Origin: Massilia sp. WG5
Lineage (GTDB): Bacteria; Pseudomonadota; Gammaproteobacteria; Burkholderiales; Burkholderiaceae_D
DNA length: 64,000 nucleotides
Assembly (NCBI RefSeq): GCF_001412595.2
Contig: NZ_CP012640.2
Location: 1,488,001 to 1,552,000 of the forward strand
Direction of reading: 5' to 3'
The first letter of the stretch is position 1; each line of letters opens with the position of its first letter. The translations under genes were made by a program, and so were the position numbers. The notes under the pieces are model-generated. The model was given only the letters and a program-made list of their open reading frames with translations. It did not search any database and was not told the DNA's origin. Of this stretch, positions 1 through 64,000 are shown piece by piece.

Positions 1-1117
1 CACCGGCATCTCGCCGCTGCGCTACCTGGAACTGAAGATGAATCCGGAGTGGCTGCGCTACTACCTGGCATTCAAGCTGAACAGCAAGGTCGAGGACCTG
101 GACTTCACCGGCGAGGACTTCGTCGCCCGCGTGAACAGCGACCTGATCGGTAAGTACGTGAACATCGCCAGCCGCTGCGCCGGCTTCATCGCCAAGAAAT
201 TCGACGGCAAGCTGGCCACCGAACTGTCGCCCAAGGCGCACGAGTGGATCGCCCGCGCCCTGAGCGGCGAGGACGGCGAGCGCCAGGCCGCCATCGCCGC
301 CAGCTATGAAGCCCGCGAATTCGGCCGCGCCCTGCGCGAAGTGATGGCCATCGCCGACGTCGCCAACCAGTACGTGGACGAGAACAAGCCCTGGCTGCTG
401 GCCAAGGACGAGACCAAAACCGCGGAGCTGCACGAAGTCTGCACCACCGCCCTGATCCTGTTCCGCCAGCTGACCATCATGCTGTCGCCGGTGCTGCCGC
501 ACGTGGCCGGGCGCGTCCAGGAATTCCTGGGCGACGCGGCCTTCTCGTGGGACGACACGAAGGGCGAGAACGTGTACGACACGGTGCTGGGCCGCAGCAT
601 CGGCGCCTACAGCCACCTGATGCAGCGCGTCGACGCCAAGATGGTCGAAGACCTGTTCGACAAGCCGGCCGCTGTACCGGCTGCGGCCCCGGCCGCCGCG
701 CCCGCGCCGGCAGCCGCCGCAAGCGCCGGAAATGCTGAGGCAGTTGGAACCGCCGGCGATATCGAGGAACTTGCTCCCGAAATCTCGATCGATGATTTCA
801 CGAAGGTCGACCTGCGCGTGGCGAAGATCGTCAATTGCGAGCACGTCGAAGGGTCGAGCAAGCTGCTGCGCCTGACCCTGGACGTCGGCGAAGGCCGTCT
901 GCGCAATGTATTCTCGGGCATCAAGTCGGCCTACCAGCCGGAACAGCTGATCGGCAAGCTGACCGTGATGGTCGCCAACCTGGCGCCGCGCAAGATGAAG
1001 TTCGGCGTGTCGGAAGGCATGGTGCTGTGCGCATCGAGCAAGGACGAGAAGACGAACCCGGGCCTGTACCTGCTCGAGCCGGTGAGCGGCGCCCAGCCGG
1101 GCATGCGCATCCGCTGA
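1..1117 (+). CDS. metG: Methionyl-tRNA synthetase, C-terminal part (5' end outside window)
   Basis: Charges tRNA-Met with methionine in the cytoplasm. The reading frame is already open at base 2, so the window holds only the 3' part; the catalytic Rossmann domain lies upstream. Visible here are the helical anticodon-binding domain (through about base 650), a linker of alanine and proline, and a C-terminal tRNA-binding (Trbp111/EMAP-II type) domain that begins near [16 protein letters not shown] and contains NVFSGI and [11 protein letters not shown]. This two-part C-terminus is the bacterial homodimeric MetRS form. The stop is adjacent to the convergent lipoprotein gene with no intervening bases. 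The first in-frame ATG at 38 is internal, not a start. Confidence 0.96.
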
Positions 1118-1366
1118 TCAGTGCGATTCCAGCGGCGCCGCCAGCGCCGCCTTGTTGTCCTTGTAATCCTGTCCGCCGATCTGGCTGACCATTTTTTCGG
1201 TGCGGCGCGAGGGAATGCGGCTGCCGGTGATGTTCGCGGCCGCATCGCTGCCGGAGGTGGCGGCGGCGCCGAGCGGCGCCGGCGACTCGGCTTCATGGAC
1301 GCTGGCGCAGCCGCCGAGGACGGCGATGGCAAGGGTGATTGCGGCGTAGTGCGTAAGGGCTTTCAT
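1118..1366 (-). CDS. Small predicted lipoprotein
   Basis: An 82-residue protein with a typical lipoprotein signal: positive start MKAL, hydrophobic stretch, then the lipobox LGGC with the acylated cysteine at about residue 20. The mature part is short, rich in alanine and serine, and has no domain I recognise. It should be lipid-anchored in the cell envelope. It is convergent with metG and its stop directly abuts the metG stop. Function unknown; the signal and lipobox are the evidence that it is real. Confidence 0.75.
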   Translation of the reverse strand: MKALTHYAAITLAIAVLGGCASVHEAESPAPLGAAATSGSDAAANITGSRIPSRRTEKMVSQIGGQDYKDNKAALAAPLESH

Positions 1367-1424
1367 GGTTCACCTGTGATTGTGGTTTTGGAAAGCGAAG
1401 CTTGTGGCCTTGCCAGAATACTAT

Positions 1425-1453
1425 GAATTTCCATGCGCCAGTAGCAGTATAAT
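1425..1453 (+). promoter_or_regulatory. Possible sigma-70 promoter of the FabMG-like gene
   Basis: A perfect TATAAT at 1448-1453 sits about 45 bases before the ATG at 1498. The best -35 at 17-base spacing (1425-1430, gaattt) is weak, so the assignment rests on the -10 box. Confidence 0.35.
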
Positions 1454-1497
1454 GCGCTGTTTTAAAACCTCCTTACTTTTGAGTGGTAGCAAATAAT

Positions 1498-2814
1498 ATG
1501 ACCGAATACAAAGCCCTGCGACACATCCCGCACGCGAACCTGTTCCGTCAAGGTGACGTCTTCGTCCTGTTCGGCGAACTGTTCGGCCGTGGCTACGTGA
1601 ACGGCCTGATCGACGAAGCGCGCAAGGCCGGCATGACGATCCTGGGCATCACCGTGGGCCGCCGCAACGACGACGGCAGCCTGCGCGCCCTGACCGCGGA
1701 AGAGCATGCGGAAGCGGAAGCCAAGCTGGGCGGCCGCATCGTCAATGTGCCGCTGATGGCCGGTTTCGACATGGACGCCCCGGCGGGCGAGCAGAACCCG
1801 ACCGAGATGCTGTCCGGGCTTACCCTCAAGAGCTGGCAGGAAGACAAGCTGGACTGGGAGAAGATCGAGCGCTGCCGCCAGGCTGGCGTCGCGCGCTTCA
1901 CCGCCTCGACCCAGCAGGCCATGGACGAGATCGACAAGCTGATCCCGGACGGCGCCAACGTGTTCTTCGCCCATACCATGGCCGGCGGCATTCCGCGCAT
2001 CAAGGCCTTCCTGGCGATCGCCAACCGCATTTACAAAGGCCGCGGCGAGCGCTTCATGTCCTCGCGCGCCCTGCTCGACAGCGACCTGGGCAAGCTGATC
2101 CTGATGAACTTCGACGAAGTTTCGGCGAACACCCTGAAATACCTGATCGACGCATCGGGCAAGATCCGCGAGCGCGTCGCGGCCAAGGGCGGCGAAGTAC
2201 GCTACACGGCCTACGGCTACCACGGCACCGAGATCCTGATCGGCGGCGAGTACGCCTGGCAGACCTACACCAACTACACCCAGGGCTACGCCAAGATGCG
2301 CCTGGAGTCGATCGCCGACGCCGCCTTCAAGCAGGGCGTGCCCGCGACCGTGTTCAACTGCCCGGAAATCCGCACCAACTCTTCCGACATCTTCGTCGGC
2401 GTGGAACTGTCGCTGTTCCCGTTGCTGCTGGCACTCAAGCAGGAAGGTGGCGGCGCCTGGGCCCAGCAGCAATGGGATATCTGCCAGGGCCTGCTGAACG
2501 ACGGCGTCTCGCTGCAGTCGATTCTCGACAAGCTGGAAACCTATCTGCAGACCGGCACCAGCACCGAGTTCCGCAACTTCGAAGCCTGGCCGATGGACAA
2601 CACTCCGGAGCTGGCCGAGCTGATGATCGGCATCGCCGACGAGATCACCTCGCTGCACAAGGACAAGAAGGCCCTGATCACGGACCACCTGTCGACGCTG
2701 GTGCTGGAAGGCACGGGCCCGCTGATGTTCCATGGCGCGGCCGAAAAGATTGCGCCGGTGCTGTGGCTCAACCACGACATCATCGCCCGCCAGCTGAACG
2801 AGCTGCACAAGTAA
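1498..2814 (+). CDS. FabMG-like (enoyl-ACP reductase FabMG family) protein
   Basis: A protein of 438 residues starting MTEYKALRHI. It is cytoplasmic, with no signal peptide or membrane segment. Its overall sequence (for example GDVFVLFGELFGRGYV, FFAHTMAGGIP, NCPEIRTNSSDIF) matches from memory the betaproteobacterial family that databases name after FabMG, an enoyl-ACP reductase found by metagenomic triclosan-resistance screening. I see no classical SDR YxxxK site, so enoyl reductase activity is family inference only. A GTG 15 bases upstream (1483) is an alternative start; I prefer ATG 1498 because it follows a TATAAT box with a short leader. It stands alone, with DUF3460 43 bases downstream in the same direction. 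Confidence 0.75.
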   Translation: MTEYKALRHIPHANLFRQGDVFVLFGELFGRGYVNGLIDEARKAGMTILGITVGRRNDDGSLRALTAEEHAEAEAKLGGRIVNVPLMAGFDMDAPAGEQNPTEMLSGLTLKSWQEDKLDWEKIERCRQAGVARFTASTQQAMDEIDKLIPDGANVFFAHTMAGGIPRIKAFLAIANRIYKGRGERFMSSRALLDSDLGKLILMNFDEVSANTLKYLIDASGKIRERVAAKGGEVRYTAYGYHGTEILIGGEYAWQTYTNYTQGYAKMRLESIADAAFKQGVPATVFNCPEIRTNSSDIFVGVELSLFPLLLALKQEGGGAWAQQQWDICQGLLNDGVSLQSILDKLETYLQTGTSTEFRNFEAWPMDNTPELAELMIGIADEITSLHKDKKALITDHLSTLVLEGTGPLMFHGAAEKIAPVLWLNHDIIARQLNELHK

Positions 2815-2856
2815 GCAGTAGAATTTCCTGTTTGTACCTTATTTTTAAAGAGCATC

Positions 2857-3066
2857 ATGGGCCTGTTCACTAAACACGCGAATTACGAATCCGATCACAC
2901 CAAGTTCATCAAGGAACTGAAAGAGAAAACCCCGGGCATGGACGAGCGCCAGGTCGCCGGCCGCGCCCTGCTGTGGGACAAGGCTCCGCTGTCGCTGGAG
3001 GAGCAGCGCCGCGTCGACGAGTCGCGCCTGCGCCAGCAGGCTTACCCGTACCAGACCAAGGTCTGA
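2857..3066 (+). CDS. DUF3460 family protein
   Basis: A small soluble protein of 69 residues, highly charged, beginning MGLFTKHANYESDHTKFI and ending PYPYQTKV-like (AYPYQTKV). It matches the DUF3460 family, typical of betaproteobacteria and often found just upstream of scpA, as here (26 bases). Function unknown. The position suggests co-transcription with scpA and panC. Confidence 0.85.
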   Translation: MGLFTKHANYESDHTKFIKELKEKTPGMDERQVAGRALLWDKAPLSLEEQRRVDESRLRQQAYPYQTKV

Positions 3067-3091
3067 GTCCGGCGCGAGCAGGCTGAGGACG

Positions 3092-4009
3092 ATGGTGCCT
3101 GAGCAGGCGACCGGGGCCCCGGACGGGCCCGAAGGGCTCGCCGATTCCCCGCCGGACGACGGCGCCATCGTGGACGGTCCCGCCGTCGCCGGCACGGAGG
3201 AGGCGCTGCAGGTTGCCGCCGAGGCCGCCGAAGCCAGCATCGCCCGCCTGTACGGCGAGCCGCTGCTGCGCCTGCCCAACGACCTGTATATCCCGCCCGA
3301 CGCGCTCGAAGTCTTCCTCGACGCCTTCGAAGGTCCGCTCGACCTCCTGCTGTACCTGATCCGCAAGCAGAACTTCAACATCCTCGACATCCCGATGGCG
3401 CAGGTGACCCTGCAATACCTGGAATACGTCGAGCAGATCCGCAAGCACAACCTGGAACTGGCCGCCGAGTACCTGCTGATGGCGGCCATGCTCATCGAGA
3501 TCAAGTCGCGCATGCTGCTGCCCAAGCGCCAGGATGAGCTCATCGAGGACGTGGGCGACCCGCGCGCGGAACTGGTGCGGCGGCTGCTGGAGTACGAGCA
3601 GATCAAGGCGGCGGCGCAGCGCCTGGGCGCCCTGCCCCAGCACGAACGCGACTTCCAGCGCCCCTCGCTGCCGGTCGAACAGGGCCTGGCCCCGGTGTGG
3701 CCGCACGTCGATCCGCACGATCTGCAGCGCGCCTGGATGGATGTGCTGCGGCGCGCCAAGCTGACCCAGCACCACCGCATCGGGCGCGAGGAACTGTCGG
3801 TGCGCGAGCACATGTCGGCAATCCTGCGTACACTCCAGTCCCAGCGCTTCGTCGAATTCTCGGAGCTGTTCGCGGGACAGGAAAGCAGGCCGGTCGTGGT
3901 CGTGCACTTCGTGGCCATGCTCGAGCTGGCCAAGGAAACCCTGATCGAAATTACCCAGGCCGAACCATTCGCGCCCATCTATGTCTGGCTGGCCTATTCG
4001 CCGGCCTGA
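3092..4009 (+). CDS. scpA: Segregation and condensation protein A
   Basis: Kleisin subunit of the SMC-ScpAB condensin, which links the SMC heads and helps chromosome organisation and segregation. The N-terminal kleisin motif is clear (AFEGPLDLLLYLIRKQNFNILDIP), followed by AAEYLLMAAMLIEIKSRMLLPK. A proline/alanine-rich extension of about 70 residues precedes the domain, and the C-terminus ends in the winged-helix region. The usual partner scpB is not in the window. A GAGG lies a few bases before the ATG. Nineteen bases separate it from panC, so one operon is likely. Confidence 0.93.
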   Translation: MVPEQATGAPDGPEGLADSPPDDGAIVDGPAVAGTEEALQVAAEAAEASIARLYGEPLLRLPNDLYIPPDALEVFLDAFEGPLDLLLYLIRKQNFNILDIPMAQVTLQYLEYVEQIRKHNLELAAEYLLMAAMLIEIKSRMLLPKRQDELIEDVGDPRAELVRRLLEYEQIKAAAQRLGALPQHERDFQRPSLPVEQGLAPVWPHVDPHDLQRAWMDVLRRAKLTQHHRIGREELSVREHMSAILRTLQSQRFVEFSELFAGQESRPVVVVHFVAMLELAKETLIEITQAEPFAPIYVWLAYSPA

Positions 4010-4867
<858 letters not shown>

Positions 4868-4980
4868 ACGTCACTACTTTCTTTTTTGAAATTTCCCTGT
4901 AGATATTAGCAACTATATTTGCTAGACTTGAGGAATCACTTTTTACCCAAACCACGTAAAAAGATTCAAGGAGCAGTATT

Positions 4981-5736
4981 TTGACCGACCTGGCCACCTC
5001 GCAGATCCGCAAGGGTCTTCCCAAGCTGTCCGATGCCGTCGCGCGGATCGGCGCTGACGCGGCTGCGCACACGATCGACGACGCCTTCCAGATCCATGAC
5101 GCCCTGTCGACCCTGGCGCAGACCGGCGAAGCGATCACCGTGTATCCGCTCGGCCAGGACTTCCTGGTCGCGCGCATCGACGCCATCGATACCGAGCGCG
5201 GCTGCTTCATCCTCGACCTGGCCGAGGATGTGGTGCTCGCCGAGGGCAGGCTGATCCTCGTTGCCTCGCTGGGCGGGAATGCGAAGGTCCAGTTCGAACT
5301 CGAAGCCGGCGGCAGCCTCATCCCGGGGCGCGCCCGCGCCGTCGAGCTGCCGCTGCCGGCGAGCTGCCTGGTCCTGAACCGGCGCGCGGAAGCGCGGCTG
5401 GAAAGCCCGCTGAGCGGCAGCTACGGCGCCCGCTTCGTCTACCTGGGCAAGGTGTTCGAACTGCCGCTGTACGATTTCTCGTGCGGCGGCGTCGGCCTGC
5501 GCGCGACGCCGGAGCAGGCTTACGAATTCTATGTCGGCAAGAAGATCGACGCCGCAGAACTGGAACTGGGCCCGGCGCTGACCATCGTCGCCGACCTCGA
5601 AGTACGCCTGATGCGTCCCTTCCGCACCTTCCTGCTGGGCGAACAGGTGCAGGTCGGGTGCCGGATCTCCAACATCACCATGCAGATGAAGCAGCGCCTG
5701 GAACGGGCGGTGAGCAAGGTGCAACTGAGGCGCTGA
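4981..5736 (+). CDS. ycgR: Flagellar brake protein, YcgR-like (PilZ domain)
   Basis: Binds cyclic di-GMP and slows flagellar rotation in the YcgR family. Of 251 residues, the first 110 or so form a YcgR-type N-terminal domain and the rest a PilZ domain with both c-di-GMP signatures: the RxxxR arginines in LNRRAEARLE near residue 140 and DFSCGG (D/NxSxxG) near 166. The start is a TTG preceded at good distance by AAGGAG (about 4968-4973); no ATG nearby suits. It lies between panC and the converging chemotaxis block and ends at a strong bidirectional terminator. The c-di-GMP link agrees with nearby motility genes. Confidence 0.88.
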   Translation: MTDLATSQIRKGLPKLSDAVARIGADAAAHTIDDAFQIHDALSTLAQTGEAITVYPLGQDFLVARIDAIDTERGCFILDLAEDVVLAEGRLILVASLGGNAKVQFELEAGGSLIPGRARAVELPLPASCLVLNRRAEARLESPLSGSYGARFVYLGKVFELPLYDFSCGGVGLRATPEQAYEFYVGKKIDAAELELGPALTIVADLEVRLMRPFRTFLLGEQVQVGCRISNITMQMKQRLERAVSKVQLRR

Positions 5737-5756
5737 TCGCTCCGCGGCATGCCTGA

Positions 5757-5792
5757 AATGAAAAATGGCCCTTTGCAGGGCCATTTTTCATT
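5757..5792. terminator. Bidirectional rho-independent terminator
   Basis: A perfect 16-bp stem (5757-5772 with 5777-5792) with a TTGC loop; the GC core GGCCCT is flanked by A and T runs on both sides, so it can end transcription from ycgR on the plus strand and from the long motility block on the minus strand. Confidence 0.9.
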
Positions 5793-5808
5793 GCCGACGC
5801 CCGAAGCC

Positions 5809-7017
5809 TCAGGTGGTGAGGTTCTGCGCCCAGGCCAGCGCACTCAAATGCGCCTTGTTCACATCCAGCGGGCTGATGTCCAGCGCCGCCGCCATCGACG
5901 CCACCAGGTTCGAATTCAGCTCGCAGGCCTCGGCCAGCGCCAGGTAGGGGCCGTAGGTGCCGCCGCGCGTCAGCAGCGCGCGCACCACCTCGTCAGGCAG
6001 CTGGATGGTGTCCAGCACGTCCTTCATCGGCAGGCCCAGCAGGCGGTCGAGCAGCGAGAACATGCCGGCCACGAACAGATACTCCGCTTCCGCGCGCGGC
6101 AGGAACTTCTGGCCGAGCAGCTCGCACAGGCGCGCACGCACGACGGCCGTTTCCATCAGCACCGGCGAGTAGCCGTTGGAGCTGGCCGTCGCCAGCAGCA
6201 GCACCAGCCAGCGGTACAGCGGCGCATAGCCCAGCATGGCGATGGCCTGGCGCAGCGACTCGATCTGGCGACCGGCGCCGAATCCGGCCGAGTTGATGAA
6301 GCGCAGGAGTTTGTAGATCAGGGCCGGGTCGCGCTTGAGCACGGCCTCGATCTTCGGCACGTCCTCGTTGTTCTGCACCATCTGCATCAGTTGCAGGATG
6401 ATCGCCTGGGCCGGGTTCATGCCCTTGGCATTGCCGCCCTCGCGCGGGGTCAGGTGCAGCTTGCCGACGAAGGCGTCCAGGCCCAGCGCGGCGCAGGCGT
6501 CGAAGTCGGCCCAGGTCGACACCGGACGGCCGACCATGCGCAGCGTCGACTGCTTGACGGCGGCATAGGTGCGGGCCTGGGTGGCGACGTCGGCGCCGGC
6601 GAAGCGCACTTCGGCGTAGGACGCGATGACGGAGAGGTTGCGGCCCAGCAGCTCCAGGTTGGCGCCGCGCAGCGAGATGCCGACGCCGCCGGCGCGCAGG
6701 GCCTGCACGGCGGCACGGGTATCGACGTTCACGAGATCGCGCACGCTGATCGACAGCACGGTGCGCTCCGGCGGCAGCGCATGCAGGGCATCGGTCGACA
6801 GCATTGCCGGCACGGCGTCGAGGAACAGCAGTTTGTCGCGCAGCAGCCAGCCTTGCTCGTCGTCGACCAGGTGCTCGGCAACGAAGCCGACCAGCGCTTC
6901 GAGGTCGGCCGCGCTCACTTCCCTTCCGCTCTGCTGTTGCCAGCACAGTTCATAACCAATCACACGCTGCTTGGGGTCAAGCAGGGGTTCACGGACGATG
7001 AAGTTGGTTTGATGCAT
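5809..7017 (-). CDS. EAL-like/HDOD signalling protein (YuxH type)
   Basis: A 402-residue cytoplasmic protein with an N-terminal EAL-fold domain (MHQTNFIVREPLLDPKQRVIGYEL) and a C-terminal HDOD domain (from about residue 190, with LRFINSAGFG and LGYAPLYRWL). The EAL triad reads YELC and the usual downstream Glu/Asp metal ligands are not evident, so the phosphodiesterase domain is probably inactive and acts by binding. Start chosen at ATG 7017 because the domain begins there; a longer frame runs upstream without family sequence. It is the last gene of the motility block, 58 bases after cheZ, which suggests a role in linking second-messenger signals to chemotaxis. Confidence 0.82.
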   Translation of the reverse strand: MHQTNFIVREPLLDPKQRVIGYELCWQQQSGREVSAADLEALVGFVAEHLVDDEQGWLLRDKLLFLDAVPAMLSTDALHALPPERTVLSISVRDLVNVDTRAAVQALRAGGVGISLRGANLELLGRNLSVIASYAEVRFAGADVATQARTYAAVKQSTLRMVGRPVSTWADFDACAALGLDAFVGKLHLTPREGGNAKGMNPAQAIILQLMQMVQNNEDVPKIEAVLKRDPALIYKLLRFINSAGFGAGRQIESLRQAIAMLGYAPLYRWLVLLLATASSNGYSPVLMETAVVRARLCELLGQKFLPRAEAEYLFVAGMFSLLDRLLGLPMKDVLDTIQLPDEVVRALLTRGGTYGPYLALAEACELNSNLVASMAAALDISPLDVNKAHLSALAWAQNLTT

Positions 7018-7075
7018 TTGATAACAATCGCCGCAAGAGACAGGGGCGATGCGCCGTCCGCGGGCGCACCGGAAT

Positions 7076-7723
7076 TCAGAAGCCGAGGCTGTCGAGCAGG
7101 TCGTCGACCTGGCCCTGGTCGGCCACCACTTCGGCATCGCCTTCAGGCTTGATCTGCGGGCCGTTCATTAAGCTGTTACTGAGCAGACCAGTGTCGAACT
7201 CGCGCTTGACCTCGGCCGGCGCGAAATCGACCAGCACCTGGACCAGTTGCTTTTCGAGATTCTGGGCGATGCCGGTGATGCGCTTGATTACCTGGCCGGT
7301 CAGGTCCTGGAAGTCCTGGGCCATCATGATGTCCATCAGGTGGCCGCGGGTCGCCACCGCGGCGCTGCGCGATACGGCCAGGCTGGCGATGGTCTTCTCG
7401 GCCAGCGCGCGCCATTCCGGACTGCCCTCGCCGCTGTCCAGCAGCGTTTGCCAGGAACGCGTGAGCTCCACCGCCGCGCCGTCGATCCCTTCCTGCAGCG
7501 GGCTGGCGGCATCGGTGGCGTCCAGCACCCGCTTGGCAGCCTGTTCCGACAGGCGCGCCACGTAGTCGAGACGGTCGCGCGCATCCGGGATGTCGCTGGC
7601 GGCTTTCTCGATCAGCTTGTCCAGGCCCAGACCGCGCAGGTTCTCGTGCAACGCGCGGGTCATATGCCCGATCCGGCTCAGGACCTCGTCGTGCGAGCCC
7701 GAGTCGGGAAGTGGCTCGGTCAT
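7076..7723 (-). CDS. cheZ: CheY-P phosphatase CheZ
   Basis: Speeds dephosphorylation of CheY-P and so ends the motor-switching signal. It is a helical protein of 215 residues. The catalytic segment AQDFQDLTGQV carries the Asp140 and Gln144 pair (DxxxQ), equivalent to Asp143/Gln147 of the E. coli enzyme. The C-terminus QVDDLLDSLGF is the conserved CheY-docking helix, joined by a variable linker. It begins two bases after the cheY stop, so the pair is co-translated. Confidence 0.95.
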   Translation of the reverse strand: MTEPLPDSGSHDEVLSRIGHMTRALHENLRGLGLDKLIEKAASDIPDARDRLDYVARLSEQAAKRVLDATDAASPLQEGIDGAAVELTRSWQTLLDSGEGSPEWRALAEKTIASLAVSRSAAVATRGHLMDIMMAQDFQDLTGQVIKRITGIAQNLEKQLVQVLVDFAPAEVKREFDTGLLSNSLMNGPQIKPEGDAEVVADQGQVDDLLDSLGF

Positions 7724-7725
7724 TT

Positions 7726-8121
7726 TCAGGCTGCCTTTTCCATCTTTTCGAAAATCTTGTTCAGCTTTTCGTCCAGCGTGGCGGCGGTGAAAGGCTTCAC
7801 GACATAGCCGTTGGCGCCCGCTTGCGCGGCCGCGATGATGTTTTCCTTCTTCGCTTCGGCGGTCACCATCAGCACCGGAAGCTTGGCCAGTGCGGGATCG
7901 GCACGGATGTTCTGCAGCATGGTCAGACCGTCCATGTTCGGCATATTCCAGTCCGAGACCACGAAGTCGAACTGTTCGCTGCGCAGTTTGGCCAATGCCA
8001 TCACGCCATCTTCGGCTTCGTCGACGTTGGCGTAACCCAGTTCCTTCAACAGATTCCGCACGATGCGACGCATCGTCGAGAAATCGTCAACAACTAAAAA
8101 ACGCATCTTTGGATCAGCCAT
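7726..8121 (-). CDS. cheY: Chemotaxis response regulator CheY (copy next to cheZ)
   Basis: A single receiver domain of 131 residues that carries the signal from CheA to the flagellar switch FliM. The acidic pocket VDDFST, phospho-acceptor Asp57 in [11 protein letters not shown], Thr in MVTAEA and Lys in VVKPFT are all present. [16 protein letters not shown] is the classic CheY helix, so this copy looks like the true motor-binding CheY. It is followed by cheZ (2-base gap). A second, divergent CheY lies at 13631-13996. A 125-base gap separates it from cheB upstream. Confidence 0.95.
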
Positions 8122-8246
8122 GAAATACTCCGTTGTTACTCTGTATATATGTATTAGTGGGACTTCGACTCTGCGAAAGCAGGCCTAAGCATAGCATTTT
8201 TGTTGCTCTACGGCGATAAAACCGGGGCTAAAGGGGTGCGAACGGA

Positions 8247-9323
8247 TCAAACGCGCAACGCCCGGCTGCCCTGCGTTGCCAGATGACCAAGTACCATGCC
8301 CGGCAAGGCCGTCAGTGCGCCCACTTCATGGGCGGCGCCGATGGCGATCGCCTCGCGCGGCATGCCGAACACGACGCAGGATGCCTCGTCCTGGGCGAAG
8401 TTGGTGGCGCCGGCATTGCGCATTTCCAGCATGCCTTGGGCGCCGTCCTTGCCCATCCCGGTCAGGATCACCCCGACCGCATTCTTGCCGGCCGCCTGGG
8501 CCGCCGAGCGGAACAGCACGTCCACCGAAGGCCGGTGGCGGTTGACCGGCTCGGTCTGCTCGATCTTCGTCATGTAGTTGGCGCCGGAGCGGGACAACAG
8601 CAAATGGGAGTGGCCCGGTGCGATATAGGCGTGGCCGGGCAGCACGCGCTCGTTGCCCTGCGCTTCGCTGACGCTGATCCGGCACAGCGAATCGAGGCGC
8701 CTGGCAAAGGAGCTGGTGAAGCCTTCCGGCATGTGCTGGGCGATCAGGATGCCCGGGCAGTCGGACGGCATCTGCATCAGGAATTCGCGGATCGCCTCGG
8801 TGCCGCCGGTGGAGGCGCCGATGATGATCAGCTTTTCCGACGAGGTCAGCGGGCTGCGCAACTGCGGCAGCTGGGCGCCGGGCGGCGGCGCGTGCAGGGT
8901 ACGCGGCTTGATGCGGGCGCGCGCGGCGCCGCGGATCTTGTCGGCGATGAGCTCCGTGTACTCGCGCATCCCGGTCTGGATCGAGATCTTCGGCTTGGTG
9001 ACGAAGTCCACCGCGCCCAGTTCCAGCGCGCGCATGGTGATCTCGGAGCCGCGTTCGGTCAGCGAGGACACCATCAGCACCGGCATCGGGCGCAGGCGCA
9101 TCAGCTTTTCGAGGAAATCGAGGCCGTCCATCTTCGGCATCTCGACGTCGAGCGTCAGCACGTCGGGATTGGTGCGCTTGATCAGCTCGCGCGCGACGAG
9201 GGGATCGGGCGCCACGCCGACGACTTCCATGTCCGGCTGCGAATTCACGATCTCGGTCATCACGCTGCGGATCAGCGCGGAATCGTCGACGATCGCCACT
9301 TTGATCTTGTTCGTGGAGTGCAT
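8247..9323 (-). CDS. cheB: Chemotaxis methylesterase/deamidase CheB
   Basis: Removes methyl groups from, and deamidates, chemoreceptors when phosphorylated by CheA. It is a 358-residue protein with a receiver domain (Asp59 in [11 protein letters not shown]) and a C-terminal CheB esterase domain. The catalytic Ser-His-Asp are visible as [19 protein letters not shown] and [10 protein letters not shown]. It follows cheD with a 14-base gap, in the usual cheR-cheD-cheB order. Confidence 0.97.
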
Positions 9324-9337
9324 GTTGTGCCCTTTCG

Positions 9338-9937
9338 TCAGAACAGGTCGATGTCGCCGCCGACCGGCGCGACCTTGAGGCGGCTGGCGTAGTCGAGCTC
9401 GCGCCTCGCCAGCGTGTCGTTTTGGGTTTGCATCAGCTTCTTGACCAGCACCTTGCCGGTGCGCGGGAAGAAGTACACCTTGCGCGGATAGATGTCGTTC
9501 AGGTCTTCGGCCAGCACCGGGATGCGCTCGGTCTTCAGGAACTGCGTCACGAAGGCCGCGTTGCGCTCGCCGACATTCATGGCCGAGAAGCCGCGCAGCA
9601 CGGCGCCGCCGCCGAACACCTTCGCTTCCAGATGCTCGCGGCGCGCGCCGGCCTTCAGCAAATCGTTGATCAGCACTTCCATCGCATAGGTCCCGTAGCG
9701 CATCGAGGCCGACACCGGGTTGCCGGGGTCGCCGCCGTCCGGCAGCATGAAGTGGTTCATGCCGCCCAGGCCCTTGACGCGGTCGCGGATGCAGGCCGAG
9801 ACGCAGGAACCCAGCACCGTCACGATCAGCATCTCCTTGCCGGTGTAGTAGTACTCGCCCGGCAGGATCTTGGCGGCTTCGCAGTCGAAGGTGCGGTCGT
9901 AATAGACGTTGGTGGCGAAATGGCTGTTGGTATCCAT
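9338..9937 (-). CDS. cheD: Chemoreceptor glutamine deamidase CheD
   Basis: Deamidates receptor glutamines and in some bacteria binds CheC. Of 199 residues, the catalytic Cys in [12 protein letters not shown] and His in GGMNHFMLP are present, followed by a Thr-containing region YGTYAME. The open frame continues upstream, but the family sequence begins at the ATG at 9937 ([10 protein letters not shown]). The tail ends GGDIDLF; a near copy ends the CheZ-like protein of this operon. Located between cheR (11 bases) and cheB. Confidence 0.94.
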
Positions 9938-9948
9938 GGCGGTGCCTG

Positions 9949-10809
9949 TTAACTCAACTCGTACACCGTCTTGCCGCGCAGGCGCAGCGAGTCGGACACA
10001 TACAGGAAGTTTTCGGAATGCCCCGCGAACAGCAGGGCCTCCGGCTTCATCAGGGGCACGAAGCGCGACAGGATCTTGCGCTGGGTGGCCTTGTCGAAGT
10101 AGATCATCACGTTGCGGCAGAAGATCGCGTCGAACGGTCCGCGCAGGTCCCAGCCGTCGGCCAGCAGGTTGAGCTGGCGGAAGGTGACCAGGTTGCGCAG
10201 TTCGGGGCGCACGCGCACCAGGCCCTCCTGCGCGCCCTTCCCCTTCAGGAAGAAGCGGCGCAGGCGCCCGGCCTCGAGCTTTTCGACCCGTTCGATCGGA
10301 TAGACGCCGGCGCCGGCGGTGGCCAGCACGTTGGTGTCGATGTCGGTCGCGATGATGGACACCGGCGGGGTGAGCGTATCGAACGCCTCGCACATGGTCA
10401 TCGCGATCGAGTAGGGCTCCTCGCCGGTCGAGCTGGCCGAACACCAGATCGTCAACGGCGTGCCCGGATGCTGGCGGCGCGCCTTGAGCGCATGCTCGGC
10501 CAGCAGCGGGAAGTGGTGGGCCTCGCGGAAGAAGGAGGTCAGGTTGGTGGTCAGGGCATTCGTGAACGCCTCCCACTCCTGCCCGGCGGGGCCACTGAGG
10601 CGTCCCGCTTCGAGAGCGTCGAGATAGCGCGAAAAGGATTCGATGCCGGTGGCGCGCAGGCGGCGCGCGAGCCGGCTGTAGACCATTTCCTGCTTGCTGT
10701 CGGCCAGCGAAATGCCGGCGCGCTGGTAGATCAGGCCGCGCACGCGCTCGAAGTCGGCGCGCGTGAACTCGAATTCCTTGCCAGTTTCCTGCTTGGTATG
10801 AAGCGGCAC
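9949..10809 (-). CDS. cheR: Chemotaxis protein methyltransferase CheR
   Basis: Methylates receptor glutamates using S-adenosylmethionine. The 286-residue protein has the helical N-terminal CheR domain ([16 protein letters not shown]) and a SAM-binding domain with [17 protein letters not shown] and [15 protein letters not shown]-terminal KTVYELS ends at normal length. No receptor gene lies between cheW and cheR, unlike in enteric bacteria, so receptors are encoded elsewhere. Confidence 0.96.
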
Positions 10810-10894
10810 GTTATTACCTTTGGGTGTTTGTCGATCCTGCGGACCCGTTCGACCGGGTCCGCTACTGCTATCCCTGCGCCGCGGTTTCCGTTCC

Positions 10895-11392
10895 TTACGC
10901 TACCATCTTGTCGATCAGGCCCATCTCGCTGGACGACATCAGGCGGTCGATGTCGATCAGGATCAGCATGCGCTCGTCGACGGTGCCCAGGCCCATCAGG
11001 TAGTCGGAATTGAATGCGGTGCCCATTTCCGGCGCCGGCTTGATCTGGTCCGGCGTCAGGGTGGTGACGTCCGACACGCTGTCCACGACCATGCCCATGA
11101 TGCGGCCGCCGATGTTCAGGATGATCACGACGGTGAACTGGTCGTAGGTGGGGGTGCCGAGGTTGAACTTGATGCGCATGTCGACCACCGGGATGATGAT
11201 GCCACGCAGGTTGATCACGCCTTTGATGAATTCGGGGGCGTTGGCGATGCGGGTCACGGCTTCGTAGCCGCGGATCTCCTGCACCTTCAGGATGTCGATC
11301 CCGTACTCCTCGGAGCCGAGGGTGAAGGCCAGGTATTCGCTGCCGCTGCCGTCGCGCGCGTCGGCCGGTTTGGTGGTCTGTTGAATGGACAT
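10895..11392 (-). CDS. cheW: Chemotaxis coupling protein CheW
   Basis: Couples receptors to CheA in the signalling array. A single CheW domain of 165 residues, with [25 protein letters not shown] near the start and [12 protein letters not shown] in the second half. Thirty bases downstream of cheA. A second, shorter CheW-type protein is encoded far away at 50812-51291. Confidence 0.96.
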
Positions 11393-11422
11393 GTCGGTTC
11401 CTGATTCAGAAAGTTTTGAGTT

Positions 11423-13606
11423 TTATAAAACGACGGTATCGTCCGTCAGCTGACGCGACGAGCGCAGCAGCGCAGCCACGTCCAGGATCAACGCCACGCC
11501 GCCATCGCCGAGGATGGTGGCGCCGGAGATCCCGGCCACCTTGCGGTAGTTCGATTCCAGGTTCTTCACCACCACCTGCTGCTGGCCCACCAGTTCGTCG
11601 ACGAACAGCGCGGCCTTGCGTCCTTCGGTCTCGAGGATAACCAGGATGCCTTCGGATGGATCGGTATAGCGCGGCTCGATGTTGAACATCTGGTACAGCG
11701 GCACCAGCGGCAGGTATTCGCCGCGCACCTTGACCACGCGGCCCTGGCCGGCGATCTCCTTGACCTCGTGCTTCGCCGGCTGCAGCGACTCGACCACGAA
11801 GCCGAGCGGCAGGATGTAGATCTCGTCGCCGCAGCGGATCGACATGCCGTCCAGGATCGCCAGCGTCAGCGGCAGCGAGATCAGGATCGTGGTCCCGAAG
11901 CCCTTCGCCGACCGGATGTCGATGGTCCCGCCCATCTGCGTGATATTGCGCTTGACGACGTCCATGCCGACCCCGCGGCCGGACACGTCGGTGACGATTT
12001 CGGCGGTCGAGAAGCCCGGCGCGAAGATCAGCTGCCAGACCTCGGCGTCGCTCATGTTCTCGGAGACCGGCAAGCCGTTCTGCCGCGCCTTGGCCAGGAT
12101 CCGTTCGCGATTCAGGCCGCCGCCGTCGTCGGCCACTTCGATCACGATGTTGCCGCCCTGGTGGGCTGCGGACAGGAACAGGCGGCCCGATTCGGATTTG
12201 CCGGCAGCCACGCGGGCGGCCGGCATCTCGATGCCGTGGTCGATCGAGTTCCTGACCAGGTGGGTCAGTGGATCGACGATGCGTTCGATCAGGCCCTTGT
12301 CCAGTTCCGTCGCCGCGCCGTTGGTGATGAAGTCGACCTTCTTGCCCAGCTTGGAGGCCAGGTCGCGCACCATGCGCGGGAAGCGCGAGAACACGAAGTC
12401 CATCGGCATCATGCGGATCGACATCACGGCTTCCTGCAGGTCGCGGGTATTGCGGGTCAGCTGCGACACCGAAGCGAGCAGGCGCTGGTGGACCATCGGG
12501 TCCAGGCCGTCGCTGCGCTGCTCGATCATGGCCTGGGTGATCACCAGTTCGCCGACCAGGTTGATCAGCTGGTCGACCTTCTCGATCGAGACCCGGATCG
12601 AGCCCGATTCGGCGTGCGCGTGGGCGGCGCCGTCGGCCTTCTTGACGGCCTTCTTCTCGGCCGCGGCTTCGGTCACCTCGAGCGCTTCCGGACGACTGGA
12701 AGCAATCTCAGGGCTTTTTCGCGAGGCCATGGCCTCGCCTTCCGCCACGATGCCGGCCTCGCGGCGGATCTGCTCGATCGGCTGGAAGAAGCCGTAGCCG
12801 CGCTCGTCGTCGGTCTGCTCCGGCTGCGCGCCGTCGAGCGCTTCGTTCGGGTCGAAGAAGCCGTAGCCCTGCTCGTCCTCGATGCGGGCGCGCTCGGCGG
12901 CCTCCAGGGCGCGCTGCTCGGGCGTGAGCGGCGGCGCTTCGAAGATCTTCAGGTCATCCGGATCCATCACGAAGGAGCAGATCGCGACGATGTCGTCCAG
13001 CCCTTCGTGGGTCATGATGATGAGCGCGCTGCGTCCGCCGGACAATGGGGTGACCGAGACGCGGCCCAGCAGGCCAAGTTCGTCGACCAGGGCGTTCACG
13101 TCGCGCTGCGGGAGATCCGGCAGCTCGATCTTGTAGCGGTGCGCGCCTTCGCGCACTTCCTGCTTCTGCTCGGCGTGCAGGAAGGACGGCACGGTCGGCT
13201 GGTGCGCGCCGACGACGACGCCCTCGGACAGGTCGTGCAGCATCATGCGCACGTTGGCGACCGCTTCCTGGTCGACGCTGGCGCCGTTGCGGTGGCCGTC
13301 GAGCTGCATCTTGAGGATGTCCTTGGCGGCCAGGAAGGCGTCGACGTGCTGCGCCGTGAGGGACATCTCACCCTTGCGGATGCGGTCCAGCAGCGACTCC
13401 AGCACGTGGGTCACTTCGCTCATGTCGTTCAGGCCGAAGGTCGAGGCCCCGCCCTTGATCGAATGGGCGGTGCGGAAGATCGCATTCAGGTCTTCCGCGT
13501 CCGGTGCGGCGATATCGACGGCCAGCAGCAGACGCTCCTTTTCGGCGAGGAGCTCTTCCGCCTCGTCGAAAAAGACCTGGTAGAACTGGCTGATGTCGAT
13601 GGTCAT
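11423..13606 (-). CDS. cheA: Chemotaxis histidine kinase CheA
   Basis: Central kinase of chemotaxis; phosphorylates CheY and CheB. The 727 residues hold a P1 phosphotransfer domain with His48 in RTAHSIKGGAST, a CheY/CheB-binding region, a dimerisation segment, the ATPase (LVRNSIDHGIE, EVADDGGGLN, GRGVGMDVVKRN) and a C-terminal CheW-like domain. Between P2 and P3 there is a long acidic linker with two near-identical GYGFF motifs about 22 residues apart. The gene sits between cheY (24 bases) and cheW (30 bases). Confidence 0.97.
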   Translation of the reverse strand: MTIDISQFYQVFFDEAEELLAEKERLLLAVDIAAPDAEDLNAIFRTAHSIKGGASTFGLNDMSEVTHVLESLLDRIRKGEMSLTAQHVDAFLAAKDILKMQLDGHRNGASVDQEAVANVRMMLHDLSEGVVVGAHQPTVPSFLHAEQKQEVREGAHRYKIELPDLPQRDVNALVDELGLLGRVSVTPLSGGRSALIIMTHEGLDDIVAICSFVMDPDDLKIFEAPPLTPEQRALEAAERARIEDEQGYGFFDPNEALDGAQPEQTDDERGYGFFQPIEQIRREAGIVAEGEAMASRKSPEIASSRPEALEVTEAAAEKKAVKKADGAAHAHAESGSIRVSIEKVDQLINLVGELVITQAMIEQRSDGLDPMVHQRLLASVSQLTRNTRDLQEAVMSIRMMPMDFVFSRFPRMVRDLASKLGKKVDFITNGAATELDKGLIERIVDPLTHLVRNSIDHGIEMPAARVAAGKSESGRLFLSAAHQGGNIVIEVADDGGGLNRERILAKARQNGLPVSENMSDAEVWQLIFAPGFSTAEIVTDVSGRGVGMDVVKRNITQMGGTIDIRSAKGFGTTILISLPLTLAILDGMSIRCGDEIYILPLGFVVESLQPAKHEVKEIAGQGRVVKVRGEYLPLVPLYQMFNIEPRYTDPSEGILVILETEGRKAALFVDELVGQQQVVVKNLESNYRKVAGISGATILGDGGVALILDVAALLRSSRQLTDDTVVL

Positions 13607-13630
13607 GATGTGTCGCTTGTCGCTTTCGGC

Positions 13631-13996
13631 TTAGCCGATGACTTTCTTGACCACCTCGATCAGGCGCTGCGGGTCGAAAGGCTTGACCAGCCAGCCATTG
13701 GCGCCGGCGGCGCGGCCTTTCGATTTCATCTCGTCCGAGGATTCGGTGGTGAGCATCAGGATCGGCACCTTGGCATAGGTCGGCAGGCTGCGCAGCGACT
13801 TGATCAGCGTGAGGCCATCCATTTTCGGCATGTTCTGGTCGGTCAGGACCAGGTCGACGGTCTGCTGCTTCGCCTTTTCCAGGCCATCCTGGCCATCGAC
13901 GGCCTCCACCACCTGGTAGCCGGCGGCTTTCAGGCTGAACGCCACCATCTGGCGCAGGGAACTGGAATCGTCAACCGCAAGAATCGTTTTTGCCAT
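13631..13996 (-). CDS. cheY: Chemotaxis response regulator (second CheY, next to cheA)
   Basis: A 121-residue single receiver domain. Conserved VDDSSS, Asp53 in LTDQNMPKMDG, Thr in MLTTES and Lys in WLVKPF show it can be phosphorylated. The DSSSLRQMVAFSLKAAGYQVVEAVDG pattern is that of the CheY placed directly upstream of cheA in many beta- and gammaproteobacteria, distinct from the motor-type CheY at 7726. It may act as a phosphate sink or serve another output. A palindromic repeat separates it from the CheZ-like gene upstream. Confidence 0.93.
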   Translation of the reverse strand: MAKTILAVDDSSSLRQMVAFSLKAAGYQVVEAVDGQDGLEKAKQQTVDLVLTDQNMPKMDGLTLIKSLRSLPTYAKVPILMLTTESSDEMKSKGRAAGANGWLVKPFDPQRLIEVVKKVIG

Positions 13997-14012
13997 TTTA
14001 TGTTTGCTCCCT

Positions 14013-14052
14013 GGGGTCAGAGTCCGGTTCTTCTTTTGGGGACTCTGACCCC
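14013..14052. repeat. Palindromic intergenic repeat, GGGGTCAGAGTCC type
   Basis: Arms 14013-14025 and 14040-14052 are perfect 13-base inverted repeats with a 14-base loop. A closely related palindrome lies at 18008-18067. This pair appears to belong to a dispersed palindromic family; both copies sit in short gaps of the motility block. Confidence 0.85.
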
Positions 14053-14064
14053 GGTTTTAGTTGG

Positions 14065-14613
14065 TTAGAATAATTCGACGTCGCCACTCTCGAGATGCCG
14101 CTGCTCCACCGACTTCCTCAGCATGCTGCGCAGCTCGAGCGACTGGATCGCCAGCGCCATGCTGACCTTGCCCAGCCGGTCGACGATCTCCTCGCTGTGG
14201 CTGTCGGGCGCGATGTCGGCGCCGTGCTCGCTGAGCGTGGTCAGGAATTCGCGCAGTCCGCTCACGCGGCGCAGCGTACGGTCGAGCAGCTGGCTGGTCA
14301 TGTCCTGGAACTGCATGCTGGTGATCGCCGTGTTCACGTGCTGGCCGATCTCGCCCGACATGCCGGTCAGCTTTTCGCTTTCCTCGGCCGACGGCGCCTC
14401 GCCCGCGAGCAGGCGGTTGATGCTCTGCTGGCGCGCGTCGACCGCCTGGTGGATCGCCATGAAGCTGGAGGTCAGCTTTTCGACGGCCTCCTCGAGCAGC
14501 AGCGTGGTCTGCACCAGGTCGGTCTCGACCTCGTTCAGGTGACGACGGCCGTGGTCGGACACACCGGACAGCAGGCGCTTGACGTGCGACCCTAAAATCT
14601 TTTTTCTTGTCAT
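14065..14613 (-). CDS. CheZ-like chemotaxis protein (putative second CheY phosphatase)
   Basis: A 182-residue, almost wholly helical protein with no signal peptide. The central segment SMQFQDMTSQLLDRT contains Asp104 and Gln108 in the same DxxxQ arrangement as CheZ (QDFQDLTGQVIKR). The last residues, SGDVELF, resemble the tail of CheD in this operon and recall the short CheY-docking tail of CheZ. Long helices before and after the motif fit a CheZ-type four-helix bundle, though overall similarity to CheZ is low. It lies between motB and the second cheY. The function is inferred from motif and context; it could instead be a structural or scaffold protein. Confidence 0.72.
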   Translation of the reverse strand: MTRKKILGSHVKRLLSGVSDHGRRHLNEVETDLVQTTLLLEEAVEKLTSSFMAIHQAVDARQQSINRLLAGEAPSAEESEKLTGMSGEIGQHVNTAITSMQFQDMTSQLLDRTLRRVSGLREFLTTLSEHGADIAPDSHSEEIVDRLGKVSMALAIQSLELRSMLRKSVEQRHLESGDVELF

Positions 14614-14640
14614 TGAGTTCTCCAGAACTATCCGGGCGCC

Positions 14641-15615
14641 CTACTTCGCCGTCGCCTGCTCCGGCTCCGCCAGCCCGCCGCCGGTCGCAGAAGCCACCGC
14701 CTTGGCGGCGCCGTCGGCATCGTCCGGGACGTCGAGCGCATTGCTGCCGCTGCCGCCGTCGCGCAGCACTGCTTCCTCGGTGCGCTTGTTCATCACCAGG
14801 ATGCTGATCCGGCGGTTGACCGGGTTGAACGGATCCTTGCGGTCCAGGTGGTTGGCGGCGGCCAGGCCGACCACGCGCAGCACCTTGTCGTCGGCCAGGC
14901 CGCCGCGCACCATTTCGCGGCGCGAGGCGTTGGCGCGGTCGGCCGACAGTTCCCAGTTCGTGTAGCCGCTGGCGGTCATGTACGGCGTCGAATCGGTATG
15001 GCCCGACAGGCTCAGCTTGTTCGGCACATCGTTCAGCACCAGCGCCAGCACGTCGAGGATATCGCGAGTGTAAGGCTGCAGCTCGGCCTTGGCGCTCTCG
15101 AACATCGGACGGTTCTTCTCGTCGACGATCTGGATGCGCAGCCCTTCGCTGGTGACGTCGAGCAGCAGCTGGTTCTTGTACTTCTTCAGCTGCGGATTGG
15201 CTTCGATGGTCGATTCGATCTTCTGCTTCAACCTGGCCAGGCGCTCGGCTTCCTCGTGTTCGAGGGCGGCGCGCGCGGCCTTCAGGTCGTAGGTCTTCTT
15301 GTCGGCCGGGGTATCGCCCTTCTTGACCTGGCCGTTACGGCGCGTCAGGTCCTGGCCGCCGCCCTGCAGGATCGAGGAGCTGTCGCCGCTGCCGGAACCG
15401 CCCTGCATCGCGACCTTCAGGGGGGTCTTGAAGTAGTTGGCGATGCCTTCCATGTCGCCCTTGGTGGTCGAGCCGAGCAGCCACATGAGCAGGAAGAAGG
15501 CCATCATCGCCGTCACGAAGTCGGCGTACGCGATCTTCCAGGCGCCGCCATGATGGCCATGGCCGCCCTTCTTGATGCGCTTGACGATAATCGGCCGCTG
15601 GCCTTCATCAGCCAT
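14641..15615 (-). CDS. motB: Flagellar motor stator protein MotB
   Basis: Stator subunit that anchors MotA to peptidoglycan and conducts protons. At 324 residues, it has a short cytoplasmic start, one membrane segment with the essential Asp32 in AYADFVTAMMAFFLLMWLL, a periplasmic linker with a plug region (GIANYFKTPLK) and an OmpA-like peptidoglycan-binding domain (LSLSGHTDSTPY, NWELSADRANASRREM). Its ATG overlaps the motA stop by one base (TAATG), so translation is coupled. Confidence 0.97.
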   Translation of the reverse strand: MADEGQRPIIVKRIKKGGHGHHGGAWKIAYADFVTAMMAFFLLMWLLGSTTKGDMEGIANYFKTPLKVAMQGGSGSGDSSSILQGGGQDLTRRNGQVKKGDTPADKKTYDLKAARAALEHEEAERLARLKQKIESTIEANPQLKKYKNQLLLDVTSEGLRIQIVDEKNRPMFESAKAELQPYTRDILDVLALVLNDVPNKLSLSGHTDSTPYMTASGYTNWELSADRANASRREMVRGGLADDKVLRVVGLAAANHLDRKDPFNPVNRRISILVMNKRTEEAVLRDGGSGSNALDVPDDADGAAKAVASATGGGLAEPEQATAK

Positions 15616-16475
15616 TACTTGCTCTTCGCTTTCTTGATGTGGTCTTCGAGTTCGGCGAAGGTCGGACGCTCGGTCGAATACAGGACCTTGCGGCCGAATT
15701 CAACCGCCAGCGCCGGCGCATAACCGTTCAGGCTGGCCAGCAGCGTGACTTTCACGGTCTGGAACATCTTGGTCGACTCCTCCAGTTTCTGTTCCAGCAG
15801 GCTGGCCAGCGGGCCGACGAAGCCGTAGGCCAGCAGGATGCCAAGGAAGGTGCCGACCAGCGCGTGCGCGATCAGCATGCCCAGCTCGGCCGGCGGCGCG
15901 CCGACCGATTCCATGGTGTGCACCACGCCCATCACGGCGGCGACGATACCGAAGGCCGGCAGGCCGTCGCCCAGCTTGGCGATGCACTGCGCCGGGACGT
16001 GGCCCTCATGATGGTGGGTCTCGATCTCGTTGTCCATCAGGTTTTCGATCTGGAAGGCATCCATGTTGCCGGAAACCATCAGGCGCAGGTAATCGGTAAT
16101 GAATTCGACAATATGGTGATCCGCCAGCACTACCGGGTACTTCGAGAACACCGGGCTCTGCTCCGGGCTTTCGATATCGCCCTCGATCGACATCAGGCCT
16201 TCCTTGCGGACCTTGGACAGCACGTCGAACATCAGCGACATCAGCTCCATGTACATCTCGCGCGTGTACCTGGAACCCTTGAACAGGGTCGGCAGCGCCT
16301 TCATGGTTGCCTTGACCGCCTTCGGGGTATTACCGACGAAGAATGCGCCGAGCGCGGCGCCGGCAATCATGAGCACTTCCAGCGGCTGCATGAGCGCGGC
16401 CACATGGCCGCCGCTCAGGACGAAACCGCCGATCACCGACGCGACGACTATGACGTAACCAACTATGACAAACAC
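15615..16475 (-). CDS. motA: Flagellar motor stator protein MotA
   Basis: Proton-channel stator subunit. The protein has 286 residues from a GTG start (VFVIVGYVIVV), preferred over an upstream ATG because GGGAG precedes it closely and MotA proteins begin at this point. Four membrane segments are visible, two near the N-terminus and two around PAFGIVAAVMGVVHTM and LGILLAYGFVGPLA, with a large charged cytoplasmic loop between. The family signature and the conserved prolines are present. Motors with this Asp32-MotB pair are usually proton driven. Confidence 0.96.
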   Translation of the reverse strand: MFVIVGYVIVVASVIGGFVLSGGHVAALMQPLEVLMIAGAALGAFFVGNTPKAVKATMKALPTLFKGSRYTREMYMELMSLMFDVLSKVRKEGLMSIEGDIESPEQSPVFSKYPVVLADHHIVEFITDYLRLMVSGNMDAFQIENLMDNEIETHHHEGHVPAQCIAKLGDGLPAFGIVAAVMGVVHTMESVGAPPAELGMLIAHALVGTFLGILLAYGFVGPLASLLEQKLEESTKMFQTVKVTLLASLNGYAPALAVEFGRKVLYSTERPTFAELEDHIKKAKSK

Positions 16476-16585
16476 GGGACTCCCGATCTGTGAAGCCGGG
16501 GACATGCCCGGTTGAAATATTTACGTAGGGAACTAGATTAGCTTGAGAATGGCCTACGGGCAAGTAAAAGTCCCCGTGATGTGGC

Positions 16586-17386
16586 TCAAAAGTGCCAAAT
16601 GTGGAGAATTTTTCTGCTATCGGTAGTTACAATGCGCCGATCCGGCTCACGCTCGACAATGTCGAATTCGTAACTGACAAGCACACTGCCGGGGCGCATC
16701 TCGGCCTCCGCCTTGCGCCACAGGCCACCCATGGCGGCCGGCGACAGGTAGGCGAACACCACATCGTAATTACCGAAATTGAGGCTTTCGTAGTCGCCGC
16801 GCAGAAAACGGGCGCGGCTGCCGGTCGCGCGCGCACGCAGGCTGCTGGCCAGCCAGGGCAAGGGCGCGAGTTCGATCCCGCTGAGCTCGCAATCGGGACG
16901 GCGCCGGGCCAGGTCCAGCACCAGCCCGCCCAGGCCGCTGCCGATATCGACGATGCGCAGCGGGCGGTCAGGCGGCAACTGGCGCGCGACCGCCTCCCAC
17001 ACGCGCCGCCCGGACGGGTAGTAGGGCACCTGGGTGCGGAAGGTCGACCAATATACGAGCAGCAGGAACAGGAACACCGCCAGGAAGGCGGCCGGCGGCA
17101 GCGCCAGCGCATCGGCGCCCTGCCTTGCCAGCAGCAGGATTGGCGGAAACAGGAACTGGATCGCTCGCCACCAGCTCGCCAGCCCGGCGCGCCACGCGAG
17201 CAGCGCCGCCCAGGCGCCCTGCACCAGGGCGACGCCCAGCCAGGATTGCATGGCGGAGGATGGGAACAGGCCGGCGCGCGCCAGCAGCCAGACCGCGCCG
17301 AGCGTCAAGGGAAATGCGAGGATTTGCAGTAGCAGCGCCCGGACGGCGGGCGCGCGCCAGATGCGGCGCGGGGAAGTCGGACTCAC
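16586..17386 (-). CDS. Class I SAM-dependent methyltransferase with N-terminal membrane segments
   Basis: Predicted methyltransferase; substrate unknown. The N-terminal half has three or four hydrophobic stretches (LLLQILAFPLTLGAVWLLA, FPPILLLA, FLAVFLFLLLVYW) and the C-terminal half has a SAM-binding site, motif I IVDIGSGLGGLVLDLA with a later acidic residue in SGIEL and NYDVVFAYLSP. The start is uncertain: GTG 17386 lies just after flhC, without a strong ribosome site. The position between flhC and motA, in the same direction, is notable. It could modify a membrane or envelope component, but nothing in the sequence names a target. Confidence 0.75.
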   Translation of the reverse strand: MSPTSPRRIWRAPAVRALLLQILAFPLTLGAVWLLARAGLFPSSAMQSWLGVALVQGAWAALLAWRAGLASWWRAIQFLFPPILLLARQGADALALPPAAFLAVFLFLLLVYWSTFRTQVPYYPSGRRVWEAVARQLPPDRPLRIVDIGSGLGGLVLDLARRRPDCELSGIELAPLPWLASSLRARATGSRARFLRGDYESLNFGNYDVVFAYLSPAAMGGLWRKAEAEMRPGSVLVSYEFDIVEREPDRRIVTTDSRKILHIWHF

Positions 17387-17409
17387 GCGCGGATCAGGTC
17401 CGGACCGGC

Positions 17410-17958
17410 TCAGGCGGCGGCGAGCGCGGCGGCGTCCTTGGCCTTGCGGGTCTTGCCGGCTCGCGAAGGCATATGGCACAGGCCGCACTGGTAATCGTTG
17501 TTCAGGTCGAGCGAATTGACCACGTACTTGCCCTTGCATTTCGAGCAAGGCGCCAGCACCAGCATGCCGCCGTGGAAGAAACGGACCAGGGTCCAGGCGC
17601 GGGTCAGCGACAGCAGCGGCTCTTCGCCCGGCTCCGGCGGCATCTGTTCGAGGTAGAGCTTGTAGGCTTTCATCACAGCCTGGATACCGGTAGCGCCGGC
17701 GTGCTCAACCAGGAATTTATAGATATTGATGTACAGCGAGGAGTGGATGTTCGGCTGCCAGGTCAGGAACCAGTCGGTCGAAAACGGCAGCATGCCCTTC
17801 GGCGGCGACACGCCCTTCAGTTCCTTGTACAGCTTGAGCAGGCGCTCGCGCGACAGCGAGACTTCGCTCTCCAGCAGTTGCAGGCGGGCGCCAAGCTGGA
17901 TCAGTTCGATGGCCAGCTGGATTTCCTGGGCTTCCGAGACGACGCTTTTCTTGCTCAT
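17410..17958 (-). CDS. flhC: Flagellar transcriptional activator FlhC
   Basis: Forms the FlhD4C2 complex that activates class II flagellar promoters. It is a 182-residue protein with the family helix region (AIELIQLGARLQLLESEVSLSRERLLKLYKEL in part) and four zinc-binding cysteines in CSKCKGKYV and YQCGLCHMP. An alanine-rich tail ends the protein. It follows flhD with a repeat in the gap. This is the master regulator pair at the head of the motility block. Confidence 0.96.
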   Translation of the reverse strand: MSKKSVVSEAQEIQLAIELIQLGARLQLLESEVSLSRERLLKLYKELKGVSPPKGMLPFSTDWFLTWQPNIHSSLYINIYKFLVEHAGATGIQAVMKAYKLYLEQMPPEPGEEPLLSLTRAWTLVRFFHGGMLVLAPCSKCKGKYVVNSLDLNNDYQCGLCHMPSRAGKTRKAKDAAALAAA

Positions 17959-18007
17959 GATTCACTCACTCCGACAACACGCAAACGCTAGGGACCTGAC
18001 TTAAATC

Positions 18008-18067
18008 AAACCGGGGTCAGACTCCAGTTTTGGGCAATTTCCAAAATCGGGAGTCTGACCCCGGTTT
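18008..18067. repeat. Palindromic intergenic repeat, GGGGTCAGACTCC type
   Basis: Outer arms 18008-18025 and 18050-18067 are perfect 18-base inverted repeats; an inner 6-bp stem TTTTGG/CCAAAA lies at 18028-18033 and 18041-18046. It lies between flhD and flhC. Its core differs from the 14013 copy at one base. Confidence 0.85.
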
Positions 18068-18078
18068 TTGGAAATTTC

Positions 18079-18396
18079 TTAAGCGATCTCTTCGGCAGGC
18101 TGGCCGGCCATCAGGATGGCCGCGTGCGACTGCGCCAGGGCGCGGTCCTTGCTGTGGCTGGTGAGCATCGACAGGATGGCGGTGTCGTCGAAGCGGAAAC
18201 GGGCCAGCATCATGTTGCCGCCGGCGAGCTTCAGGATCTGGGCATTGCTCATGCCTTCGATCAGGTCCGCGATGTCGGCCGAGATGCCGAGACGGAAGAT
18301 CGCGGTGACCTTGTCGGCACGAATCATCTGCTGAGCAAGCATCAGGTAGCTCAGGTTCGCATCACGAATTTCAGCCATCATGTCGTTCGCAGTCAT
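18079..18396 (-). CDS. flhD: Flagellar transcriptional activator FlhD
   Basis: Partner of FlhC in the class I flagellar master regulator. The protein has 105 residues from MTANDMMAEIRDANLSYLML, with the conserved helix ADKVTAIFRLGISADIADLI. I choose ATG 18396 because GGAGAG precedes it by six bases; two further upstream ATGs (18402, 18429) would leave no room for a ribosome site or add unsupported sequence. It is preceded by a long leader and by three sigma-28-like promoters. Confidence 0.95.
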   Translation of the reverse strand: MTANDMMAEIRDANLSYLMLAQQMIRADKVTAIFRLGISADIADLIEGMSNAQILKLAGGNMMLARFRFDDTAILSMLTSHSKDRALAQSHAAILMAGQPAEEIA

Positions 18397-18650
18397 TTCC
18401 ATCTCTCCGTGTGATCTATTCGCAGGCATTTAAGTTGTGTTGCCGTTGAGATAGATTCTGACTGTGAGGAAACTTTTCGTATATTGGAGAGAGTCTGGAT
18501 TTTTCGTCCGGCAAAGACGAAGGCAACCCGTAGGGGTTTGTCTGACAAACCCTCCCGGATTGGGGTCGCGCCCCTATGAAAACAGGCGGATGAAGATGAT
18601 GGTGCTGCGGGGCTTTTCGGGCCCGTCGACGCCGACAGGAATCTGCGTCT
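18397..18650 (-). other. Long untranslated leader of flhD
   Basis: About 250 bases without a convincing gene lie between the nearest predicted start site and flhD. They contain a GC-balanced hairpin (GGGTTTG near 18534-18540 with CAAACCC near 18546-18552). I see no known riboswitch. E. coli flhDC also has a long regulated leader, so RNA-level control is plausible. Confidence 0.4.
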
Positions 18651-18657
18651 GTGTTGG

Positions 18658-18684
18658 TTAACGTCAACCAAGTGAGGAACTTTA
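18658..18684 (-). promoter_or_regulatory. Sigma-28 (FliA)-like promoter P1, nearest flhD
   Basis: Minus-strand -35 TAAAGTTC (18677-18684), 11-base spacer, -10 GACGTTAA (18658-18665). Against the consensus TAAAGTTT-N11-GCCGATAA this is 7/8 and 6/8. An AT-rich tract lies upstream of the -35. Confidence 0.62.
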
Positions 18685-18741
18685 GGGTCGAATCGAAATA
18701 TTTTTCGATTTTTTTACTACCCTTCCCGCTCCTACAAACCG

Positions 18742-18768
18742 TTATCGGATGGCTTTTCGCAAACTTTA
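18742..18768 (-). promoter_or_regulatory. Sigma-28 (FliA)-like promoter P2
   Basis: Minus-strand -35 TAAAGTTT (18761-18768), a perfect match, an 11-base spacer and -10 TCCGATAA (18742-18749), 7/8. The AT-rich block AAAATTTTTTCGA immediately upstream could act as an UP element. Confidence 0.78.
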
Positions 18769-18816
18769 GGGCTGCCTGCAAAATTTTTTCGACCCAATCC
18801 CGGTCATCTGGATGGG

Positions 18817-18843
18817 TTATCGGACGGGTTTTGGGGAACTTTA
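18817..18843 (-). promoter_or_regulatory. Sigma-28 (FliA)-like promoter P3, farthest from flhD
   Basis: Minus-strand -35 TAAAGTTC (18836-18843), 11-base spacer, -10 TCCGATAA (18817-18824). It again has an AT-rich block upstream (about 18850-18866). P3, P2 and P1 are spaced 75 and 84 bases apart. Confidence 0.75.
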
Positions 18844-18920
18844 GGGTGTTTCGAAAAAATTTTTAGCAATGCATTTCTTGCTACACTGCCGGCTTCGCGC
18901 ATTCATTTATCCATACAAGC

Positions 18921-19565
18921 ATGCACGCTCCAACCCTTTGGGATATCAGTCCGACGATCTCGGCCGGCATCCCGGTCTGGCCCGGCGATACCCCGTTCGC
19001 GTCCAGTCCGACCTGGGAAATCCGGGACGGGTGCCCGGTTCATGTCAGCCGCATGAGCATGACCACCCACCTGGGCACCCACACCGATGCGCCATCCCAT
19101 TACGACCCGGCGGGCCGCGCCATCGACGCCGTCGACCTTGCACCCTACCTCGGCCCCTGCAGGGTGATCCACTGCATCGGCGCGCGGACGGTGCGCCCGC
19201 AGGACATCGAGGCCGGATTGGAGAACACGCCGCCGCGGGTGCTGCTGCGCACCTACGCCAGCGCGCCGCAGCAAGCCTGGGACCCGGCCTTCCCGGCCAT
19301 CGCCCCCGAGACCATCGCCCTGCTGGCCTCGAAAGGCGTCGTGCTGGTCGGTACCGACGCCGCTTCGCTCGACCCGCAGGACTCGAAGACCCTGGACGCC
19401 CACCACGCGGTGCGCCGCCACGGCCTGGCGATCCTGGAAGGCGTGGTCCTGGATGCCGTCCCGCCCGGCGACTACGAATTGATCGCCCTGCCCCTGAAAC
19501 TGGCCGGCATGGACGCCAGCCCGGTACGCGCGATCCTGCGCGCCCTGCCCAAGGAAACCGTATGA
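18921..19565 (+). CDS. kynB: Kynurenine formamidase (KynB type)
   Basis: Hydrolyses N-formylkynurenine to kynurenine and formate in tryptophan breakdown. The 214-residue protein has the metal-binding signature [12 protein letters not shown] near residue 50 and the family pattern [16 protein letters not shown] at the start. The stop overlaps the kynU start in ATGA. It is the first gene of the kyn operon and is transcribed away from flhD; no clear ribosome site precedes its ATG. Confidence 0.96.
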
Positions 19566-20824
19566 GCACCACCGTTAACATCTCCTCGCGCGCCGACTGC
19601 GCCCTACTGGACGCCCGGGACCCGCTGGCCCTGCTGCGCGACCGCTTCGAACTGCCCGAAGGCGTGATTTACCTGGACGGCAATTCGCTCGGCGCCCGTC
19701 CGCGCGCGGCGCTGGCCCGCGTGCACGAGGTGGTGGCCCTGGAATGGGGCCAGGACCTGATCAAGAGCTGGAACAGCGCCGGCTGGTTCGAGATGCCCAA
19801 GCGCCTCGGCGACCGCCTTGCCCCGATCATCGGCGCCGAGGCCGGCGAAGTGGCCGTCACCGACACCACCTCGCTGAACCTGTTCAAGGCCCTGGCCGCG
19901 GCGCTCGAGATCCAGCGCCAGCGCGCGCCTGAAAAGAAGCTCATCGTCACCGAGCGCAGCAACTTCCCGACCGATATCTATATGGCGGACGGCCTGGCGC
20001 GCTGGCTGGAGCGCGGCTACGCGATCCGCCTGGTCGACAGCGTGGACGAACTGCCCGCCGCCGTGGACGCCAGCTGCGCGGTCCTGATGCTGACCCACGT
20101 GAACTACCGCACCGGCTGGCAGCACGACATGGCGCTGCTGTCCCGCCATGCCCACGAAGCCGGCGCGCTGGCGGTCTGGGACCTGGCCCACTCGGCCGGC
20201 GCGGTGCCGCTCGACCTGCACGGCGCCGGAGCTGACTTCGCGGTCGGCTGCACTTATAAATACCTGAATGGCGGCCCCGGCGCGCCGGCCTTCATCTGGG
20301 TGCCGAAGAGGCACCAGGCCGCCTTCAGCCATCCGCTGACCGGCTGGTGGAGCCATGCCGCGCCGTTCGCGATGTCGCACGGCTTCACTCCGGCGGACGG
20401 CATCGGCCGCGCCCTGTGCGGCACCCAGCCGGTGACCTCGCTGGCGATGGTCGAATGCGGGCTGGAGATCTTCGAAGAGACCGACATGGCGGCGATCCGT
20501 ACCAAGTCGCTGGCCCTCACCGACCTGTTCATCGCCCTGGTCGAGGCGCGCTGCGCCAGCCACCCGCTGGGACTGGTGACGCCGCGCGAGCATGCCCGCC
20601 GCGGCAGCCAGGTCAGCGTCACCCATCCGCAGGGCTATGCGGTGATGCAGGCCCTGATCGAGCGCGGCGTGATCGGCGACTACCGCGAGCCGGAGATCAT
20701 GCGCTTCGGCTTCACGCCGCTGTACACGACCTATTGCGATGTCTGGGATGCGGTCGAGATCCTGCGCGATATCCTCGACCGGGGCAGCTACGACGCCAGC
20801 GCGGCGCGCAGCGCGGTGACCTGA
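19562..20824 (+). CDS. kynU: Kynureninase
   Basis: Pyridoxal-phosphate enzyme that cleaves kynurenine to anthranilate and alanine. The 420-residue protein contains [15 protein letters not shown] near the start, [24 protein letters not shown], and the PLP lysine in [11 protein letters not shown], with GWWSHAAPF after it. The start is the ATG overlapping the kynB stop by four bases; a much longer upstream frame overlaps kynB and is a shadow. Twelve bases separate it from kynA. Confidence 0.96.
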
Positions 20825-20836
20825 ACGGGAGCGGAC

Positions 20837-21688
20837 ATGAGCGAAGAAACGAAGGCACAGGCTACGGGCGCCGAGTGGCACGGCGCCAAGATGGACTTCA
20901 GCAAGTCCATGAGCTACGGCGACTACCTGGGCCTGGACCAGATCCTGACCGCCCAGCATCCGCTGTCGCCGAACCACAACGAGATGCTGTTCATCATCCA
21001 GCACCAGACCAGCGAGCTGTGGATCAAGCTGATGCTGCACGAGCTGCAGGCGGTGCGCGTGCAGATCCGCCAGGACGAGCTGCCGCCGGCCTTCAAGATG
21101 CTGGCCCGGGTGGCGCGCATCATGGACCAGCTGGTGCACGCCTGGGACGTGCTGGCGACCATGACCCCGCCCGAGTACACGGCGATCCGGCCCTACCTCG
21201 GCGCCTCGAGCGGCTTCCAGTCCTTCCAGTACCGCGAGCTCGAGTTCATCCTCGGGAACAAGAACGCGAACATGCTGGCCGTGCACCAGGTCTCGCCCGG
21301 GCACCACGCCCTGCTCGAACGCGAGCTGCACGCGCCCTCGATCTACGACGAAGCGGTGCGCCTGCTGGCGCGCAGCGGGCTGCCGGTCTCGCAGGCGCGC
21401 CTGGACGCCGACCCGACCAGGCCGACGGTCCACGACGATTCCGTGCTGGCGGCCTGGCTCGAGGTCTACCGCGACCCCGAGCACCACTGGGCGCTGTACG
21501 AGCTGGCCGAGAAGCTGGTCGACCTGGAGACCGCCTTCCGCACCTGGCGCTTCCGCCACGTCTCGACGGTCGAGCGCATCATCGGCTTCAAGACCGGCAC
21601 CGGCGGCACGGCCGGGGTCAGCTATCTGCGCAAGATGCTGGATGTGGTACTGTTTCCCGAACTGTTCGCCCTGAGGACTGCTTTATGA
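20837..21688 (+). CDS. kynA: Tryptophan 2,3-dioxygenase
   Basis: Heme enzyme that opens the indole ring of tryptophan to give N-formylkynurenine, the first step of the pathway. Family segments are [32 protein letters not shown] (substrate and distal-site region), [14 protein letters not shown] and [14 protein letters not shown]. At 283 residues it is typical for bacteria. GGGAG precedes the start. Its stop overlaps the next gene in ATGA. Together kynA, kynB and kynU convert tryptophan to anthranilate plus alanine. Confidence 0.96.
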
Positions 21689-22230
21689 GATGCGACATCC
21701 TGATCGTCAGCGGCCTGTGGAACTCCGGCCCGCAGCACTGGCAGACCCACTGGGAACGCAAGTACTCGAAATGGGAACGCGTCGCGCACCGCGACTGGCA
21801 GGCGCCAAGCCGTGACGAATGGGTGGCGGAACTGGACGCGGCGATCGCCGCCTGCGACGGCCGGCCGATCCTGGTCGCGCACAGCCTGGGCTGCATGCTG
21901 GTGGCCCAGTGGGCGCAAAGCGGTTCGCCGCTGAACGTGGCCGGCGCCTTCCTGGTGGCGCCCAGCGACGTCGAAGCGCCCTCCTATCCGGTGCCCGCCA
22001 ACGGCTTCGCGCCGATCCCGATGAACCGGCTTCCCTTCCCTTCCGTGGTGGTGGCCAGCACCAATGACGCGTACGCGGCGATCGAACGCTCGCGCGCCTT
22101 CGCGCAGGCCTGGGGCAGCAGGCTGGTCGAGATCGGCGACGCGGGCCACATCAATGCCGATACCGGCTACGGCCCCTGGCCGGAAGGCGAACGGATGCTG
22201 GAGGAGTTCTGCTCCAACCTGCATCCCTGA
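21685..22230 (+). CDS. RBBP9/YdeN family alpha/beta hydrolase
   Basis: A 181-residue serine hydrolase of the RBBP9/YdeN family. The nucleophile Ser is in VAHSLGC, the Asp in STNDAYAA and the His in [11 protein letters not shown], a complete triad. No signal peptide, so cytoplasmic. The start overlaps the kynA stop by four bases, so it is co-translated with the kyn operon. Substrate unknown; the coupling raises the possibility that it helps with a kynurenine-derived ester or amide, but this is inference. Confidence 0.85.
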
Positions 22231-22289
22231 ACGCCACGGCGGCCGGCAAGGCCGCGCTCGACCGACCGTTCTCGCTCTACCTGGATCTG

Positions 22290-23291
22290 GTGCGCACCCT
22301 GGCCGCCTGCGCGGTCGTGATGGCGCACTTCCGCTATTTCCGTATTTTCGACGATGCCCAGATCGCGCGCACCGCCGACCTCGGGCGCGAAGCCGTGATC
22401 GCCTTCTTCGTGCTGTCCGGCTTCGTGATCGCCTACAGCGCCGAACAGCGCAACCGCACGCTGGGCGACTATGCGTCGGCCCGCTGCGCGCGCCTGTATT
22501 CGGTGGTGCTGCCGGTGCTGCTGCTGGCCTTCGGCCTGGCGGCCCTCGCCATCCGCCTGGGCGTGCACGTGAACGGCGCTTACCAGCTGGGCAAGCCCTG
22601 GCTCTACATCCCCTTCCACCTGCTGTTCCTGGGCGAACTGTGGGGTTTCGTGGAAGCGCCGCCCTGGCTGCTGCCTTACTGGTCGCTGAACTACGAAGCC
22701 TGGTACTACATCCTGTTCGGGGCGATGCACTACCTGAAGGGCCGCCGGCGCCTGCTGGGCCTGGCCGTGTTCGCCGCGATGGGCCCCAAGCTGTGGCTGC
22801 TGCTGCCCTTGTGGCTGTCCGGCGTCTGGCTGTACCGCTGGCAGAAGACCCATGTCATCGGGCGCAGCGCCGCCCGGGCCGGCTGGGCGCTGTCGCTGGT
22901 CCTGCTGGGCCTGTGGGCCTGGTACGACCCGGCGCCCGGGCTGCGCCTGGTCGCGCAAGCCGCCTGGCCCTTCTCCGGCATCCGCATGGGCAGCGCCGAC
23001 CGCGTGCTGGCCGATTACGCCGTCGGCCTCCTGGTGCTGATGAATTTCGCCTGCGCCCGCCATGCCGGCTTCGGGCTGCTGGCGCGGGCCGCGCGGCCGG
23101 TCCGCTTTCTCTCCGCGCATACCTTCACGCTCTACCTGTCGCACAGCCTGGTGATCTGCGCCTGGCAGGCGCTGGTCGTGTTCCGGCGCGGCGATCCGGC
23201 GGTGCTGGCGGGGCTCGCGCTGGCGATCCTGGCGGTGGCCGGCGCGCTGCAGCCGCTGACCGACCTCCTCTACAAGCGCCTGCGCGGCTGA
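22290..23291 (+). CDS. Acyltransferase 3 family membrane protein
   Basis: Integral membrane O-acyltransferase (OafA/YrhL type) with about ten hydrophobic segments. The conserved Arg and His of the first helices appear in VRTLAACAVVMAHFRYF, and FFVLSGFVIAY follows. Such proteins acetylate sugars, lipids or peptidoglycan. The start is uncertain: GTG 22290 falls inside the first conserved helix (LYLDLVRTLAA), and the natural N-terminus probably lies upstream, where only a CTG at 22227 overlapping the hydrolase stop is available. It ends just before a terminator of the convergent htpG. Confidence 0.82.
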   Translation: MRTLAACAVVMAHFRYFRIFDDAQIARTADLGREAVIAFFVLSGFVIAYSAEQRNRTLGDYASARCARLYSVVLPVLLLAFGLAALAIRLGVHVNGAYQLGKPWLYIPFHLLFLGELWGFVEAPPWLLPYWSLNYEAWYYILFGAMHYLKGRRRLLGLAVFAAMGPKLWLLLPLWLSGVWLYRWQKTHVIGRSAARAGWALSLVLLGLWAWYDPAPGLRLVAQAAWPFSGIRMGSADRVLADYAVGLLVLMNFACARHAGFGLLARAARPVRFLSAHTFTLYLSHSLVICAWQALVVFRRGDPAVLAGLALAILAVAGALQPLTDLLYKRLRG

Positions 23292-23319
23292 AAAAAAATG
23301 GCCGGGTTGCCCCGGCCAT
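23291..23319 (-). terminator. Rho-independent terminator after htpG
   Basis: On the minus strand, a 9-bp stem ATGGCCGGG/CCCGGCCAT (23298-23306, 23311-23319) with a TTGC-type loop is followed by a run of eight T. It lies 28 bases past the htpG stop and faces the acyltransferase end. Confidence 0.85.
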
Positions 23320-23346
23320 CATGACTCCGGCGGATGCCGGTATAGG

Positions 23347-25266
23347 TTACTTGGCGCCGCCCAGCAGCATCTCGTTCAGGCGCTTCACGAAAGCCGCCGG
23401 ATCCGTCAGGCTGCCGCCCTCGGCCAGCATGGCCTGGTCGAACAGGATATGGGCCCAGTCGGCAAAGCGCGGGCTGGCGCCGTCTTCGTACTTCAGGCGC
23501 GTCACCAGCGGGTGGTTCGGATTGATCTCGAGGATGGGCTTCGATTCCGGCGCGTCCTGGCCGGCCGCCTTCAGCATGCGCACCAGGTTGGCCGACAGTT
23601 CGTGCTCGTCCGCCACCAGGCAGGCCGGCGAGTCGGTCAGGCGGAAGGTCACGCGCACGTCCTTGGCCTTGTCCGCCAGCGCACCCTTCATCTTCTCGAC
23701 CAGGTCCTTGTACTGGGTCTCGGTCTCTTCGTGTTCCTTCTTCTCGGCCTCGTCTTCCAGCTTGCCCAGGTCCAGGCCGCCCTTGGCGACCGACACCAGT
23801 TCCTTGCCGTCGAAGTCGTTCAGGAAGGACAGCATCCACTCGTCGACGCGGTCGGTCAGCAGCAGCACTTCGACGCCCTTCTTGCGGAAGATCTCCAGGT
23901 GCGGGCTGTTCTTCGCCGCGGTGTAGCTGTCGGCGGTGACGTAGTAGATCTTCTCCTGGCCTTCCTTCATGCGCGACACGTAGTCGGCGAAGGACACGGT
24001 CTGCTCGCTCGAGTCGGCACTGGTCGAGGCGAAGCGCAGCAGCTTGGCGATGCGGTCCTTGTTGGTGGCGTCCTCGCCGATGCCTTCCTTCAGCACCTGG
24101 CCGAACTCCTTCCAGAAGGTCGCGTACTTGTCCTTGCCTTCCTGCTCTTCCGAATTCGCCATCTCTTCCAGCATGCCCAGCACGCGCTTGGTCGAGCCTT
24201 CGCGGATCACGCGCACGTCGCGCGACTCCTGCAGGATCTCGCGCGAGACGTTCAGCGGCAGGTCGTTCGAATCGATCACGCCCTTCACGAAGCGCAGGTA
24301 GACCGGCATCAGCTGCTCGGCATCGTCCATGATGAACACGCGCTTCACGTACAGCTTGATGCCGCCGCGCTTGTTGCGGTCCCACAGGTCGAAGGGCGCG
24401 TGGCCCGGCACGTACAGCAGCTGGGTGTATTCGCTGCGGCCTTCGACGCGGTTATGCGTGTAGGCCAGCGGCGCCTGGAAATCGTGCGAGACGTGCTTGT
24501 AGAACTCTTCGTACTGTTCCGGCGTGATGTCCGACTTCGAGCGGGCCCACAGCGCGCTGGCCTGGTTCACGGTCTCGAATTCGTCCTTGACGACGGTTTC
24601 CTTCTTCTCTTCGTCCCACTCTTCCTTCTTCATCACGATCGGCAGGGAGATGTGGTCCGAATACTTGCGGATGATGGACTTCAGCTTCCACGACGACAGC
24701 AGCTCGTCCTCGCCTTCGCGCAGGTGCAGGATGATGTCGGTGCCGCGGCTGGTCTTTTCGATCGGCTCCAGGGTGTAGTCGCCCTCGCCGGTCGACTCCC
24801 AGCGCACCGCCTCGGAAGGCTGGGCGCCTGCGCGGCGGGTCTCGACGGTGACGCGGTCGGCGACGATGAAGGCCGAGTAGAAGCCCACGCCGAACTGGCC
24901 GATCAGGGCGGCGTCGGCCTGCTGGTCGCCCGACAGCTTGCTGAAGAATTCCTTGGTGCCCGACTTGGCGATGGTGCCCAGGTGCGAGATCACCTCGTCG
25001 CGGCTCATGCCGATGCCGTTGTCCGAGATGGTGACGGTCTTCGCGTCCTTGTCGAACTGGACCCGGATCTTCAGTTCGTGGTCGTTGCCGTACAGGGCAT
25101 CGTTGTTGATCGCCTCGAAGCGCAGCTTGTCGGCGGCGTCGGACGCGTTCGAGATCAGTTCGCGCAGGAAGATCTCCTTGTTGGAATACAAGGAGTGGAT
25201 CATCAGTTGCAGCAGTTGTTTCACTTCCGCCTGGAAGCCAAGGGTTTCTTTTTCGGCAACAGCCAT
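23347..25266 (-). CDS. htpG: Molecular chaperone HtpG (bacterial Hsp90)
   Basis: ATP-driven homodimeric chaperone in the cytoplasm. The 639 residues contain the GHKL ATPase motifs [26 protein letters not shown] and [13 protein letters not shown], then the middle domain with [19 protein letters not shown] and the C-terminal dimerisation domain. Length is typical. Transcription should start from the sigma-32-like promoter about 45-70 bases upstream, so heat induction is expected. Confidence 0.98.
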
Positions 25267-25308
25267 CTTATGTCCTCGTTAAGTGCAAGGGTTAAACAGA
25301 CCGGGCCG

Positions 25309-25336
25309 ATATCGGGATGGCGGCAGGGATTTCAAG
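25309..25336 (-). promoter_or_regulatory. Sigma-32 heat-shock promoter of htpG
   Basis: Minus-strand -35 CTTGAAA (25330-25336), a 13-base spacer and -10 CCCGATAT (25309-25316) match the heat-shock consensus CTTGAAA-N13-CCCCATNT at all but one position. It lies just upstream of htpG, a known sigma-32 target. Confidence 0.82.
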
Positions 25337-25495
25337 AGCTTTTTTTGCAGAAAGTCATCTTTTTCTCGACTTCGCACGACAGTCGTCATACCGTAACGAC
25401 AATCCCGGAATATTTTCGCGCGCCGATGTCGAAAGCCGGATGCGCCGTTCGTCGTCATGACAGCAGCACCAAAACAACCGGACAAGGAGATCATC

Positions 25496-25984
25496 ATGCA
25501 GGACCAGGTACGCGCCATCCCCGAAGGCTTCCACACCGTCACGCCCCACCTCGTGTGCGCGGGCGCAAGCGAGGCCATCGAGTTCTACAAAAAGGCCTTC
25601 GGCGCCGTCGAGACCGGCCGCATGCCCGGCCCCGGCGGCAAGATCATGCACGCCCAGCTGCGCATCGGCGACTCGCCGGTCATGCTGGCGGACGACTTTC
25701 CCGAGTTCGGCTGCAACGGCCCGCAGGCCCTGAAAGGCACGCCGGTCTTCATCCACCTGTACGTGGACGATGCCGACGCCGTGTTCGCGCAGGCGGTCGC
25801 GGCCGGCGCGAAGACGGTGATGCCGCTGGCCGACATGTTCTGGGGCGACCGCTACGGCCAGCTCGACGACCCGTTCGGCCACCGCTGGTCGATCGCCACC
25901 CACAAGCGCGACATGACGCCGCAGCAGATGCAGGAAGAGATGCAGAAATCGATGCAGCAGCGTTCCGCGGGAGGCCAGCCATGA
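25496..25984 (+). CDS. VOC family (glyoxalase/PhnB-like) protein
   Basis: A 162-residue single-domain protein of the vicinal oxygen chelate superfamily, PhnB-like. It has VTPHLVCAGASEAIEFYKKAFGAVE and the C-terminal WGDRYGQLDDPFGHRWSIATH pattern seen in this family. Start chosen at ATG 25496 because AAGGAG lies seven bases before it. Its stop overlaps the next start (ATGA). Substrate unknown; association with DGPF proteins and an ECF42 sigma factor is common. Confidence 0.85.
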   Translation: MQDQVRAIPEGFHTVTPHLVCAGASEAIEFYKKAFGAVETGRMPGPGGKIMHAQLRIGDSPVMLADDFPEFGCNGPQALKGTPVFIHLYVDDADAVFAQAVAAGAKTVMPLADMFWGDRYGQLDDPFGHRWSIATHKRDMTPQQMQEEMQKSMQQRSAGGQP

Positions 25985-26406
25985 AATTCATGGTCATCGT
26001 GAAGGCGACCGAAGCCAGCGAAGCGGGCGCCATGCCGACCCGGCAGCAGCTTGCCGAGATGGGCCAGTTCAACGAGGAGCTGGTCAAGGCCGGCGTGCTG
26101 CTGGCCGGCGAAGGCCTGCATCCGAGCAGCCGGGGGGCGCGCATCGTCTTCGACGGCGACAAGCGCAGCGTGGTCGACGGCCCCTTTGCCGAGACCAAGG
26201 AGCTGATCGCCGGCTTCTGGCTGATCGAGGTCAGCTCGAAGCAGGAAGCGATCGAGTGGATGCGGCGCTGCCCGAACCCGTATGGCGAGGGTCGCGGCGA
26301 CATCGAAATCCGCCAGCTGTTCGAGGCCGAGGATTTCGGCGCCGAGCTGACGCCCGAGCTGCGCGAGCAGGAAGAGCGGCGGCGCGGCCAGGTCGCGGCG
26401 CGCTGA
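25981..26406 (+). CDS. YCII/DGPF domain protein (single domain)
   Basis: A small soluble protein of 141 residues with one YCII-related domain. The name-giving DGPF motif is in VVDGPFAETKELIAGFW. DGPF proteins are typically encoded beside ECF42 sigma factors and are thought to be their functional partners or targets. It overlaps the VOC stop by four bases and is 10 bases from the tandem DGPF gene. Confidence 0.88.
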   Translation: MKFMVIVKATEASEAGAMPTRQQLAEMGQFNEELVKAGVLLAGEGLHPSSRGARIVFDGDKRSVVDGPFAETKELIAGFWLIEVSSKQEAIEWMRRCPNPYGEGRGDIEIRQLFEAEDFGAELTPELREQEERRRGQVAAR

Positions 26407-26416
26407 GGAGAAGACG

Positions 26417-27178
26417 ATGCAATTCATGGTCATGCGACGCAGCGACGAGGCAACCGAGGCGGGGCGGCTGCCCGCCACTGCCGTGTTCGAGGATATGGAC
26501 CGCTACCACGCCCGGCTCGATGAAGCCGGCGGGGTCGGCCTGGCGCTGGGCCTGCACCCGAGCAGCCGGGCGGTGCGCCTGAAACTGTGGCCGGGCGGGG
26601 AAAGCATCACCGACGGCCCGTTTGCCGAAGCCAAGGAGCTGATCGCCGGCTTCACGGTGTTCGAAGCGGCATCGAAGGACGAGGCGATCGCGCTGCTGCA
26701 ACGCTGGCCGGCCAGCGACGCCGAGGCCACCGGCGAAGCCGTGCTCGAGCTGCGCGAAACCGGCTGCCCGGGCGGCTGCGCCCAGGTAGCTCCGGCGGCC
26801 GCCGGCGAAGACCGCCGCTACGTGATCCTGCTGCGCGCCGACGCCGGGACCGAGGCCGACCGCATCCCGCCGCAGGCCATGCTGGACGCGCTGAACGCCT
26901 TCAATGCCGCGCAGGCGGCGCAAGGCAGGCTGCTGGCCGGCGACGGTCTCAAGGCAAGCAGCCGCGGCGCCCGCATTCACCTGAAGGGCGGCCAGGCCAG
27001 CGTGATCGACGGCCCCTTCGCCGAAGCCAAGGAACTGATCGCCGGCTTCTGGATGATCCGCGCGGCCTCGATGTCCGACGCGGTCGCATGGGCGCGCACC
27101 CTGCCCTATCCGACCGGGCCGTATGTCGAGGTCGAGATCCGCGAAGCGATGACGATGGACGATTTGGCGCCGGCATGA
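26417..27178 (+). CDS. YCII/DGPF domain protein with two tandem domains
   Basis: A 253-residue fusion of two YCII-related domains: the first with ITDGPFAEAKELIAGFTVF, the second with VIDGPFAEAKELIAGFWMI, joined by a linker containing GCPGGC. Many relatives have a single domain, so this looks like an internal duplication. It ends in a stop that overlaps the sigma factor start. Role unknown; the paired cysteines in the linker are unusual for the family as I know it. Confidence 0.88.
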   Translation: MQFMVMRRSDEATEAGRLPATAVFEDMDRYHARLDEAGGVGLALGLHPSSRAVRLKLWPGGESITDGPFAEAKELIAGFTVFEAASKDEAIALLQRWPASDAEATGEAVLELRETGCPGGCAQVAPAAAGEDRRYVILLRADAGTEADRIPPQAMLDALNAFNAAQAAQGRLLAGDGLKASSRGARIHLKGGQASVIDGPFAEAKELIAGFWMIRAASMSDAVAWARTLPYPTGPYVEVEIREAMTMDDLAPA

Positions 27179-28476
27179 TGACAGGCGCAGCAGCGGGCGG
27201 CGACATCGGCCGGACCGTCGAGGCGGTCTGGCGCATGGAAGCGGCGCGCATCGTCGGCTTTCTCACCCGCATGCTGCGCGACGTCGGCCTGGCCGAGGAA
27301 CTGGCGCAGGACGCCATGCTGCAGGCGCTGGAATCCTGGCCGGCCGGCGGCGTACCGGACCGCCCCGGCGCCTGGCTGATGCAGGTGGCGAAGCACCGCG
27401 CCCTCGACCACCTGCGGCACGCCGCAATGCGCGCCGGCAAGGAGGGCGAGCTGTCCTGGGAGATGGACGAGCGGCTGCGCGACGGCCAGCGCCAGCCCGA
27501 CGAACTGGCCGAGCTGGCCCAGGAGTTCGAGGCCGGCATCGACGACGACGTGCTGCGCCTGATCTTCGTGGCCTGCCACCCGGTGCTGTCCGGCGAGGCG
27601 CGCGCGGCGCTCACGCTCAAGCTGGTGGGCGGCCTTTCCACGGCCGAAATCGCGCGCGCCTTCCTGGTGCCCGAAGCCACGGTCGCCCAGCGCATCGTGC
27701 GCGCCAAGCGCACCCTGGCGGAAGCGAAGGTGCCCTTCGAGGTCCCGCGCGGCGAGGAACGCAAGCCGCGCCTGGCCTCGGTGCTGCAGGTGATCTACCT
27801 GATCTACAACGAGGGCTATGCGGCCAGCTTCGGCGCCGACTGGCTGCGGCCCGCACTGTGCCGCGAAGCGCTGCGCCTGGGCCGGGTGCTGGCCGAACTG
27901 GCGCCGGAAGAAGGCGAAGTGCACGGCCTGGTCGCGCTGATGGAGATCCAGTCCTCGCGCGAGCGCGCCCGCACAGGGCCGGACGGCGAACCGGTGCTGC
28001 TGCTGGACCAGGACCGCAGCCGCTGGGACCGGCTCATGATCAGGCGCGGGCTTGGCGCGCTGGAGCGCGCCGCCAGCCGGGGCAGCCTCGGCCCCTACGG
28101 CCTGCAGGCCGCGATCGCCGCCTGCCATGCGCGCGCGCTCACGCCCGAGGCCACCGACTGGAAAGGCATCGCCGCCCTGTACGACGCCCTGGCCCAGCTG
28201 CTGCCCTCGCCCGTCGTCGAGCTGAACCGCGCGGTGGCGCTGGGCATGGCCTACGGTCCGGAAGAAGGCCTGGCGCTGGCCGACCAGCTGCTGGACGAGC
28301 CGCGGCTGGCCAGCTACCACCTGCTGCCCAGCGTGCGCGGCGACCTGCTGGCCAGGCTTGGCCGCCATGCCGAAGCGCGCGCCGAGTTCGAACGCGCGGC
28401 GAGCCTGACCCGGAACGAGCGCGAGCGCAGCATGCTGCTGGCGCGGGCGCGCAGCGAAAAAAGCGGCGGCGCCTGA
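27175..28476 (+). CDS. ECF sigma factor of the ECF42 type with C-terminal extension
   Basis: RNA polymerase sigma factor with sigma2 (VGLAEELAQDAMLQALE, WLMQVAKHRALDHLR) and sigma4 (LSTAEIARAFLVPEATVAQRIVRAKRTLA) regions in about the first 190 residues. A helical, TPR-like extension of more than 200 residues follows, opened by VIYLIYNEGYAASFG, the hallmark of ECF42. These have no anti-sigma factor; the C-terminal extension is needed for control. ATG 27175 overlaps the DGPF stop in ATGA; ATG 27178 is equally possible. It likely regulates its own neighbourhood of DGPF genes. Confidence 0.9.
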   Translation: MMTGAAAGGDIGRTVEAVWRMEAARIVGFLTRMLRDVGLAEELAQDAMLQALESWPAGGVPDRPGAWLMQVAKHRALDHLRHAAMRAGKEGELSWEMDERLRDGQRQPDELAELAQEFEAGIDDDVLRLIFVACHPVLSGEARAALTLKLVGGLSTAEIARAFLVPEATVAQRIVRAKRTLAEAKVPFEVPRGEERKPRLASVLQVIYLIYNEGYAASFGADWLRPALCREALRLGRVLAELAPEEGEVHGLVALMEIQSSRERARTGPDGEPVLLLDQDRSRWDRLMIRRGLGALERAASRGSLGPYGLQAAIAACHARALTPEATDWKGIAALYDALAQLLPSPVVELNRAVALGMAYGPEEGLALADQLLDEPRLASYHLLPSVRGDLLARLGRHAEARAEFERAASLTRNERERSMLLARARSEKSGGA

Positions 28477-28531
28477 TGGCAAGCGGCCGCAATATGGCAT
28501 GATGGCGGCTTCCGCCTCCTCGAACATTCTC

Positions 28532-29269
28532 ATGCGCGTTCTTATCATCGAAGACGATCCGGCCATCGCCGCCAACCTCTACGATTATCTCGAGGCAGCC
28601 GGCTATGCGCCGGAACACGCCGCGGACGGCGTCACCGGCCTGCACCACGCCGTCAGCGCGCAATGGAGCGCGATCCTGCTCGATGTCTCCCTGCCCGGCA
28701 TGGATGGCTTTACCCTGTGCCGCAAGCTGCGCGAGGAAGCGCGCCGCGACACGCCGGTGCTGATGCTGACCGCGAAGGACACGCTGGACGACAAGCTGGC
28801 CGGCTTCGGCCACGGCGCCGACGACTACCTGGTCAAGCCCTTCTCCCTGAAAGAGGTCGGCGCGCGCCTGGCGGCCGTGATCAAGCGCCACCAGGGCCAG
28901 GTCGTGCCGGGCGCGCTGCGCTGCGGCGATATCAGCATGGACCCGCGCACGCTGGAAGTGGAGCGCGCCGGCCGTCCGATCCGCCTGCCGCGCAAGTGCC
29001 TGCACCTTCTGCAGCTCTTGATGTCGTCGCCGGGACAGGTGCTGCGCCGCTCCGAGCTCGAGACCGCCGTGTGGGGCGAGCCGCTGCCGGACAGCGACAC
29101 CCTGCGCTCGCACATGCACACCCTGCGCCGCGCCCTCACCGCCAACGGCAAGGCGAACCCGATCGACACCGTGCACGGCATCGGCTACCGGATCGCCGGC
29201 AAGACGGGCGGGATGAGCGAAACGGGCAGCGAAACGGGCAGCGACCTCAGCGCCGGCGATGCGCCTTAG
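28532..29269 (+). CDS. OmpR/PhoB family response regulator (QseB/PmrA-like)
   Basis: A 245-residue DNA-binding regulator: a receiver domain with acidic pair IEDD, Asp51 in LLDVSLPGMDG, Thr in MLTAKD and Lys in LVKPFS, and a C-terminal winged helix with VWGEPLPDSDTLRSHMHTLRRAL. The start is taken at MRVLIIEDD because receiver domains begin there; an upstream ATG at 28499 would add 11 residues. It overlaps the kinase gene by 11 bases, so the pair is translationally coupled. The QseB/PmrA-like label is from overall pattern; the signal is unknown. Confidence 0.9.
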   Translation: MRVLIIEDDPAIAANLYDYLEAAGYAPEHAADGVTGLHHAVSAQWSAILLDVSLPGMDGFTLCRKLREEARRDTPVLMLTAKDTLDDKLAGFGHGADDYLVKPFSLKEVGARLAAVIKRHQGQVVPGALRCGDISMDPRTLEVERAGRPIRLPRKCLHLLQLLMSSPGQVLRRSELETAVWGEPLPDSDTLRSHMHTLRRALTANGKANPIDTVHGIGYRIAGKTGGMSETGSETGSDLSAGDAP

Positions 29270-30572
29270 CCTGCGCCTGAAGGTCGCGCTGGCGCTGTTC
29301 GCCGCGGCCATCGTGCTGCTGGCCGCGCAGACGCTGGGCGTGCGCACGCTCGCGGAATCGCAGGAAGAACGGCTGATCCATGCGATCATCGACGACGACA
29401 TGCGCAGCCTGCTGCAGGGCTACCGGGACGAGCCTGCCTCGCTGCCGCCGGTGGACCCGGCCTTCGGCGCACGCGTATCGCAGGAAGGCGGAAGCTGGTT
29501 TCCCCTTCCCGCCGACCTGACCTCGCTGCCGCTGGGTATCCATGAAGTGATGGTCGGCGGGCGCGAGGTCCATGTCGCGGTGGTGCGCTTCGGCGACGAA
29601 CGGATCTATCGCGCCTACGACTACAGCGTCTACGAAGAGCACTTCAAGGAGGGCATCGACACCCTGATGATCGTCACCGCGCTGTTCATGCTGCCCTCGG
29701 TCTGGATGGCCTACTGGCTGTCCGGGCTGCTGGTGCGGCAGGTTGGCGGACTGGCCCGGCAGGTACGGGCCCTGCGCTCGGGCGCCGCCTCCGCCATCGA
29801 TCCGGGCGCCTACGACGAACGCGAGGTGGCCGAGCTGGCCGTGGCCGTCAATGACTACCATCGGCGCATGGCCGCGATGGTGGAGCGCGAGAAGGAGTTC
29901 ACCGCCAACGTCAGCCACGAGCTGCGCACGCCGCTCACCCGGATCCGCACCAGCTGCGAACTGCTGGAGCCGGTCGCGCTATCGCTCGACGCCAAGTCGC
30001 GCCAGCGCCTGCTGCAGATCGAACAGGCGGCCGAGGACATGCACGCCCTGGTCGATTGCCTGCTCGCGCTGGCCCGCGAGGAATCCGGCACGGCGGTGCC
30101 GGCATCGCTGGCGGCGGTGGTCGAAGCCACCCTCGAGCGCTGTGCCGACCGCCTCGACCGGCAAGCGGTCCGGCCCGTGATCGAGGTGCCCGCCGGCGTG
30201 CGCGTCCCGGCCGAAGCCGCCGCCCTCGGCATCGTGCTGTCGAATCTGGTCGACAACGCCCTGCGCCACACCGAGGACGGCGAGATCCGCTTCCTCTGGC
30301 GCGAGGGCACGCTGTGCATCGAAGACACCGGCACCGGCATCGCGCCGGAAGCCCTGCCCCACGTCTTCGAGCGCTTCTACCGCGCGCCCGGCGGCCGCGG
30401 GGGCGGCTTCGGCATCGGCCTGGCGATCGTCAAGAAGATCTGCGACCGCCACGGCTGGCGCATCGCCGTCGAGAGCGCGAACGGTTCGGAAACAGCAAGG
30501 GGGACGCGCGTCCTGCTCGGGCTGGAAGCCGGCGAAGCGCATGAACTTCATGAAAACTTGACGAATTCTTGA
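29259..30572 (+). CDS. Sensor histidine kinase, partner of the upstream regulator
   Basis: A 437-residue membrane kinase. It has an N-terminal membrane segment (VALALFAAAIVLLA), a periplasmic region of about 120 residues, a second membrane segment (MIVTALFMLPSVWMAYWL), then a HisKA helix with the phospho-His in VSHELRTPLTRIR, and a GHKL ATPase with LVDNALRHTEDG and GFGIGLAIVKKI. The periplasmic sensor has no domain I recognise. Downstream at 96 bases is an ArnA-dehydrogenase-like gene, which recalls PmrAB control of lipid A modification. Confidence 0.92.
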   Translation: MRLSLRLKVALALFAAAIVLLAAQTLGVRTLAESQEERLIHAIIDDDMRSLLQGYRDEPASLPPVDPAFGARVSQEGGSWFPLPADLTSLPLGIHEVMVGGREVHVAVVRFGDERIYRAYDYSVYEEHFKEGIDTLMIVTALFMLPSVWMAYWLSGLLVRQVGGLARQVRALRSGAASAIDPGAYDEREVAELAVAVNDYHRRMAAMVEREKEFTANVSHELRTPLTRIRTSCELLEPVALSLDAKSRQRLLQIEQAAEDMHALVDCLLALAREESGTAVPASLAAVVEATLERCADRLDRQAVRPVIEVPAGVRVPAEAAALGIVLSNLVDNALRHTEDGEIRFLWREGTLCIEDTGTGIAPEALPHVFERFYRAPGGRGGGFGIGLAIVKKICDRHGWRIAVESANGSETARGTRVLLGLEAGEAHELHENLTNS

Positions 30573-30667
30573 CGCCGGCTTCACGAGGGCTTGTCTATGA
30601 TGACGGCCGCCGGCGCGCCGCCGCGCCACGGCATCACCGCATCACGCGACACTCTGAAAGCTAGCAC

Positions 30668-31708
30668 ATGAAAAAAGTCCTCATCCTCGGCGTCAACGGC
30701 TTCATCGGCCACCACCTGTCCAAGCGCATCCTCGAGACCACCGACTGGGAAGTCTACGGCATGGACATGAATTCGGACCGTATCAGCGAGCTGCTCGACC
30801 ATCCGCGCATGCACTTTTTCGAAGGCGACATCACGATCAACCAGGAATGGGTCGAGTACCACGTCAAGAAGTGCGACGTGATCCTGCCGCTGGTGGCGAT
30901 CGCCACGCCGTCGACCTATGTGCAGCAGCCGCTCAAGGTGTTCGAACTCGACTTCGAAGCCAACCTGCCGATCGTGCGCTCGGCCGCCAAGTATAAAAAG
31001 CACCTGGTGTTCCCGTCGACCTCGGAAGTGTATGGCATGTGCCACGACGGCGAATTCGATCCGGAGAACTCGGAGCTGGTCTACGGCCCGATCAACAAGC
31101 CGCGCTGGATCTATGCCTGCTCGAAGCAGCTGATGGACCGCGTGATCTGGGGCTACGGCATGGAAGGCCTGAACTTCACCCTGTTCCGCCCGTTCAACTG
31201 GGTCGGCGCCGGCCTGGATTCGATCCACACCCCGAAGGAAGGTTCGTCGCGCGTGCTGACCCAGTTCTTCGGTCACATCGTGCGCGGCGAGACCATCTCG
31301 CTGGTCGACGGCGGCCACCAGAAACGCGCCTTCACCTACATCGATGACGGCATCGAGGCGCTCATGAAGATCATCGAGAACAGGGACAGCAAGGCCAGCG
31401 GCCAGATCTACAACATCGGCAACCCGTCGAACAATTATTCGATCCGCGAGCTGGCCGGCATGATGCTGGAACTGGCCGCCGAGTATCCGGAATACGCCGC
31501 CGGCGCCGCCAAGGTGCAGATCGTCGAGACCAGCTCGGGCGCCTACTACGGCGCCGGCTACCAGGACGTGCAGAACCGCGTGCCGAAGATCGAGAACACG
31601 ATGAAGGACCTCGAGTGGGCGCCTCGCACCACCATGGCGGACGCCCTGCGCGGCATCTTCGACGCCTACCGCGGCCAGGTCGGCGTCGCGCGCGGACTGG
31701 TCGAGTAA
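30668..31708 (+). CDS. UDP-4-keto-pentose/UDP-xylose synthase (ArnA C-domain-like dehydrogenase)
   Basis: A 346-residue NAD-dependent short-chain epimerase-type enzyme that resembles the dehydrogenase half of ArnA and the Ralstonia U4kpxs enzyme, which turns UDP-glucuronate into UDP-4-keto-pentose and UDP-xylose. The NAD site is VLILGVNGFIGHHL; the Ser-Tyr-Lys set is seen in PSTSEVYGM and YACSKQL. The formyltransferase half of ArnA is absent. It follows a two-component pair. No other arn genes are in the window, so the product sugar may serve lipid A or another glycan. Confidence 0.88.
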   Translation: MKKVLILGVNGFIGHHLSKRILETTDWEVYGMDMNSDRISELLDHPRMHFFEGDITINQEWVEYHVKKCDVILPLVAIATPSTYVQQPLKVFELDFEANLPIVRSAAKYKKHLVFPSTSEVYGMCHDGEFDPENSELVYGPINKPRWIYACSKQLMDRVIWGYGMEGLNFTLFRPFNWVGAGLDSIHTPKEGSSRVLTQFFGHIVRGETISLVDGGHQKRAFTYIDDGIEALMKIIENRDSKASGQIYNIGNPSNNYSIRELAGMMLELAAEYPEYAAGAAKVQIVETSSGAYYGAGYQDVQNRVPKIENTMKDLEWAPRTTMADALRGIFDAYRGQVGVARGLVE

Positions 31709-31787
31709 GCGCCGCGCCTCGTGACGGCGCAGGCGTCATCGCCTGCGTCCGCCGCGTACCGGGCGGCTGGCGCCTGGCGCTGCGGCG

Positions 31788-32465
31788 CTAGCCGATCTTC
31801 CCGGCGTGGAAGCCGATCGCGGGGCACAGCAGGACGACCTTGCTGTCCGCGACCGCCCGCCGCTTCTCGAACACATGGCACTGCAGCCAGATCGTGAAAT
31901 CCTCGTAGGCGAAACGGATGCAACTGCCATTTTCCTCGTCGATATACTGGCTCCTCCGGCGCAGTTCCTTACTGCCCCGGAACAGCGTCGCTACCAGTCC
32001 GACCCGGTAGGTTTTCCTCCGGTCCGGCCCCAGTTGCGGTACGCGCTCGAAATCGGCGCCCGAGAATGCGTAAAACTTCTCCTTTTCGATCTCCCGCGTG
32101 CTCTTCACCCCGTCGTTTTCCTCGTCGTAGGGGTGACTGTGGAAGTCGCCCAGGTATTCGAGTTCGGGACGCAGCCAGTCGACCAGGTTTTCCTTCAGGT
32201 GGAAAGTCTCCGTGATCGGCGTCACGGAATCCTTTTGGCGCACTGCCGACGTGTCGACGTCCGCCAGGGAAATGTGCAGTACCGTTTCCTGGCGCTTGGT
32301 ATTGGCTTCATAGCCCCACAGGTTGCCGTAGGTTTCAAGACGATTCTCGGCCTTGTCGAAGGCCCGTCCCCCGGCATGCTTGATCTCGTAGGCCTCCAGC
32401 GCGGAGGAGATGAGGGTGAAAAAGGCTTGTTCGGACAGTGAGACGATGTAATCGGGTGTGGCCAT
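31788..32465 (-). CDS. JAMM/MPN-like protein of unknown function
   Basis: A 225-residue soluble protein. It may be a JAMM-type zinc isopeptidase fold: ETYGNLWG near residue 44 suits the JAMM glutamate strand, and GDFHSHP (His109, His111) matches the core HxHP. The expected Ser-x-x-Asp is imperfect: SxxE at 122-125, with nine rather than the usual six or so residues after HxHP, so activity is uncertain. No partner ubiquitin-like or defence gene lies beside it. It is divergent from the RidA gene and convergent with the epimerase gene. Confidence 0.68.
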   Translation of the reverse strand: MATPDYIVSLSEQAFFTLISSALEAYEIKHAGGRAFDKAENRLETYGNLWGYEANTKRQETVLHISLADVDTSAVRQKDSVTPITETFHLKENLVDWLRPELEYLGDFHSHPYDEENDGVKSTREIEKEKFYAFSGADFERVPQLGPDRRKTYRVGLVATLFRGSKELRRRSQYIDEENGSCIRFAYEDFTIWLQCHVFEKRRAVADSKVVLLCPAIGFHAGKIG

Positions 32466-32655
32466 GTGAGGTATCGATAGCGTTGCAAGGAAGGCTGCGT
32501 GTTGCCGCCCTTGATACCGAGCCTAACGCAACAATGATTTGCCATCAAGCAATATCCAATCTCCCGGCAAGCACCCGCGCAGCACGACGAACGTAGCCGC
32601 CGGCAATGGCAAGTCGTACAATACCGGCTCTTTATTACGTAACCCTGGGGATTCC

Positions 32656-33114
32656 ATGTCCGTCTACGACAAACTCAAAGAACTGAACATCACCCTCGCG
32701 GCGCCGGCCACCCCGGCCGCGGCCTATGTCATGTACGTGCAGACCGGCAACCTGGTCTTCATCTCCGGCCACATCGCGAAGAATGCGGACGGCTCGCCGA
32801 ACGTCGGCCTGCTGGGCAAGGACAAGACCACGGCCGACGGCCAGGCGGCGGCGCGCTCGGTCGCCATCGACCTGCTCGGCACCCTGCAGGAAGCCTGCGG
32901 CGGCGACCTGGGCCGCGTAAAGCGCATCGTCAAGGTGATGAGCCTGGTCGCATCGACCCCGGAATACAACGAACAGCACCTGGTCACCAACGGCTGCTCG
33001 GAACTGCTGGGCGAGCTGTTCGGCGACGCCGGCAAGCATGCCCGCTCGGCCTTCGGCGTGGCCTCGCTCCCACGCGGCACCTGCGTCGAGATCGAGATGA
33101 CCGTTGAGATCTGA
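32656..33114 (+). CDS. RidA family protein
   Basis: A 152-residue protein of the YjgF/RidA superfamily, which in related proteins clears reactive enamine/imine intermediates made by PLP enzymes. It has the ISGHIAKNADGSPNVG loop and ARSAFGVASLPRGTCVEIEM with the conserved Arg near the C-terminus. It starts at ATG 32656 after a purine-rich GGGG. It is followed by a palindromic element and then an aminotransferase gene, a PLP enzyme, which fits the general RidA role. Confidence 0.9.
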   Translation: MSVYDKLKELNITLAAPATPAAAYVMYVQTGNLVFISGHIAKNADGSPNVGLLGKDKTTADGQAAARSVAIDLLGTLQEACGGDLGRVKRIVKVMSLVASTPEYNEQHLVTNGCSELLGELFGDAGKHARSAFGVASLPRGTCVEIEMTVEI

Positions 33115-33115
33115 A

Positions 33116-33232
33116 GGGACCGCGTAAACCTACTGCGCGTCGCATTTTCGCCTTGCGATGCTCGCCGTACCGTAAGTACGGCTGCGCTTCTCGGACGAAA
33201 CTGCTTCCGCTCGCTACGGTTTGCGCGGCCCC
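33116..33232. repeat. Long imperfect palindromic intergenic element
   Basis: Outer arms 33116-33130 and 33218-33232 match as inverted repeats at 13 of 15 positions; a perfect inner stem CCGTAC/GTACGG (33165-33170, 33176-33181) sits at the centre. The whole can fold into one 117-base hairpin. It lies just after the RidA stop and looks like a dispersed bacterial intergenic repeat rather than a gene. Confidence 0.65.
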
Positions 33233-33360
33233 GATGCTGTATTGGTGTTCAAAGTAATCCCCGGGGCTTGCCCACAAGGTAGGCCTCTTTAGCGAAGCGG
33301 CTCATCAAGCTGCTTTATAATGGCCGACGCACCATCCTGCCGTCCAATCGTGAGATCAGT

Positions 33361-34554
33361 ATGAAAATCGAAAATCCCAATCCCATCCAGTGGCAGTTTT
33401 CGGAACGCGCGCAGCAGCTGCAAAGCTCGGCGATCCGCGAAATCCTGAAGATTACCCAGCGCCCGGAGATCATCTCCTTTGCCGGCGGCCTTCCCTCGCC
33501 CGCCACCTTCCCGGTCGAGCGCATGAAAGCCGCCTACGACAAAGTGCTGTCGGAAGCCGGTAAGCAGGCCCTGCAATACGGCCCGACCGACGGCTACGCG
33601 CCGCTGCGTGAATGGATTGCGGGATACCTGTCCACGCCCGACTGCACGATCCTGCCCGAGCAGATCCTGATGGTGTCGGGCTCGCAGCAGGCCCTCGACC
33701 TGCTGGGCAAGGTACTGATCGACGAAGGCAGCAAAGTGCTGGTCGAGACCCCGAGCTACCTCGGCGCCCTGCAGGCCTTCTCGGTCTACCGCCCCGATTT
33801 CCACTCGGTCGAGACCGACGAGCACGGCCTGGTGCCGTCGTCGATCGAAGGCGTCGCCAAAGGTGCGCGCCTGCTGTACGCACTGCCGAACTTCCAGAAC
33901 CCGACCGGCCGCTCGCTGTCGGTCGAACGCCGCCGCGAACTGGTCGAGACCTGCGCCCGCCTGGGCCTGCCGCTGATCGAAGACGATCCCTACGGCGCGC
34001 TGTCGTACAAGGGCGAGCCGATGCCGCGCATGCTGAACATGAACCCGGAAGGCGTGATCTACATGGGTTCCTTCTCGAAGGTGCTGACCCCGGGCATCCG
34101 CCTCGGCTACGTCTGCGCTCCGCTGCCGCTGGTCCGCCGCCTCGAGCTGGCCAAGCAGGCCGCCGACCTCCACACCGCCCAGCTGACCCAGATGGTGGTG
34201 CACGAGGTGGTCAAGGACGGCTTCCTGCAGGAGCACATCCCGACCATCCGCAGCCTGTATGCCAACCAGTGCCAGGTGATGCTGGACGCGCTGGACGAGC
34301 ATTTCCCGGAAGGCGTGACCTGGACCCGCCCGGAAGGCGGCATGTTCATCTGGGTCGAGCTGCCGAAGCAGATCGACGCCAGCAAGCTGCTCGACCAGGC
34401 CATCGCCGCTCGCGTCGCCTTCGTGCCGGGCGCGCCCTTCTACGCCAACGATCCGGCCACCAACACCCTGCGCCTCTCCTTCGTGACCGTGCCGCCGGAG
34501 CGCATCCGCGAAGGCATCGCCGTGCTGGGCAAGCTGATCAAGGACCAGCTGTAA
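33361..34554 (+). CDS. PLP-dependent aminotransferase (2-aminoadipate/LysN-like, fold type I)
   Basis: A 397-residue aminotransferase of the class I/II fold. The PLP lysine is in YMGSFSKVLTPGIRLGY; ALPNFQNPTGRSLS carries the conserved Asn and EDDPYGALSY the Asp that touches the PLP ring. It resembles MocR-type aminotransferase domains (2-aminoadipate or LysN-like) without the DNA-binding domain. The amino acid substrate cannot be read from sequence. A TATAAT at 33316-33321 is a likely -10 box. Confidence 0.9.
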   Translation: MKIENPNPIQWQFSERAQQLQSSAIREILKITQRPEIISFAGGLPSPATFPVERMKAAYDKVLSEAGKQALQYGPTDGYAPLREWIAGYLSTPDCTILPEQILMVSGSQQALDLLGKVLIDEGSKVLVETPSYLGALQAFSVYRPDFHSVETDEHGLVPSSIEGVAKGARLLYALPNFQNPTGRSLSVERRRELVETCARLGLPLIEDDPYGALSYKGEPMPRMLNMNPEGVIYMGSFSKVLTPGIRLGYVCAPLPLVRRLELAKQAADLHTAQLTQMVVHEVVKDGFLQEHIPTIRSLYANQCQVMLDALDEHFPEGVTWTRPEGGMFIWVELPKQIDASKLLDQAIAARVAFVPGAPFYANDPATNTLRLSFVTVPPERIREGIAVLGKLIKDQL

Positions 34555-34562
34555 TTCCTGCC

Positions 34563-34612
34563 GCGCGGGCCGTCCGGCCCGCGCTGACCGGCGCCGGATT
34601 GTTACCGGCGCC
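34563..34612 (+). terminator. Two GC-rich hairpins after the aminotransferase gene
   Basis: A 9-bp stem (34563-34571 with 34576-34584) and an 8-bp stem GGCGCCGG/CCGGCGCC (34590-34597, 34605-34612) lie within 60 bases of the stop. There is no T-run directly after, so termination strength is uncertain. The remaining bases up to 34765 hold no gene. Confidence 0.45.
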
Positions 34613-34765
34613 ATCTCGGCGCGTAACTTTCCGTTTTTCTCGAAAAACCAAAAGTTGCGCTCAAGCCACAAATTTTTCTGTCAAACAAGCAATACTTGCT
34701 CCATGTCGGTGCGCAAGGATGTATGATTTTGAACGTACATCATTGTAGCCCTCGCAAGGCATAGT

Positions 34766-36109
34766 ATGCCCAACCTCGCCAGCGCGCCGCCTCCCGCGCC
34801 CCGCAAGCCCGCCATCCTGATCGTCGACGACGCGCCGGAGAATGTCTCCGTGCTGCGCACGATGATGCTGCGCCAGGAATACCAGACCTTCGTCGCCACC
34901 TCGGGTGAGCGCGCGCTCGAGATCGCCCAGCGCATCCAGCCCGACCTGGTCCTGCTCGACGTCGTCATGCCCGGCATGGACGGGCTGGAAACCTGCCGCC
35001 GCCTGAAGGCCCACCCGCTCACGGCGCGCATCCCCGTGATCCTGATGAGCGCGCGCGGCGAACTCGACGACATCGTGGCCGGCTTCGACACCGGCGCCGC
35101 CGACTACATCCCGAAACCCCTGCGCATGGAAGAGGTCTGCGCGCGCGTGCGCGCCCAGCTGCGCCTGAACAGCGGCAGCAGCGCCCAGAAGGAACAGACC
35201 GAGCGCCTGCGCATGATCGTCGACAGCATGGACCAGGGCCTGCTGATCGTCGAGCGCAACGGCCGCGTCCAGTACGCGAACCCGGCCTGCGACCGCTACC
35301 TGGGCTATGCGGCGGACGAGCTGGTCGGCCGCTCGCTGGCCGAGCTGGTGGCCCAGCAGGACAGCTACCCCGACGGCTGCAGCGCGATGGAGGCGATCGG
35401 CCACGGGACCCGTGAAGTGCTGATCCGCCACCGCGATGGCGGCCTGCGCGCGATGGACCTGACGATGACCCCGATCCATGCGGCCGACGGCCAGTTCCTC
35501 GCCCTGCTGCACGACATCACGCACCACAAGCAGTCCGAGGATGCGCTGCAGCGCGCCGCGATGCTGGACCCGCTGACCCACATCGCCAACCGCCGCCACT
35601 TCGACACCTTCCTGGAAAAGGAGTGGCAACGCGCGATCCGCAACGCCCAGCCGATGTCGCTGGTCGTGCTCGACGTCGACCACTTCAAGCTGTACAACGA
35701 CACCCTCGGCCATGTCGCCGGCGACGTCTGCCTGCAGAAAGTGGCCCAGGCGCTGGACGCGCACGCGCTGCGCCCGACCGACCTGGCGGCGCGCTACGGC
35801 GGCGAAGAATTCGTGCTGTTGTTCGCCGAGACCCCGCACGAGGCCGCGACGCGCCTGGCCGAAGCGATCCGCACCACCGTCGAGGCCCTGCAGCTGCCGA
35901 ACCCGCGCTCGCCGACCTCGCCCTGGATCACGGCCTCGATCGGGGTGGCGACCATCGTGCCGACCCAGCTCGACACGATCGAACAGTTTTTCGTGTGCGC
36001 CGACCGCGCCATGTACGCAGCCAAGGAAGGCGGCCGCAACCGGGTCGAGACCGCGGTCGCGGGGGCCGCGTGGGAGGCGGTGCGGAACGCTCACTGCACC
36101 TTCGGATAG
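34766..36109 (+). CDS. Response regulator with PAS and GGDEF domains (diguanylate cyclase)
   Basis: A 447-residue soluble protein that should make cyclic di-GMP when signalled. An N-terminal receiver ([11 protein letters not shown], Asp in [14 protein letters not shown]) covers about residues 15-130, a PAS domain ([17 protein letters not shown]) about 150-255, and a GGDEF domain the rest. The active site is GGEEF at 345-349 and an inhibitory I-site RPTD lies at 336-339, five residues before it, so both catalysis and feedback inhibition appear intact. The gene ends overlapping the FGGY kinase gene by 19 bases, tail to tail. Confidence 0.95.
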
Positions 36110-37656
36110 CCCGTAATCTCCGCAATATCCCGATACAGCGGCTGCAGCTGCCGGTACATCCGCCGGTACACCTGCCGGTACAGGCGGTCGTAGATCCGCT
36201 GGTTCTCCGGCACCGGCTCGAACACCCGCCCCACCCGCGTCATGGCCGCCACCGCGGCGTCGAAATCGCGGTGCAGGCCGAGGCCGACGGCGGCGTCGAT
36301 GGCGGCGCCCAGGCCCGAGGTCTCGTAGACGTGCGGACGCGTGGTCGGCAGGCCGAAGATGTCGGCCGTGAGCTGCATCGCGCAGTCGCTCTGCGAGCCG
36401 CCGCCGGACACGCGCAGCTCGGTGACCGCCACCCCACTGCGCTTCTCGATCCTTTCCTTCCCCTCGCGCAGCGCATAGGCCAGGCCTTCGAGGATGGCGC
36501 GGTAGACGTGGGCGCGGGTGTGCACGTCGCCGAAGCCGATGATGCCGCCCTTGGCTTCGCGTCCCGGCACGCGGATGCCGGGCGTCCAGTAGGGCTGCAG
36601 CATCAGTCCCATCGAACCGGGCGGCACGGTGCTGGCCATGCGGTCGAACAGCTGCTCCGGCGCGACATCCTCGGCCAGGGCGCGCACCTGTTCGTGGTGG
36701 CCGAACTGCTCCTTGAACCAGTTCACCATCCAGTAGCCGCGGAACACCTGCACCTCGTTGCTGTAGGCGCCGGGGATCGCCGCCGGGTATGGCGGGATGA
36801 AGGGCGTGACTTCGGTATAGCGCCTGCTGGTGGTGTTGATGGTGGCCGTGGTGCCGTAGCTCAGGCAGCCGACATGCGGCTCGCGGCAGCCGGCGCCGAT
36901 CACCTCGCAGGCCTTGTCGGCGGCGGCGGCCAGCAGCGGCAGGCCGGCCGGAATGCCGGTGTCGGCAGCTGCCTGCGCCGAGATCGTGCCGAGCCGTTCA
37001 CCCGGTTCGGCCAGCTCCGGCAGCATGCGCGGCTCGACCGCCAGCGCCTGCCACTTCCAGTCGTGGGGCGCGGCCCAGCGGCGGCGCTTGTAGTCGAAGG
37101 GCAAATAGGCGACCTGCGAGCCGCTGGAGTCCGCGAAACGGCCGCACAGGCGCCAGTTCAGGTAACCGGACAGCAGCAGGAACTTGTCGGTCGCCGCCCA
37201 GATGTCGGGCTGGTGGGCCTTGATCCAGTTGATCTCGGCCTCGCCGCGGAAGTAGTCGATGGTGCCGTCGACGCGGGCCAGCCTGAACGCCGCCCGCCAC
37301 CACCAGGCGATCGGCGGATGGACATCGGTGCGGCGCTGGTCGAGCCAGGTGATGGCCGGGCGCAGCGGGCGCCCATCCCGGCCGAGGCTGACCACGGTGC
37401 CGCGCTGGGTGGTCACGGCCACGCCCTGCAGCGCGCTCTTCTCCACGCCGGGCTGGCGCCACAGGCCCTGGCAGGCCTTGCACAGCGAGGCCCAGTAATC
37501 CTCGGGGTCGTGCTCGGCCCAGCCGGGCTGCTCGGAAAAATACGCGTCCAGCATGACCTGCGACTTGGCGACGATATTCCCCTGCAGGTCGAACAGCAGC
37601 GCGCGCACGCTCTGGGTGCCGTTGTCGATGGCGAGGATGGTCGGCTGCATGCTCAT
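36091..37656 (-). CDS. FGGY family carbohydrate kinase
   Basis: A 521-residue sugar or polyol kinase. The N-terminal ATP/substrate motif [15 protein letters not shown] and the C-terminal FGGY signature [24 protein letters not shown] are clear. Length suits the glycerol/xylulose kinase group, but the preferred substrate is not evident. Its start overlaps the dehydrogenase stop (four bases), making it the last gene of a three-gene operon with two oxidoreductases of glycerophosphate chemistry, so a glycerol- or DHA-like substrate is reasonable. Confidence 0.9.
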
Positions 37657-39233
37657 GCGGCGTCCTCCGGCGGCAGGCCGTAGTGGGTGCGCCACAGGGC
37701 CGCGTACGCCTGTTCTTCCTGCTCCCAGCGCGCGTCGGTCCAGCCGAGCTCCGGCTGGCACAGCGTGCGGATGCGCGGCATCAGTCCCGCTCCGCCCTGC
37801 CTCAGTTGCAGGCCCAGGCGGGTGCGGCGCAGCAACAGGTCGTCCAGATGCTGCACGGCTTCCGCGCGCGCGGCCCAGCGCAGCTCGGCCCACGGCGTCT
37901 CGGTGCCGGGGATCAGCGCGAATTCCTCCGCGTGCGCGGCGGCCAGCAGCGCCGCGCACGACGCGCCATGGCGCCCGCGCAGGCGCCGCAGCAGCCCGGC
38001 GGGCACGCGGCCGTCGGCGGCTTCGGGCAAGGCCGCGAACACCCTGCAGGGCCGCAATTCGTCGCGCCATTCCGGCAGCTGCGCGCGCACCTGCTTCAGG
38101 GCGTCGAGGGCGATCGCACGGAAGGTGGTCAGCTTGCCGCCGGCGACGGCCACCAGCCCGTCCTCGCTCCAGACGCTGTGCTCGCGTCCCTCGCGCGAGG
38201 CGTCGGCATGGCCGCCGGCGATCACCGGACGCACGCCGGCGAAGGTCGACAGCACATCGCCTTCGCCGATGCCGAGCGCGGGAAACTGGGCCTGCAGCGC
38301 CGCCAGCAGATAGTCGAGCTCGCCCCGCGTGATGCGCGCTTCCCGCTCCATCGGCTGGGCGTGATCGAGGTCGGTGGTGCCGACCAGGGTCGTGCCCTCC
38401 CAGGGATAGGCGAACACCGGGCGCCCGTCGCGCGGATGCATCAGGCTCACGGCCTGGGACAGCGGCAGGCGCCAGGCCGGCAGCACCAGATGGCTGCCGC
38501 GCAGCGGGCGCAGGCGCGGACCTTTTCCATGCAGGGCGCCGGACCAGGCGCCGGTGGCGTCGACCACCACCCGCGCGCGCAGCCCGTAGCTGGCTTCGCC
38601 GATCCGGTCGTCCAGCATGGCGCCGGCGACCCGGCCCTGGTCGCGGATGAGCGAGCGCGCGGCGACATGGTTGATGGCGGCGGCGCCATGCGCCATCGCC
38701 TCGCCCAGCACGCGCATCACCAGGCGCGCGTCGTCGGTCTTGGCGTCGGTATACACGATGCCGCCGGCCAGCCTGGTGTGCGCCACGTTCGGCGCCCGCG
38801 CCAGGAACGCGTCCTTCGCCAGCCAGTGCCGTTCGCGCCGCCCCGCCAGCAGGTCGTAGACGGCCAGCCCGGCCAGGAAGCTGCGGCGGCCGCGCTGGCC
38901 TTCGTAATGGGCGAAGGCGAAGCCCTGCCGCTCGACCAGGCCGGGCGCATCGCGCAGCAGGCTCTCGCGCTCGCGCACCGACTCCCGGGTCAGGTGCAGG
39001 TGGCCGTCCTTCAGGTAGCGCAGGCCGCCATGCACCAGCTTCGAAGAGCGGCTCGACGTGCCCCAGGCGAAGTCGCGCTGCTCGACCAGGATCGCGCGCA
39101 GCCCGCGCCGCGCCGCTTCCAGCAGGATGCCGGCGCCGGTGATGCCGCCGCCGATCACCAGCAGGTCCCACTCGCGGTCCATCAGCGCAGGCAAGCCGCC
39201 GCGTCCGCCGCGCCGCCACAGGTCGCCGCTCAT
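37653..39233 (-). CDS. Glycerol-3-phosphate dehydrogenase/oxidase, GlpD-like
   Basis: A 526-residue FAD-dependent oxidoreductase that should oxidise glycerol 3-phosphate to dihydroxyacetone phosphate at the inner membrane. The FAD-binding motif [21 protein letters not shown] follows a short extension, then [24 protein letters not shown] and FAGVRPVI, all typical for GlpD. Its start overlaps the upstream FAD-oxidase stop and its stop overlaps the kinase start, so all three are translationally coupled. A second housekeeping GlpD probably exists elsewhere. Confidence 0.9.
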
Positions 39234-40834
39234 GGTGTCACCAGTTTGCCGGGGTTCATGCAGCCGTCCGGGTCGAACTGGCGGAACAGCGCCTGCAGCG
39301 CTTGCATGCCGAGCGGCCCCTTTTCCATGCGCAGCCAGGGCGCGTGATCCGTGCCGACGCCGTGCTGGTGGCTGATCGTGCCGCCGCCGGCGACGATCGC
39401 TTCCGACACCGCGGTCTTGAGGCGGCGCCAGCGCGCCAGGTCGGCGTCGATATTCCCCGCCAGGCGCCAGATGAAGGTCGTGTACACGCTGGCGCCCTGC
39501 GCATACAGGTGCGAAAGGTGGGTGTAGGCATGCACCCGTTCGCCGTCGGCGGCCAGCGCGTCGGCGGCAGCCTGCTCGACCGCATGCATCGCGGGCGTCA
39601 CCCGCGGCCAGTCGAGCGCGGTCTCGACGGTGTCGATCGCATAGCCGCGCTCCCAGGCGGCGTTGCGCAGATAGACATTGCGGAAGCGGTTCTTCTTCCA
39701 GCGCTCGCCCAGGCCCCGTCCGGCATGCACGCCACCGTGCCGGCGCGCGGTCTTCAGGGCCGCGGCCAGCGAGGCGCGCGCCTGCGCCCTGGCGCCGCTG
39801 GCGCCGACCAGCAGCAGGCACTTGCCCTCGCCGGCGCCGCGCAGGCGCAGCAGGGCCTCCAGCAGGGCGACCTGCCTGGCCGCGCTTTTCCCATGTACTG
39901 CAAGCCTCAGCAAGGTCGCCGTCTCGGCCGGATTCGACAGGCGCAGCATCGACAGCTCCGGCCGCGCCTGCACGATCGCGCGCACCGCCAGCTCGGCGCG
40001 CTCCCAGTCGGGCAGGAACACGGCGTGGAAAGCCTCGAATTCCGGCAAGGGGCTGATGCGCACGGTGGCCTCGGTGAGGATGCCGAGCCGCCCCTCCGAG
40101 CCCAGCACCAGCTCGCGCAGGTCGGGGCCGGCGCTCGAGGCCGGGAAGGTCGGCAGGTGGAGGGTGCCCTGCGGCGTCTCCATGCGGCCGCCGGCGAACA
40201 GCTGCTCGATGCGGCCATAGCGCAGCGACTGCTGGCCGGACGAGCGCGTGACGACCCAGCCGCCCAGCGTCGAATACTCGAACGATTGCGGGAAGTGGCC
40301 GAGGGTATAGCCGTGGGCGCGCAGCTGGGCTTCGAGGTCCGGCCCCGCGACGCCGGCGCCGAAGGTGGCCAGCAGCGACGCGGGGTCGAGGTTGGTCAGC
40401 GCGCGCAGGCGTTTCATGTCGACCGACAGCGTCGGCCGGCCGCGCGCCGCGTCGAGGTGGCCGCACACGCTGGTGCCGCCGCCATACGGGACGATCGCCG
40501 CGCCGGCATCGACGGCGAAGCGGATCAGCTCGCGCACCTGGTCCGCGCTTTCCGGGAAGGCCACGCCGTCCGGCGCCGCCTCGATACGGCCATAGCGCAG
40601 GCGCAGCCAGTCCGGCAGGCTCTGGCCCAGCGCATGGGTGAGCCGCACCGCCGGCGCCGTGTCGACCAGCGGATGCGGCGGCAGGCGCGAAGGCGCAAGC
40701 TGCGCGCACACGGCCTCGAAAGTGGCGTCGCGCGGCGCGGCGCCCGGCCCCAGCGCCTGTTCGAGCAGGTGCAGCGCGCCCTCGCCGACCGGCACCTCGA
40801 TCGTGTCGTCTCCCCAGCCGTTCCAGCGTCGCAT
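39230..40834 (-). CDS. FAD-binding oxidase of the alkyl-DHAP synthase-like type
   Basis: A 534-residue FAD-linked oxidase of the vanillyl-alcohol-oxidase (VAO/PCMH) fold. FAD-binding [14 protein letters not shown] and the region [23 protein letters not shown] closely resemble alkylglycerone-phosphate synthase, as does [13 protein letters not shown] near the C-terminus. In eukaryotes this enzyme exchanges an acyl for an alkyl group on DHAP in ether lipid synthesis. Here it heads an operon with a G3P dehydrogenase and a kinase. The true bacterial reaction is unknown to me. Confidence 0.82.
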
Positions 40835-40890
40835 GCTTCTCCCCTTGTTTTTATTTATGCTTTACAAGAAGATAAGGCAATCCCTTTCCG

Positions 40891-41946
40891 ATGTCTTGCG
40901 GATTCATGCCAAGCGCTTGTTCGAACATGCCACCGGCCCGGGTCACCGGGTCCTACCTGCAGCCCTTGCTGGAGGCCGCCGCCGCGCGCGGCGTGGACGC
41001 GCGCGCGCTCGCGCAGGCGGCCGGCCTCGCCGTCCCGCTCGATCCGCTGCCGGAATCGCTGGCGGCGCGCGACTACATCGCCCTGCTGGCCACCGGGGCC
41101 GAGCTGGCGAAGGATCCGCACTTCGGCCTGCACGTGGGCGAGCGCGTGCGGCTCGGCACCTACAGCGTCTACGGCCTGATCCTGCTGGCCTGCGCCGACT
41201 TCGCCCAGGCCCTGGAACAGACGCAGCGCTACGAACAGCTCGCCCACGACCTCGGGCGCTCGCGTCTGGAAGTCGACGGCGCCTCGCAGCTCGCCTGCTA
41301 CACCTGGACCAGCCACTTCCCGGACGCCAGCCGGCACCTGGCGGAGAGCGTGTTCGCCGGTATCCGCACGCTCGGCTCCTGGCTCGCCGGCCGTCCGCTG
41401 GCGCCGCTGCGCCTGGCCTTCGCCCACGCGAGCGACGCCGCCCCGGACGAGTACGAACGGGTGCTGGGGATGGTGCCGGTGTTCGGCGCGCAGGCCCACC
41501 TGGCCTGCTTCGACGCCGCCCTGCTGGCGATGCCGGTGCCGAACGCCGACGCCGGCATGTACCCGGTGCTGCAGCAGCATGCCGAACGCCTGCTGAAAGA
41601 ACGGGAAGACGAGCGGGATCGCCACGGCATCGCCGCCCAGGTGCGCGCCTGCGTGACCCGCAACCTGGCGAACGACCGCGTGCGCCTGGCCGGCATCGCG
41701 GCCGAGCTGGGCCTGTCGCCGCGCACCCTGCAGCGCAAGCTGGCCGACAGCGGCGCCAGCTTCCAGCAGGTGCTGGACGAAGCGCGCCATGCGCTGGCCC
41801 AGGACTACCTGCGCCAGCGCGGCCTGTCGCTGGCCGATATCGCCTTCCTGCTCGGCTACCAGGAGCAGAGCGCGTTCACGCACGCCTTCCGCGAATGGTC
41901 GGGGATGAATCCGGGCGCGTGGCGCGAGCGGGCACTGGCGGGCTGA
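40891..41946 (+). CDS. AraC family transcriptional regulator
   Basis: A 351-residue regulator with an N-terminal effector region similar to the OruR/ArgR-type AraC group (PLLEAAAARGVDARALAQAAGL) and a C-terminal double helix-turn-helix (VRLAGIAAELGLSPRTLQRKLADSGASFQQVLD; DIAFLLGYQEQSAFTHAFREWSG). It is divergent from the FAD-oxidase operon with a 56-base gap, so it most likely controls that operon. The start is uncertain; ATG 40891 and ATG 40927 are both possible. Confidence 0.9.
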   Translation: MSCGFMPSACSNMPPARVTGSYLQPLLEAAAARGVDARALAQAAGLAVPLDPLPESLAARDYIALLATGAELAKDPHFGLHVGERVRLGTYSVYGLILLACADFAQALEQTQRYEQLAHDLGRSRLEVDGASQLACYTWTSHFPDASRHLAESVFAGIRTLGSWLAGRPLAPLRLAFAHASDAAPDEYERVLGMVPVFGAQAHLACFDAALLAMPVPNADAGMYPVLQQHAERLLKEREDERDRHGIAAQVRACVTRNLANDRVRLAGIAAELGLSPRTLQRKLADSGASFQQVLDEARHALAQDYLRQRGLSLADIAFLLGYQEQSAFTHAFREWSGMNPGAWRERALAG

Positions 41947-41952
41947 CCTGGC

Positions 41953-42720
41953 TCAGCGTGGAGTCGGGCGGCGCAGGCCGTCGAGCGCCGGCACGATCGC
42001 AAGAAGCGACAGCATGCCGGCCAGCGGCAGCGTCGCCAGGTAGCCGGCATGCTTGAAGCCGAGGGCGCCTGCCACGGCCCCGGCAAAGAAACTCAGCAGC
42101 AGCGACAGCAGCAGCTGCAGGCGCGGCCAGTTGGCGGCCACCTTCGGCTGCAGCGGATCGCGGTTCCAGTACGCCATCCGGCCCAGTTCGATGCCGATGT
42201 CGGTGACGATGCCGGTCAGGTGGGTGGTGCGGATCTCGGCCTGCGACAGCTTGGTGATCAAGGCGTTCTGCAGGCCCATCATGAAGCACAGCAGCATGAC
42301 CGTGGCCGGCACGAACAGGGCGTCGACGTCGGCCAGGCGCGCCCCCAGCACGCCGAAGGCCAGCAGCAGGACCGCTTCCAGCAGCAGCGGCAAGGCATAC
42401 TCGCTGGCCAGGCCGCGCCGGCGCCCGTAGTTGACGGCGAGCGCGGTGCAGGCGGCGCCCAGCAGGAAGGACAGCACGGCGCCGAAGGCGTCCAGCGCGA
42501 GGCCCCAGGCGCCGAGCGCGAGCTGGTCGGCCGCCGACGAGATCGCCCCGGTCAGGTGCGAGGTGTAGCGGTGCACGGCGAGGAAACCGCCGGCGTTGAT
42601 GGCGCCGGCCACGAAGGCGAGCGCCACGCCGAGGTGGCGGTTGGCGCGCGGGTTGCGCGCATGGCCGAGAAGGCTGCGGGCGTAATTGTGGGGCACATCG
42701 GAAATATTACCGCATTTCAT
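41953..42720 (-). CDS. YoaK/DUF1275 family membrane protein
   Basis: A 255-residue integral membrane protein with about six hydrophobic segments (GVALAFVAGAINAGGFLAV, ALDAFGAVLSFLLGAACTALAV, LPLLLEAVLLLAFGVLGA). Motifs RYTSHLTGAIS and LTGIVTDIG are typical of DUF1275. Function unknown; transport is often suggested. ATG 42720 (MKCGNIS) is used as the start, with longer frames upstream unsupported. Convergent with the AraC gene. Confidence 0.85.
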   Translation of the reverse strand: MKCGNISDVPHNYARSLLGHARNPRANRHLGVALAFVAGAINAGGFLAVHRYTSHLTGAISSAADQLALGAWGLALDAFGAVLSFLLGAACTALAVNYGRRRGLASEYALPLLLEAVLLLAFGVLGARLADVDALFVPATVMLLCFMMGLQNALITKLSQAEIRTTHLTGIVTDIGIELGRMAYWNRDPLQPKVAANWPRLQLLLSLLLSFFAGAVAGALGFKHAGYLATLPLAGMLSLLAIVPALDGLRRPTPR

Positions 42721-42790
42721 GCAAAAGCAGCATCGTGCCGGCCTCGTTATAATTGATCTTCTTGACCGACCCATCTGACCCGATAGCGCC

Positions 42791-44011
42791 GTGAACCCAC
42801 ATCTCGAACGACTGCACCCCTATCCCTTCGAAAAGCTGCGCCAGCTGTTCGCCGGCGTCACGCCGAATCCCGAGTACGCCCACATCAGCCTCGGCATCGG
42901 CGAACCCAAGCACCCGACCCCGGCCTTCATCCAGAAGGCCCTGACGCAGCACATGGCCGGCCTGGCGAACTACCCGAGCACGCACGGCGGCGAACCGCTG
43001 CGCGCGGCCGTCGCCGGCTGGCTGGAGCGGCGCTACGGAGTGCCGGCGCTGAATCCGGACACCATGGTGCTGCCGGTGAACGGCTCGCGCGAGGCGCTGT
43101 TCGCCTTCGCCCAGTGCGTGATCGACCCGCGCGCCGGCGCGCTGGTGATGTGCCCGAACCCCTTCTACCAGATCTACGAAGGCGCGGCCTACCTGGCCGG
43201 CGCCGAGCCTTACTTCGTGAATTCGGTCCCGGCCCGCAACTTCGCGCCGGACTATGCCGGCGTGCCGGACGATGTCTGGGCGCGGGTGCAGCTCCTGTAT
43301 CTCTGCTCCCCGGGCAACCCGACCGGCGCCGTGCTGACGCTGGACGACTGGCGCGAACTGTTCGAGCTGTCCGACCGCCACGGCTTCGTGATCGCGGCCG
43401 ACGAATGCTATTCCGAGATCTACTTCGGCTCGACCCCGCCGCTGGGCGCGCTGGAGGCGGCGCACCAGCTCGGCCGCAGCGCCGGCCAGCGTCCCTACGC
43501 CAACCTGGTCGTGTTCTCGAGCCTGTCGAAGCGCTCGAACGTGCCGGGCATGCGCTCGGGCTTCGTGGCCGGCGATCCGGACGTGCTGAAGAAATTCCTG
43601 CTCTACCGCACCTACAGCGGCGGCGCGATGTCGCCGCCGATCCAGGCCGCATCCTGCGTGGCCTGGAACGACGAGGCCCACGTCCAGGAGAACCGCAACC
43701 TGTACAAGGAAAAGTTCAGCCTGATCACGCCGATGCTCAGGCAGGTGATGGATGTCGAACTGCCCGACGCCGGCTTCTACCTGTGGGCGGACGTGCGCGC
43801 CAGCGGCCTGTCCGACACCGAATTCGCACGCGGCCTGTACGCCGAATATAATGTGACGGTTTTACCCGGCTCCTACCTGGCGCGCGACGCGCACGGCAGC
43901 AATCCGGGACGCAACCGCATCCGCATGGCGCTCGTCGCCGGTGTGGACGAAGGACTGGAAGCGGCCAACCGCATCGTCCAGTTCTGCAAGGACCTGAAGG
44001 CGTCCGCCTGA
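42791..44011 (+). CDS. dapC: Succinyldiaminopimelate transaminase DapC
   Basis: Transfers an amino group to N-succinyl-2-amino-6-ketopimelate in the lysine/meso-diaminopimelate pathway. The 406-residue protein is a class I aminotransferase with MVLPVNGSREALFAFAQ, LCSPGNPTGAVL, ADECYSEIYFG and the PLP lysine in SSLSKRSNVPGMRSG. It starts with GTG, after a TATAAT at 42748-42753. dapD follows 42 bases downstream and dapE is about 2.6 kb downstream, which fixes the pathway. Confidence 0.94.
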   Translation: MNPHLERLHPYPFEKLRQLFAGVTPNPEYAHISLGIGEPKHPTPAFIQKALTQHMAGLANYPSTHGGEPLRAAVAGWLERRYGVPALNPDTMVLPVNGSREALFAFAQCVIDPRAGALVMCPNPFYQIYEGAAYLAGAEPYFVNSVPARNFAPDYAGVPDDVWARVQLLYLCSPGNPTGAVLTLDDWRELFELSDRHGFVIAADECYSEIYFGSTPPLGALEAAHQLGRSAGQRPYANLVVFSSLSKRSNVPGMRSGFVAGDPDVLKKFLLYRTYSGGAMSPPIQAASCVAWNDEAHVQENRNLYKEKFSLITPMLRQVMDVELPDAGFYLWADVRASGLSDTEFARGLYAEYNVTVLPGSYLARDAHGSNPGRNRIRMALVAGVDEGLEAANRIVQFCKDLKASA

Positions 44012-44053
44012 GACGCGCAACGATTACTCCATAACCTGAAACGCTGACACATC

Positions 44054-44878
44054 ATGACCCAACAACTCCAGACCATCATCGACACCGCGTGGGAACAGCG
44101 CGCCGAGATCAGCCCGAACAGCGCCAGCGCGGAAGTGCGCGACGCGGTCGCCCACGTCCTCGCCGGCCTTGACGACGGCAGCCTGCGCGTCGCCCAGAGA
44201 GACAGCGGCAGCTGGGTCGTGAACCAGTGGATCAAGAAGGCCGTCCTGCTGTCCTTCCGCCTCGAGAACAACGTCCCGGTCGAAGGCGGCGGCATGCAGT
44301 TCTACGACAAGGTCCCGACCAAGTTCGCCGACTACACCGCGGAAGACTTCGCCAAGGGCGGTTTCCGCGTGGTCCCGCCGGCCGTGGCCCGCCGCGGCTC
44401 CTTCATCGGCAAGAACGTGGTGCTGATGCCGTCCTACGTCAACATCGGCGCCTACGTCGACGAAGGCACCATGGTCGACACCTGGGCCACCGTCGGCTCC
44501 TGCGCCCAGATCGGCAAGAACGTCCACCTGTCCGGCGGCGTCGGCATCGGCGGCGTGCTGGAACCGATGCAGGCCAACCCGACCATCATCGAAGACAACT
44601 GCTTCATCGGCGCGCGTTCGGAAATCGTCGAAGGCGTGATCGTCGAAGAGAACTCGGTGATCTCGATGGGCGTGTACATCGGCCAGTCGACCAAGATCTA
44701 CAACCGCGAAACCGGCGAAGTGAGCTACGGCCGCATCCCGTCCGGCTCGGTGGTGGTCTCGGGCTCGCTGCCGTCAGCCGATGGCAAGTACAGCCTGTAC
44801 TGCGCCGTGATCGTCAAGCGCGTGGATGCGCAGACGCGTTCGAAGACCGGCATCAACGAACTGCTGCGCGGCGTGTAA
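44054..44878 (+). CDS. dapD: Tetrahydrodipicolinate N-succinyltransferase
   Basis: Uses succinyl-CoA to make N-succinyl-2-amino-6-ketopimelate, the step before DapC. The 274-residue protein has the left-handed beta-helix hexapeptide region ([62 protein letters not shown]). Trimeric by family. It lies between dapC and pilU; a REP element follows the stop. Confidence 0.97.
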
Positions 44879-44904
44879 GCCTGCCGGTCGCGCGCGTGAC
44901 ATGA

Positions 44905-44934
44905 TCGTCGCCCCCGCGAAGGCGGGGGCCCAAG
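44905..44934. repeat. REP-like palindrome (CGTCGCCCCCGC type)
   Basis: An 8-bp stem GCCCCCGC/GCGGGGGC (44910-44917, 44922-44929) with a GAAG loop, ending in CCCAAG. Related to the elements at 48723-48800 and 52526-52552. It lies between dapD and pilU. Confidence 0.8.
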
Positions 44935-44999
44935 TACCGCCCCGACAGGTTAGAATCCCCGAAACGCAAAAATTACCGCGAAGCAAGGGAGAGAAAACC

Positions 45000-46145
45000 A
45001 TGATGATGGAACGCCTGTTCCAGTTGATGAAGGAAAAGAACGCGTCGGACATGTTCTTCGCGGTCAATTCCCCCGTCCACATCAAGATCAACGGGAACCT
45101 CATCCCGATCAACCAGAACAAGCTCGAGCCGGAAAACATCCAGGTGCTGCTGGCCGAGATCGCCTCGCCCGAGCAGATGGCCGAACTGGAGCGCGAGAAC
45201 GAGCTGAACATGGGCATTTCCGTGCCCAACCTGGGACGCTTCCGCCTGTCCGCGTTTCGCCAGCGCGGCTCGATCTCGGCCGTGTTCCGCTTCGTGCCGG
45301 CGAATATCCCGCCGCTGTCCGAGCTGGGCCTGCCGCCCGTGCTGCTTGATCTGATCATGGAAAAGCGCGGCCTGCTGCTGATCGTCGGCGCCACCGGCTC
45401 CGGCAAGTCGACCACGATCGCCTCCATGCTCGACCACCGCAACGAACAGCGTTCCGGCCACATCCTGACGCTGGAAGACCCGATCGAGTACCTGTTCAAG
45501 AACAAGAAATCGATCGTCAACCAGCGCGAGATCGGCAGCGATGCCAGCAGCTTCGAGGTCGCGCTGCGCAATTCGATGCGCCAGGCGCCGGACTGCATCC
45601 TGATCGGCGAGATCCGCGACAAGGACACCATGGCCGCCGCCCTGGCCTATGCGCAATCCGGCCACCTGGTGCTGGCGACCCTGCACGCCAACAACAGCTA
45701 CAACGCGCTGAACCGCATCATCAGCTTCTACCCGATCGAGAACCGCCCCGCCCTGCTGCAGGACCTGTCGTCGGCGATCAAGGCGATCGTCTCGCAGCGC
45801 CTGGTGCGCGCGAAGGCCGGCGGCGCGCGCCAGGCCGCGGTCGAGATCATGGTCAACACCCGCTACGTCGCCGACCTGATCGAAAAGGGAGACATCGGCC
45901 AGATCAAGGAAGCGATGGACAAGAGCCTGTCGCCGGGCTCGCAATCCTTCGAGAAGGCGCTGCTGGAACTGGTGCAGGCCGACCTCATCACCCAGGACGA
46001 AGCGCTGGCGAACGCCGACTCGGCCACCAACCTGCTGTGGCTCATCAACAACGGGCCGGACAGCCAGGCCAAGGCCGAGGAGCAGGCCAGGCCGGCCGAG
46101 GAAGCGGCCGGGCCGTCGTTCACGGAATTTACGCTCGACAATTGA
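45000..46145 (+). CDS. pilU: Type IV pilus retraction ATPase PilU
   Basis: PilT-family ATPase that helps retract type IV pili for twitching motility. The 381-residue protein has Walker A GATGSGKST at 130-138, LTLEDPIEYLFKNKKSIVNQREIG, and LIGEIRDKDTM and HLVLATLHANN, the Asp and His boxes of PilT/PilU. The longer C-terminus with negative charges and FTLDN suggests PilU rather than PilT. No pilT is adjacent. Three ATGs in a row (45000, 45003, 45006) follow GGGAG; a longer upstream frame overlaps dapD and is ignored. Confidence 0.92.
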   Translation: MMMERLFQLMKEKNASDMFFAVNSPVHIKINGNLIPINQNKLEPENIQVLLAEIASPEQMAELERENELNMGISVPNLGRFRLSAFRQRGSISAVFRFVPANIPPLSELGLPPVLLDLIMEKRGLLLIVGATGSGKSTTIASMLDHRNEQRSGHILTLEDPIEYLFKNKKSIVNQREIGSDASSFEVALRNSMRQAPDCILIGEIRDKDTMAAALAYAQSGHLVLATLHANNSYNALNRIISFYPIENRPALLQDLSSAIKAIVSQRLVRAKAGGARQAAVEIMVNTRYVADLIEKGDIGQIKEAMDKSLSPGSQSFEKALLELVQADLITQDEALANADSATNLLWLINNGPDSQAKAEEQARPAEEAAGPSFTEFTLDN

Positions 46146-46151
46146 ACGGCC

Positions 46152-47795
<1,644 letters not shown>

Positions 47796-47816
47796 CCATT
47801 TCTGCGAGACCCCGTC

Positions 47817-48710
47817 ATGGCCATGACCACGCCCAATTTCTGCACGCCGCGCGACCTGCTGCGCTATGCCGTCACCCGTTTCAACACCGCCAAGCTGTTC
47901 TTCGGCCATGGCAGCGCGGAAGCCCTCGACGAAGCCGCCTACCTGATCCTGCACACCCTGAAGCTCCCGCTGGACAAGCTCGATCCCTTCCTCGACGCCC
48001 GCCTGCTGCAGGAAGAAGTGCTGCAGGTCCTGAACGTGATCGAGCGCCGCGTGACGGAGCGCGTGCCGGCCGCCTACATCACCAACGAAGCCTGGCTGGG
48101 CAGCTACAACTTCTACGTCGACGAACGCGTGCTGGTGCCGCGCTCCTTCATCGCCGAGCTGATCCCGAACCAGTTCAGCCCCTGGGTGCAGGATCCGGAC
48201 GGCGTCGAGAACGTGCTCGAACTGTGCACCGGCTCCGGCTGCCTGGCGATCATGCTGGCCGACGCCTTCCCGAACGCGCTGGTCGATGCGGTCGACATCT
48301 CGAAGGATGCGCTGGCGGTCGCGGAGCGCAACATCCGCGACTACAAGCTGGCCGGCCGCGTGAACCCGATCGAGTCCGACCTGTACGAGAACGTGCCGTT
48401 CAAGAAGTACGACCTGATCATCACCAACCCGCCCTACGTGAACAGCGATTCGATGTCGCGCCTGCCGCCGGAATACATGCGCGAGCCGCAGATCGCCCTG
48501 GCCGGCGGCGAAGACGGCATGGACCTGGTGCGCAAGATCGTCGACGGCGCCGCCGAGCGCCTGACGCCGGAAGGCGTGCTGGTGGTCGAGATCGGCAACG
48601 AGCGCGACTACGCCGAAGCGGCCTTCGGCCACCTGGGCCTGACCTGGCTGACCACCAGCCAGGGTGACGACGCCGTGTTCCTGCTGACGGCCGAGCAGCT
48701 GGCCAGGTAA
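47817..48710 (+). CDS. prmB: 50S ribosomal protein L3 N5-glutamine methyltransferase
   Basis: Methylates a glutamine of ribosomal protein L3. The 297-residue SAM-dependent enzyme has motif I LELCTGSGCLAIMLA and the substrate motif TNPPYVN typical of N5-glutamine methyltransferases. The N-terminal helices (LRYAVTRFNTAKLFFGHG) separate PrmB from PrmC. It lies 21 bases after dapE in the same direction, so likely one transcript. Confidence 0.95.
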   Translation: MAMTTPNFCTPRDLLRYAVTRFNTAKLFFGHGSAEALDEAAYLILHTLKLPLDKLDPFLDARLLQEEVLQVLNVIERRVTERVPAAYITNEAWLGSYNFYVDERVLVPRSFIAELIPNQFSPWVQDPDGVENVLELCTGSGCLAIMLADAFPNALVDAVDISKDALAVAERNIRDYKLAGRVNPIESDLYENVPFKKYDLIITNPPYVNSDSMSRLPPEYMREPQIALAGGEDGMDLVRKIVDGAAERLTPEGVLVVEIGNERDYAEAAFGHLGLTWLTTSQGDDAVFLLTAEQLAR

Positions 48711-48722
48711 TTTTTGCGATAC

Positions 48723-48800
48723 CGTCGTCCCCGCGCAGGCGGGGACCCAAGCTCGTGGCGGGTCACGACAACTTGGGTCCCCGCCTGCGCGGGGACGACG
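48723..48800. repeat. REPIN-like inverted pair of REP elements
   Basis: Two REP units in opposite orientation, 48723-48751 and 48772-48800, are near-perfect 29-base inverted repeats with a 20-base centre; each unit can also fold on its own (TCCCCGC/GCGGGGA). It fills the gap between prmB and the ABC-F gene and leaves only 16 bases for the next start. Confidence 0.88.
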
Positions 48801-48816
48801 TTGGTTAAGGCTTCTT

Positions 48817-50805
48817 ATGATCCGATTCTCCAACGTCAGTCTCATGCGCGGCACCAAGCCGCTGCTCGAAGACGCCGACCTCACCCTCAATCCCGGCGAC
48901 AAGATCGGCCTGATCGGCGCGAACGGCGCCGGCAAATCCAGCCTGTTCGCGATGCTGCGCAGCGAACTCCACCCCGACCAGGGCGAGATCGATTTCCCGC
49001 AGCGCTGGCGCATGGCCTATGTGGCCCAGGAGACCCCGGCGCTCGACCGTCCGGCGATCGACTACGCAATCGACGGCGACGTCAAGCTGCGCGAGCTGCA
49101 GTCGGAACTGGAGCGCCTGGAAGCGGCCCCGCATACCCAGGAAAACGGGATCGCGATCGGCCACGTGCACTCGGCGCTGGCGGACGCCGACGCCTATACC
49201 GTGCAGTCGCGCGCCGAGCAGCTGCTGCTGGGCCTGGGCTTCTCGCTGGAACAGATGCAGCAGCCGGTGGCCAGCTTCTCGGGCGGCTGGCGGATGCGCC
49301 TGAACCTGGCGCAGGCCCTGATGTGCCCTTCCGACCTGCTGCTGCTGGACGAGCCGACCAACCACCTGGACCTGGACGCGATCATCTGGCTGGAAGACTG
49401 GCTGAAGCGCTACCCGGGCACCCTGATCATCATCTCGCACGACCGCGACTTCCTCGACGAGATCGTGAACGTGGTCGTGCACATCGACGAGCGCAAGCTG
49501 AAGCGCTATTCGGGCAACTACTCCGCCTTCGAGCGCCAGCGCGCCGCGCACATGGTGCTGGCCGCGGCCGCCTTCGAAAAGCAGCAGCGCACGCGCGCCC
49601 ACCTGCAATCCTTCGTCGACCGCTTCAAGGCCAAGGCCACCAAGGCGCGCCAGGCCCAGAGCCGCATGAAGGCGCTGGCCAAGATGGAAGAGCTGGCGCC
49701 GCTGCGCGCCGCCGCCGAATTCTCGTTCGAATTCCGCGATCCCCTGTCGGCGCCGAATCCGCTGCTGGTGATGGAAGACGTCGACGCCGGCTACCCGATC
49801 CTCGACGGCCATGGCGACAAGGTCGGCGGCAAGACCATCGTCCACCGCGTGAACTTCTCGCTGCAGACCGGCCAGCGCATCGGCCTGCTGGGCGTGAACG
49901 GCGCCGGCAAATCCACGCTCATCAAGACGATCGCCAACGAACTGGCGCCGCTCGCCGGCACCGCCACCCTCGGCAAGGGCCTGGTGATCGGCTACTTCGC
50001 CCAGCACCAGGTCGAGATGCTGCGCCATGACGAATCGCCGCTGTGGCACCTGCAAAAGATCGCGCCGACCGTGCGCGAGCAGGAGCTGCGCAACTTCCTG
50101 GGCGGCTTCAACTTCCCGGGCGATATGGTCACCAGCCCGATCAAGCCTTTCTCCGGCGGCGAAAAGGCGCGCCTGGCGCTGGCCCTGATCGTCTGGCAGC
50201 GCCCCAACCTGCTGCTGCTGGACGAACCGACCAACCACCTCGACCTCGAAACGCGCGAAGCCCTGACGCTGGCGCTGGCCCAGTTCGAAGGCACCCTGGT
50301 GGTGGTCTCGCACGACCGCCACCTGCTGCGCGCCACCACCGAGGAGTTCATCATCGTCGCCGACGGCCGCCTGCAGCCCTTCGACGGCGACCTCGACGAC
50401 TACAAGAACTGGCTGTTCCAGACCAAGCTGGGCAAGGGCGACGGCGCCACGCCGCTGCCGTCGAAAGACGAGAAACCGGCGCCGGGCGCGGCGGCGGCAG
50501 TGCCCATCGCAGCGGTCGACCGCAAGGAACAGAAGCGCCTGGAAGCCGAGGAACGCCAGCGCCTGGCCGCGGTGAAGAAGCCGATCGAGAACCGCATCAA
50601 GCGCCTGGAAGAGCAGATGGCCAAGCTGAACGCGAGGAAGGGCGAGATCGACGCGCGCCTGCTGGAGCCGGCGATCTACGAGGCGGACAAGAAGGAAGAG
50701 CTGAAGACGCTGGTGGCGGACCAGGCATTCCTGGTCCGCGATCTGGGGGCGCTGGAGGAAGAGTGGCTGGGCTTGCAGGAGCAGCTGGAGAGCCTGGCGG
50801 CGTGA
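48817..50805 (+). CDS. ABC-F family ATPase (YheS-like)
   Basis: A 662-residue cytoplasmic protein with two ABC ATPase domains and no membrane segments, as in ABC-F translation factors. Walker A motifs GANGAGKSS (first) and GVNGAGKST (second), signatures SFSGGWRMRLNLA and FSGGEKARLALAL, and Walker B LLLLDEPTNHLDL in both are visible. An inter-domain linker and a charged coiled-coil C-terminus (RIKRLEEQMAKLNARKGEID) match YheS/Uup. Members act on stalled ribosomes. No resistance role is suggested. Confidence 0.95.
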   Translation: MIRFSNVSLMRGTKPLLEDADLTLNPGDKIGLIGANGAGKSSLFAMLRSELHPDQGEIDFPQRWRMAYVAQETPALDRPAIDYAIDGDVKLRELQSELERLEAAPHTQENGIAIGHVHSALADADAYTVQSRAEQLLLGLGFSLEQMQQPVASFSGGWRMRLNLAQALMCPSDLLLLDEPTNHLDLDAIIWLEDWLKRYPGTLIIISHDRDFLDEIVNVVVHIDERKLKRYSGNYSAFERQRAAHMVLAAAAFEKQQRTRAHLQSFVDRFKAKATKARQAQSRMKALAKMEELAPLRAAAEFSFEFRDPLSAPNPLLVMEDVDAGYPILDGHGDKVGGKTIVHRVNFSLQTGQRIGLLGVNGAGKSTLIKTIANELAPLAGTATLGKGLVIGYFAQHQVEMLRHDESPLWHLQKIAPTVREQELRNFLGGFNFPGDMVTSPIKPFSGGEKARLALALIVWQRPNLLLLDEPTNHLDLETREALTLALAQFEGTLVVVSHDRHLLRATTEEFIIVADGRLQPFDGDLDDYKNWLFQTKLGKGDGATPLPSKDEKPAPGAAAAVPIAAVDRKEQKRLEAEERQRLAAVKKPIENRIKRLEEQMAKLNARKGEIDARLLEPAIYEADKKEELKTLVADQAFLVRDLGALEEEWLGLQEQLESLAA

Positions 50806-50811
50806 GCCGGC

Positions 50812-51291
50812 TCACGCCACCTGCCGCGACGCCGCCGGCTTGCGCACCGACATCAGCTTCTCGATATCCACCAAAATCAGCCGCCGCCCGCCCACCTGCC
50901 CGAGGCCGAGCAGGTAGGCGGGATGCGTGTCCTCCGCGGCCGGCGGCAGCGGCGCGACCTGTTCCGCGCCCAGCGTGACCACCCCGGTCACGCCATCCAC
51001 CACCATCCCCATCACGCAGCTGGACAGCTTGAGGATGATCACATCGGTCATCGGATCGGGCGCGTCCGGCGAAGTGCCGCAGGCCACCCGCATGTCCACC
51101 AGCGGGATGACCACCCCGCGCGAGACGGCAACCCCGCCGATGATCTCGCCGCTCGCGGCAAAGCGCTCGAGCGCCTTGAGCACGCGCAACTCCTGCACCT
51201 TGCCGAAGTCGATGCCATATTCGAGACCGCCGAGCGTGAAGCTCAGGAACTGGGCGGTTTGGGAACCGGAGAATATCAGGGTGTCGTGCAT
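50812..51291 (-). CDS. Orphan CheW-domain protein
   Basis: A 159-residue CheW-domain protein starting MHDTLIFSG, with AQFLSFTLGGLEYGIDFGKVQELRVL and VMGMVVDGVTGV. ATG 51291 is favoured because AAAGGA lies before it. It could couple a separate receptor set to CheA. It lies away from the main che block and is divergent from an HDOD gene, with the C-terminus convergent with the ABC-F gene. Confidence 0.9.
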   Translation of the reverse strand: MHDTLIFSGSQTAQFLSFTLGGLEYGIDFGKVQELRVLKALERFAASGEIIGGVAVSRGVVIPLVDMRVACGTSPDAPDPMTDVIILKLSSCVMGMVVDGVTGVVTLGAEQVAPLPPAAEDTHPAYLLGLGQVGGRRLILVDIEKLMSVRKPAASRQVA

Positions 51292-51450
51292 GGCGCGTCC
51301 TTTCGTCAAGCTTGTCATGCTACGACCGGCAGCCTTTGACAAAGTTGAGTGCAGTCAATCTTTCCTATAAGCAGAAGCAAGCTTGCTTTCGGCAGGCGCG
51401 TCCGTACAATGTCCGCCCATGTGCGCAAGCGAAACCACGAGGAACCGACC

Positions 51451-52524
51451 ATGTACCGCTGGCTGCGACGCCTGATCTCCGGCCCTGCCGCGCCCGCGCG
51501 CCCGGCGCCTTCCACGCCGGTCCCGGCGCCGGCGTCAGTGCCCGAGCCGGCCGCCGTCCTCTCGCCTGCGCCGGCGTCCGCGCCCGCCCGGGTGGAAACC
51601 CGTCCGTCCGGCCTGCCGGTACCGTTCGACCTCCTCGAGCATGTCGGCGGCGCCTGGAACGCCTGGCTGTTCGAGCGCGCCGACGAAGGCGGACTGGAAC
51701 TCAATCCGCATGAGGCCCGGGTGCTGGAGACGCTGGCCGGGATCCTGTCCTCGCAGCAGTCGGGCGCGGCGCTGGTGCGGCGCATGCCGGGCCTGATCCC
51801 GCAGCTGCTGCAAAGCCTGCGCAGCGAGAATTTCTCCGGCAGCGCGCTGTCCCGCACGATTTCGTCCGACGTCGTGCTGGTGGCGGCGGTGATCCGCCTC
51901 GCCAACAGCTGCTACCAGGGCAGCGGCGCCACCGTCACCAGCGTCGAGCAGGCCGTGATCCTGATCGGCCAGGAAGGCCTGCGCCAGCTGATCACGACCG
52001 TCGCCTTCCGTCCCATCGTCGACGTCCATTCCGGCTTCTACGTGCGGCGCCTGGCGCCGATCCTGTGGGAGCACTCGGAGCGCTGTGCGATGGCAGTGCG
52101 CGCACTCGCGCCGCGCCTGGGCATCGAAGCCTTCGACGCCTTCCTGGCCGCCCTGCTGCAGAACGTCGGCCTGACCGTGGCGCTGCGCACCATGGACCAG
52201 GTCACGAAGGGCGAGCCGCAGCTCGGCTCCGGCGTGTTCTGGGCCCAGCTGGGCCGCGACACGCGCCGGCTGAGCGTCAACATCGCGCGCGAGTGGAACT
52301 TCCCGGACAGCGTGGTGCAGGCGCTGGGCGAACAGGGCGGGCTGCGCAAGGGGGCCGCGATGTCGCCGCTGGGGAGGCTGCTGATGCTGGTCGACTACCT
52401 GGGGAAGCTCAGGATGCTGGCCGAGCAGGGGGTGGTGGAGGATGGGGATGCCGCGCTGATGGCGGGATTGCCCGAGGATGCGGCGGAGTGTTACGAACTG
52501 CTGGTCAAGACCCGCAACCCGTAA
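51451..52524 (+). CDS. HDOD domain protein
   Basis: A 357-residue protein with a basic start MYRWLRRLISG, an alanine/proline-rich linker of about 50 residues, and one HDOD domain (from about residue 120), with RLANSCYQGSG and LGIEAFDAFLAALLQNVGLTVAL. GAGGA precedes ATG 51451. HDOD proteins bind ligands or act in signalling but lack catalytic residues. It is divergent from the orphan CheW; the pairing resembles the HDOD gene at the end of the main che block. Confidence 0.85.
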   Translation: MYRWLRRLISGPAAPARPAPSTPVPAPASVPEPAAVLSPAPASAPARVETRPSGLPVPFDLLEHVGGAWNAWLFERADEGGLELNPHEARVLETLAGILSSQQSGAALVRRMPGLIPQLLQSLRSENFSGSALSRTISSDVVLVAAVIRLANSCYQGSGATVTSVEQAVILIGQEGLRQLITTVAFRPIVDVHSGFYVRRLAPILWEHSERCAMAVRALAPRLGIEAFDAFLAALLQNVGLTVALRTMDQVTKGEPQLGSGVFWAQLGRDTRRLSVNIAREWNFPDSVVQALGEQGGLRKGAAMSPLGRLLMLVDYLGKLRMLAEQGVVEDGDAALMAGLPEDAAECYELLVKTRNP

Positions 52525-52525
52525 A

Positions 52526-52552
52526 CGTCGTCCCCGCCTGCGCGGGGACGAC
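52526..52552. repeat. REP-like palindrome between convergent genes
   Basis: A palindrome GTCGTCCCCGC/GCGGGGACGAC with a short CTG-type loop immediately after the HDOD stop, related to the elements at 44905 and 48723. Between two convergent genes it may act as a transcription terminator. Confidence 0.82.
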
Positions 52553-52562
52553 CTTGGAAATG

Positions 52563-54434
52563 TCAGGGCTTCACCGACGCATCCGTCTTCGCCAGCTCGC
52601 GGTTCTGCTCGTCCAGCCACTGCTTCAAGGGCGCGAAGTAATCCAGCATTGCCGTCGCATCCATCTTGTCTTCGCCGGTGATGGCCTTCAGCGCTTCCGG
52701 CCACGGCTTCGACTTGCCCATCGCGAGCATCTGCTGGAACTTGGCGCCGGCCTCCTTGTTGCCATACACCGAGCAGCGGTTCAGCGGGCCGGTGTAGCCG
52801 GCTTCGCGGCACAGCGCGCGGTGGAACTGGAACTGCAGGACGTGGGCCAGGAAGTAGCGCGCGTACGGGGTATCGCTGGCGACGTGGAACTTGGCGCCGG
52901 CGTCGAACCCCTTGTCGAGCACCGGGGCCGGACGCGAGACGCCCTGGTACTGTTCCTTCAACGCCCACCAGGCCTTGTCGTAGTCGGCCGGCTTGACCTG
53001 GCCGGAATACACCTGCCAGCGCCATTTGTCGACCATGTAGCCGAAGGGCAGGAAGGCAACCTTCTGCAGCGCGGTGTAGAGCAGCGGGCCGATGTCCTGG
53101 GACGGATCCGGCTCGGTCTTCATCAGGCCGATTTTCTTCAGGTAGGCCGGGGTAATCGACAGCGCCACGGTGTCGCCGATGGCTTCGTGGAAGCCGTCGT
53201 TGGCGCCGTTCTTGAACATCGGCGACTGCCCGCTGTAGGCCAGGTCGTAGTACAGGTGGCCCAGCTCATGGTGGATGACGCGGAAGTCCTCGGCGGTCGG
53301 GGTGATGCACATCTTCACCCGAACGTCGTCCTTGCCGTCCAGGTCCCAAGCCGAGGCGTGGCATACCACTTCACGGTCGCGCGGCTTGGTCAGCAGCGAG
53401 CGCTCCCAGAAGGTGGGAGGCAGCGCACGCATGCCGAGCGAGGTGTAGAAGCCTTCGGCATAGCGGGTCATCGCCACGGCGTCGGTCTTGCGCTCTTCCA
53501 GCAGCGCGGTCAGGTCTTCGCCGCCCTCTTTCGCCGCGGGCTTGAGCAGCGGGTACAGGTTGTCCCAGCTCTGCGCCCACATATTCCCCAGCAGGTGGGC
53601 CGGGATCGGGCCGGTCGCCGGCACCACGGAGGCGCCGTAGGCCTGGCGCAGCTTGAAGCGGGTGTAGGTGTGCAGCGAATCGTACAGCGGCTTGACCTGC
53701 TGCCACAGGCGCTCCATCTCGCTTGAAAAGGCTTCCGGGCTCATGTCGTAGCCCGAGCGCCACAGCGCGCCGGTGTCGGCATAACCCATCGCGCGCGCGC
53801 CCTTGTTCGAGACCTCGACGTATTTCGCGTAGTCGTCCTTGTAGGCCGGCGACTGGGCGTGCCAGCCCAGCCAGGCTTCCTTCAGGCGATTCGGGTCGCG
53901 GCTGGTGGCCAGCACTTTTTCGAGTTCGCCGAGCGGCATGCAGGCCGGCTTGGCGGCGGCGCCGGCGGCGGCCTCCGGGCAGTACTTGGCCGAGCCGTAG
54001 GCGCCGGTCATGTGCGCCGCCAAGCGGGCGTAGGTGGCGCGGTCGGCAGCCTCCGGCAGCATCAGGGTCTGCTGCAGCAGCATCAGCTTGCGGGCGCTCG
54101 CCTCGGGCAGCTTCAGGTCCTTGTAGCGGCGCGCCTTCAGGGCGGTCTCGCCGCTCAGGGTCAGGTAGCCTTCGTTGGCCTGGGCCGTCATGGTCTGGGT
54201 GTCGAGCGTGATGAAGTTCTCGGCCACCCATTCGGCGCGCTGGGCGTCCAGGCCGAGCTGTTCGAGCCTGTCCTCGGCGTCCTTGATGAAGCGCTCCGCC
54301 TCGGCGACGGTCGGCTTGCCCTGGGTTTTCGTGGGCGTCGCCCGGGTGGCGGCGGCGGCCGGCAGCGCCATGACGGCGCCGGCCACCAGCGTTGCGATCA
54401 CACTGCGGCGATAGCGTGGATGCATCATGTTCAT
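52563..54434 (-). CDS. Periplasmic M2 family metallopeptidase (ACE-like)
   Basis: A zinc peptidase of the M2 (angiotensin-converting enzyme) family, 623 residues. A signal peptide is at the start (ATLVAGAVMALPAAAATRA). The zinc motif is HHELGHLYYDLA with a downstream HEAIGDTVALS giving the third ligand. GAGGAGAG lies six bases before the start. Bacterial M2 enzymes are peptidyl-dipeptidases; natural substrates here are unknown. It precedes no peptide transporter in the window. Confidence 0.94.
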   Translation of the reverse strand: MNMMHPRYRRSVIATLVAGAVMALPAAAATRATPTKTQGKPTVAEAERFIKDAEDRLEQLGLDAQRAEWVAENFITLDTQTMTAQANEGYLTLSGETALKARRYKDLKLPEASARKLMLLQQTLMLPEAADRATYARLAAHMTGAYGSAKYCPEAAAGAAAKPACMPLGELEKVLATSRDPNRLKEAWLGWHAQSPAYKDDYAKYVEVSNKGARAMGYADTGALWRSGYDMSPEAFSSEMERLWQQVKPLYDSLHTYTRFKLRQAYGASVVPATGPIPAHLLGNMWAQSWDNLYPLLKPAAKEGGEDLTALLEERKTDAVAMTRYAEGFYTSLGMRALPPTFWERSLLTKPRDREVVCHASAWDLDGKDDVRVKMCITPTAEDFRVIHHELGHLYYDLAYSGQSPMFKNGANDGFHEAIGDTVALSITPAYLKKIGLMKTEPDPSQDIGPLLYTALQKVAFLPFGYMVDKWRWQVYSGQVKPADYDKAWWALKEQYQGVSRPAPVLDKGFDAGAKFHVASDTPYARYFLAHVLQFQFHRALCREAGYTGPLNRCSVYGNKEAGAKFQQMLAMGKSKPWPEALKAITGEDKMDATAMLDYFAPLKQWLDEQNRELAKTDASVKP

Positions 54435-54464
54435 TTGTTCTCTCCTCTTGGTTCTTATCGGTCG

Positions 54465-56336
54465 TCAGGCGGTCTCCACCTGCTCGCTGCTCCAGCTGAA
54501 GCTTCCCTGCGCGCCGGAGAACAGCAGTTCGCCGGTTTGCGGCCCGCGCAGGCGCGCCCTGGTCTCGCGCGGTGCAATGATATACGGCGCGCCGGCCGCC
54601 GGGCTGAATCCGAGCACGCGCACCAGGGTATCGCCCTCGACCTGCCGCACCGTCACGGCCGAGACGCAGGAGGCGTCGCGGCGCTGCCGTTCGAGGTCGG
54701 CCAGCAGCTTGCGGCCCTGCTCCTGGTCGGCGTCGAGCTGCTTGATCTGGCCGGACACCTCGCCGATCGCCTTCAGCGCCGGCCCGATCTCCTGTCCCAT
54801 GCGCTGGAACTGGCGCGCCTGCTCGGGGGTGAAGCTGATCTCGTTCTTGCGCACGCGCGACGCCAGCATCAGGTAGCGGCGCACCTCGGGCTGCGCCGTC
54901 ATGTCGTCCATCCGGGCCTTGTGGCGCGCCGCCAGTTCGCCGAACCGGGCCAGGCGTTCGCCGACCGCGGCGATGACCTCGTCCACCTGGGCGCCGTCGG
55001 GACACAGCACGTAGACCAGCATCTCGCCCTGCTTGCGCGGCATCGCGGATTCGACCGTCACGCGGCGCCCGGCGATGGCGCTGCCCTCGGCCAGGCCGAT
55101 CCTGACGTCGTCGCCGATCACTTCGCAATTGACCGCATGGGCGATCGTGACGCGCTTGCCCGACACCACGCAGTTCTCGGCGCGTTCCAGCAGCACGGCG
55201 CCCTCCTCGGCCTGCAGTACGGCGCCTGACGCCACCCCGCATACGCGGATGTCGCCATGCCGGTTGTGGGCGCTGCCGCCGACCAGGTTGGCGTGCAGCA
55301 GAATCGTGCCGCCGCGCGAGGCCAGCTCGCCGAACACGTCGCCGTGCACGGTGATGCTCTCGCCCTCGATGACGCGTTTTTCCTGCACCTCGCCAAACTC
55401 TTCGTAATCGCCGCTGAGCTGCAGGTTGCCGGTGGTCTTGGCGCTGACGCCGTCGCGGCTGACGATCTTCGCGCCCACCGAGATCCTGCTGCTCGAGGAG
55501 TCGACCGCCAGGAAGCCGGCCTGCTGCGAAACCAGGAACTCGCCCTCCTGCAGGCGTTCGACCCGGGTGCCGTCGCCGGCGTACTCGCCGAGGTCGACGT
55601 CGCGGCCCGGCTTGGACGGAAGCGCCGTGCCGGACATCTCGAAGCCGGGCTTGCCGGCGGTCAGCGGCACCTTCTGCAGCAGGCGCACGCCGGGCTGGAT
55701 CTGCGGGAAGCGGTTCTGGAAGCTGTTCAGGTCGAGGCGTCCGTTGGCCAGCTGGCGCGGGGCGTCGTTGCGGTGAATGTCGTCCGAGACTTCGACGATC
55801 CGCGCGTCCTGCCCCGGCTCCGGATCGAGGCGCCGGGCCACCGTGATGCGATCGGCCTTGTGCATGCCGATGGCGGCGCGCACGGCCTCGAGGTCGAGCC
55901 CGAAGCGGATCCCCTTGAGCCACATGTCGGCGACGAATTCATCGAGGTCGAGGCGGGCCGGCATGCCGGGGCCTTCCGGATCGGCGGGATCGGGCGACCA
56001 GACCGGCTCGAAATAGTATTCGGCGCGGCCGGCGCCGATCTTCACCGAGCGGTACAGCTCGCGCCGGGCGGGATCGAAAGGCAGGATGTCGGCGGCGATC
56101 CGCGCCACGGGCGTGCCGTCGGCCGCCTGCGGCAACGCGGGGCCGTGGTCGAACAAGGCCTTGAGCAGGACCGGATAGTCGAGGCCGGCGAGGTAGTGGC
56201 CGCCGCGGAAGATGCTGTCGATGGCGGCAACCAGGGTAGTGCCGAGCACGGCCGGATCGGCGTGGACGCCGTCGTGTCGCTTGGCGATGCAGTGCTCGGG
56301 GCCGGAAGCGGAAAAGCGCGCAAAATCCGTAGACAC
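54465..56336 (-). CDS. FapA/DUF342 family protein
   Basis: A 623-residue cytoplasmic protein with an N-terminal region and a DUF342 (flagellar assembly protein A) domain in the middle, seen in YAGDGTRVERLQEGEFLVSQQ and the repeated beta-helix-like SITVHGDVFGELASRGGTILLHANLVGG segments. The C-terminus is coiled coil. FapA in Vibrio helps polar flagellum placement. The start is a GTG preceded by GGGAG. It lies 30 bases upstream of the M2 gene on the same strand, with an unrelated role. Confidence 0.85.
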   Translation of the reverse strand: MSTDFARFSASGPEHCIAKRHDGVHADPAVLGTTLVAAIDSIFRGGHYLAGLDYPVLLKALFDHGPALPQAADGTPVARIAADILPFDPARRELYRSVKIGAGRAEYYFEPVWSPDPADPEGPGMPARLDLDEFVADMWLKGIRFGLDLEAVRAAIGMHKADRITVARRLDPEPGQDARIVEVSDDIHRNDAPRQLANGRLDLNSFQNRFPQIQPGVRLLQKVPLTAGKPGFEMSGTALPSKPGRDVDLGEYAGDGTRVERLQEGEFLVSQQAGFLAVDSSSSRISVGAKIVSRDGVSAKTTGNLQLSGDYEEFGEVQEKRVIEGESITVHGDVFGELASRGGTILLHANLVGGSAHNRHGDIRVCGVASGAVLQAEEGAVLLERAENCVVSGKRVTIAHAVNCEVIGDDVRIGLAEGSAIAGRRVTVESAMPRKQGEMLVYVLCPDGAQVDEVIAAVGERLARFGELAARHKARMDDMTAQPEVRRYLMLASRVRKNEISFTPEQARQFQRMGQEIGPALKAIGEVSGQIKQLDADQEQGRKLLADLERQRRDASCVSAVTVRQVEGDTLVRVLGFSPAAGAPYIIAPRETRARLRGPQTGELLFSGAQGSFSWSSEQVETA

Positions 56337-56466
56337 GTGGAACTCCCAGTCCAGATTACTGCCCGGCGAGGTTTAGGCCAGGCATAGACTGGGTAGCGTA
56401 TCACGTTGCCCGAATTAAATAAACATCTGGCAACTACGTTGCGTTATGGAAATGAAACCAGCGGTA

Positions 56467-56877
56467 TCAACGGCGCGGCGGGTAGAGGTCCATGCCGGCT
56501 TCGTTGATCTGGCGGCGCAGGTCGCGCCGTTCGTCGGGCGTCATCCGGCCGCTCCCGCGGCGGGCGTCGCGCTGGTCCTGCTGCTGCTGTTGCTGCTGCT
56601 GGTACTGCTGCATGCGGCGCTGTTCTTCGTAGGCGCGCACGTCGTAGCGCGGATCGCGCTCCTGCGGCAGCTGGAAGCGTCCGCCGCTGCGCTCGTGCTC
56701 GGCGCCGCGGCCGCCCTGCTGCTGCATGGCGGGGTCGTCGCGGCGGTCGCCATACTGCTGGGCAAGCGCGGCGCCCGATGCGCCGAGAACCAGTGCGCAC
56801 GCCAGCGCACTGCGAAGCGCGCAGCGGGCGAAACGCCCTGCCTTCGTTCCTGCGGTGTGGTTGCTGACGCTGTTCAT
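56467..56877 (-). CDS. Small exported Q-rich protein
   Basis: A 136-residue protein with a signal peptide (ALRSALACALVLGASGAALAQQ) starting at ATG 56877, where GGAAGAGG precedes it. The mature part is hydrophilic, rich in Gln, Arg and Asp, with a run of eight glutamines near residue 100. I do not recognise a domain. Nothing around it suggests a role. A longer frame upstream is unsupported. Confidence 0.65.
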   Translation of the reverse strand: MNSVSNHTAGTKAGRFARCALRSALACALVLGASGAALAQQYGDRRDDPAMQQQGGRGAEHERSGGRFQLPQERDPRYDVRAYEEQRRMQQYQQQQQQQQDQRDARRGSGRMTPDERRDLRRQINEAGMDLYPPRR

Positions 56878-57066
56878 GGTGTGCCTCTTCCGCGATGCCA
56901 AGTAAGGATATAAGCTGTTGAAATCAGTGTATGTGGATTCCACCGACGGTATAAGGCCAAATGGGTAAAGTTTGTAACACAATGTAATGCCTCAGCAATA
57001 TCTCCTGTTCGCGAAGCCATATGAAGTTACCATAGCGACATTAATCTGACAAATATTGACAGACTC

Positions 57067-57825
57067 ATGAATGCAACAAATTCGAATAACGGGGGCCAGA
57101 ACAACGGTCATTCCGCGAAAATCATGGTGGTCGACGACGACGTGCGCCTGCGCGACCTGCTGCGCCGTTACTTGACCGAACAGGGCTTCCAGGTGGTGAC
57201 GGCGGAAAGCGCGCCGGCCATGAACAAGCTGTGGCTGCGCGAGCGCTACGACCTGCTGGTGCTCGACCTGATGCTGCCGGGCGAGGACGGCCTGTCGATC
57301 TGCCGCCGCCTGCGCGGCGCCGGCGACCAGACCCCGATCATCATGCTGACCGCCAAGGGCGAGGACGTCGACCGCATCGTCGGCCTCGAGATGGGCGCCG
57401 ACGACTACTTGCCGAAGCCCTTCAACCCGCGCGAACTGGTGGCCCGCATCAACGCGGTCCTGCGCCGCAAGGGCCCGGACGAAATCCCGGGCGCGCCTTC
57501 CGAGACTCCGCAGACCTTCGAGTTCGGCGACTTCGTGCTCGACCTCGGCACCCGCACGCTGAAGAAGAACGGCGAGACGGTGCCGCTGACGACCGGCGAA
57601 TTCTCGGTGCTCAAGGTGTTCGCCCGCCATGCGCGCCAGCCGCTGTCGCGCGAGAAGCTGATGGAACTGGCGCGCGGCCGCGAGTACGAGGTGTTCGACC
57701 GCTCGCTCGACGTCCAGATCTCGCGCCTGCGCAAGCTGATCGAACCGGATCCTTCGAGCCCGCTCTACATCCAGACCGTCTGGGGCCTGGGCTACGTGTT
57801 CATCCCGGAAGGCCAGCCGCGCTAA
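57067..57825 (+). CDS. ompR: Response regulator OmpR
   Basis: Winged-helix regulator of 252 residues. The receiver domain has VVDDDVRLRDLLRRYL, Asp67 in VLDLMLPGEDG, MLTAKG and LPKPFN, and the C-terminal DNA-binding domain has REYEVFDRSLDVQISRLRKLIEPDPS. The match to OmpR, including the adjacent kinase, is strong. It regulates osmotic and envelope responses in family members. Its own stop is followed within 15 bases by envZ. Confidence 0.93.
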   Translation: MNATNSNNGGQNNGHSAKIMVVDDDVRLRDLLRRYLTEQGFQVVTAESAPAMNKLWLRERYDLLVLDLMLPGEDGLSICRRLRGAGDQTPIIMLTAKGEDVDRIVGLEMGADDYLPKPFNPRELVARINAVLRRKGPDEIPGAPSETPQTFEFGDFVLDLGTRTLKKNGETVPLTTGEFSVLKVFARHARQPLSREKLMELARGREYEVFDRSLDVQISRLRKLIEPDPSSPLYIQTVWGLGYVFIPEGQPR

Positions 57826-57837
57826 GTGTTCCCGACG

Positions 57838-59199
57838 ATGTCCGAAGCGCGACGCGCGCGCCCGTTCGGCCGCCTGAAGAGCGGCCTGTTCTGGCGCACC
57901 TTCCTGCTGCTCTCCTTCCTGACCGGGCTGTCGATCGCCTCGTGGATCGGGATGATCAACGTGTTCCAGCGCGGTAAGCAGGCCGAGCAGACCGCCGAAC
58001 TGCTGGTGTCGGTGGTGACCCTCACCAAGGCCGCGCTGACCCACTCCTCGCCCGACCTGCGGCGCGAGCTGCTGATCGAGCTGGTGTCGAACGAAGGCAT
58101 CCGCATCCTCACGCTGGAGCCGGACGACAAGGTCGAGCCGCCGCCGGCAAATTCCCTGATGCCGGAAATCGCCGCGCGCGTGCGCGAAAAGCTGGGCCAG
58201 GACACGCGCTTCTCGCGCCGCGTGAACGACATGCCGGGCTTCTGGATGAGCTTCGATATCGACGGCGACAAGTACTGGCTGATGCTCGAACGCGAGCGCA
58301 TCGCCGGCCTCACCGGCGTGCAGTGGCTGGGCTGGGCCACGGTGGTGGGCGCGCTGTCGCTGCTGGGCGCCGCCCTGATCTCGGGCCTGGTCAACCTGCC
58401 GCTGGCGCGCCTGACCGCGGCCGCGCGCGCGATCGCCGAGGGCAAGCGCCCCGCCCCGCTGCCCGAAAAAGGCTCGCAGGAGATCATCGAGGCCAACCGC
58501 AGCTTCAACCAGATGGTCGACGACCTGCAGCAGCTCGAAAAGGACCGCGCGATCATCCTGGCCGGCATCTCGCACGACCTGCGCACGCCGCTGGCGCGCA
58601 TGCAGCTCGAAGTCGAGATGGCCAACCTGTCGCAGGAAGCGCGCGAGGGCATGCAGTCCGACATCGCGCAGATGGACGCCATCATCGGCCAGTTCCTGGA
58701 TTTCGCGCGCCCGACCGAAGCCGCCACCTTCGTGCCGGTCGACCTGTCCGAGCTGCTGGAAGACTGCGCGCACGCGGCGGCCCGCCTGCCGGACGTACGC
58801 ACCAGCACCGCCATCGAACAGGGCATCCACGTGCCGGCCAACGCCACCGACCTGCGGCGCGTGATCAACAACGTGATCGAGAACGCCCGCCGCTACGGCA
58901 AGACCCCGGGCGCCGACGTCACTGAAATCGACATCGCCTGCCATGTCAGGATGACGGGCCACGGCCGCCGCGCCGTGGTCGAGATCGGCGACCATGGCGT
59001 CGGCGTGCCGGACGACCAGATCCAGCTGCTGCTGCGCCCCTTCACCCGCCTCGACACGGCGCGCGGCCAGGCCAACGGCGCCGGCCTGGGCCTGGCGATC
59101 GTCGAGCGCGTCCTTACTCGCCACAACGCCGAGCTGCAGGTGCGCAACCGCGAGGGCGGCGGCCTGGTGCTGCAGTTCGCGTTTCCGCTGGCCGCCTGA
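57838..59199 (+). CDS. envZ: Osmosensor histidine kinase EnvZ
   Basis: A 453-residue membrane histidine kinase. Two membrane segments (FLLLSFLTGLSIASWIGMI and WATVVGALSLLGAALISGL) flank a periplasmic domain, then a HAMP region (PLARLTAAARAIAEGKRPAPL), the phospho-His in AGISHDLRTPLARMQ, and the ATPase motif VIENARRYG and ANGAGLGLAIVERVL. ATG 57838 or GTG 57826 could be the start. Paired with ompR. Confidence 0.9.
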   Translation: MSEARRARPFGRLKSGLFWRTFLLLSFLTGLSIASWIGMINVFQRGKQAEQTAELLVSVVTLTKAALTHSSPDLRRELLIELVSNEGIRILTLEPDDKVEPPPANSLMPEIAARVREKLGQDTRFSRRVNDMPGFWMSFDIDGDKYWLMLERERIAGLTGVQWLGWATVVGALSLLGAALISGLVNLPLARLTAAARAIAEGKRPAPLPEKGSQEIIEANRSFNQMVDDLQQLEKDRAIILAGISHDLRTPLARMQLEVEMANLSQEAREGMQSDIAQMDAIIGQFLDFARPTEAATFVPVDLSELLEDCAHAAARLPDVRTSTAIEQGIHVPANATDLRRVINNVIENARRYGKTPGADVTEIDIACHVRMTGHGRRAVVEIGDHGVGVPDDQIQLLLRPFTRLDTARGQANGAGLGLAIVERVLTRHNAELQVRNREGGGLVLQFAFPLAA

Positions 59200-59304
59200 A
59201 TTACCCGAAGATAGACGGTAAAAACGGCTGTAATCGTGGCTTAGAAAACAAGGCAGTCCCGCTATTCTTCTTTCCAGTTTGTAATCTCACAAAAAGGAAA
59301 GACG

Positions 59305-60108
59305 ATGTTTTCAGGCCTTATTCATCTGTCGCCGAAGGCCGTCATGCTGGCCATGGCGGTGTCGTTCGCATTGAGCATCATCGCGAGCGAGCTTTACCTG
59401 CACCGGTCGCGCAGCCACCGCGCCATCACCTTCCATCCGCTGATGTGCCAGTTCTTCCGCATGTGGATCTTCCTGACGACATTCGGGATGACAACGAAGG
59501 CCTGGGTCGCCGTGCACCGCAAGCACCACGCCAAGACCGACACGGTCGAGGATCCGCACAGCCCGGTCATCCACGGCCTCGGGACCGTCCTGGCCAAGGG
59601 CGTGCTCCTGTACCGCAAGGCGGCGACCGATCCGCAGGTGATCAAGACCTACGGCGTCGGCATCAACGACGACTGGATGGACACCCATCTCTATACGAAG
59701 CACCGCTTCAAGGGCGCGTGGTTCTTCCTGCTGGCGGAGATGGCGCTGTTCGGCGCCGAGCATGGCCTGTACATCTGGCTGTTCCAGCTCTCGGTGTCGC
59801 CGGTCTGGGCGGCCGGCTTCGCCAACGGCTTTTTCCATGTCGTCGGCTACCGCAACTTCGAAACGCGCGAGCACTCGCGCAATTTCTTCCCGATCGCCAT
59901 CCTCCTGTGCGGTGCGGAACTGCACAATAACCACCATGCCTATCCGGCCTCGGCGAAGGCGTCGATGCGCTGGTGGGAGTTCGACGGTGGCTGGCTGATC
60001 ATCCGGGTGCTGGCCTTGTTCCGCCTGGTGACGGTCAACCGCGTGGAAACCGGCGTACTTGAACAGCGCGACCGCACCGTGCTGGCGGAAAACGGTGCGA
60101 AAGCCTGA
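59305..60108 (+). CDS. Acyl-CoA desaturase-like fatty acid desaturase
   Basis: A 267-residue membrane di-iron desaturase. The three histidine boxes are present: HRSRSH, HRKHH and HNNHH, with hydrophobic segments before and between (MLAMAVSFALSIIASELYL; FFLLAEMALFGAEHGLYIWLF). It likely introduces a double bond, perhaps at delta-9, in membrane lipids, and could help at low temperature. AAAGGA precedes the start. It lies 105 bases after envZ. Confidence 0.92.
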   Translation: MFSGLIHLSPKAVMLAMAVSFALSIIASELYLHRSRSHRAITFHPLMCQFFRMWIFLTTFGMTTKAWVAVHRKHHAKTDTVEDPHSPVIHGLGTVLAKGVLLYRKAATDPQVIKTYGVGINDDWMDTHLYTKHRFKGAWFFLLAEMALFGAEHGLYIWLFQLSVSPVWAAGFANGFFHVVGYRNFETREHSRNFFPIAILLCGAELHNNHHAYPASAKASMRWWEFDGGWLIIRVLALFRLVTVNRVETGVLEQRDRTVLAENGAKA

Positions 60109-60187
60109 GCGCGTTAAGCCGCGCACAGTCGCGGCCGCCTCCGGGGCGTAGAGTGAAACTGCAACATAACTCACCATGGAGGCCACA

Positions 60188-60598
60188 ATGAACAAGTTGC
60201 ATAAGGTTCTCATCGCCACCCTGCTCGCCGGTTCCTTCGGCAGCATCGCCGTCCCGGCCGCGGCCGACACCGTGATCATCCGCGAGGCCCCGCCGCCGCC
60301 GCGCGCCGAGCGCATCCCGCGGCCGCGCCATGGTCACGTCTGGGCGCCGGGCCACTGGGAATACCGCCATGGCCGCTACGTCTGGACGCGCGGCACCTGG
60401 CTGCGCGAACGCCACGGCTACGCCTACAACGCCCCGACCTGGGTCGAGCGCGACGGCCACTGGGTAATGGAACGCGGCGGCTGGCGCCGCGGTGACCGCG
60501 ACGGCGACGGCGTCCCCAACCGCCGCGACCATGACCGCGACGGCGACGGTGTGCCGAACCGCATGGATGCGCGTCCGAACAACCCGAACCGCAGCTAA
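60188..60598 (+). CDS. YXWGXW repeat exported protein
   Basis: A 136-residue protein with a signal peptide (VLIATLLAGSFGSIAVPAAAD) and aromatic repeats: HVWAPGHWEYRHGRYVW, TRGTWLRERHGYAYNAPTWVERDGHW. The C-terminus has two DRDGDGVPNR calcium-binding-like (thrombospondin type 3) motifs. GGAGG lies six bases before ATG 60188. Function unknown; members are periplasmic or outer-membrane-associated. It ends at a good terminator. Confidence 0.85.
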   Translation: MNKLHKVLIATLLAGSFGSIAVPAAADTVIIREAPPPPRAERIPRPRHGHVWAPGHWEYRHGRYVWTRGTWLRERHGYAYNAPTWVERDGHWVMERGGWRRGDRDGDGVPNRRDHDRDGDGVPNRMDARPNNPNRS

Positions 60599-60622
60599 AC
60601 CCCTGCTTTTGCTTCGCTGAAC

Positions 60623-60657
60623 GGCGCTGCCGGGCCCCTGGTCCGGCAGCGCCTTTT
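60623..60657 (+). terminator. Rho-independent terminator after the YXWGXW gene
   Basis: An 11-bp stem GGCGCTGCCGG/CCGGCAGCGCC (60623-60633, 60643-60653) is followed by four T. It ends just before the stop of the converging histidine kinase. Confidence 0.82.
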
Positions 60658-60659
60658 CA

Positions 60660-62720
<2,061 letters not shown>

Positions 62721-62911
62721 GTAGGGAGTATTCAGGACATATCGAATTATCAATCGGGCATGATGTCACAGATTACCGCCGAGCGCACCTGTTGCCGGGG
62801 GCGCGATGTCCTACAAAGACACGCGAACGATGGCCCGGGCCAGGGTGAGGCAACGAACAGAGGATGGCGGACCCGGCGCGCACACTGTGCCTGACATCAC
62901 AGGAGATCATT

Positions 62912-63268
62912 ATGAAGCGCCCAGTTGGATTGCTGAGCATGATCGCCGCCGTTGCCGCCCTGTCGGCAGCCGTGGCGGCGCCGGCGGCGATGGCCGGCAA
63001 CGAAATCGTGAAATGTGTCGATGCGAGCGGCCACGTGACCCTGACCGACCAGCCCTGCGAGAGCGGCGCCGCGACGGTCAGGCTGTCGAGCGAGACGCGG
63101 CTGCCGCAACGCCACGTCGTCACGTCCGCGGAACTGCGTCACGTCGGCTGGAAACGGCCCCAGGAGGTCCGTCCTGCCCCGCTGTCGCGCGACGTCGCGA
63201 CCCTGAAGGAAGCGCGCCGCATGATGATGCTGCAGGAAGCCCGGCCGCGCCTGGCCGGACTGAATTAG
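62912..63268 (+). CDS. DUF4124-like small exported protein
   Basis: A 118-residue protein with a signal peptide (MIAAVAALSAAVAAPAAMAG) and a short DUF4124-like segment IVKCVDASGHVTLTDQPCESG with two cysteines. ATG 62912 follows AGGAG by six bases. The C-terminal part has no known domain. Its last four bases overlap the end of the converging EAL gene. Confidence 0.75.
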   Translation: MKRPVGLLSMIAAVAALSAAVAAPAAMAGNEIVKCVDASGHVTLTDQPCESGAATVRLSSETRLPQRHVVTSAELRHVGWKRPQEVRPAPLSRDVATLKEARRMMMLQEARPRLAGLN

Positions 63269-64000
63269 TGTAGGTCGCGCAGCTGCGCGACGTCGACCAG
63301 CGCCGGCTCGTTGGCCGAGGCGCCGAGGGTGCGCACCAGCTGCTGTACGTCCTCGTTCTTGATGAAGCTGGCCGAGGAACTGGCCGCCAGCAGTTTTTCC
63401 GGCGGCTGCGAGCGCGCGATCGCATAACCCTGCACGTAATCGACGCCGATTTCGGCCAGCGTGCGCACCGTCTCCGCATCCTCGGCCCATTCGGCGATCG
63501 TCTTCATGCCCAGGTTGACCGCCAGGCTGACGATCGCCTCGACGATGGCCACGTTGGCCGGATGGGCGTTGATGTTGACGATGAAGTTGCCGTCGATTTT
63601 CAGGACGTCGGCCGGCAGTTCCTTCAGGTAGGAGAAGGAGGTGTAGCCGGCGCCGAAGTCGTCCAGCGCCACCTTCACGCCGAACGCCCGCACCTGGTCG
63701 ATGAAGCGGCGCGTGTTGTCGAGGTCGTGCAGGGCCACGCTCTCCGTGATTTCCATGCAGAGGCGGCTCGCCACGTGGGTATAGCGCGCCAGGATCTCCA
63801 GCGTGTCCTGGACGAAGCGCTCGTCGTTCAGCGAAGCGCCCGACAGGTTCATGCAGACGAAGCGGGTGTTGGTCAGCGACTCGGCATGGTCCTCGATCCA
63901 GGCCAGGGTGCTGGACAGCACCCAGCGGTCGATCACGCCCGCGCGCCCGCTCTTCTCGGCCGCCGCGATCAGCGGGCCGGCCGGCGACACGCGGCCGTCG
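63265..64000 (-). CDS. EAL domain protein, 3' part (5' end outside window)
   Basis: C-terminal part of a cyclic di-GMP phosphodiesterase. Visible are MNLSG with the catalytic Asn, CMEITES with a Glu, ALDDFGAGYTSFSYLKELPADVLKIDG with paired Asp and the Lys, IAEWAED and YVQGYAIARSQP. The EAL triad itself lies beyond the right edge. The C-terminus extends about 30 residues past the domain. It is likely an active phosphodiesterase, possibly with an upstream GGDEF or sensor domain. Confidence 0.88.
   Translation of the reverse strand, partial: DGRVSPAGPLIAAAEKSGRAGVIDRWVLSSTLAWIEDHAESLTNTRFVCMNLSGASLNDERFVQDTLEILARYTHVASRLCMEITESVALHDLDNTRRFIDQVRAFGVKVALDDFGAGYTSFSYLKELPADVLKIDGNFIVNINAHPANVAIVEAIVSLAVNLGMKTIAEWAEDAETVRTLAEIGVDYVQGYAIARSQPPEKLLAASSSASFIKNEDVQQLVRTLGASANEPALVDVAQLRDLH

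Follow-up and report, generated by a model that had tools for sequence, protein, structure and literature searches.

Upstream of the flagellar master operon flhDC, Massilia sp. WG5 carries three tandem predicted promoters of the FliA (sigma-28) type, each with an UP-like element. With moderate confidence we propose that these class III promoters drive flhDC together with the mot-che genes behind it, which would make a direct loop from FliA to FlhDC. As read from the sequence, the identity of the sites as promoters and their conservation are well supported. Our window, the whole stretch of DNA that was analysed, comprised 64 kb of the 6.2 Mb genome. The sites, with their scores under a matrix trained on flgM promoters, and the UP-like elements, with their agreement with the consensus AAAWWTWTTTTNNNAAA, are located as follows.

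18817 to 18843, minus strand: distal FliA-type promoter (predicted), 21.5 bits
18742 to 18768, minus strand: middle FliA-type promoter (predicted), 26.2 bits
18658 to 18684, minus strand: proximal FliA-type promoter (predicted), 21.9 bits
18848 to 18864, minus strand: UP-like element of the distal unit, 13 of 14 letters
18773 to 18789, minus strand: UP-like element of the middle unit, 10 of 14 letters
18689 to 18705, minus strand: UP-like element of the proximal unit, 10 of 14 letters

An earlier note on this DNA had described three box pairs with 11-base spacers, and both their sequences and their coordinates proved exact on the minus strand. The distal site consists of the -35 box TAAAGTTC (18836-18843), the spacer CCCAAAACCCG and the -10 box TCCGATAA (18817-18824); the middle site of TAAAGTTT, GCGAAAAGCCA and TCCGATAA; and the proximal site of TAAAGTTC, CTCACTTGGTT and GACGTTAA, the last of which deviates from the consensus. 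With a spacer of 11 bp in each case, all sites fit TAAAGTTY-N11-NNCGWTAA, and they agree with the consensus (-35 box TAAAGTTT, spacer 11, -10 box GCCGATAA) at 14, 15 and 13 of 16 positions. Transcription from the proximal site would begin at about 18651. Within the 900 bases 5' of flhD, three sites on the flhD strand reached at least 12 of 16 with spacer 11, against a mean of 0.02 and a maximum of 1 in 1000 dinucleotide shuffles; the same interval held no site with spacers of 8-10 or 12-14 bases and none on the opposite strand. Across the 6.2 Mb genome, the strict pattern TAAAGTT-N14-CGWTA matched five times, always ahead of a flagellar gene: three times before flhD, once before flgM and once before an orphan fliT gene. 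Promoters of lower match quality, the probable flagellin promoter among them, escape this pattern. The reversed control pattern matched once.

The flgM gene encodes the anti-sigma factor and is a textbook target of FliA. In this genome its FliA-type site lies about 48 bases before flgM (PF04316). The flgM promoters of 24 same-genus genomes, this one included, all contain TAAAGTTT-N11, followed in 21 of the 24 by a GCCGWTAM -10 box, and begin 72-77 bases ahead of the flgM match. Since the flgM promoters show the same core, the motif belongs to FliA in this clade. Our scoring matrix was built from 25 distinct flgM promoters found at 27 loci, of which 24 belong to the genus and 3 to other families, and excluded the flhD sites; in the remaining window (128,000 positions on both strands) its top score was 14.8 bits. 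Together with conservation, register and strand, this independently trained matrix lends strong support to the earlier claim that promoters of the sigma-28 type head flhDC. Compared with the flgM sites, those at flhD and at the orphan fliT are slightly different, mostly having TAAAGTTC with CCC in front. At the best-scoring flagellin gene (L238, G000:C1:2150772-2151185) we noted a degenerate FliA match, TCAACTTT-N11-ACCGTTAC, with an AT-rich block upstream. This match agrees with the consensus at only 11 of 16 positions and scores 16.7 bits with the flgM-trained matrix; motif strength thus need not equal activity.

The AT-rich block that had been noticed ahead of each box pair is real: the 13, 10 and 10 matching letters compare with a mean of 2.85 over the minus strand of the window, the reference being the UP-element consensus AAAWWTWTTTTNNNAAA obtained by SELEX (PMC2412878). 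When 279 distinct site contexts were aligned, two A/T blocks emerged, of which the nearer follows the pattern AAAWWTWTTT at -21 to -12; beyond it come two or three free bases, an A-rich stretch at -9 to -4, and then CCC and TAAAGTTC. In the named loci described below, 138 of 204 flhD sites matched the UP consensus in a fixed register with at least 11 of 14 letters. The mean match was 11.2 for these 204 sites and 11.5 for 22 orphan fliT sites, against 4.9 for the flgM sites of the 24 same-genus loci, the only flgM set used for this comparison. The flgM promoters are without an UP-like element. Promoters of the flhD array and that of the orphan fliT thus make up a subclass, one that is expected to be strong. 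In B. subtilis, AT-rich sequence upstream of hag, fliD and motA boosts transcription, and hag is SigD-dependent according to a title in the reference list of the same report; the study saw no drop of hag, fliD and motA in its alpha-CTD mutant, however (PMC4495994). These sigma-D promoters share the upstream AT-rich element with the Massilia array, but they are single late-gene promoters, whereas in Massilia a tandem array stands ahead of the master regulator (PMC4495994).

Conservation of the boxes among close relatives, whose absence would have counted against the sites, was examined in 80 named loci (Massilia, Telluria, Duganella, Pseudoduganella, Rugamonas and others, one labelled Herbaspirillum) and in 60 loci belonging to additional genera of the family; some genomes may occur in both sets with different labels (L150 and L331, for example). 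Among the named loci, 79 contained a total of 207 sites with at least 12 of 16 matches, spacer 11 and the orientation of flhD, compared with 2 on the opposite strand, 1-8 for each other spacer, and a mean of 3.6 with a maximum of 9 in shuffles. The array was kept: every one of the 76 named Oxalobacteraceae loci holding both flhD and motA had, 5' of flhD, at least two sites that the flgM-trained matrix scored at 13 bits or higher, four named loci (L111, L129, L131, L139) and two family loci (L319, L338) without both genes having been left out. Across relatives the boxes stay constant while the sequence of the 11-bp spacer varies and the flanks diverge. At 11 of 16, a threshold that AT-rich chance matches also pass, all 80 named loci have at least two sites. 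In the 60 further loci, 46 had a site at 12/16, with 80 sites against 5 on the opposite strand. Nine loci from other families of the order, with FlhD identities of 44-61%, had no array; L088, with only 497 bases of upstream sequence, showed a single site, of 14/16, at -111, and L086, with 79% FlhD identity, had two good sites. Positions relative to flhD are counted from the start of the match, which can lie as much as 6 bases within the gene from the ATG.

The number of units varies. At 12/16, the named loci have two units (37 loci), three (35), four (7) or none (1), and 55 of 128 spacings between units fall at 74-78 bases, a few of the 12/16 matches probably being due to chance. In the window the units start 75 and 84 bases apart and are mutually 68-74% alike across 31 bases, which speaks for a repeated design and against a recent duplication event. 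What had been called a triplication is one state of an array that in named relatives mostly counts 2 to 4 units. From these sequences, soil bacteria of the Massilia group appear to place two to four strong FliA promoters ahead of flhDC.

The genes behind the array are codirectional on the minus strand, from flhD, flhC and a methyltransferase gene to motAB and che, and extend from 18396 down to 7076 according to open reading frames and Pfam.

18079 to 18396, minus strand: flhD (PF05247, E 1.3e-44; probable ATG at 18396)
17410 to 17958, minus strand: flhC (PF05280, E 5.6e-87)
16586 to 17398, minus strand: methyltransferase-domain protein in the interval between flhC and motA (PF13649; start codon uncertain)
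15615 to 16505, minus strand: motA (PF20560, PF01618)
7076 to 15615, minus strand: motB to cheZ (Pfam and open reading frames)

After motA the order is motB, a protein at 14065-14613, a cheY-like gene, cheA, cheW, cheR, cheD, cheB, a second cheY-like gene and cheZ. On the minus strand from 7076 to 15615 there is no strong FliA-type site, the best scoring 9.7 bits with the flgM-trained matrix at 11391-11417. Nor did any of the 76 named loci have a site of at least 13 bits in the 300 bases before motA, and 74 of the 76 lacked a 12/16 site in the whole interval from flhD to motA, the other two (L126, L138) having degenerate ones.

Elsewhere in the family a site before motA does occur. At a threshold of 13 bits, the 143 loci with FlhD identity of at least 69% divide into 108 with sites at flhD only, 23 with both, 9 with motA only and 3 with neither, so that 9 of the 12 relatives without flhD sites carry a site before motA. 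The three with neither belong to g29 and g65, where the upstream sequence is full, and g60, where it is shortened; the locus with shortened upstream sequence (L314) was counted as having neither and left out of the tree. In all seven g50 genomes a site lies some 110 bases ahead of motA, made up of TCAAGTTT or TTAAGTTT together with GCCGTAAA. Below 69% FlhD identity (10 loci), 7 had neither site, 2 motA only and 1 both, so the exchange is not general to every flhDC. Array strength and motA score were inversely related, with rho -0.48 over loci that are not independent, and weakly so over 30 group means in which the named set formed one group (rho -0.36, p 0.047). On a tree of FlhD, FlhC and MotA with 82 rows (66 family loci and 16 of the 76 named), the motA site switches state 9 times and the array, taken as two or more flhD sites, 11 times; correlated gain and loss of the two had no statistical support, with 3 independent pairs on supported branches.

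The earlier note had also suggested that the whole flhDC-motAB-che block is run as late genes. The score of only 9.7 bits for the best other site in the block and the motA sites of the nine array-less relatives argue for this reading, which does not exclude the loop, nor the loop it. The distribution of the two sites may reflect relocation of a promoter through a stage in which both were present. More tentatively, and with rather less confidence than we place in the loop, we suggest that in this one family a late-class mot-che promoter moved from motA to the master regulator and was multiplied there along with its UP elements, by which a linear hierarchy would have become directly self-sustaining.

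The loop that we favour would work as follows. A separate class I promoter would start the cascade. Once the hook-basal body is complete, FlgM would be exported and free FliA would transcribe the array, where the UP-like elements would serve the alpha subunit of RNA polymerase. Transcription through flhDC into mot-che would supply the motor and chemotaxis genes, which have no nearer strong FliA site, and would at the same time yield extra flhDC mRNA and a rise in FlhDC protein, closing a direct positive loop atop the class I promoter. The loop requires that flhD be translated from the FliA transcript. In the leader, two features precede the gene.

18523 to 18561, minus strand: leader hairpin with a conserved UUUGU..ACAAA stem, identified by covariation
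18437 to 18462, minus strand: nearly invariant block GTCAGAATCTATCTCAACGGCAACAC before flhD, identified by conservation

From the start placed at the proximal site to flhD, the leader would measure about 255 nt. This long distance and the conserved hairpin make translation of flhD from array RNA uncertain. In an alignment of 93 sequences, the hairpin showed 113 cells with compensatory changes against 44 in shuffles (not one of 500 reached 113); slid controls gave 27-63. The alignment retained 93 of 96 candidates, three with divergent FlhD (L237, L202, L184) having been dropped; because candidates were picked by a core match within 3 substitutions, conservation of the core partly reflects this selection. 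All 80 named loci carry the hairpin, as does the window; the wider family has it in part, with no core match within three substitutions in 17 of its 60 loci. The genome holds a single exact copy of the core, and Rfam gave no match in the window at the gathering score. A role in post-transcriptional control of flhDC is possible. We also considered the hairpin as a terminator and ruled this out because no U-run follows the stem. The block GTCAGAATCTATCTCAACGGCAACAC is a candidate class I promoter or regulator site. No sigma-70 -35/-10 hexamers were found on the minus strand between 17300 and 19000, a search that an activator-dependent promoter would escape.

The strongest rival to the loop is that the array serves merely as the late promoter of mot-che, its FliA transcript being translationally inert for flhD owing to the long, structured leader and giving little or no feedback. 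Inefficient translation of FliA from the class 3 transcript was reportedly described by Tanabe in 2011. In Salmonella, the class 3 transcript of fliA yields FliA protein inefficiently (PMC4173784), and in our data the covariation of the leader hairpin, a window leader that folds better than shuffles (z -3.55) and the motA site in 9 of 12 loci lacking flhD sites (FlhD at least 69%) are all consistent with such an inert transcript. Against it, folding predicts that the leader hides the flhD start only weakly, with values below those of shuffles in 27 of 41 loci (p 0.02; the loci were the window and every second named locus), and no hairpin core turned up in six loci from g56, g57 and g66, genera that bear the array. 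Moreover, more FlhDC is the simplest outcome of a promoter ahead of flhDC. On balance we judge an inert transcript unlikely, while giving it more weight than any other rival.

The sites might instead be used by a second FliA-like sigma factor, or by both factors, coupling two flagellar or motor systems. The FliA gene of the genome matches TIGR02479 with 280.5 bits (cut-off 189.6), and in the PDB it matches best the FliA chain of 6pmi, an E. coli structure. Two genes pass the FliA_WhiG family cut-off, L242 (G000:C1:2199006) and L243 (C1:4713570-4714199), and they are only 35% identical. That the flhD and orphan fliT sites look slightly unlike those of flgM, in the frequent TAAAGTTC and the CCC in front of it, would suit the second factor, C1:4713570-4714199; but the core motif is the same at flgM, and we hold its use of the array to be quite improbable.

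Still less probable, in our estimate, is that the array yields a FliA-dependent leader RNA or small RNA ending near the hairpin rather than flhD mRNA. A long conserved leader with a covarying hairpin would suit such a product, but the stem lacks the following U-run, and the interval between array and flhD holds no terminator-like site on the minus strand. The idea that the boxes are binding sites of another regulator that happen to resemble sigma-28 promoters scarcely deserves credence: the CCC ahead of the -35 box is indeed conserved beyond the FliA motif, but both boxes, the 11-bp spacer, the strand and the register of the UP element are all as expected of a promoter, and flgM independently gives the same core.

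The direct loop from FliA to FlhDC can be set beside known systems. Older work on Salmonella is said to have dealt with autogenous control of flhD. What is known in Salmonella is an indirect feedback on FlhD4C2 from FliA through FliZ and YdiV (PMC4173784, PMC5809477) and inhibition by FliT, which binds FlhD4C2 (PMC5809477). As in the feedback predicted for the array, a factor of a late step there feeds back positively on the master regulator; the Salmonella route is indirect, via FliZ and YdiV, whereas in Massilia it would consist of direct transcription of flhDC. By analogy with Salmonella, the orphan fliT could act as a brake in Massilia; of 23 same-genus genomes, 22 have a FliA-type site of at least 13 bits ahead of this gene, in most cases along with a good UP-like element. 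The E. coli cascade is described with flhDC as its only class 1 unit, at the top, and motAB-cheAW are transcribed from a FliA promoter located within flhC (PMC4183435). There too a FliA promoter serves mot-che genes downstream of flhDC, but it stands behind flhD, within flhC, so that flhDC is not under its control, whereas the Massilia sites lie ahead of flhD and are repeated. The Salmonella flhDC region resembles that of Massilia in having several promoters upstream, with six putative start sites; the parts of that report cited here make no mention of sigma-28 promoters ahead of flhDC (PMC3946378). Our survey of the literature, which covered titles and the beginnings of abstracts and reached subscription journals thinly, turned up no paper that describes FliA promoters ahead of flhDC, or flhDC control in Massilia or its kin.

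If a conserved sigma-28 array before flhDC does operate across the family, the order of the flagellar hierarchy would not be fixed, commitment to flagella could be latched by assembly itself, and a shift of a promoter inside a gene block could create a feedback loop in one step. The genera with a motA site only, with both sites and with the array only would form a natural series on how such loops arise.

Several minor observations concern the genes mentioned above. The protein at 14065-14613, between motB and the first cheY-like gene, is without a Pfam match. The orphan FliT-family gene (PF05400; L361) lies on the minus strand at G000:C1:4930151-4930447, and a second FliT match at C1:2155274-2155552. 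By eye, the second sigma gene L243 adjoins another motA-like gene. A relative of the methyltransferase-domain protein is present in 63 of the 67 family loci with FlhD identity of at least 69%. Finally, the gap between flhD and flhC contains, at 18005-18075, a REP-like inverted repeat, GGGGTCAGACTCC...GGAGTCTGACCCC, and similar repeats occur in 4 of the 12 relatives inspected.
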